This document shows positions 1 to 33,163 of a stretch of DNA of 33,163 nt, piece by piece. This stretch comes from an uncultured Prevotellaceae bacterium (GTDB taxonomy: Bacteria; Bacteroidota; Bacteroidia; Bacteroidales; Bacteroidaceae). Below the pieces are notes generated by a model. It was not told where the DNA came from. It searched no databases and was given only the letters and a program-made list of their open reading frames with translations. Location of the stretch: contig CAMOPD010000004.1 in NCBI GenBank assembly GCA_946622085.1, positions 1 through 33,163 of the forward strand, given 5' to 3'. Position 1 is the stretch's first letter. Each line of letters starts with the position of its first letter. Position numbers and translations under genes: made by a program.

Positions 1-94
1 ACGCCACTCACGCCTCGTAAGCACGCCACTTACTCATCGTGAGTGGCGTGCTTACGAGGCGAGAGCGAACGACTCGCTACCCGTTTTGTAAAGA
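1..94. repeat. Copy 1 of dispersed 22-bp-unit inverted/tandem repeat (family A), cut by the window edge
   Basis: cgcctcgtaagcacgccact (11-30) is the perfect reverse complement of agtggcgtgcttacgaggcg (42-61). The reverse complement of 1-51 matches about 25140-25190 with about one mismatch, and flanking tttacaaaacggg is shared. Confidence 0.85.
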
Positions 95-163
95 TTATTC
101 ACAAATAAATAAGTCGCCATTCTTGAGGCAGAAAAAGTCGTTGTGCGGACTTCTTCTATACGA

Positions 164-223
164 TTTACCCTTGACGGGCCATTGGGTTTTAGTTCGGTGT
201 CCCAATGGCCAGTCAAGGGTAAA
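164..223. terminator. Long hairpin downstream of the M13 peptidase gene (possible terminator or repeat hairpin)
   Basis: tttacccttgacgggccattggg (164-186) pairs with cccaatggccagtcaagggtaaa (201-223): 23-bp stem with one mismatch and a 14-nt loop. It lies just 3' of the minus-strand gene ending at 258. Confidence 0.65.
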
Positions 224-257
224 AACGTGAAAAGGAAGTGCTCCTAATCTTATTCTT

Positions 258-2291
258 TTACCACAGGCTCAGGCGCTTCTCCTTGGGGAGATACATCTTC
301 GAGCCGGGCTTCACGTCGAAGGCGTCATACCACATGTCGATGTGGGGCAGTGCACCGTTGACGCGCCACATGCCCAGTGCGTGTGGGTCGCTCTTGGTGC
401 GGTTGCGTATTTCCTGCTCGGTGATGTTCTGTCCCCACACGCCGGCGTAGGCCAGGAAGAATCGCTGGTCGGCGGTGAATCCGTCTTTCACCTTGAGCGG
501 CTTCTTGGCTGTGGCGTTCTTGTAGGCATACCATGCCACCTGCAGGCCTCCGTGGTCGGCCAGGTTCTCGCCCAGGGTGAAGCGTCCGTTGGCATTCAGG
601 TCGGGCAGCACCTTGATGCCCGAGAAGAAGTCGGCATACATGTCGGCACGCTCGTTGAAACCCTTGGCATCGTCCTCGGTCCACCAGTCTTTCATGTAGC
701 CTTCGGCATCGAACTGCCGTCCCTGGTCGTCGAATCCGTGGGTCATCTCATGGCCTATCACCACGCCGATGGCTCCGTAGTTGAATGCCTCGTCGGCCTT
801 GGGGTCGAAGAAGGGGTATTGCAGGATGCCGGCCGGGAAGCAAATCTCGTTGGTCGTGGGGTTGTAGTAGGCGTTCACCGTCTGTGGCGTCATGTACCAT
901 TCGTCGCGGTCGACGGGCTTTCCAGCTTTCTCCTCGATGTGCTGCTTGCTGCGGAAGATGCGCGTGGCCATCACGTTCTCGTAGAACGATTTCTCGGGGT
1001 CGATCTGCAAGTTGCTGTAGTCCTTCCACTTGTTGGGATAGCCAATCTTCACGTAGAACGTAGAGAGCTTCTTCTGTGCATTGGCCTTTGTTTCGGCGCT
1101 CATCCACTCTTGCGCCTCAATGCGCTGGCCCAGGGCCACTTGCAGGTTGCCCACCAGTCGCTCCATGATTTTCTTCGACGTGGCGGGGAAGTAGCGGTCG
1201 CAGTACATCTTGCCCAGTGCTTCGCCCATGGCGCCCTGCACCTGGTTGGTGGCGCGTTTCCACAGCGGGAAGTCCTCCTTGCGGCCCGACATGGTGCGCC
1301 CGAAGAAGTCGAAGTTGGCCTCGCGCACCTCGTCGCTCAGCAGCGAGGCGGCTCCCGTGATGACGTCCCACTCCATGTAGGCGCGCAGGTCGTCGGCCGT
1401 CATGGCGGCCATGAGCTTGTCGGCCCCCTCCATGAACTTGGGCTGGCCCACAATCATCTCCTGAATGAATTCGCTCTTCACGCCCTCGGCGTTGGCCAGT
1501 GCTTCGAGCGGTATGTTGGGATAGTTGGTCTGAAACTCCTTGAGCGTCATTTTGTTGTAGTTGGCCTGCGGGTCGCGCAGTTCGGTGCGGCTCTTCGAGA
1601 TGAGTGCCAGCGCCGTTTCAAAGCGGAAGATGGCGTCGCGCTTGGCCTTGCTCTCGGCCTCGCTGAAGCCGAAGAGCTGGAACATGCGTGCGATGTGCTC
1701 CTTGTAGGCTTCGCGTATCTTCACCGTGGCCTCGTCGTTGTTCACGTAGTAGTCTTTCTGTCCCAGCGTCAGTCCGCCCTGGCTCACGTTGAGGATGTTC
1801 ATCGTGACGTTCTTCTCGTCGGCGCCGAAACCGCTGCCGAAGGGCACGCCGTAGCCGAAGACGGCATATTTCAGCTGCAGTTGCTGCAGCTGCTCCTTGG
1901 TCTTGGCAGCCTCCATCTCGTCGAGCAGGGGCTTCACGGGGCTGATGCCCTCGCGGTTGCGTCGCTCGGCGTCCATGGCCAGCTTGTAGAAGTCGCTCAG
2001 CTTGCGCTCGGTGGTTCCGGCGGCAAACTTCTTCTTCTGCAGGTCGGCCAGGATGGTGTTGATGCGCTTGTTGTTGTCTTCCTGCAGCTGGTCGAAGCTG
2101 CCGAAGCGCGAGTAGGCCGCCGGCAGGGGGTTGAGCTTCTGCCATCCGCCGGTTGCAAACTGATAGAAATCCTCAGCGGGATTCACGCTTTTGTCAAGAT
2201 TCTCCATCTTGAGCCCCGACTGGTTTTGAGCCACAGCGCCCATGGGCATGGCCATCATGGCGAGCATCGGGATCATTGTCTTCATGTTCAT
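258..2291 (-). CDS. M13 family (neprilysin/PepO-like) zinc metallopeptidase
   Basis: 677-aa ORF with signal peptide, HEMTHGFDDQGR zinc motif, ENLADHGG motif, NAYYNPTTNEICFPAGILQ and a C-terminal W typical of M13. Confidence 0.95.
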   Translation of the reverse strand: MNMKTMIPMLAMMAMPMGAVAQNQSGLKMENLDKSVNPAEDFYQFATGGWQKLNPLPAAYSRFGSFDQLQEDNNKRINTILADLQKKKFAAGTTERKLSDFYKLAMDAERRNREGISPVKPLLDEMEAAKTKEQLQQLQLKYAVFGYGVPFGSGFGADEKNVTMNILNVSQGGLTLGQKDYYVNNDEATVKIREAYKEHIARMFQLFGFSEAESKAKRDAIFRFETALALISKSRTELRDPQANYNKMTLKEFQTNYPNIPLEALANAEGVKSEFIQEMIVGQPKFMEGADKLMAAMTADDLRAYMEWDVITGAASLLSDEVREANFDFFGRTMSGRKEDFPLWKRATNQVQGAMGEALGKMYCDRYFPATSKKIMERLVGNLQVALGQRIEAQEWMSAETKANAQKKLSTFYVKIGYPNKWKDYSNLQIDPEKSFYENVMATRIFRSKQHIEEKAGKPVDRDEWYMTPQTVNAYYNPTTNEICFPAGILQYPFFDPKADEAFNYGAIGVVIGHEMTHGFDDQGRQFDAEGYMKDWWTEDDAKGFNERADMYADFFSGIKVLPDLNANGRFTLGENLADHGGLQVAWYAYKNATAKKPLKVKDGFTADQRFFLAYAGVWGQNITEQEIRNRTKSDPHALGMWRVNGALPHIDMWYDAFDVKPGSKMYLPKEKRLSLW

Positions 2292-2336
2292 TGGTTGTGT
2301 TTTTTAGAATACTTTGGGTTTAGATGTTCTTTGTGG

Positions 2337-2344
2337 CAAATTTA
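2337..2344 (-). promoter_or_regulatory. Candidate Bacteroidetes -7 element for the M13 peptidase gene
   Basis: TAAATTTG on the minus strand fits TAnnTTTG, about 45 bp upstream of the start codon. No clear -33 TTTG at the expected spacing. Confidence 0.4.
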
Positions 2345-2401
2345 CATATTATTATTCAACTGCCCAAGAAATGTGCTGATGATTTTTCCGCAAGCCCCTG
2401 T

Positions 2402-2645
2402 ATAAAGGCTTTTCCCCGCCGTGATAAAACCGTCGGAGCGGCAAGATAAAACTAAAATCACGACGTGATTCCATAAAATCACGTCACGATTCCATGAAAT
2501 CACGTCACGATTCCATGGAATCACGTCGTGATTTTAGTTTTTGCAGCCCGTTTTCTTGGTTTTCCCAGGCTTCTGGTGATGGTTGTTTGCCTTGCCCGTC
2601 TTTTCTTTTGGGAAACGCTTCGGAAAGCTCTTTGCCGACATCTCG
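2402..2645. repeat. Copy 1 of dispersed ~240-bp element (family B) with a 4 x 21-bp palindromic-array core
   Basis: Core 2448-2541 has four 21-bp units (consensus like aaaatcacgtcacgattccat) and perfect inverted ends aaaactaaaatcacgacgtgattccat / atggaatcacgtcgtgattttagtttt. Flanks ataaaggcttttccccgcc and ttctggtgatggttgtttgccttgcccg are shared with 14517-14757. Confidence 0.9.
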
Positions 2646-2803
2646 CCGACATCTGAAGCCTAACCCGCGTAGACGGGAAGATTCTCAGCCCCTCCCGTCC
2701 CCTTTGTCGGCATCAGTCTGCTCAGCCGGTGCGAAATGAGAATAATTGCCGTAAAAAATGAAGATTCTTAGCCCCAACCGTGTTCTAATTGGAGAAATTT
2801 GCC

Positions 2804-2811
2804 TATTTTTG
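2804..2811 (+). promoter_or_regulatory. Candidate -7 element for the serine acetyltransferase gene
   Basis: TATTTTTG fits TAnnTTTG, about 84 bp upstream of the ATG at 2895. No clear -33. Confidence 0.4.
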
Positions 2812-2894
2812 CAGTCGGAAAAATAAATTTCTGTTTTCAAGCCCAGGGGCAGCGCCCCGGTCTTGATTTTTTGACGTTTACTGATACACACAAA

Positions 2895-3836
2895 ATGAGT
2901 ACTGAGAATCTGACCCAGATACTGACCCGTTCGGTGGCCGAGCTTTCGGAAACGGAGTCGTTGAAGGGACTTTTCCACCAGCATCAGGACGGCAATCCGC
3001 TGCCGTCGCTCAAGGCGCTCGAAGAGATTATTATGCTCTCGCGCAGCATCCTCTTTCCCGGATACTACGGGAAGTCGTCTGTAACGATCAACACTATTCC
3101 CTATCACATAGGCGTACACGTGGAGCGGCTCCACAAACTGCTGTCCGACCAGATTTTGGCCGGGCTGTGCTTCGTTTGCGATGACGCGTCTGCCGACTAT
3201 GAGGAGCTGGCAGCGCGGCGGGCCCATGCCGAGGAGCTGGCCATCAGGCTCATTGAGCGCCTGCCGCAGATACGCCGCACGCTGGCCACCGACGTGGAGG
3301 CGGCCTACAACGGCGACCCGGCAGCCGAGAGCTTCGGCGAAATCATCAGCTGCTATCCCGTCATCAAGGCGCTCACCAACTATCGCGTGGCCCACGAGCT
3401 GGTGGAGCTGGGAGTGCCCCTCATTCCGCGCATCATGACCGAGATGGCCCACTCGGAGACGGGCATCGACATCCATCCCGCTGCGCGCATAGGCGACTAT
3501 TTCACCATCGACCACGGCACGGGCGTCGTCATCGGCGCCACGTGCATCATCGGGCGCCACGTGAAGCTCTATCAGGGCGTGACGCTGGGCGCCAAGAGCT
3601 TTCCGCTCGACGACGACGGCAACCCCATCAAGGGCATTCCGCGCCACCCCATATTGGAGGACAACGTGGTGGTGTATGCCAATGCCACCATCCTGGGGCG
3701 CATCACCATCGGCGAAGGCTGCATCGTGGGAGCCAACGTGTGGGTGACGCGCGACATGCGCCCTAAGACCAAGAAATATAAAGAGGTGAAGCCCGACAAA
3801 ATGGACTTCGAGTTCAGCGAGGGCACGGGCATTTAG
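2895..3836 (+). CDS. cysE: Serine O-acetyltransferase (left-handed beta-helix hexapeptide acyltransferase)
   Basis: GVPLIPRIMTEMAHSETGIDIHPAARIGDYFTIDHGTGVVIGATCIIGRHVKLYQGVTLGAKSF...GIPRHPILEDNVVVYANATILG is characteristic of CysE/EpsC. The track ORF opens at 2799, but ATG at 2895 (MSTENLTQ) is the likelier start. Confidence 0.9.
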   Translation: MSTENLTQILTRSVAELSETESLKGLFHQHQDGNPLPSLKALEEIIMLSRSILFPGYYGKSSVTINTIPYHIGVHVERLHKLLSDQILAGLCFVCDDASADYEELAARRAHAEELAIRLIERLPQIRRTLATDVEAAYNGDPAAESFGEIISCYPVIKALTNYRVAHELVELGVPLIPRIMTEMAHSETGIDIHPAARIGDYFTIDHGTGVVIGATCIIGRHVKLYQGVTLGAKSFPLDDDGNPIKGIPRHPILEDNVVVYANATILGRITIGEGCIVGANVWVTRDMRPKTKKYKEVKPDKMDFEFSEGTGI

Positions 3837-3890
3837 GGAAATTGAGAATTGAGAATTGAAAGTTGAGAATTGAGAATTAAGATAAAGACA

Positions 3891-5381
3891 ATGAATACAG
3901 AATTTGAGATGATAGCCAAAACATTCATGGGCCTGGAACCCGTTTTGGCAAAGGAACTTACCGAGCTGGGCGCCAACGACGTGACGATAGGGCGCCGCAT
4001 GGTGTCGTTCAGAGGCGACAAGGAGATGATGTATCGCGCCAACTTCCAGTTGCACACGGCGATAAAAGTGCTTAAGCCCATCAGCCACTTCAAGGCCCGC
4101 AGTGCCGACGACGTGTATGAGGAGGTGAAGAAAACAGACTGGAGCCAGTATATCGACAACGACAAGACGTTTGCCGTTGACTCGGTGGTCTTCTCCGAGG
4201 AGTTCCGCCATTCCAAGTTCGTCAGCTACAAGGTGAAGGATGCCATCGTGGACCAGTTCCGGGAGAAAACGGGCAAGCGCCCCAACATCTCGGTGACCAA
4301 TCCCGACATCAGGCTCAACATGCACATTGCCGAAGACCAGTGCACGCTGTCGCTCGACTCCAGCGGCGAGAGCCTGCACCGCCGCGGCTACCGGCAGGAG
4401 TCGGTGGAGGCACCGCTCAACGAGGTGCTCGCCGCCGGCATGATTCTCCTCTCGGGATGGCAGGCCGACTGCGACTTCATCGACCCCATGTGCGGCAGCG
4501 GCACGCTGCTCATCGAGGCCGCTCTCATTGCCCGCAACATCAGTCCGGGCGTCTTCCGCAAGGAGTATGCTTTTGAGAAGTGGCCAGACTTCGACCAGGA
4601 GCTCTTCGACAGCATCTACAACGACGACTCGCAGGAGCGCGAGTTCAATCATCACATCTACGGCTACGACGTGGACGTGAAGGCGGTGAACACGGCCATC
4701 ATCAACGTCAAGGCTGCCGGACTGTCGAAGGACATCAGCGTGAGCGAACAGGACTTCAAGGACTTCAAACAGCCCGCTCAGAAGGCCATCATCATGACCA
4801 ATCCCCCCTATGGCGAGCGCATCTCCACACCCGATCTCATTGGCACCTATCGCATGATAGGCGAGAGACTGAAGCACGAGTTCAAGAACAACGAGGCCTG
4901 GGTGCTGAGCTACAGGCAGGAGTGCTTCGACGCCATAGCGCTGAAGCCCTCGATCAAGATTCCGCTCTACAACGGCTCGCTGGAGTGCGAACTGCGCAAA
5001 TATCAGATGTTTGAAGGCAAGATGAGGGAATTCAGAAGCGAAGGCGGCATCGTGAAGACCGACGAGGAGAAGCGGGCCATGGCCGAGAAACACCGCTTCA
5101 AGAAGAATCGCGACTTCAAGCGCAGACTCGACGAGGAAGAGGAAAACGAAGAAGGCGACATCCGCACGTTTAAGTTCCACTCGTTTGAAAAGAACTTCCG
5201 GGGCGAACTGCGACCCAGGCATGAGCGCATCGAACGGCGCGACGGACGCGACCGCGACGAGCGCTCCGACCGCTGGCAGGACAGGGACAACCGCCGCAGC
5301 GACCGCACATTCAACAAGGACAACCGCCGCAGCGACCGCTCATACGACCGACGCCGCAGCCGCGACAACGACGACGAATAA
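3891..5381 (+). CDS. THUMP-domain class I SAM-dependent RNA methyltransferase (RlmL/YpsC-like) with a low-complexity R/D-rich C-terminal tail
   Basis: Contains DFIDPMCGSGTLLIEAALIARNISPG, a SAM-binding region, and the NPPYGERI catalytic motif. The tail is RRDGRDRDERSDRWQDRDNRRSDR. Start taken as ATG 3891 rather than TTG 3870. Confidence 0.9.
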   Translation: MNTEFEMIAKTFMGLEPVLAKELTELGANDVTIGRRMVSFRGDKEMMYRANFQLHTAIKVLKPISHFKARSADDVYEEVKKTDWSQYIDNDKTFAVDSVVFSEEFRHSKFVSYKVKDAIVDQFREKTGKRPNISVTNPDIRLNMHIAEDQCTLSLDSSGESLHRRGYRQESVEAPLNEVLAAGMILLSGWQADCDFIDPMCGSGTLLIEAALIARNISPGVFRKEYAFEKWPDFDQELFDSIYNDDSQEREFNHHIYGYDVDVKAVNTAIINVKAAGLSKDISVSEQDFKDFKQPAQKAIIMTNPPYGERISTPDLIGTYRMIGERLKHEFKNNEAWVLSYRQECFDAIALKPSIKIPLYNGSLECELRKYQMFEGKMREFRSEGGIVKTDEEKRAMAEKHRFKKNRDFKRRLDEEEENEEGDIRTFKFHSFEKNFRGELRPRHERIERRDGRDRDERSDRWQDRDNRRSDRTFNKDNRRSDRSYDRRRSRDNDDE

Positions 5382-5398
5382 TCCCCCCAACCTCTCGC

Positions 5399-7564
5399 AT
5401 GAATCCTATAAGCACTATGAGAAGACTTTTCGTTTGGATGGCACTGATGATGACAACAATGGTTTCGGCACAGCAGAAACAGCTCTTCACACTCGAAGAC
5501 CTGAACTATGGCGGCAACAACTATCGCAACATGGTGCCTCAGAATAGATACACCACATGGTGGGGCGACAAACTGGTGGAGCTGGAGGCCGACCATTGCA
5601 GCATCATCGACGTGAAGACGGGACGCACGAAACGCCTCTTCGACCTCGACGAGGTTGCCGCAGCTACGGGCAGCGACGAGCACAATCGCATGCGCCATCT
5701 CTACAACGCAGAATTCCCCTACGGCGGCAAGAACATCGTGAAACTGGTCAACGGCAAGGAGCTGATGCTCGTGGACTGGACTGACGGGCAACTGCTGGCC
5801 AAATACGACCGCGACAACGTGCAGGCGGAAGAATGGAACGCCGCGTCGAGGCGCTTCGCCTTCGTCAGAGAGGGCAACCTCTACGTGGCCGACGACCAGG
5901 GCAAAGTGAGCCAACTATCCACCGACGGCTCCCGCGAGATAGTCTATGGACAGAGCGTGCACCGCGATGAGTTCGGCATCACCAAGGGACTCTTCTGGAG
6001 CCCCGACGGCAGCCGGCTGGCCTTCTATCGCATGGACCAGAGCATGGTGGCCGACTATCCGCAGGTGGACATCTTCCAGCGCGAGGCCCAGTACGTGCCC
6101 GACAAATATCCCATGGCCGGACAGACAAGCCACAAGGTGACCGTGGGCATCTACGACTGTGCTTCGGGCCGAACCATTTATCTGCAGGCAGGCGACCCCA
6201 CCGACCGCTACTTCACCAACATTGCGTGGAGCCCCGACTCGAAAACCGTATTCATGTTTGAACTCAATCGCGACCAGAACGACTGCCGGCTGGTGAGCTA
6301 CGACGCTGCGACCGGCGCCAGGAAGGCTGAGCTCTACAGAGAACAGCACGAGAAATATGTGGAGCCGCAACATCCCATCCTGTTCCTGCCATGGGACAAG
6401 AGCAAATTCATCATGCAGAGCCAGCGCGACGGCTACAACCATCTCTATCTCTATGGCACCGACGGCAAACTCATTCGCCAGCTCACTGCAGGTAAGTGGG
6501 TGGTGATGGACGTGCTGGGATTCAACGAGAAGCTGAAGTCGATAGTCTACGTCTCCAACGAAGTGAGCCCCATTCAGGCCAATCTCTTTTCGGTCAGCGT
6601 GGCCAGTGGCAAGCGCCAGCGCCTGGACAATGGACGCGGCTATCATGACGGCGAACTGTCGGGCAGTGGCGCCTACGTGCTCGACCGATACTCCGAGCCC
6701 GACGTGCCCCGGAAGATAGACCTCATAGCCCTTAGCACCAGGCACCCGGCGCTGAACCTGCTCACGGCACCCGACCCTTGGCAGGATTTCCAGGTGCCCA
6801 TCTATGAGTGTGGCACCATCAAGGCCGCCGACGGCGTGACCGACCTCTATTATAGGATGGTGAAGCCGGCCGACTTCGACCCGGCAAGGAAATATCCTAC
6901 CGTGGTTTATGTCTATGGCGGCCCTCATGCCCACAACGTGGACGCTCGCTGGCACTTCTGCAGCCGCTCGTGGGAAACCTTTATGGCACAGAAGGGCTAC
7001 GTGCTCTTTATACTCGACAACCGGGGCTCGGAGAACCGCGGACGCGACTTCGAACAGGCCACCTTCCGCCAGCTGGGACAGATAGAAATGGCCGACCAGA
7101 TGAAGGGCGTTGACTATCTCAAGTCGCTACCTTACGTGGATGCCGACCGCCTGGGCGTGCATGGATGGAGCTTCGGCGGCTACATGACCATTACGCTCAT
7201 GACCAATCATCCCGACGTGTTCAAAGTGGGGGTTGCAGGCGGACCGGTCATCGACTGGAAGTGGTATGAAGTGATGTATGGCGAACGCTACATGGACACG
7301 CCGCAGAGCAATCCCGAGGGATATGAGAAGACCTCACTGCTGAGACAGACCAAGAACCTGAAAGGCAAACTGCAAATCATCACCGGCTACAACGATGCCA
7401 CGGTGGTGCCGCAGCACTGTCTGTCGTTCCTGGCCGAATGTATCAAGGAAGGCACGCATCCCGACTTCTTCGTCTATCCCGGCGAGCCCCATAACATGCG
7501 CGGACACCAGAGCGTGCATCTGCACGAGCGCATCACCCAATACTTTGAGGACTACTTGAAATAA
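5399..7564 (+). CDS. S9 family peptidase, dipeptidyl peptidase IV-like
   Basis: N-terminal beta-propeller with WSPDGSRLAFYRMDQS. Catalytic domain has YGGPHAHNV, GVHGWSFGGYMT (GxSxGG nucleophile), and C-terminal D and H regions (NDATVVPQH, YPGEPHNMRG). Confidence 0.93.
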   Translation: MNPISTMRRLFVWMALMMTTMVSAQQKQLFTLEDLNYGGNNYRNMVPQNRYTTWWGDKLVELEADHCSIIDVKTGRTKRLFDLDEVAAATGSDEHNRMRHLYNAEFPYGGKNIVKLVNGKELMLVDWTDGQLLAKYDRDNVQAEEWNAASRRFAFVREGNLYVADDQGKVSQLSTDGSREIVYGQSVHRDEFGITKGLFWSPDGSRLAFYRMDQSMVADYPQVDIFQREAQYVPDKYPMAGQTSHKVTVGIYDCASGRTIYLQAGDPTDRYFTNIAWSPDSKTVFMFELNRDQNDCRLVSYDAATGARKAELYREQHEKYVEPQHPILFLPWDKSKFIMQSQRDGYNHLYLYGTDGKLIRQLTAGKWVVMDVLGFNEKLKSIVYVSNEVSPIQANLFSVSVASGKRQRLDNGRGYHDGELSGSGAYVLDRYSEPDVPRKIDLIALSTRHPALNLLTAPDPWQDFQVPIYECGTIKAADGVTDLYYRMVKPADFDPARKYPTVVYVYGGPHAHNVDARWHFCSRSWETFMAQKGYVLFILDNRGSENRGRDFEQATFRQLGQIEMADQMKGVDYLKSLPYVDADRLGVHGWSFGGYMTITLMTNHPDVFKVGVAGGPVIDWKWYEVMYGERYMDTPQSNPEGYEKTSLLRQTKNLKGKLQIITGYNDATVVPQHCLSFLAECIKEGTHPDFFVYPGEPHNMRGHQSVHLHERITQYFEDYLK

Positions 7565-7583
7565 ACATCAATAAGGAGACACA

Positions 7584-8852
7584 ATGAAGATATTACTATT
7601 AGGAAGCGGCGGACGTGAGCACGCCCTGGCATGGAAAATAGCTCAGAGCAGCAAGTGTGAGAAACTGTTCATTGCCCCGGGAAACGCCGGGACGGCTCAG
7701 TGCGGCGAGAACGTCAGCATGAAGGCCGATGACTTTGAGGCCATCAAGCAGTTCGTGGCCGGACATGGCATCGACATGGTGGTGGTGGGCCCCGAAGACC
7801 CGCTGGTGAAGGGCATCTACGACGAGCTGAAGGCAGATGCACGCACGGCAGGAGTGCCCGTCATTGGGCCTTCGAAGGCCGGGGCCGTGCTCGAAGGCAG
7901 CAAGGACTTTGCCAAGGAATTCATGATGCGCCACGGCATTCCCACGGCGCGCCATCAGACATTCGATGGTGAGCATCTGCAGGAAGGTCTGGCGTTCCTG
8001 GAAACGCTCGAGCCGCCCTACGTGCTCAAGGCCGACGGACTGTGTGCCGGCAAGGGCGTGCTGATTCTTCCTACACTCGATGAAGCCAAGAAGGAATTGC
8101 GCGAAATGCTGGGCGGTATGTTCGGCAACGCTTCCAGCAGAGTGGTCATCGAGGAGTTCCTCAGCGGCATTGAGTGCTCGGTGTTTGTGCTTACCGACGG
8201 CCGCCACTATCAGATTCTGCCCGAGGCCAAGGACTACAAGCGCATTGGCGAGGGCGACACGGGCCTGAACACCGGTGGCATGGGCAGCGTGACACCTGTT
8301 CCCTTCGCCACGAAAGAGTGGATGCAGAAAGTGGAAGACCGCATCATTCGGCCTACCGTTGAAGGACTGGCCGCCGAGAACATCGACTACAAGGGCTTCA
8401 TCTTCTTCGGGCTCATCAATGTGAAGGGCAATCCCATGGTCATCGAGTATAACTGCCGAATGGGCGACCCCGAAACCGAAAGCGTGATGCTCCGTCTGAA
8501 GAGCGACATCGTGGACCTTTTCGAGGGCGTAGCTGAAGGCAATCTCGACCAGAAGACGGTGGAGTTTGACCCTCGCGCGGCCGTTTGCGTGATGCTTGTC
8601 AGCGGCGGCTATCCGCAGGAATACAAGAAAGGCTATCCCATCAGCGGCATTGACAATGTAGAGGGCAGCATCGTCTTCCACAGCGGCACGGCCATGAAAG
8701 ACGGCCAGGTGGTAACGGCCGGCGGCCGGGTAATCGCCGTCTCTTCCTATGGAGCCAACAAGGAAGAAGCCTTGAGGAAGAGCTTCGAGGAGGCACAAAA
8801 GATACAATTCACCGACAAATACTTCCGCTCCGACATCGGGGCAGACCTTTGA
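7584..8852 (+). CDS. purD: Phosphoribosylamine-glycine ligase
   Basis: [71 protein letters not shown] are PurD hallmarks. Confidence 0.98.
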
Positions 8853-8928
8853 AAGACATGGCTTTGCGGGCTCAGGGTGACGGCCCGAAGGGAAACACGG
8901 TAGAAAAAAAGAATAAACAGTCCAGGTA

Positions 8929-9903
8929 GTGAAGCGGCAGAAAAGATTTCAAAACCGAGTGGCAGAGAGCAAGTTTGCCTTGCCGTTGATGCTCGTCTAT
9001 ACGGTGCTGGTGTGGCTGGCTGGAGGGTTGCTCCATGATGTAGACTTCCGGCTGCCCCTCCAGATAGGGCCCCTCTGGGTGCCCTTTCTTTGCATGCTGT
9101 TGTCGGCTCTGCTGATGGCCGAGCTCAACAACATCAATGCGCTTATCCGCATCTATAGCCGCATGGTGTCGTGCTCGTTTCTTGCCCTCACCTGCATGGC
9201 CGCCTTCCTTTTCCCCTCGCTTCAGGGAGCCATAGCCCAGTTGTGCTTCATTGCCTTCTACATCTGTCTTTTCCACACCTATCAGGACAAGGGAGCCGTG
9301 GGGTGGGCGTTCTATGCCTTTTTCTGTCTCGGCATGGCCAGCACCGTGTTTGTGCACATCCTTTTCTTCCTGCCTTTTGTGTGGTATGTCATGGCGCGCT
9401 ATCTGATGACGCTCAGCTGGCGCACGTTCTGGGCTTCGGTCATAGGCATCGTTGCTCCTTATTGGTTTGTGGTGGTCTATTATCTCTTTACCGACAATCT
9501 GATGGGCTTTGCGCGTCATTTCATGCCGTTGGCCCAGTTTGAGCCACTTTTTGTCTTCGCCCAGGTGGGCGAGCACCGCATCGTCACCTTCTTCTTCATC
9601 GTCTTGCTGGCTTTTGTGGGGATGATTCACTTCTGGCGCAACAGCTTCTACGACAAGATTCGCACGCGCATGCTCTTCAATACGTTCATCATGATGGATC
9701 TGCTCGCCATGATTTTCATCGTCTTGCAGCCGCAGCATAGCGACGTCTTGCTGAAATTCATGATTGTGAATACGGCCCCACTCATCGGCCATTTCATAGC
9801 CCTTACCCGCACCCGCATCACCAATGTGGCATTTTGCGTGATGCTGCTGGTCACGCTATTCCTCACGCTCTATAATCTATGGATACCCTCATTGATTTAC
9901 TGA
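8929..9903 (+). CDS. Multi-pass membrane protein of unknown function
   Basis: 324-aa ORF with GTG start and several hydrophobic helices. It ends 25 bp inside the next ORF, and no recognisable catalytic motif was seen. Confidence 0.75.
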   Translation: MKRQKRFQNRVAESKFALPLMLVYTVLVWLAGGLLHDVDFRLPLQIGPLWVPFLCMLLSALLMAELNNINALIRIYSRMVSCSFLALTCMAAFLFPSLQGAIAQLCFIAFYICLFHTYQDKGAVGWAFYAFFCLGMASTVFVHILFFLPFVWYVMARYLMTLSWRTFWASVIGIVAPYWFVVVYYLFTDNLMGFARHFMPLAQFEPLFVFAQVGEHRIVTFFFIVLLAFVGMIHFWRNSFYDKIRTRMLFNTFIMMDLLAMIFIVLQPQHSDVLLKFMIVNTAPLIGHFIALTRTRITNVAFCVMLLVTLFLTLYNLWIPSLIY

Positions 9904-10331
9904 CGAGCTATGGCTATTGGGGCATGCTCATAGCCTCGTTTGTGGCTGGCAGTTTCTTCCCCTTCAGCAGCGAAGCCGTCATGGTCAGTCTTCAGGCAGC
10001 CGGACTTGCCCCCTGGGGGCTGGTTGTCTATGGCACCATAGGCAATGTGCTGGGGAGCCTGTTCAACTATGGCATTGGCCGTCTGGGCCGCCTCGACTGG
10101 ATAGAGCGCTATTTGCACGTGAAGCATGATGACCTCGACCGTGCCCAGCGGTTTCTGGCTGGGCGCGGCGCGTGGATGGGCTTTTTTGCTTTCCTTCCCG
10201 TCATCGGTACAGGCATCTCCATCGTTTTAGGGCTGATGCGTGCCAACTTTCTCGTTGCCATGTTGAGCATAGCCATAGGCAAATTCCTGCGCTATGCTGT
10301 CCTTGTGTGGGGTGCGGGATTGTTGCTTTAG
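9879..10331 (+). CDS. Small DedA/YqaA-like (SNARE-associated/VTT domain) membrane protein
   Basis: MDTLIDLLTSYGYWGMLIASFVAGSFFPFSSEAVMVSLQAAGL...GNVLGSLFNYGIGRLGR...FLPVIGTGISIVLGLMRANF resembles the YqaA/DedA pattern. Confidence 0.85.
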   Translation: MDTLIDLLTSYGYWGMLIASFVAGSFFPFSSEAVMVSLQAAGLAPWGLVVYGTIGNVLGSLFNYGIGRLGRLDWIERYLHVKHDDLDRAQRFLAGRGAWMGFFAFLPVIGTGISIVLGLMRANFLVAMLSIAIGKFLRYAVLVWGAGLLL

Positions 10332-10359
10332 CGTCGTTTCCTCCCAGATTCTTTTCTCC

Positions 10360-11361
10360 CTATCTATTCATTGCACCGCAGTGGGGGCAAATGCCCTTCT
10401 CGTGCAGTGGCTGGCCGCAATGGCCGCAAATGTAGTTGTCGTGGGAGTCGGATAGATAGGTCTTGACGGCGAAGTAGAAATAGACCACGAGCAACACGTA
10501 GCCTATATAATATAAGGTGAAAACGCTGAAGACAATGTAGTTGACGGCACAGATGGCTCCCAGCCCGCACAAGTAGAGTGCCGCCTCTCCTATGGGAAGC
10601 TTGTGACGCACCACGTCGGCCGTGGCAATGGCCACGATGATGATGGCCCACACCGATACCAGGAACACCGAGAGCAGTGGCGGCACCACGAAGGGGTTGA
10701 GCGTGGGATGGAAGTAGAAGTGGCGCCACATGTCGGGGGCAAAGGTCTGTATCGAGGCGTAGAGTGTAGCCGAAGTGGCCACGAGCAGTGCCAGCAGGGT
10801 GGGGTAGAACGAGTCGATGTCGTTGAAATGCACAATCTTCGCATTGCGCCGGAAAATCATTCTCAGCACATAGGCTACGGCCATGACGCAGATCACCACC
10901 AGGAAGATCAGCATGTGGCTGTCAGAGAATGTGGAGATGAATTGCGAGATGGGGTCGTCGGGGTCGACGCTTTTCAGCAGCTGGCTCTCGTGCACCCATC
11001 CGAAAGTCTGTTGGTCGCGGGCCACTTGCACCCATACGGAGTCTATCGAGTCGGTGGGCAGAATGCGAATGTCGGCCACCACCAGCCGGTCGTGCTCTTT
11101 CACCACGAGCGAGTCGGTGAGCATCTGGTTGACGGCTTCCTCGGGCTGTTGCAACAGCAGCACCAGCGAGTCGGCCTTCACCACAAAGTTGAAGTTCTCG
11201 GTGTAGTGATGCGTCGTGGAGAACGATATAGAGTCCATCTGGCTCTTGGTGAGTTCCATGCCTGCCGGGGCCACGGGCGCGTGCCGGTGATAGCATCCCG
11301 AAAGAATCGTCGTGAGCATACAGGCCACGAGCATCCAGAGCGTTGCATTTCTTTTCGTCAT
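10360..11361 (-). CDS. Putative lipoprotein/membrane protein with SH3-like region, four or more TM helices and a C-terminal zinc ribbon
   Basis: Lipobox-like TILSGC near the N-terminus, a DRLVVADIRILPTDSIDSVWVQVARDQQTFGWVHESQL SH3-like segment, TM helices, and C-terminal CGHCGQPLHEKGICPHCG. ATGA overlap with the upstream gene. Confidence 0.75.
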   Translation of the reverse strand: MTKRNATLWMLVACMLTTILSGCYHRHAPVAPAGMELTKSQMDSISFSTTHHYTENFNFVVKADSLVLLLQQPEEAVNQMLTDSLVVKEHDRLVVADIRILPTDSIDSVWVQVARDQQTFGWVHESQLLKSVDPDDPISQFISTFSDSHMLIFLVVICVMAVAYVLRMIFRRNAKIVHFNDIDSFYPTLLALLVATSATLYASIQTFAPDMWRHFYFHPTLNPFVVPPLLSVFLVSVWAIIIVAIATADVVRHKLPIGEAALYLCGLGAICAVNYIVFSVFTLYYIGYVLLVVYFYFAVKTYLSDSHDNYICGHCGQPLHEKGICPHCGAMNR

Positions 11362-13352
11362 TTCTCCTTTCCTCCTTTCGCGGTTCCATAGACGTTCATC
11401 TGGCAGTTCTTGCAGTCGAATTCCAGGCGGAATTGCCGCCCGTCGGCCAGTTCAAGGAAGAGCGGCTCCTCCCATTGCGGCGCCCTGCCGCCGTGTCTCA
11501 CGCAGTGGCCCAGGGCAAACCTGATGCAGTAGCGGCACTGCATGAGCAGCGGTTCCCTGCCGCCGCCGGCCAGTTCGAAGGCCGGAGCCATGTCTTTCAG
11601 CCCCTCTTTCTCATAGAAAGCTCTTGCCCTGCTGTTGGCTATATTAAATAGGTAGGGCCTGTTGTAGAGCGCCGACCACGATGAGAGCTGGCTGTCATGG
11701 CTTGCCGCTGCCGGCTGCTGCCGCCCGAGGCCGCTGCCTGCGCTCAGGCGGGTTCCGTCGAGACTGGCGGCCACCACTCTCTGCCGCAATTCGCTGAGCA
11801 GGCTTGAGGGCAGGAAGTAACGGTCGGCCTGGCCTTTGACGACCACCTCGCTGCAGGCAAAGGGCGTTCCGCCCAGTCTCTTCAGCTGATTCACCATATT
11901 GTCGTGTTGAGGCTTCTTTGCCTCCTGATGCTCAAAGCGCGTTTCGGCCTTGCCCCATGCGGCTCCCGACTCGGCGTCGAGCATGGTCAGGCAGAAACCG
12001 TCGCCGGTGGCTTCGAGCACCATCGTCACATCCATCTTCCTTTCGGCCGAATGGCCGCTCAGCAAGCGCTCAAACTCCTGGTCGTTGTTTCTGTAGAGAG
12101 CCATTCCGGGCTTCAGCCCTCTGGGCATGCGCAGCGGGTAGAGGCGGTTGCCCCTGGCACTGTTCACGCGGAAGCCCTCCAGTTGGCGCTCTTCGTTGAT
12201 GAAGCAGAGCCCGTCGCCATTGCCGAAGCTGGCCGTTCCTGCCACCGTGATGGCCGCCCGTCCGTTTTCCCTCTCCATCCATTTCACGTTGCCCACAAAT
12301 TCGCCCATGGCCTTCGGTGTGTCGGGCGAAGCCATGTCGGCCACGCGTCCGTGCAGGAAGTAGTGGGTGAACCCGCGGTTGAACGTCTTGCTGAGGTTCG
12401 GCGTGAAGCCATATGTGCATCGCCCTCGCGAAGCCCTCTTGTAGCGGTCGGGGTGGCGGGCAATGATGCTGTTCAGCCTTTCGCTGTAGGCTGCCACCAC
12501 GTTCTTCACGTACACCTCATCCTTCAGCCGCCCCTCAATCTTGAGCGACGAGGCTCCCGCCAGGAGCAGCTCCTCCAGCGCGTCGGCCTGGCACAGGTCT
12601 TTCAGCGAGAGCCAATAACGCTCGCGGCCGAGCGTGCGCCCCGCATGGTCTTTCAGACTGTACTTCATGCGGCACAGCTGAGCACATTCGCCGCGGTTGG
12701 CACTTCGGCCGAAGCAGTATTGCGAGGCATAGCAGAGCCCCGAATAGCTCACGCAGAGCGCTCCGTGCACAAACACCTCCAGCTCTACGTCGGGCACGGC
12801 CTCATGGATGGCCGCAATCTCGCTTGCAGAGAGCTCCCTGGCCAGCACCACGCGGCTGAAGCCCCTGTCTCTGAGCCACTTCACCTTCTCTGCCGTGCGG
12901 TTGTCTGTCTGCGTGGAGGCGTGCACTCGAGAAGCGGCCCCCAGGGGCGAATCCGCTGACGGCAGATAGCCCATGTCCTGCACCAGAAAGGCATCCACGC
13001 CCGCGTCGGCCAGCGAGCCCATCAGCTCTCGGGCCCGCTGCAGTTCGTCCTCATAGACAATGGTGTTCAGCGTGGCATAGACACGGGCTCCGAAGACGTG
13101 GGCCCGCCGGCAGAGCACGCCGATGTCGGCCACGCTGTTGCCCGCAGCCGCCCGAGCACCGAAGTGCTCAGCGCCTATATACACCGCGTCGGCGCCATGC
13201 TCGATGGCAGCCAGTCCGCAGGCCAGATTTCGTGCCGGAGCCAGCAGCTCAATGGGGCGAGGCCCTGCCGTGCTATCTGATGTCGTCAATGTTGTATGGG
13301 GTTTCTTGATACACGTAGTAGTTGATCCAGTTGTTGTAGAGCAGGTTGGCAT
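11358..13352 (-). CDS. U32 family peptidase / RlhA-like protein
   Basis: RPIELLAPARNLACGLAAIEHGADAVYIGAEHFGAR, ELEVFVHGALCVSYSGLCYASQYCFGRSANRGECAQLCR and SLKIEGRLKDEVYVKNVV are U32 hallmarks. Start uncertain: ATG at 13352 overlaps metA by 80 bp, TTG at about 13289 is an alternative. Confidence 0.92.
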   Translation of the reverse strand: MPTCSTTTGSTTTCIKKPHTTLTTSDSTAGPRPIELLAPARNLACGLAAIEHGADAVYIGAEHFGARAAAGNSVADIGVLCRRAHVFGARVYATLNTIVYEDELQRARELMGSLADAGVDAFLVQDMGYLPSADSPLGAASRVHASTQTDNRTAEKVKWLRDRGFSRVVLARELSASEIAAIHEAVPDVELEVFVHGALCVSYSGLCYASQYCFGRSANRGECAQLCRMKYSLKDHAGRTLGRERYWLSLKDLCQADALEELLLAGASSLKIEGRLKDEVYVKNVVAAYSERLNSIIARHPDRYKRASRGRCTYGFTPNLSKTFNRGFTHYFLHGRVADMASPDTPKAMGEFVGNVKWMERENGRAAITVAGTASFGNGDGLCFINEERQLEGFRVNSARGNRLYPLRMPRGLKPGMALYRNNDQEFERLLSGHSAERKMDVTMVLEATGDGFCLTMLDAESGAAWGKAETRFEHQEAKKPQHDNMVNQLKRLGGTPFACSEVVVKGQADRYFLPSSLLSELRQRVVAASLDGTRLSAGSGLGRQQPAAASHDSQLSSWSALYNRPYLFNIANSRARAFYEKEGLKDMAPAFELAGGGREPLLMQCRYCIRFALGHCVRHGGRAPQWEEPLFLELADGRQFRLEFDCKNCQMNVYGTAKGGKEK

Positions 13353-14190
13353 GGGCGCGCCACGTCACCCTCGGCCCCAGCTCGGGCCGGTCGTCGCGAT
13401 AGTAGTTCTGGGGCATCTCCACGTCGTCGCGAACGTCTTTGTCGCGGCGGTATTCGCGGTCCAGCGTGTCGGGGGCATATTCCAGGTGGCCCGTGATGAA
13501 GAACTCCCTTCCGCCGCGCGCCATCACCATGCTCACCCCGCTCTCCTCGCCCTCGGCCAGGATGGTGAGCTCGCCGTGGGCGGCAATGTCGGCCCTGTGC
13601 ACCTCGGTATGTCGGCTGTGCGGCATGCAGAAAGTGTCGTCGAAACCGCGGAAGATGGGCAGTGTGGGCAGCAGCGCCCGCTGCTCAAAGATGCCGAACT
13701 TCTTCTTCTCCAGCGGGTATTTCGGAATGCCATAATAGTAGTACAGACCCGCCTGAGCCGCCCAGCAGATGTAGAGCGTGCTCGTCACGTGGGTCTTGGC
13801 CCAGTCGAATATCTGGCGCATCTCGTCCCAGTAGGTCACCTCCTCAAACGCCATCTGCTCCACGGGTGCGCCCGTGATGATCATCCCGTCGAACTTCTGC
13901 CGGCGCAGTTCGGCAAAATCCTTGTAGAACATCATCATGTGCTCTATCGGCGTGTTCTTGGGCGTGTGGCTCTTCAGCTTCATGAAGTAGATCTCCAGCT
14001 GCAGCGGCGTGTTGGAGAGCAGCCTGATGAGGTCGGTCTCGGTGGTAATCTTCAGCGGCATGAGGTTCAGGATGACAATCTTCAGCGGGCGAATGTCCTG
14101 CGTGGTGGCCCGCGAATGGTCCATCACGAAGATGTTCTCATGCTTCAGCAGCTCAATGGCCGGCAACCGGTCGGGTAGTCTTAGTGGCAT
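13273..14190 (-). CDS. metA: Homoserine O-succinyl/acetyltransferase
   Basis: MPLRLPDRLPAIELLKHENIFVMDHSRATTQDIRPLKIVILNLMPLKITTETDLIRLLSNTPLQ...MIITGAPVEQMAFEEVTYWDE...STLYICWAAQAGLYYYYGIPKY is diagnostic of MetA. Confidence 0.97.
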   Translation of the reverse strand: MPLRLPDRLPAIELLKHENIFVMDHSRATTQDIRPLKIVILNLMPLKITTETDLIRLLSNTPLQLEIYFMKLKSHTPKNTPIEHMMMFYKDFAELRRQKFDGMIITGAPVEQMAFEEVTYWDEMRQIFDWAKTHVTSTLYICWAAQAGLYYYYGIPKYPLEKKKFGIFEQRALLPTLPIFRGFDDTFCMPHSRHTEVHRADIAAHGELTILAEGEESGVSMVMARGGREFFITGHLEYAPDTLDREYRRDKDVRDDVEMPQNYYRDDRPELGPRVTWRAHANLLYNNWINYYVYQETPYNIDDIR

Positions 14191-14274
14191 GGCTTCTTAT
14201 CTTGTTTTTATTTTAATCTGTAGCTATCAGTTTCTATGTTAGGTTTCTCCTTCCTTGGTGCTCCTTTCACCGTG

Positions 14275-14282
14275 CAAAGTTA
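14275..14282 (-). promoter_or_regulatory. Candidate -7 element for the metA cluster
   Basis: TAACTTTG on the minus strand (plus CAAAGTTA) fits TAnnTTTG, about 85 bp upstream of the metA ATG. No clear -33. Confidence 0.45.
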
Positions 14283-14516
14283 GCAAAAAAAAAACTTAAC
14301 GCGCCATTTCGCCGGCGTTTTCTCCCCTTTTCCCTCCATATTGCCGGCCTATGGGTGGGCAGGAGGCGCTATGAGAGGGGCTCCCGGCTTCAGAATGGCC
14401 GACGAACTAAAGTGGAAAAAGCGCTGACGTCAGAGCTTACAGCAACGTGGGTTCGGCGTAAGATGAGTGTTGGAAATCGTTGCGGGAAAGGAATACTTTG
14501 CAGTATAGGCCCCAGA

Positions 14517-14757
14517 ATAAAGGCTTCTCCCTGCCAGGAAAAGTCAAGCGAGCGGGCTGCAAAAACTAAAATCACGACGTGATTCCATGGAATCACGCCA
14601 CGATTCCATAAAATCACGTCACGATTCCATGGAATCACGTCGTGATTTTAGTTTTTCCACGTCGCTCTCTATGTTTTTTCCCGCCTCTGGTGATAGTTGT
14701 GTGCCTTGCCCGCTTTCTTTACCGGGAAACTCTTTGGAAAGCCGCTCGGCGGCATCG
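14517..14757. repeat. Copy 2 of dispersed ~240-bp element (family B) with a 4 x 21-bp palindromic-array core
   Basis: Core 14561-14656: aaaaactaaaatcacgacgtgattccat ... atggaatcacgtcgtgattttagttttt form perfect 28-bp inverted ends around four 21-bp units. Flanks ataaaggcttctccctgcc and ctctggtgatagttgtgtgccttgcccg match copy 1 in the same orientation. Confidence 0.9.
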
Positions 14758-15140
14758 CACAGAATGCTTGACTCGGATTCGCGTCACTGTGCATTGCCTC
14801 AAAAACGGAGAAGCGTGCACAGAGGGTGAAGAAAAGTGCCTGCTGACGGGGAGAGAGCTGCGGGGTTACGGGTTTCGGTCGGCCTCCTTTTTCTTTATTG
14901 ATGTCTGGGGAGTAACTGCCTGACTGTCTTGTTGCCAGAGTGAAGCGAAAAAAGGGAAACAAGCGCATAGCCATGACAGCCGTCGGTGGCCAATGGCGAC
15001 GCGCTGAAAACTGGGGCCTGGAAGCCTGGACAACGCCATTAGCCGACGCTGAGGAAAAGAGGAGCAAGAAAAAAGGCGGGATTGTTCTCGTGCCATTATG
15101 AGGCAGCGAAGCAGGTTAAAGCGTTGATGGGGAGGGCAGA

Positions 15141-15264
15141 AAACAAAAAACCAAGAATGTTTCGCAACATCCTTGGCTCGTTTCTAACTAACTTATTATC
15201 AACTATTCATTACTCTTACGTTGCTTTATGATTTTACAAATGTGTCTGATTGTGAGCAATTTTC
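15141..15264 (-). ncRNA. Candidate orphan small RNA (~125 nt), minus strand
   Basis: Minus-strand promoter-like ATTG-N20-TAATTTTG (15302-15271). At the 3' end is a hairpin ccaaggatgtt-gcga-aacattcttgg (15176-15151) followed by TTTTTTGTTT. No ORF of note, and the next minus-strand gene starts about 950 bp away. Confidence 0.5.
15151..15176 (-). terminator. Rho-independent terminator, minus-strand reading
   Basis: 11-bp stem with one G-T type mismatch and a 4-nt loop. The minus strand continues into TTTTTTGTTTTC. Confidence 0.7.
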
Positions 15265-15322
15265 TGTGTGCAAAATTACTCGTTTCCACACGTTCGGGCA
15301 ATAAAAAAGATGAAAAAAAACA

Positions 15323-15361
15323 CGTAAACGTTTGCGAAACGCCGAAAAATGATTACTTTTG
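15323..15361 (+). promoter_or_regulatory. Promoter plus LacI-type operator of the LacI-family gene
   Basis: CGTAAACGTTTGCG palindrome (15323-15336) contains TTTG (15331-15334). 19 nt later is TACTTTTG (15354-15361), matching the Bacteroidetes -33/-7 pattern. Confidence 0.7.
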
Positions 15362-15389
15362 CAAGTGAAAGACTTAAAAAGCGAGTTGA

Positions 15390-16415
15390 ATGGCTAACCG
15401 CAGACGTACTTCCTTGAAAGATTTAGCAGAAGAGCTGGGGGTGAGCATTGCGACGGTGTCGCGTGCGCTGAGAAACAGCCATGAGGTGGGTGCTGACATG
15501 AAGCAGAAAGTGCAGGCGCTTGCCAAGAAGCTGAACTATCGGCCTAACCCCTTCGCCCAGAGCCTGCGTCGCGAGGCGCCGCGGATGATAGGCGTGGTGG
15601 TTCCCAATCTGGTGACCCACTACTATGCTGCGGTGCTCGACGGCATTGAGGAGACGGCTCGCAAGGCGGGCTATTCGGTGATCAGTGCCAACAGCCATGA
15701 GGATCATGTGCGCGAAGAGGCGGCAGTAGACAATTTCGTCAGTCTGCACGTGGAGGGCATCATTGCCTGTCTGGCACAAGACACGGTGGACTATTCTCAT
15801 TTCGTTGAGATCAACGATATGGGCATTCCGCTGGTTTTCTTCGCGCGTACGTGTCTGCCGGAGCTCTTCTCGTCGGTGACGGCCAACGGCGACGAGGCCG
15901 CCCAGCGGGCCACCGACCATCTGATAGACACAGGCAGCCGCCGCGTGGCCTTCATTGGCGGGCCCAACCATCTTGACATGGTGCGCCGCAGGAAGCATGG
16001 CTATCTGGAGTCGCTGCGCGAGCATGGCATAAGCATCGACCGCACGCTCGTGGTGTGCGGCAAGATAGACTACGACGTGGCCAAGGAGGCCACCGTCCGT
16101 CTGCTCAGCCGCGACGACCGCCCCGACGCCATACTGGCCTTCAACGACATCATCACCTATGCTGCCTTCGACGCCATCAAGGACATGGGGCTGCGCATAC
16201 CGCAGGACGTGGCCATCATAGGATTTACCGAGGGCAACACGTCGGCATTCGTCACTCCCAGGCTGACGGCCATCATGGACCAGTCGTTCCTCACGGGCCA
16301 GAAGGCATGCGAGTTGTTGCTCAGGAATATTCAGGGCGACAAGCGTATATATAAAGAGGTGGTGCCAATGACGCTGAAGATAAGGGAAAGCTCAGACAAG
16401 GGGAGAGGAAAGTGA
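15390..16415 (+). CDS. LacI/GalR family transcriptional regulator
   Basis: N-terminal HTH TSLKDLAEELGVSIATVSRALRNSHEVGADMKQKVQALAKKLNYRPNPFAQSLR, followed by a periplasmic-binding-like domain. Confidence 0.97.
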   Translation: MANRRRTSLKDLAEELGVSIATVSRALRNSHEVGADMKQKVQALAKKLNYRPNPFAQSLRREAPRMIGVVVPNLVTHYYAAVLDGIEETARKAGYSVISANSHEDHVREEAAVDNFVSLHVEGIIACLAQDTVDYSHFVEINDMGIPLVFFARTCLPELFSSVTANGDEAAQRATDHLIDTGSRRVAFIGGPNHLDMVRRRKHGYLESLREHGISIDRTLVVCGKIDYDVAKEATVRLLSRDDRPDAILAFNDIITYAAFDAIKDMGLRIPQDVAIIGFTEGNTSAFVTPRLTAIMDQSFLTGQKACELLLRNIQGDKRIYKEVVPMTLKIRESSDKGRGK

Positions 16416-16480
16416 AGAGTGAAATGTGAAGAGTTAAGAGGGAAGAATGAAGAGGGAAAAGAGAAGAGGGAAATGTGATT
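16408..16480. repeat. Purine-rich degenerate repeat (gaagag/gtgaa motifs)
   Basis: aaagtgaagagtgaaatgtgaagagttaagagggaagaatgaagagggaaaagagaagagggaaatgtg immediately after the LacI stop codon. Confidence 0.7.
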
Positions 16481-16562
16481 GATAGAGGAAAGGGATGCGC
16501 CGGGAGGACCGGCCATCGTTGAATCTCTTGATGTTTTCATTACGATTCAGTCCACGTAGGTG

Positions 16563-16582
16563 GTTAATAAGTATTAACTTTG
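16563..16582 (+). promoter_or_regulatory. Candidate susC promoter with overlapping palindrome
   Basis: GTTAATA-AG-TATTAAC perfect 7-bp inverted repeat (16563-16578) overlapping TAACTTTG (16575-16582). The SusC ATG is at 16700. Confidence 0.5.
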
Positions 16583-16699
16583 CACTTTAATAATAACTGA
16601 CTTATTGGTCGGCCATGGAAAAACATTACCTAAAGAGAAATATGGGCTTGCAGAACAATAATTATTAACCAAATAAAAAACGAACAAAAAAGTGTATCT

Positions 16700-19600
16700 A
16701 TGAGGAAATCTTTTCTAAAGACATGCGGGAGCCAGGCTCTCTGCCGATGGGCATGGATGCTGCTCTTCATGATTCCACTTTCTGCCATGGCGCAGGATGT
16801 GAAGATTACAGGTACGGTTACGGACGCGACGACGGGCGACGAGGTCATCGGAGCTACCGTGAAGGTGCAAGGAGCGGCCGGTGGAACCATCACCGACATC
16901 TCTGGTAACTATCAGATTACGGCCCGCGTGGGGCGCAATCTGGAATTTTCGTATGTGGGCTACAAGACCCAGGTGGTGAAAGTCACCAAGGGCGGCGTCA
17001 TCAACGTCAAGCTGGCTGAAGATGCCCAGCTGATGGACGAAGTGGTGGTGGTGGGCTACGGCGTGATGAAGCGCAGCGACCTCACCGGCTCGGTGTCGTC
17101 GATCAACGAAGAGCAAATCAAGCAGGGCGTCAACACGTCGGTGGAGCAGGCCATGCAGGGCCGCATCGCCGGTGTGCAGGTGACCCAGAACTCGGGTGCC
17201 CCTGGTGGCGGCATCTCGGTGCAGATTCGTGGTATCAACTCACTCAACGGCGGTAATGAGCCGCTCTACGTCATCGACGGCATTGCCATGTCGGGACAGA
17301 CGAGCAGCAACAACTCCGTGCTGAGCACCATCAACCCCTCGGACATCACCTCGATAGAGGTGCTCAAGGATGCCTCGGCAACGGCCATCTACGGTTCGCG
17401 AGCCTCCAACGGCGTGGTGCTCATCACCACCAAGCACGGCCAGGAAGGCAAGCCCAAAATCACCTACGAGGGCTATGCCGGATGGCAGATGCTTCCCAAG
17501 CAGCTCAACGTGATGAACCTGCACGAGTATGCCGAATACTACAACACACGTGCCAAGATCTTCGGATGGGGAACGCAGCAGCAGTATCTCAACCAAGACC
17601 TGCTCACCGACGGTACCAACTGGCAGGACGAGCTCTTCCGCACGGCCTTCATGCACAACCACCAGCTCAACGTGAACGGCGGAACGCAGAACATGCACTA
17701 CTCCATCTCGGGAGGCTATCTCGACCAGGACGGTATTGCCGTGGGCTCTTCGTTCAAGCGCGCCACGTTCCGCAGCAACTTCGACACGGAAATCAACAAG
17801 TGGCTGAGCATCAATGCCAACATCTCGTATTCGTCGACCGACCAGAACACGTCGTTCGATGAGTTCAGCGTCATCTACAATGCCCTGACGGGTCTGCCCG
17901 ACATGGCAGCTCACAATCCCGACGGCAGCTACGACTTCGGAGGCAACCTGGAGTACAACTACAACTCCAACCCGCTCTTCGAGGCCGAGATGAAGGACAA
18001 CAGCCGCGACAACCAGTCGCTCGACTACAACTTTGCGGCCAACATTAAGCCCTTCAAGGGGCTCAACATCCGCATTGAATACGGCGGAAACCGTGGATGG
18101 GGACGTTCCTACTATTTCGTGCCCGAGTATGAGACGGCGTCGCGAAAGATTGAGTCGCAGCTCACTCACGGCAACAGCACCAACAAATATAACTCCTTCA
18201 AGCAATATGCCACCTACGAGGTGGAACCCTGGAAGGGACACCGATTCTCCATCATGGCCGGCCATGAGTCGCAGGATGGCGAGTGGTATCAGGGCACCAT
18301 GGGGCGCAAGGGCTACATCTCGAGCGCCATCAAGAGCATTGCCGTGGGCGACGCTGCCACAGCAACCAACGGCGAGCAGGGTGCCGACTGGGCCATTGAG
18401 TCGTACTTCGGTCGTCTGAACTACAATCTGCTGGAGCGCTATCTCTTCACCGCCACCATGCGCTACGACGGTTCTTCGCAGTTTGCCAAGGGCCACAGAT
18501 GGGGCGCTTTCCCCTCGGCAGCCTTTGCATGGCGCATCAGCCAGGAGCCCTTCATGAAGAACCTCTCGTGGCTGAGCAACGCCAAGTTGCGACTGGGATG
18601 GGGACACGTGGGTAACCAGAACGCAGGAGGCTACTCCTACGGAGTGAGAATGAAGAACGTGACCACCGCCACCGGAACAGCCTATATCCCGGCCAACTAT
18701 GCCAACCCGCTGCTCACCTGGGAGTCTACCAAGGCCTGGAACGTGGGTCTCGACCTCTCGCTCTTCAACAACCGCATAGAACTCATCGTCGATGCTTATC
18801 TGAAGAATATCGACGACCTGCTCCTGCAGGCCATCCTGCCCAACTACCTGAAGTCTGACAACGGTATGTCGCCCGCTTGGGAAAACACCGGTTCGATGCA
18901 GAACAAGGGTATCGAGTTTACGCTGAACACCGTGAATGTGGCCTCCAAGAACTTCCAGTGGAGAACGGGCATCACGCTCTCGTTCAACCGCAACAAGCTC
19001 AAGAGCCTGAACTCTGATTCGGGCGCCCTCTTCGGCAAGGTGAGCGATGACGTGCTCACCAAGACCGACATCGGCGGTGCCGTAGGTCGATTCTTCGGCT
19101 ACAACGTCATCGGCATGTTCACCTGCGAGGACGACTTCTATCAGAAGAACAAGCTCGGCGAGTTTGTGCTCGATGAGAACGGAGCACGCGTGCCCGTGGC
19201 CCGTCCCGTGGTGGATGGCACCACCGACCTGCAGCCCATTTCGCCCGACCGCATCTGGGTGGGCGACTACATCTTCGAGGACGTCAACAAGGACGGCATG
19301 ATCACCGAGGCCGACCGTAAGTATATCGGCAATCCCAACCCGAAGTTCACCTTTGGTTTCAACAACGTCATCACGTGGAAAGACTTCGAGCTCTCGTTCT
19401 TCTTCAACGGCTCCGTGGGCAACGATGCCTACAACTACATACGCCAGGCATTCACCAATCCGGGAAGCTGGGGCAACCGCATGAAGGACGTATTCAACTA
19501 TGCCCGTCTGGGACTCCACGATGAGGAGGGCTCGACCACCGACATCAGCAATGTCTACGTGACCAACGCCAGCACGGCCCTCGTGCAGCGCGTCAACCAG

Positions 19601-19894
19601 TATGATGCCAACAAGAACAACCGTCCGAGCAGCCGCTTCATTGAAAACGCTTCCTATCTCCGTCTGAAGACCCTCTCGCTGGCATGGAATGTGCCCAGCG
19701 TATGGATCAAGCATGCAGGACTCGAATGGGTGCAGCTCTATGTGAATGCCCAGAATCTCTTCACCATTACCAATTACAAGGGATACGATCCTGAGCTCGG
19801 TGCCATCGGCCAGGAAGTCATCCGCCAGGGCATCGACAACTACCGCTATCCTTCTCAGCGCATCTTTAATGTGGGTCTGAAAGTGACATTCTAA
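16700..19894 (+). CDS. SusC/RagA-like TonB-linked outer membrane receptor
   Basis: CarboxypepD_reg-like N-terminus (ITGTVTDATTGDEVIGATVKVQG), plug signature DEVVVVGYGVMKRSDLTGSVSS, NPSDITSIEVLKDASATAIYGSRASNGVVLITTK, and a C-terminal barrel ending ...FNVGLKVTF. Confidence 0.98.
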   Translation: MRKSFLKTCGSQALCRWAWMLLFMIPLSAMAQDVKITGTVTDATTGDEVIGATVKVQGAAGGTITDISGNYQITARVGRNLEFSYVGYKTQVVKVTKGGVINVKLAEDAQLMDEVVVVGYGVMKRSDLTGSVSSINEEQIKQGVNTSVEQAMQGRIAGVQVTQNSGAPGGGISVQIRGINSLNGGNEPLYVIDGIAMSGQTSSNNSVLSTINPSDITSIEVLKDASATAIYGSRASNGVVLITTKHGQEGKPKITYEGYAGWQMLPKQLNVMNLHEYAEYYNTRAKIFGWGTQQQYLNQDLLTDGTNWQDELFRTAFMHNHQLNVNGGTQNMHYSISGGYLDQDGIAVGSSFKRATFRSNFDTEINKWLSINANISYSSTDQNTSFDEFSVIYNALTGLPDMAAHNPDGSYDFGGNLEYNYNSNPLFEAEMKDNSRDNQSLDYNFAANIKPFKGLNIRIEYGGNRGWGRSYYFVPEYETASRKIESQLTHGNSTNKYNSFKQYATYEVEPWKGHRFSIMAGHESQDGEWYQGTMGRKGYISSAIKSIAVGDAATATNGEQGADWAIESYFGRLNYNLLERYLFTATMRYDGSSQFAKGHRWGAFPSAAFAWRISQEPFMKNLSWLSNAKLRLGWGHVGNQNAGGYSYGVRMKNVTTATGTAYIPANYANPLLTWESTKAWNVGLDLSLFNNRIELIVDAYLKNIDDLLLQAILPNYLKSDNGMSPAWENTGSMQNKGIEFTLNTVNVASKNFQWRTGITLSFNRNKLKSLNSDSGALFGKVSDDVLTKTDIGGAVGRFFGYNVIGMFTCEDDFYQKNKLGEFVLDENGARVPVARPVVDGTTDLQPISPDRIWVGDYIFEDVNKDGMITEADRKYIGNPNPKFTFGFNNVITWKDFELSFFFNGSVGNDAYNYIRQAFTNPGSWGNRMKDVFNYARLGLHDEEGSTTDISNVYVTNASTALVQRVNQYDANKNNRPSSRFIENASYLRLKTLSLAWNVPSVWIKHAGLEWVQLYVNAQNLFTITNYKGYDPELGAIGQEVIRQGIDNYRYPSQRIFNVGLKVTF

Positions 19895-19909
19895 ATATAA
19901 TAATGTGAT

Positions 19910-21778
19910 ATGAAAAAGAATAGAATCAATATAATTGCAGCTGCTGCATGCGCTGCCCTCACTTTGCTGATGAGCAGTTGCAGCGATGACTATTTGGAGC
20001 GCCTGCCTCTGAATGAATACACCGAGGAAACCTTCTATGGCGCCGAAGATATCGACGAGAGTGCCATGCTCAGGATGCTGGACCCGCTCTACAACAATGC
20101 ATGGTTCGACTACAACCAGCGAGCCATCATCGGCATCGGCTCCTTCCGTGCCAACGACGGCTGGAGCCCATACCTCAACGGCGAGTTCGCACGCTTCCAG
20201 ATCACCGGCCTCACCACTGAGCTTTCGCAGGCCTGGAGTGCCTTCTACAATGTGGTGACCACCGCCAACTCCATCATCAAGAGTGTGGAGACCAATGCCA
20301 AGGAAGGCGCCAACGCCGACATCATGAACCAAATCAACGGCGAAGCCCGGCTCATGCGTGGCCTGGCCTATTTCTATCTGCTCCGTGGCTGGGGCGAAGT
20401 CATCCTCTACGAAGACAACGATGAGGCTGCCAAGCATCCCACGCTGAAGCTCAACACCGAGGAGAGCGTGCTCAAATTCGTCGTTCGCGACTTCGAGAAC
20501 GCCGCCGAGCTGCTGCCCGAGAAGGCCACTATGGCCAACCATCCTTCGCGCTACGTGGCCAAGGCCTATCTGGCCAAGGCGCTGCTGGCACAGAGCGGTT
20601 GGAACAAGCCCACCCGCGACCAGGCCACACTCGACCGCGTGGTGGCCCTTTGCAACGAAGTCATCAATTGTGGCCAGTACCAGCTGCTGAATGATTATGA
20701 GGACTTGTTCAAAGTGGAGAACAATGCCTGCTATGCCGACAACAACAAGGAGACGCTGCTGGCACTACGCTGGGCCGACCCCCTGTCGGGTAAGTGGGGC
20801 GAAGTGAACACGCTGATCTCCGACCTGGCTTGGTCGGATGTCTGCGACGTTGGCGTATGGGGAGGTTCGCTCCACGCTTCGGTCGACATGATTGAAATCT
20901 ACAACCAGGAGCCGAAGGATTCGTTCCGTCTGCGTGCCACTTTCTTCACTCCCGGACGCAACTACGACTACATTCTGAAGGACAAGGGCGGCTACACCTA
21001 CGATAAGAACTGGATTCAGGTGAAGAAAGGCGTCATTGGCGACAAGGCCGATTGCAACGGCAAGCTGGCTCAGCAGGCCGACCCGTTCAACACCTACATG
21101 CTGCGCTATGCCGACGTGTTCCTCACCAAGGCCGAGGCTCTGCTGGGCAACAACGAGTCTACCAGCAATGCCGAAGCCCTCAGCGCATTCAATGCCACCC
21201 GCATCCGCGCCAAGCTCGACCCCGTGCAGTCGTTCACCTTCGAAGACCTCATTCGCGAGCGCCGCAAAGAGTTCTGCATGGAGTATGTCAACTGGTTCGA
21301 CATGGTCACTTGGTATCGCTGGAAGCCCCAGTACATGCTGAAGTTCTTCAACGACAGGCAGTATCGCGGATTCATGCTCAACAGCGGTGACGTCATCCTC
21401 AACGACGATAAGACCCTGAGCTATCGCGTGGTTCCACCCGGCGACGGCACGTGGTATCATGCCACGTCGTGGGATTCCGACGGCAACATTGCCACTTCCT
21501 ACTGGAATGATGCCGAGCGCTACAACGACGGACGCGTGGTGCGCCGCCAGAACGGCATTGGCGTGAGCGACGACAACCCCATCGTCGAGGTGGGTGGAGT
21601 GCCCCAGGACAAGGCCCACGGCTATACCTTCGACCTGTGGAAGGATGCGCTCAACACGACGGGCGTGCTGCCCATCAAGCTCACCGAGGAGAACATCTTC
21701 ATGCCCTATCCCGAGAGCGACGTGCTGCAGAATCCCAACTTCAACATGCCTGCCGTGGAATATGACTTCGGTGAGTAA
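19910..21778 (+). CDS. SusD/RagB-like surface nutrient-binding lipoprotein
   Basis: Lipobox MSSCSDDYLERLP, GEARLMRGLAYFYLLRGWGEV, and LIRERRKEFCMEYVNWFDMVTW are SusD hallmarks. It directly follows SusC. Confidence 0.97.
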   Translation: MKKNRINIIAAAACAALTLLMSSCSDDYLERLPLNEYTEETFYGAEDIDESAMLRMLDPLYNNAWFDYNQRAIIGIGSFRANDGWSPYLNGEFARFQITGLTTELSQAWSAFYNVVTTANSIIKSVETNAKEGANADIMNQINGEARLMRGLAYFYLLRGWGEVILYEDNDEAAKHPTLKLNTEESVLKFVVRDFENAAELLPEKATMANHPSRYVAKAYLAKALLAQSGWNKPTRDQATLDRVVALCNEVINCGQYQLLNDYEDLFKVENNACYADNNKETLLALRWADPLSGKWGEVNTLISDLAWSDVCDVGVWGGSLHASVDMIEIYNQEPKDSFRLRATFFTPGRNYDYILKDKGGYTYDKNWIQVKKGVIGDKADCNGKLAQQADPFNTYMLRYADVFLTKAEALLGNNESTSNAEALSAFNATRIRAKLDPVQSFTFEDLIRERRKEFCMEYVNWFDMVTWYRWKPQYMLKFFNDRQYRGFMLNSGDVILNDDKTLSYRVVPPGDGTWYHATSWDSDGNIATSYWNDAERYNDGRVVRRQNGIGVSDDNPIVEVGGVPQDKAHGYTFDLWKDALNTTGVLPIKLTEENIFMPYPESDVLQNPNFNMPAVEYDFGE

Positions 21779-21816
21779 TCTGACAATAACACAACAGTTC
21801 TTAAAGAGTAACGAAA

Positions 21817-23478
21817 ATGAAACACAATAAGTTCAATACCAAGATGAGCCTGCTCATGATGGCTCTGCTGGCAATATTCCAGTTGGTTGTCACTTCCTGT
21901 AAGGATGACGACGATTCGGGTGGCGGCATTCCGAAGATTACCTCCGTCACCAACACCGACCCCGAGAATCAGATAGAATACACCAAGGCCGGAACAGGCT
22001 CGCTGCTCGCCGTGCGGGGCGAGAATCTGAACCACACGTTGAAAGTGTATATCAACGATCAGGAAGTGTGGTTCAACCCCACGATGAACACCGATCACAG
22101 CATCATCGTGCAAATCCCCTCAGAGGGCAGCGGCTTTGAGCTCACTGCCTTCAACAGCAGCCTGAAGGACGAAATCCGGGTGGAGACCAGTCATGGCACC
22201 GCCACCTATGCCTTCAAGGTGACCGCACCCTATCCCTCGGTTTCGCGTGTGGCAGCTCGCTATCCGCGCTCTGCCGGCGATGTGGTCACGGTGACGGGTC
22301 TCAACCTGGTCGACATTGAGCGCGTCTACGTCACCGACCTCAGCGTCGATGAAATCTATGCCGCCGGAACCGAGGAGGTGGGAGGCAACAAGGTCGACGT
22401 GACCAGCTATGAAATCACCAAGAAAGACCATCAGCCCAGCACCAACAATGCCTACGTCACCAATTCCGAGATGACATTCGTCATCCCCCAGATGCCCTAT
22501 TCTGAGGGAACACTCGTCATCCAGTGTGCTTCGGGCAACGTCTACTATCCCTTCACCCTCTTCCTGCCGGCTCCCACCATCACGGGTGTGAACACCGACA
22601 TGCCTGTCTTTGGCGAGAAACTCGTCATCTACGGTTCCGACTTCATACAGGTAGACGAGGTGAAGATTGGCGACAAGGTGATCAATCCCGAAGACATCAC
22701 CATCGGCGATGCCGAGGATGAGATGGAAATCATCTTCAAGGACTACATGAAACCCACCGAGGGCAGCGACCCCGTGCTCTCCATCACCACGGGTGGTGGC
22801 AACGTCAAGGCCCGCTTCTACGACTACTCCACGTTGCTCACCAGCTTCGACGATGACCGCGCCATCAACAACGGCTGGAGCCCCGATGCAACCTACGAGA
22901 CAGCCGACGGACTCAATCCTCCCTACACCAGCGACGGAAAATATGGTCGCATCAGCGTAGCATCTGAGGGCCAGCAGTGGTGGGGAACCATGATCTACTA
23001 CCGCAAGGACTGGGGCGAGAACAAGTTCACCCTGCCCAGCTTCGACGTCATTCCTGCCGACGCAACGGCCGATGAAGTGTATCTTGCTGCCGAAGTGTTC
23101 AACAACGGGTCAGACTACAACGTGTTCGATGCCGACGGCTTTGCCATCGCCAGCGGCTACATACGCTACATGGTGCAGCCCCACGACGGCTCAGAGAACA
23201 TCTACGAGCAGATGACCGGATGGGAAGAATATCCCACCAAGGCCATCTTCGACGGGCTCATCCTGGCCGACGTCGACGGCAAGGCTCCCGTGGGCGAGTG
23301 GTATCGCCACGTGCTCCCGCTCAGCAAGTTCGCATGCTATGCCGGCAAGAGCTATGCCGACATCGTCAATACCGGTCTCAGCCAGTTCCGCCTGCAGTCC
23401 ATCAATCAGGGCACGGCCAAGACCCACGTTGACGTCTGCTTCGACAATATCCGCATTTTCTATAAGAAGAAAAACTAA
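21817..23478 (+). CDS. IPT/TIG-domain surface glycan-binding lipoprotein (SGBP-B-like, probable xyloglucan-binding C-terminal domain)
   Basis: Lipobox VVTSCKDDDD, several IPT/TIG-like repeats (KITSVTNTDPENQIEYTKAGTGSLLAVRGENL; TITGVNTDMPVFGEKLVIYGSDF), and a Trp/Tyr-rich C-terminal domain. Located between SusD and GH5. Confidence 0.88.
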   Translation: MKHNKFNTKMSLLMMALLAIFQLVVTSCKDDDDSGGGIPKITSVTNTDPENQIEYTKAGTGSLLAVRGENLNHTLKVYINDQEVWFNPTMNTDHSIIVQIPSEGSGFELTAFNSSLKDEIRVETSHGTATYAFKVTAPYPSVSRVAARYPRSAGDVVTVTGLNLVDIERVYVTDLSVDEIYAAGTEEVGGNKVDVTSYEITKKDHQPSTNNAYVTNSEMTFVIPQMPYSEGTLVIQCASGNVYYPFTLFLPAPTITGVNTDMPVFGEKLVIYGSDFIQVDEVKIGDKVINPEDITIGDAEDEMEIIFKDYMKPTEGSDPVLSITTGGGNVKARFYDYSTLLTSFDDDRAINNGWSPDATYETADGLNPPYTSDGKYGRISVASEGQQWWGTMIYYRKDWGENKFTLPSFDVIPADATADEVYLAAEVFNNGSDYNVFDADGFAIASGYIRYMVQPHDGSENIYEQMTGWEEYPTKAIFDGLILADVDGKAPVGEWYRHVLPLSKFACYAGKSYADIVNTGLSQFRLQSINQGTAKTHVDVCFDNIRIFYKKKN

Positions 23479-23493
23479 AAACCCCTTAACAAG

Positions 23494-24933
23494 ATGATGA
23501 AAATGAAAAAAATAATGAGTTTTTCGCTCCTGCTGCTCCTGGGCCTCATGGTCTGGAGCTGCAGCGACGACGAGAAGACGGCCAATGGCACTCAGATGCG
23601 GCTCTTCAAGGATGGTGCCGAAATATCCGAACTAAAGTTCTCTCTCGGTGCCAGCAGCCAGATGGTGGGCGTCTTCTCCGATGCCGACTGGGATGCCTCG
23701 CTGAGCGACGAAAGCTGGTGCACCATCTCCAATCATGCCGGATTTGTAGACGGCGACAGCATTCAGTACATCCGCGTTTCGGTGGAGAAGAACACTGGCG
23801 AAGCCCGCTCCGTCACGCTCACCGTCAAGGCTGGCAGCATGCAGCGCACGCTCGTCATCAACCAAAGCGGCATGGGCACTGACCCGGGCGACACCTTCCC
23901 CAGCTCATACGCCACGCTCGAAAACTTCGTTCTGGGCTACAACCTGGGCAACACCCTCGACTCCAACCCCGAGGGCGACTGGTGGGACCCCACCGGCAAG
24001 ACTCCCATCGACTATGAGACGCAATGGGGACAGCCGGAGACCACTCAGGAAATCATCGATGCCATCGTGGCCAAGGGCTTCAACCTTATCCGTGTGCCCG
24101 TCACCTGGCGGCCCCACATGGACGATGAAGGCAACGTGGATGCTGCCTGGATGGCACGTGTGAAGGAAGTGGTAGACATGGTGATGAAGACCGGTGCCTA
24201 CTGCATCATCAACGTGATGCACGACACAGGAGCCTCCGGCTCTGCCTGGCTGCAGGCCAACATGGAGACCTATCCCACCTCCTCGGTGCTCTACAAGAAA
24301 CTCTGGACGCAGATAGCCACCACCTTCCGCGACTATGGCGACCACCTGCTCTATGAGTCGTTCAACGAGATCCTCTACACCAACTCCAACGACGGTTGGA
24401 CGGCACCCGCTGCTGGCAGCGACAGCTACGAGGCCATTCGCCGCCTCCACCAGGACTTCGTTGACGCCGTGCGCGCCACGGGCGGCAACAACGAGTATCG
24501 CAACCTCGTCATCAACCCCTATTCGGCAGGCAACACCGAGACCATCCTCAACGAGATCATCGTGCCCGAAGACCGCCACTCCAACCACCTGATGATGTCA
24601 ATCCACTCCTATGACCCCTACAACTTCTGCAACGACAACGGGGAGTGGAATATCGACTACTTCACCGACGACTGCAAGGCCGAGATCGACGGCGTCTTCC
24701 AGCGCCTCATCAAGCGCTCCAGCGACCTGGGCATACCCGCCTTCTTCGGTGAGTTTGGAGCCATCGACGCCAAGAAAGACATCGACGAGCGCGTGAAGTA
24801 TGCCACCTACGTGGCTCAGAAGTTCCGCGAATACGGCACCACAGGACTCTGGTGGATGGGACTCATCGACCGCCGCACCCTCACGTGGACTGAGGAGCCC
24901 ATCGTGGAGGCCCTCTTCCAGAACATCCGCTAA
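23494..24933 (+). CDS. BACON-domain GH5 endo-beta-glucanase (probable GH5_4-type endo-xyloglucanase)
   Basis: Lipobox WSCSDDEK, BACON-like segment (SDADWDASLSDESWCTISN...LTVKAGSMQRTLVINQSG), then GH5: LGYNLGNTLDSNPEG, ESFNEILYTNS (acid/base Glu), FFGEFGAIDAK (nucleophile Glu). Confidence 0.93.
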   Translation: MMKMKKIMSFSLLLLLGLMVWSCSDDEKTANGTQMRLFKDGAEISELKFSLGASSQMVGVFSDADWDASLSDESWCTISNHAGFVDGDSIQYIRVSVEKNTGEARSVTLTVKAGSMQRTLVINQSGMGTDPGDTFPSSYATLENFVLGYNLGNTLDSNPEGDWWDPTGKTPIDYETQWGQPETTQEIIDAIVAKGFNLIRVPVTWRPHMDDEGNVDAAWMARVKEVVDMVMKTGAYCIINVMHDTGASGSAWLQANMETYPTSSVLYKKLWTQIATTFRDYGDHLLYESFNEILYTNSNDGWTAPAAGSDSYEAIRRLHQDFVDAVRATGGNNEYRNLVINPYSAGNTETILNEIIVPEDRHSNHLMMSIHSYDPYNFCNDNGEWNIDYFTDDCKAEIDGVFQRLIKRSSDLGIPAFFGEFGAIDAKKDIDERVKYATYVAQKFREYGTTGLWWMGLIDRRTLTWTEEPIVEALFQNIR

Positions 24934-24959
24934 GCAGCAACTCCTTCATTCTTTATATT

Positions 24960-25000
24960 ACGCCCGCGCATGATATCCCTGCGCGGGCGTTTTGTGTTTT
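24960..25000 (+). terminator. Rho-independent terminator after the susC-susD-SGBP-GH5 operon
   Basis: acgcccgcgca (24960-24970) / tgcgcgggcgt (24980-24990), a perfect 11-bp stem with 9-nt loop, followed by tttgtgtttt. It begins 27 bp after the GH5 stop. Confidence 0.88.
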
Positions 25001-25097
25001 GTGGTCATCTCTGCCCACGCATCCCCGTCCCCCCACCGCCATATCCACACAATAACCCGAATCAGCCCTCAGAATGGCGGCCATATTCTTGTAATTT

Positions 25098-25220
25098 TTT
25101 TACAAAACGGGAAGGCAGCCGTTCGCCCCCGTTCACTAAGCACGCCACTCACGATGAGTAAATGGCGTGCTTACGAGGCGTGAGTGGCGTGCTTACTCAT
25201 CGTAAATGGCGTTCTTACTC
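25098..25220. repeat. Copy 2 of dispersed 22-bp-unit repeat (family A), inverted relative to copy 1
   Basis: taagcacgccactcacgatgagta / aatggcgtgcttacgaggcgtg / agtggcgtgcttactcatcgta / aatggcgttcttactc: one inverted and three direct ~22-bp units, preceded by ttttacaaaacggg. Confidence 0.85.
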
Positions 25221-25571
25221 CCAAAACTGATTTTCAGCACTTTACGAAGGCGCGCTGCGAAGGCATAAAAGATTGTGAAATTATTTTACAAAACGCAAGC
25301 GCCTCCCCGGAAGGCTTTGCCTGTTTCATGTGCTGACGTGCCGACAGCGCGTCAGCGCCTGCTGAGCGTGCTTCCCCATCAAGACTTCAACCCTGCTGAT
25401 GAACTTCTGTATGAGAACAGGCACGTCCCGTCATGGAGGCATGCAATCCCACTATCGATAAGAACCAACGGTGACACTTGTGCAGACAGACATTGACAGG
25501 AATCAGGCGGGAAGCTTGTCGGACAGTAATATAAAAAATGTTTATTTCTGCGCATTGGTTGTTTTTTTTCT

Positions 25572-25579
25572 TATTTTTG
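25572..25579 (+). promoter_or_regulatory. Candidate -7 element for the HTCS gene
   Basis: TATTTTTG fits TAnnTTTG, about 60 bp upstream of the likely ATG at 25639. Weak TCTG at a -33-like distance. Confidence 0.45.
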
Positions 25580-25638
25580 CATCAATAATCAGAACTTTAC
25601 CATTGACGTTTTTACCACACACAATCAATCATCCGCAT

Positions 25639-28600
25639 ATGCTTAGAAAGAGTGTTACCCTTGTCTTGCTCTTGTTGGCGCTGGCCGTCCGCAGTGACGG
25701 TCTGCGAGAAGGTGTGGGCGAATTCTACCATCTCGACACCAGCCAGGGGCTGCCCAATGCGCAGGTGAACTGGATCATGGAGGATGCGCGGGGCTATATG
25801 TGGTTTGCCACGGCGTCGGGCCTTTCGCGCTTCGACGGCTTCCGCTTCCGCAACTTCTTTGCATCGGCCGACAACGAGCTGACGCTGCCCGACGACAACG
25901 TGCGCCGGCTGGCAGAAGACGGCGGGCTGCTCTGGGTGGGCACCCACAGCGGGTGGTGCACCTACGATGCGCTGACGGAGACCTTCAACCGCCATCCCGA
26001 CGCCAGGACTGCCGCCGCCATGGCACGCCACATGGAGGTGATGCAACTCACCGACGGGGCGGGCAACACGTGGAAATATGCCGATAAGAAGTGGCTCATC
26101 TACTCGCCTCGGCTGAAGCGCTGGACGGCCGACGTGGTGGAAGTGCTGCGCGGTGCGGGCATACGCGGGGTGACCGACGATGAGGTGGTGGTGCGCGATG
26201 TGAAGAACGACCTGCGCCGGCGGCTCTGGGTGGCCACCGATCATGACGGGCTGCTGCGCATCGACTGGAAGGCCGGCGTGGTGGAGCGCTTTGTGCATCG
26301 GCGCGACGACGACCATTCGCTGCCCGACAACACCATACAGCGGCTCTACGTAGACCGCCGCGGAGCGCTCTGGGTGGGCACGCTGAAAAACGGCGTGGCC
26401 TATTTTGACGACGAGTCGCGCCGATTCACTCTCGTGCCCCTGGGCGATGTGTGCACCATTGCCGAAGACCGTCAGGGGCGTCTCTGGGCTGGCACCAACG
26501 ATGCCGGCATCGTGTGCTATGACCCGCAGACAGGTCATAGCGAGCGCTACGACACGCACCGCACGGGATTGGGCAGCGAAGTGGTGGTGAGCTCGATGTG
26601 CGCCAGCGACGGCTCGCTTTGGTTTGGAACGTTCCAGGGCGGCATGGCCCGTTGGGACGGCAACCGCTGGACCACGTGGCGCAAGAGCACCGACGCGCTG
26701 CTCAGCGACGACGTCTGGGCCCTGGCCGAAGACCGCCAGGGACGCGTGGTGGTGGGCACGCTCAACGCGGGGTTGCAGACCTACGACGCGGCCTCCAACC
26801 GCTGGACGGCCTACAAGGGACTGCCGGGCAACTATGTGGCATCGGTGTGGGTGGACGCCCAGGACCGTGTGCTCATGGGCCATTCGCACTATCTCTCCGT
26901 GCTCGACTTGACGACGGGCAGCACCACCAACTATTCGGGCACCCGCGACGGGCAGCAGTTTGCCAACCCGTCGGTGAACCAGGTGATAGAGGATAGCCGC
27001 GGGCTCGTCTGGATAGCATCGCAGTCGGGCGTCAACATATACGACCCCGCCACGGGGCAGCTGGAACTGCTCAATGCCGACAATGGGCTGTCGGGCAATG
27101 TGGCCTGCTCGTTGGCCGAAGACCTGGATCACCGCGTGTGGGTGGTCACAGCCAACGGACTCTCGGCCGTTTCGCCCGTCAGGAAGGGCGGCCGCTGGGC
27201 TTTCGAGCTGCTCAACTATGATGAGCGCGACGGCCTGCAGCGCCGACAGTTCAACTACCGTTCCATCCTGCTCACCCGCAAGGGCGACCTCGTGGTGGGC
27301 GGCCAAGACGGCATCAATATTGTGAGCAGGGAAGGGGAGAAGGAGATGAGCAGGGGAGATTCTTCATCCATCATTCATCATTCTTCGTATTCCAGGGGCG
27401 ACAGTGCCCGCGTACTTTTCTCTGGTCTCATTCTTTCAGACCATACGCTCTCCGTGGGCGAACGATATGGCGACCGGGTGGTGCTCAAGGGGGCGCTGAA
27501 CGAGATTTCGCGTCTGGACTTGAAGCACAACGAAAACACGTTCACCCTGCTGCTGGCCTCCAGTCAGGTGGCCTGCCCTTCGCGTACACTTTTCCTCTAC
27601 AGGCTGGTGGGCTCCGACGATGAGTGGCACCGCACCAACGGCCAGACGGCCCAGCTGACATTCCACAACCTGACGGCCGGAAAATACCGGCTGCAGGTGC
27701 AGCCGCTCGACCGCAGCGGCCGCCCGATAGGGGCCATGCGCGAACTGACCATCGTGGTGCATCCGCCATTCTATCTCTCGCCGTGGGCATGGCTGCTCTA
27801 TGTCCTGCTGGCCGGAGTGCTGCTGGCCTGGCTCAATCGCTATCTGATGATGCGCCAGCGCCACAGGTTTGAACTCGAGCAGGTGAGGCGCGAAGCCGAG
27901 CGCGACAAAGAACTCAACGCCATGAAGCTGCGTTTCTTCACCAACGTGAGCCACGAGTTCCGCACCCCGCTCTCGCTGGTCATCTCGCCACTGCAGAAAA
28001 TGATGGCCGACGAGACCGACGAAGCCAAGCGCCAACGGCTGTCGCTCGTGCACCGCAATGCCCGCAAACTGCTTGCACTGGTGAACGAACTGCTCGACAT
28101 GCGCCGGCTCGACAGCGGCAAGGAGCAACTGCATCTGTCGACGGGCGACGTAGTGGGCTACGTGAGAAACATCTGTCAGGAATTCGGCATGTTGCAGGAG
28201 CGGCAGGCCGAGCTGACGTTCCACTCCGACGTGGAGAGCCTGCGCATGCAATTCGACGAGGACAAGCTGGGCAAAATCATGAACAATCTGCTTTCCAATG
28301 CCTTTAAGTTCACCCCGGCAGGAGGAAAGGTGAGCGTGGAGATGACCGTCGACAGGCGAGACACCTCTGGCGAGAAGCTGCTCATCTCGGTAGCCGATAC
28401 GGGCATAGGCATCAGCGATGCCGACAAGCCGCACGTCTTCGACCGCTTCTATCAGGCCGACAATCATGTAGACCAGCCCTTCGGCGGCAGCGGCATCGGA
28501 CTGAGCCTGGCCAAAGACTTCGTGGAGATGCACGGCGGCACCATCGGCGTGGCCGACAATCAGGGCGGCGGCACGGTGTTCACCCTGGAGCTGCCCGTGA

Positions 28601-29457
28601 GAAGCGGGGAAGCAGAGAAGGAGGCTGGCCGGGAAGATGCTTCAGCTTTCATTCAACCTTCTTCTTCTTCGCATGACGGGGAGAAACCCTATGAGGCACT
28701 CATCGTGGACGACAGTCAGGATTTCCTCGACTTCATGACCGACGTGCTGAAGGAGCACTACCGCATACGCACGGCTCACAATGGGCGCGAAGCGCTGAAG
28801 CTGATTGCCGAGCGGCAGCCCGACATCATTCTGAGCGACGTGATGATGCCCGAAATGGACGGCAACGAGCTCTGCCGTGCCGTGAAGCAGCATCAGCAGA
28901 CGGCTCATATCCCCTTCGTGATGCTCACCGCCCGCATGGCTCAGGACCACGAGATTGAGGGCATGGAGAATGGAGCCGACGACTATATCACGAAGCCCTT
29001 CAACCTGGATTTGCTCAATCTGCGCATGGCCAACCTGATACGCTGGAGACAGAAGGCCCAGGGCAACGGCAGCGCCGAGGGCGGCCGGAAGATAGACCCC
29101 AAGGTGAAGGAAGTGGAGATTACTTCGCTCGACCGCCAGTTCGTACAGGCTGCCACCGACTATGTGGAACAGCACATGGCCAGCTCCGACATGACCGTGG
29201 AGTCGCTGAGCGAAGCCCTCAACATGTCGCGCGTGCATCTTTATAAACGCATGCTCTCGCTCACGGGCAACACGCCCTCGGAGTTCATACGGCTCATCAG
29301 GCTGCAGCGCGCCGAGCAACTGCTCAGGCAGAGCCAGCTCAGCATAGCCGAAATATCCTATAAGGTGGGATTCAACAACCCACGCTACTTCTCGAAATAT
29401 TTCAAGGAGATGTACGGCATGATGCCCTCGCAATACAAGGAAGCGAAGGGTTGTTAA
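25639..29457 (+). CDS. Hybrid two-component system regulator (HTCS): periplasmic propeller sensor, Y_Y_Y, histidine kinase, receiver, AraC HTH
   Basis: Propeller repeats (LPDNTIQRLYVDRRGALWVGT etc.), a TM helix, H-box FFTNVSHEFRTPLSLVISPL, HATPase GIGLSLAKDFVEMHGG, receiver ILSDVMMPEMDG, and AraC HTH LSIAEISYKVGFNNPRYFSKYFKEMYGMMPSQYK. The track ORF opens at 25471; ATG at 25639 is the likelier start. Confidence 0.96.
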   Translation: MLRKSVTLVLLLLALAVRSDGLREGVGEFYHLDTSQGLPNAQVNWIMEDARGYMWFATASGLSRFDGFRFRNFFASADNELTLPDDNVRRLAEDGGLLWVGTHSGWCTYDALTETFNRHPDARTAAAMARHMEVMQLTDGAGNTWKYADKKWLIYSPRLKRWTADVVEVLRGAGIRGVTDDEVVVRDVKNDLRRRLWVATDHDGLLRIDWKAGVVERFVHRRDDDHSLPDNTIQRLYVDRRGALWVGTLKNGVAYFDDESRRFTLVPLGDVCTIAEDRQGRLWAGTNDAGIVCYDPQTGHSERYDTHRTGLGSEVVVSSMCASDGSLWFGTFQGGMARWDGNRWTTWRKSTDALLSDDVWALAEDRQGRVVVGTLNAGLQTYDAASNRWTAYKGLPGNYVASVWVDAQDRVLMGHSHYLSVLDLTTGSTTNYSGTRDGQQFANPSVNQVIEDSRGLVWIASQSGVNIYDPATGQLELLNADNGLSGNVACSLAEDLDHRVWVVTANGLSAVSPVRKGGRWAFELLNYDERDGLQRRQFNYRSILLTRKGDLVVGGQDGINIVSREGEKEMSRGDSSSIIHHSSYSRGDSARVLFSGLILSDHTLSVGERYGDRVVLKGALNEISRLDLKHNENTFTLLLASSQVACPSRTLFLYRLVGSDDEWHRTNGQTAQLTFHNLTAGKYRLQVQPLDRSGRPIGAMRELTIVVHPPFYLSPWAWLLYVLLAGVLLAWLNRYLMMRQRHRFELEQVRREAERDKELNAMKLRFFTNVSHEFRTPLSLVISPLQKMMADETDEAKRQRLSLVHRNARKLLALVNELLDMRRLDSGKEQLHLSTGDVVGYVRNICQEFGMLQERQAELTFHSDVESLRMQFDEDKLGKIMNNLLSNAFKFTPAGGKVSVEMTVDRRDTSGEKLLISVADTGIGISDADKPHVFDRFYQADNHVDQPFGGSGIGLSLAKDFVEMHGGTIGVADNQGGGTVFTLELPVRSGEAEKEAGREDASAFIQPSSSSHDGEKPYEALIVDDSQDFLDFMTDVLKEHYRIRTAHNGREALKLIAERQPDIILSDVMMPEMDGNELCRAVKQHQQTAHIPFVMLTARMAQDHEIEGMENGADDYITKPFNLDLLNLRMANLIRWRQKAQGNGSAEGGRKIDPKVKEVEITSLDRQFVQAATDYVEQHMASSDMTVESLSEALNMSRVHLYKRMLSLTGNTPSEFIRLIRLQRAEQLLRQSQLSIAEISYKVGFNNPRYFSKYFKEMYGMMPSQYKEAKGC

Positions 29458-29520
29458 CAAAATGTGCTCCTTTTGTTAACAAACGGAGCATGATGTAATG
29501 AATTTTTATTGCTACCTTTG
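29451..29520 (+). promoter_or_regulatory. Candidate GH31 promoter with two TTGTTAACAA palindromes spaced 22 bp
   Basis: TTGTTAACAA at 29451-29460 and 29473-29482, then TACCTTTG (-7-like) at 29513-29520. The GH31 ATG is at 29574. Confidence 0.6.
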
Positions 29521-29573
29521 TGGCCAATAATACAGGAAACAACTATTAATCAAATAAAACAATATTATTGAGA

Positions 29574-32552
29574 ATGAGAAACGCAAGACTTTTTGTTTCG
29601 GCTGTCCTGCTGGCCTGTGCTTCGCTGGCCAGTGCGGCAGGCTTCGTGAAAAACGGCAATAGCGTGACCATCCATGTGGACGCCCCACAAGAGAATGGAG
29701 CCAAGATGGTCAGGCTGGAAGTGATGAACGACAACATTATCCGCGTGCAGGCCACGTCGGAGGAGGCATTCCCCGCAAAGCAGAGCCTGATGATTGTGGA
29801 GCAGACGGCTCGCCCGCAGTTCTCGGTCACTGAGGACGGCGACAACGTGGTGGTTTCGGCCCGCAAGGTGAAGGCTGTGGTGAACAAGCAGACAGGTGCT
29901 CTGACGTTCTTCGATGCCAACGGCCAGCAGCTGCTCAAGGAGGCCGACGGCGGCAAGCAGTTCTGGCCGTTCACCGTGCCCGAACGCGAGTACGGACTGA
30001 AGGGCGGACAGGCCATCACCGAGGACATGAAGCACGGACTGACGTGGCGGATGGTTTTCGACAGTCCCGACGACGAAGCCTTCTACGGGCTCGGACAGCA
30101 TCAGAGCGAAGAGTTCAATATGAAGGGCAAGAACGAAGACCTCTTCCAGTACAACACGAAGGTGTCCATCCCCTTCGTGCTTTCCAACAAGAATTACGGC
30201 ATTCTCTGGGACAGCTACAGCTATTGCCGCTTTGGCAATCCCAACGACTATCTGCAGCTCAACCGCGCTTTCAAGCTCTACGACCGCAAGGGCAAGGAAG
30301 GCCATCTCACGGGCACCTATGTCGACAAGGACGGCAAGCGGCTGGTGCGCGATGAAGACTCCATCTACTATGAATATGCTTTCCCCGCCACCAGCGAGAT
30401 AGCCGTGAAGACCGACAATGGCGGCATCAAGAACCTGCCGCAGGGCTTCAACTTGCAGGGCGCCAACGTCACCTACGAGGGCTTCATCGAGCCTGAATGC
30501 TGCGGCAAGTGCGCCGGCAAGAAGCAGCTCTATCAGTTCATCCTCTATTATTCGGGCTACGTGAAGGTCTACATCGACGGCCGCGAGGTGGTGCCCGAGC
30601 GCTGGCGCACGGCCTGGAACCCCAATGCCTATAAGTTCGCCACCGAGCTGGCCAAAGGCAAGAAGGCGCAGCTGCGCATTGAGTGGCAGCCCGACGGCGG
30701 CGAGGCCTACTGCGGACTGCGCGTGGCCCAGCCGCGCAGCGCCCAAGAGCGTGGCCAGCTGAGCATCTGGAGCGAGATGGCCCGCGACATGGACTACTAC
30801 TTCATAGCCGGCGACAACCTCGACGGCGTCATCAGCGGCTATCGCACGCTCACCGGCCGTGCTTCGCTCTATCCCAAGTGGGTGCTCGGCTTCTGGCAGA
30901 GCCGCGAGCGCTATAAGTCGTCGGCCGAGATTGAGCAGACGCTGGCTGAATTCCGTCAGCGCCACATCCCCATCGACAACATCGTGCAGGACTGGAACTA
31001 CTGGAAGCTCGACTCATGGGGCGACCACACCTTCGAGGCCAGCCGCTATCCCCATCCGCAGGCCATGCTCGACTCGGTGCATGCCATGCACGGGCGGTTC
31101 ATGATCAGCGTGTGGCCCAAGTTCTACGACACCGTTGACAACTACAAGGAACTCGACAAGAACGGCTGGATGTATCATCAGGCCGTGAAGGACGACATTC
31201 ACGACTGGCTGGGCTTCCGCGGTTCGTTCTATGATGCCTACGATGCCGGAGCGCGCAAGATGTTCTGGCGCCAGATGGACGAGAATCTCTACAGCAAATA
31301 CAACCATGGCATTGATGCCTGGTGGATGGATGCCTCGGAGCCCAACGTGCGCGACTGCACGCCCATGTGGTATCGCAAGGCGCTCAGCGGCCCCACGGCC
31401 CTCGGCACGTCGACCGAATACTTCAATGCCTACTCCACGGTGAATGCCGATGCCATCTACAATGGCCAGCGCTCCGTGTTCAAGGGCAAGGCCAACGAGC
31501 CGCGCGTCTTCCTGCTCACCCGCAGCGGATTTGCCGGCGAGCAGCGATTCTCCACCGCCACCTGGAGCGGCGACATCGGCACCCGTTGGGAAGACATGCG
31601 TGCACAGATGACCGCCGGACTGAACTACTCCCTTTCGGGTATCCCCTTCTGGGGCATGGACCAGGGCGGCTTCTCCGTGGAAAACCGCTACGTGGCTGCT
31701 CAGCAGGAGTTCGACAAGACGGGCGTGGAGAACGAGGACCTGAAGGAATGGCGTGAGCTGCAGACGCGCTGGAACCAGTTCGGAGCCTTCATCCCCCTGT
31801 TCCGCGCTCATGGTCAGTGGCCCTTGCGCGAAATCTGGAACATTGCCCCGCAGGAGCATCCTGCCTATAAGTCGTTTGTCTATTACGACCGCCTGCGCTA
31901 TCGGCTCATGCCCTATCTCTACTCGCTGGCCGGATGGGCCCACTTCCGCGACTACACGCTGATGCGCGCCCTGGTGATGGACTTCAATGGCGACAAGAAT
32001 GTAGAGAACATCGGCAACCAGTGGATGCTCGGCCCGGCGTTGATGGCCTGCCCCGTGGGCTACTATAAGGCCCGCAACCGCTCGGTCTACTTCCCCGAGC
32101 AGTGCGGATGGTACAACCTCTACACCGGCGAGCACGTTGACGGCGGCCAGAGCCTCGTGGTGGATGCCCCCTATGAGCAGATTCCTGTTTTCGTGCGCGA
32201 AGGAGCCATCATCCCCTTCGGACCCGAAATGGAGTGGAGCGACGAGAAGCCTGCCGAGCTCATCAACCTCTATGTATATGCCGGACAGGATGGCCAGTTC
32301 CAGCTCTACGAGGACGAAGGCACCAACTACAACTACGAGAAGGGCAAGTATGCCACCATCGACATCAGCTACAACGACGCCATGCGCACCGTCACCATCG
32401 GTCAGCGCAAGGGTTCCTTCCCGGGCATGCTCAAGCAGCGCCGCTTCAACGTGGTGTTCGTTTCGGCCGACAATGCCCGCGAGCTGAATCTCGACAGTCC
32501 CGAAGGCAAGCTGGTGAAATATAGTGGCAAGGCCGTCACGGTGAAACTTTGA
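29574..32552 (+). CDS. GH31 family alpha-xylosidase-like enzyme with a PA14-like insert
   Basis: Signal peptide, FYGLGQHQSEEFNMKGK, PA14-like insert (EGFIEPECCGKCAGKKQLYQFILYYSGYVKVYIDGREV), GFWQSRERYKSSAEIEQTL, and nucleophile motif GIDAWWMDASEPN. The TTG at 29568 in the track is less likely as start. Confidence 0.93.
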   Translation: MRNARLFVSAVLLACASLASAAGFVKNGNSVTIHVDAPQENGAKMVRLEVMNDNIIRVQATSEEAFPAKQSLMIVEQTARPQFSVTEDGDNVVVSARKVKAVVNKQTGALTFFDANGQQLLKEADGGKQFWPFTVPEREYGLKGGQAITEDMKHGLTWRMVFDSPDDEAFYGLGQHQSEEFNMKGKNEDLFQYNTKVSIPFVLSNKNYGILWDSYSYCRFGNPNDYLQLNRAFKLYDRKGKEGHLTGTYVDKDGKRLVRDEDSIYYEYAFPATSEIAVKTDNGGIKNLPQGFNLQGANVTYEGFIEPECCGKCAGKKQLYQFILYYSGYVKVYIDGREVVPERWRTAWNPNAYKFATELAKGKKAQLRIEWQPDGGEAYCGLRVAQPRSAQERGQLSIWSEMARDMDYYFIAGDNLDGVISGYRTLTGRASLYPKWVLGFWQSRERYKSSAEIEQTLAEFRQRHIPIDNIVQDWNYWKLDSWGDHTFEASRYPHPQAMLDSVHAMHGRFMISVWPKFYDTVDNYKELDKNGWMYHQAVKDDIHDWLGFRGSFYDAYDAGARKMFWRQMDENLYSKYNHGIDAWWMDASEPNVRDCTPMWYRKALSGPTALGTSTEYFNAYSTVNADAIYNGQRSVFKGKANEPRVFLLTRSGFAGEQRFSTATWSGDIGTRWEDMRAQMTAGLNYSLSGIPFWGMDQGGFSVENRYVAAQQEFDKTGVENEDLKEWRELQTRWNQFGAFIPLFRAHGQWPLREIWNIAPQEHPAYKSFVYYDRLRYRLMPYLYSLAGWAHFRDYTLMRALVMDFNGDKNVENIGNQWMLGPALMACPVGYYKARNRSVYFPEQCGWYNLYTGEHVDGGQSLVVDAPYEQIPVFVREGAIIPFGPEMEWSDEKPAELINLYVYAGQDGQFQLYEDEGTNYNYEKGKYATIDISYNDAMRTVTIGQRKGSFPGMLKQRRFNVVFVSADNARELNLDSPEGKLVKYSGKAVTVKL

Positions 32553-32579
32553 AACTGTCTATATAATATATAATAAGGT

Positions 32580-32620
32580 ATAGCAGCGGCCTGCAATCAA
32601 GCCGCCGCTATATCTTTTTT
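32580..32620 (+). terminator. Terminator-like hairpin between the GH31 and GH2 genes
   Basis: atagcagcggc (32580-32590) pairs with gccgccgctat (32601-32611), 11 bp with one mismatch, followed by ctttttttcttt. Confidence 0.75.
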
Positions 32621-32664
32621 TCTTTCCACAAAAGCATCTAAAACCAGAAAATCATAAGCAGAAG

Positions 32665-33163
32665 ATGAGAAGAACCTTATTGTTTTTGTTCGCCTTTGTT
32701 GTCACGCTTTCTGTCTCGGCCCGCGAGCGCAAGTGTTTCGACCAGGGCTGGCAGTTCGTGCTCGACGAGAAGATGACCCTCGAGCAGGCTTCCACTGCCG
32801 AAGGCTGGCGCACCCTCAACCTGCCTCACGACTGGGCCATCGAGGGCGACTTCCACGTGAGCAATCCCAGCGGCGCCGGCGGCGGAGCGTTGCCCGGTGG
32901 GGTGGGGTGGTACAAGAAGTCGTTCGACGTGTCGGCCCGTGACCTGAAGGACGGCCGTTTCTTCATCGAGTTCGACGGCGTGTATATGAACAGCACCGTG
33001 TGGCTCAACGGCCACGAACTGGGCCACCGTCCCTACGGCTACAGCTCGTTTGAATACGAGCTGACACCTTATTTGAATAAAGGCACCAACACGCTGGTAG
33101 TGAAAGTAGACAACAGCGACCAGCCCAACTCGCGCTGGTACAGCGGCTGCGGCATCTATCGCC
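32665..33163 (+). CDS. GH2 family beta-galactosidase-like enzyme, truncated by the window end
   Basis: ATG at 32665 opens MRRTLLFLFAFVVTLSVSARERKCFDQGWQFVLDE...LNLPHDWAIEGDF...GGALPGGVGWYKKSFDV...YMNSTVWLNGHELGHRPYGYSSFEYELTPYL...NSRWYSGCGIYR with no stop before 33163. Not in the ORF track, because it has no stop codon. Confidence 0.92.
   Translation, partial: MRRTLLFLFAFVVTLSVSARERKCFDQGWQFVLDEKMTLEQASTAEGWRTLNLPHDWAIEGDFHVSNPSGAGGGALPGGVGWYKKSFDVSARDLKDGRFFIEFDGVYMNSTVWLNGHELGHRPYGYSSFEYELTPYLNKGTNTLVVKVDNSDQPNSRWYSGCGIYR

Follow-up and report, generated by a model that had tools for sequence, protein, structure and literature searches.

Between the gene of a LacI-family regulator and the next gene on the opposite strand, the DNA of an uncultured Prevotellaceae bacterium carries what looks like a promoter and a terminator with hardly anything translatable in between. 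The questions addressed here are what kind of element this is, what controls it and on what it acts, based on a stretch of 33,163 nucleotides (the window) and its counterparts in relatives. The reading that we favour, and consider fairly likely as a whole, is that of a trans-acting base-pairing sRNA, about 87 nt long in most species and about 122 nt here, which the divergent LacI-family regulator would control via one palindrome between both genes. Such an sRNA would be made together with pectin genes and would repress mRNAs for glycan use. Prevotella is a dominant genus of the rumen and of fibre-fed guts, and glycan priority is usually framed there as a matter of transcription. If true, the model would add RNA as a further, conserved layer of control, whose regulator can be named and whose targets can be tested.

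Anatomy and conservation of the sRNA gene

The predicted sRNA transcript occupies positions 15141..15266 of the minus strand (about 122-126 nt); promoter and terminator were read in the sequence, the start was placed about 5 nt past the -7 box and the end was set within the T-run. On the same strand, the upstream promoter element ATTG (15302-15299) lies 20 nt ahead of the -7 box TAATTTTG (15278-15271), which follows the Bacteroidota motif TAnnTTTG. The transcript would end with an intrinsic terminator hairpin of 11 bp, CCAAGGATGTT-GCGA-AACATTCTTGG (15176-15151, minus strand), with a GNRA loop and the apex TGTT-GCGA-AACA, followed by the T-tract TTTTTTGTTT (15150-15141, minus strand). All these elements had been named in a preliminary description of the locus and were present where it placed them. 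The same is true for the lack of a useful ORF in the leader (the sole ATG reads M-N-S-stop) and for the lack of a downstream minus-strand gene over about 950 bp, the next one being metA (homoserine O-succinyltransferase, start at 14190). By sequence, the sRNA has its own promoter, an intrinsic terminator and a free-standing gene. Taken alone, however, promoter and hairpin are weak evidence. Terminator-like sites number 8 in the 4-kb neighbourhood compared to 3.8 +/- 2.4 in shuffles, and with a z of -1.66 the fold of the transcript is only mildly stable. It is the comparison with relatives that lifts the sRNA above chance.

A DNA search (E<=0.001) with the 301-bp locus as query gave matches in 104 of 200 genus genomes, a part of which cover the lacI-promoter portion alone. 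The sRNA core was found in at least 118 contigs of the named collection; the titles of those listed are nearly all Prevotella or Prevotellaceae, Xylanibacter caecicola included. Cultured strains are among the carriers, namely Prevotella pectinovora P4-76, Prevotella sp. khp7 and Xylanibacter caecicola PCHR. Broad use in Prevotella, initially offered as the second of two possibilities, is hereby supported. In the viral contigs searched the core was absent, and viral dissemination was rejected.

The conserved core GAGTAATGAATAGTTGATAATAAGTTAGTTAG (15184..15215, minus strand) comprises 32 nt and is the proposed seed region. It is near-constant in the recovered Prevotella loci and its flanking sequence diverges. 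Alignment of 72 homologs gave 28 invariant columns in a row within the core, and in the set recovered by a 13-mer it is identical over 34 nt in 16/20 loci, the remainder varying at the edges only; for some loci, this invariance is partly due to recovery by exact patterns. In predicted folds the core is only partly unpaired (mean 0.55). The window's copy has a longer leader than its homologs, the median predicted length of which is 87 nt.

The terminator behaves differently from the core, as it changes in a coordinated manner. Compensatory changes were detected in 11 of the 13 pairs of its stem, with 95% paired cells in the alignment and both sides changed in 215 cells versus 62 in shuffles. 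None of 500 shuffles reached this number, and sliding the partner by one base collapses the signal. The apex is kept as TGTY-GNGA-RACA across homologs. The unchanged core and the covarying terminator across Prevotella point to a genuine sRNA gene, as had been proposed from the window alone. A scan of the sRNA against Rfam yielded no family at gathering scores. Relaxing the threshold to E<=5 brought up only implausible models (microRNA, snoRNA), with no match to FopS/GibS. Between sRNA and metA, at 14570-14647 of the window, a nested inverted repeat (AATCACGACGTGATTCCATGGAATCACG...) forms a hairpin on both strands; Rfam microRNA matches at this site were dismissed as products of the inverted repeat rather than homology.

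The LacI partner, its putative operator and its proposed regulon

Opposite to the sRNA, a LacI-family regulator of 341 aa is encoded (15390..16415, plus strand), with the DNA-binding and the sugar-binding domain both present (Pfam LacI and Peripla_BP_3). Its ortholog is 68-100% identical and lies divergently, within less than 600 bp, in 127 of the 146 unique sRNA loci, with the contig cut off in 9 more, so that the divergent arrangement first noticed in the window extends to the relatives. The ortholog occurs in 45/47 sRNA-bearing genomes (Fisher p = 5e-14), while 2 genomes possess the sRNA without it. Conversely, the exact core is missing in 13/58 LacI-bearing genomes. Of these 13, 7 were read and 6 have kept the operator at their lacI promoter; regulator and autoregulation may therefore predate the sRNA.

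Genes beyond LacI and beyond the sRNA vary from locus to locus in relatives. Judged by sequence comparison, the conserved unit is the sRNA with the divergent LacI gene and not the sRNA with a PUL. In the window, a PUL is indeed nearby, as is the case for PUL-associated sRNAs, and the preliminary description had assigned the sRNA to it, overlooking LacI as the conserved partner, the fixed-spacing operator and the pectin/hexuronate regulon. While its free-standing, LacI-divergent Prevotella sRNA stands, the link to the PUL does not: PUL linkage is not conserved, exact complements to the core in the start regions of the window's PUL do not exceed 6 nt, and the exact operator was found neither a second time in the own genome (a draft, 73% complete) nor ahead of the adjacent PUL. 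Consequently, this PUL was discarded as sRNA target and as LacI-regulated, and looks like an accidental neighbour.

The predicted LacI-type palindromic operator, CGTAAACGTTTGCG / CGCAAACGTTTACG (15323..15336, unstranded), was found in 136 loci, with 8 of its 14 positions invariant. As CGCAAACGTTTACG it touches the lacI promoter, whose -7 box TACTTTTG (15354..15361, plus strand) is 17 bp away; the lacI box (CAAAnnTA) lies at 17-18 bp in 122/136 loci. LacI on the palindrome would overlap the upstream element of this promoter, which is expected to lead to autoregulation. Toward the sRNA, the distance between operator end and -7 box end is 52 bp in 100 of the 136 loci, 53 bp in 10, 50-51 bp in 7 and 61-63 bp in 17, and for this stretch the length is conserved, the sequence is not. 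In the window it is exactly 52 bp despite the unusually long leader, and thus the promoter recognised in the preliminary description is independently supported.

In a genus-wide search, the operator followed after 43-55 free bases by TAnnTTTG was found in 137/200 genomes, and a reversed-pattern control gave isolated matches only. Such promoters, part of which may belong to LacI paralogs, number 2.98 per genome in LacI carriers versus 0.74 in non-carriers (p = 2e-11). Among the 150 distances listed, 77 are at 51-53 bp, 69 at 61-63 bp and 4 between. Both preferred distances are roughly one helical turn apart, which would fit contact activation at about -65 and about -75. At the sRNA, the LacI site would then precede the transcript start by about 65 bp and keep a constant helical phase, as is typical of an activator contacting RNA polymerase.

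One might argue instead that, without sugar, LacI keeps the sRNA and the pectin genes repressed, that the sRNA appears on release and that the spacing is unrelated to activation. LacI-family proteins are mostly repressors, and the closeness of the operator to the lacI promoter points in the same direction. However, with the operator centre about 65 or 75 bp ahead of the start, the polymerase should not be obstructed, and a spacing that keeps to 52 or 61-63 bp although the sequence it spans is not conserved is in line with contact activation. Repression is thus unlikely in our view, and activation is the reading that we retain. LacI-type activation in Bacteroidota would accordingly follow a precise promoter grammar, usable for reading regulons genus-wide.

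Elsewhere in the own genome, a one-mismatch operator (L416, C75, near 1913) is situated 52 bp before the TATCTTTG box of an 80-aa ORF (MAKTFVIGDRVKDEW...) that adjoins phosphoglycerate kinase. In addition, a paralog of LacI lies divergently to a SusC gene (L414, C19), with two operator-like sites at 9723 and 9803, 80 bp apart.

In relatives carrying the LacI ortholog, 20 promoters of operator geometry were read, and operators were found to precede hexuronate and pectin catabolic genes. Downstream of such promoters are genes for glucuronate isomerase (UxaC, 658 bits), tagaturonate reductase (598 bits, cut-off 359), MFS transporters of galactonate-type resemblance (below the NCBIfam cut-off), two pectinesterases, a Pel9A-like beta-helix protein and SusC. 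Outsiders are few, namely an enoyl-ACP reductase-like protein and TrmO. This regulon suggests that LacI in the window regulates pectin/hexuronate use. Since it would also serve these genes, the sRNA would be made together with them, and the predicted signal, if the model is true, would be galacturonate, glucuronate or a derivative. In Bacteroides, the LacI-family regulators UxaR, UxuR and KdgR are connected to galacturonate and glucuronate use genes (PMC3878776, PMC4052901). The protein family and the galacturonate/glucuronate genes in the regulon are shared with the Prevotella unit. A term search of the LacI regulon paper (PMC4052901) found no sRNA named.

Three of the 20 promoters lead into a second, different sRNA-like unit (L434, about 173-375; L435; L436). 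It shows operator geometry at 61 bp with a TTGATTTATATCAA box before the -7 box, a shared ACTACATAA...CAAACTGCTGAAACATT and a GC-rich terminator, and gave no match in Rfam.

Candidate targets and comparison with known systems

According to the favoured model, the core would pair with mRNAs for exported proteins of glycan use (SusC, GH5, GH97, esterases) in the region where translation starts, and this pairing would repress them and so set a priority among glycans. In the own genome, the 13-mer TTATCAACTATTC has one further exact copy besides the sRNA, 24 nt upstream of the start codon of a gene whose product is exported and has BspA-type leucine-rich repeats. Sites of the core-complementary 13-mers TTATCAACTATTC and AACTTATTATCAA outside the sRNA were then collected from 100 genomes and called start-proximal if the ATG of an ORF of >=60 codons was found at -20 to +45 from the site, with no long upstream open frame. 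For both 13-mers, 17/35 sites are start-proximal in sRNA carriers versus 2/31 in other genomes (p = 1.3e-4), with the window of proximity picked once the sites of the first 13-mer had been viewed. The second 13-mer alone, looked at once the idea existed, gave 9/20 versus 1/20 (p = 0.004), and shuffled 13-mers gave 1/49 (1.2 Mb). Thus the core is complementary to the start regions of several mRNAs. By Pfam, the genes concerned encode SusC, a CarboxypepD-type protein, GH97, GH5, BD-FAE esterase-type, glucuronyl-esterase-type, outer-membrane barrel and BspA-type proteins, and the predicted duplexes range from -17 to -31 kcal/mol. However, genome-wide duplex energies over 825 start regions (1.2 Mb, one complete relative) showed no excess over shuffled cores. 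Also, sRNA-bearing genomes contain hardly more complementary 13-mers in raw count, the difference being one of position only. Consequently, targets are probably few per genome and vary among species. A looser pattern, 11-mer plus ATGA, was dropped for insufficient specificity.

The missing genome-wide pairing signal would also be expected if the sRNA were real and LacI-controlled and its core bound a protein and no mRNA. One candidate would be an RRM protein such as RbpB, which the repeated UAG/UUAG motifs would titrate. A run of 28 consecutive invariant nucleotides exceeds the need of a short seed, and for RbpB of B. thetaiotaomicron, binding to about 60 sRNAs and to AU-rich sites is described (PMC11697453). 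However, titration does not predict core complements at start codons specifically in sRNA-bearing genomes, and we consider protein binding in place of pairing rather improbable. Base pairing with mRNAs remains our preferred mode of action.

The closest parallels are FopS and GibS of B. thetaiotaomicron, which consist of an unstructured conserved 5' part and a 3' terminator, repress SusC and glycan genes at start codons and, in the case of FopS, are antagonised by RbpB (PMC11697453, PMC7366714). The Prevotella sRNA resembles them in its sigma-ABfr-type promoter, its AU-rich conserved 5' part, its 3' intrinsic terminator and the pairing predicted for it near the start codons of mRNAs encoding SusC and glycoside hydrolases. 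By analogy, it most likely works in a FopS/GibS-like manner, repressing the translation of other glycan systems. There are differences as well: FopS has 14 paralogs, while the own genome holds one strong copy of the Prevotella sRNA; GibS carries the PM2 promoter motif; and neither of the two is described as LacI-divergent. A Rfam scan of 400 kb of a 4.6-Mb genome of another genus found no FopS match, and Rfam may hold no FopS model. Since the multicopy feature is lacking, we do not claim membership in the FopS family.

In its wiring, the Prevotella unit is reminiscent of SgrR-SgrS of enterobacteria, where a dedicated regulator gene is divergent from the sRNA that it controls, and where SgrS limits sugar-uptake proteins. 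The Prevotella sRNA appears tied to its divergent LacI regulator as SgrS is to SgrR. In contrast, a LacI-family protein takes the place of SgrR, no sequence relation is expected and the predicted targets are PUL-type genes. Probably, the sRNA is switched on with the pectin-sugar genes and blocks the synthesis of other polysaccharide-uptake proteins. One might go further and speculate that a LacI pectin/hexuronate activator silences the translation of competing glycan systems by way of an ultra-conserved sRNA, joined in some species by an unrelated second one, which would constitute a hard-wired glycan-priority switch of transcription factor plus sRNA in Prevotella. This wider reading, second sRNA included, is tentative, and we rate its chances slightly below even.

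Remaining readings and related elements

The preliminary description had also allowed for the hairpin being the terminator of a distant minus-strand gene in relatives. It is very improbable that the element merely belongs to another transcript, as its 3' end, leader or terminator, or that it is a site acting at the DNA level. Although a hairpin by itself is not rare in this neighbourhood, the unit of promoter, core and terminator is free-standing in 146 unique loci; the upstream gene is divergent there, the downstream genes vary and are often convergent, and the covariation acts at the RNA level. A micro-peptide (MNS or MSNE), suggested by short ATG frames in the core, can practically be dismissed, as stops occur inside the core in all three frames, the first ATG is not conserved (it is missing in the window and several relatives) and the invariant nucleotides include third positions.

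Concerning the limits of the family, strong matches of a covariance search are almost confined to the genus, and weak ones are mostly terminator-like alone. The exception comes from another genus of the family, where an sRNA of related appearance (L218, L221, L228, L232) comprises AAATAGGTTAATAATTAGTTAGTTAG and a terminator with a GTGA loop. The promoters in front of it are GTAACTTTGCACCAGAAAA-like, and neither a LacI ortholog nor an operator was found beside these four copies. The own genome holds a single strong copy of the sRNA, its further matches being weak, and second copies are occasional in other genomes (L086, L079). One of them is a paralogous sRNA (L079:486-573, minus strand, G035) with a shortened core directly after its own promoter and with a terminator, yet without operator. 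In a 4.6-Mb genome of another genus (G360), a dispersed repeat around GTGCTAGATTGCTAGATCA with inverted copies was observed (L439, L443, L450, L454). Finally, the core is partially duplicated in tandem (GAGTAATGAATAGTTGATTGAGTAATGAATAGTTGATAATAAG) at one locus, near position 5225 of L201.
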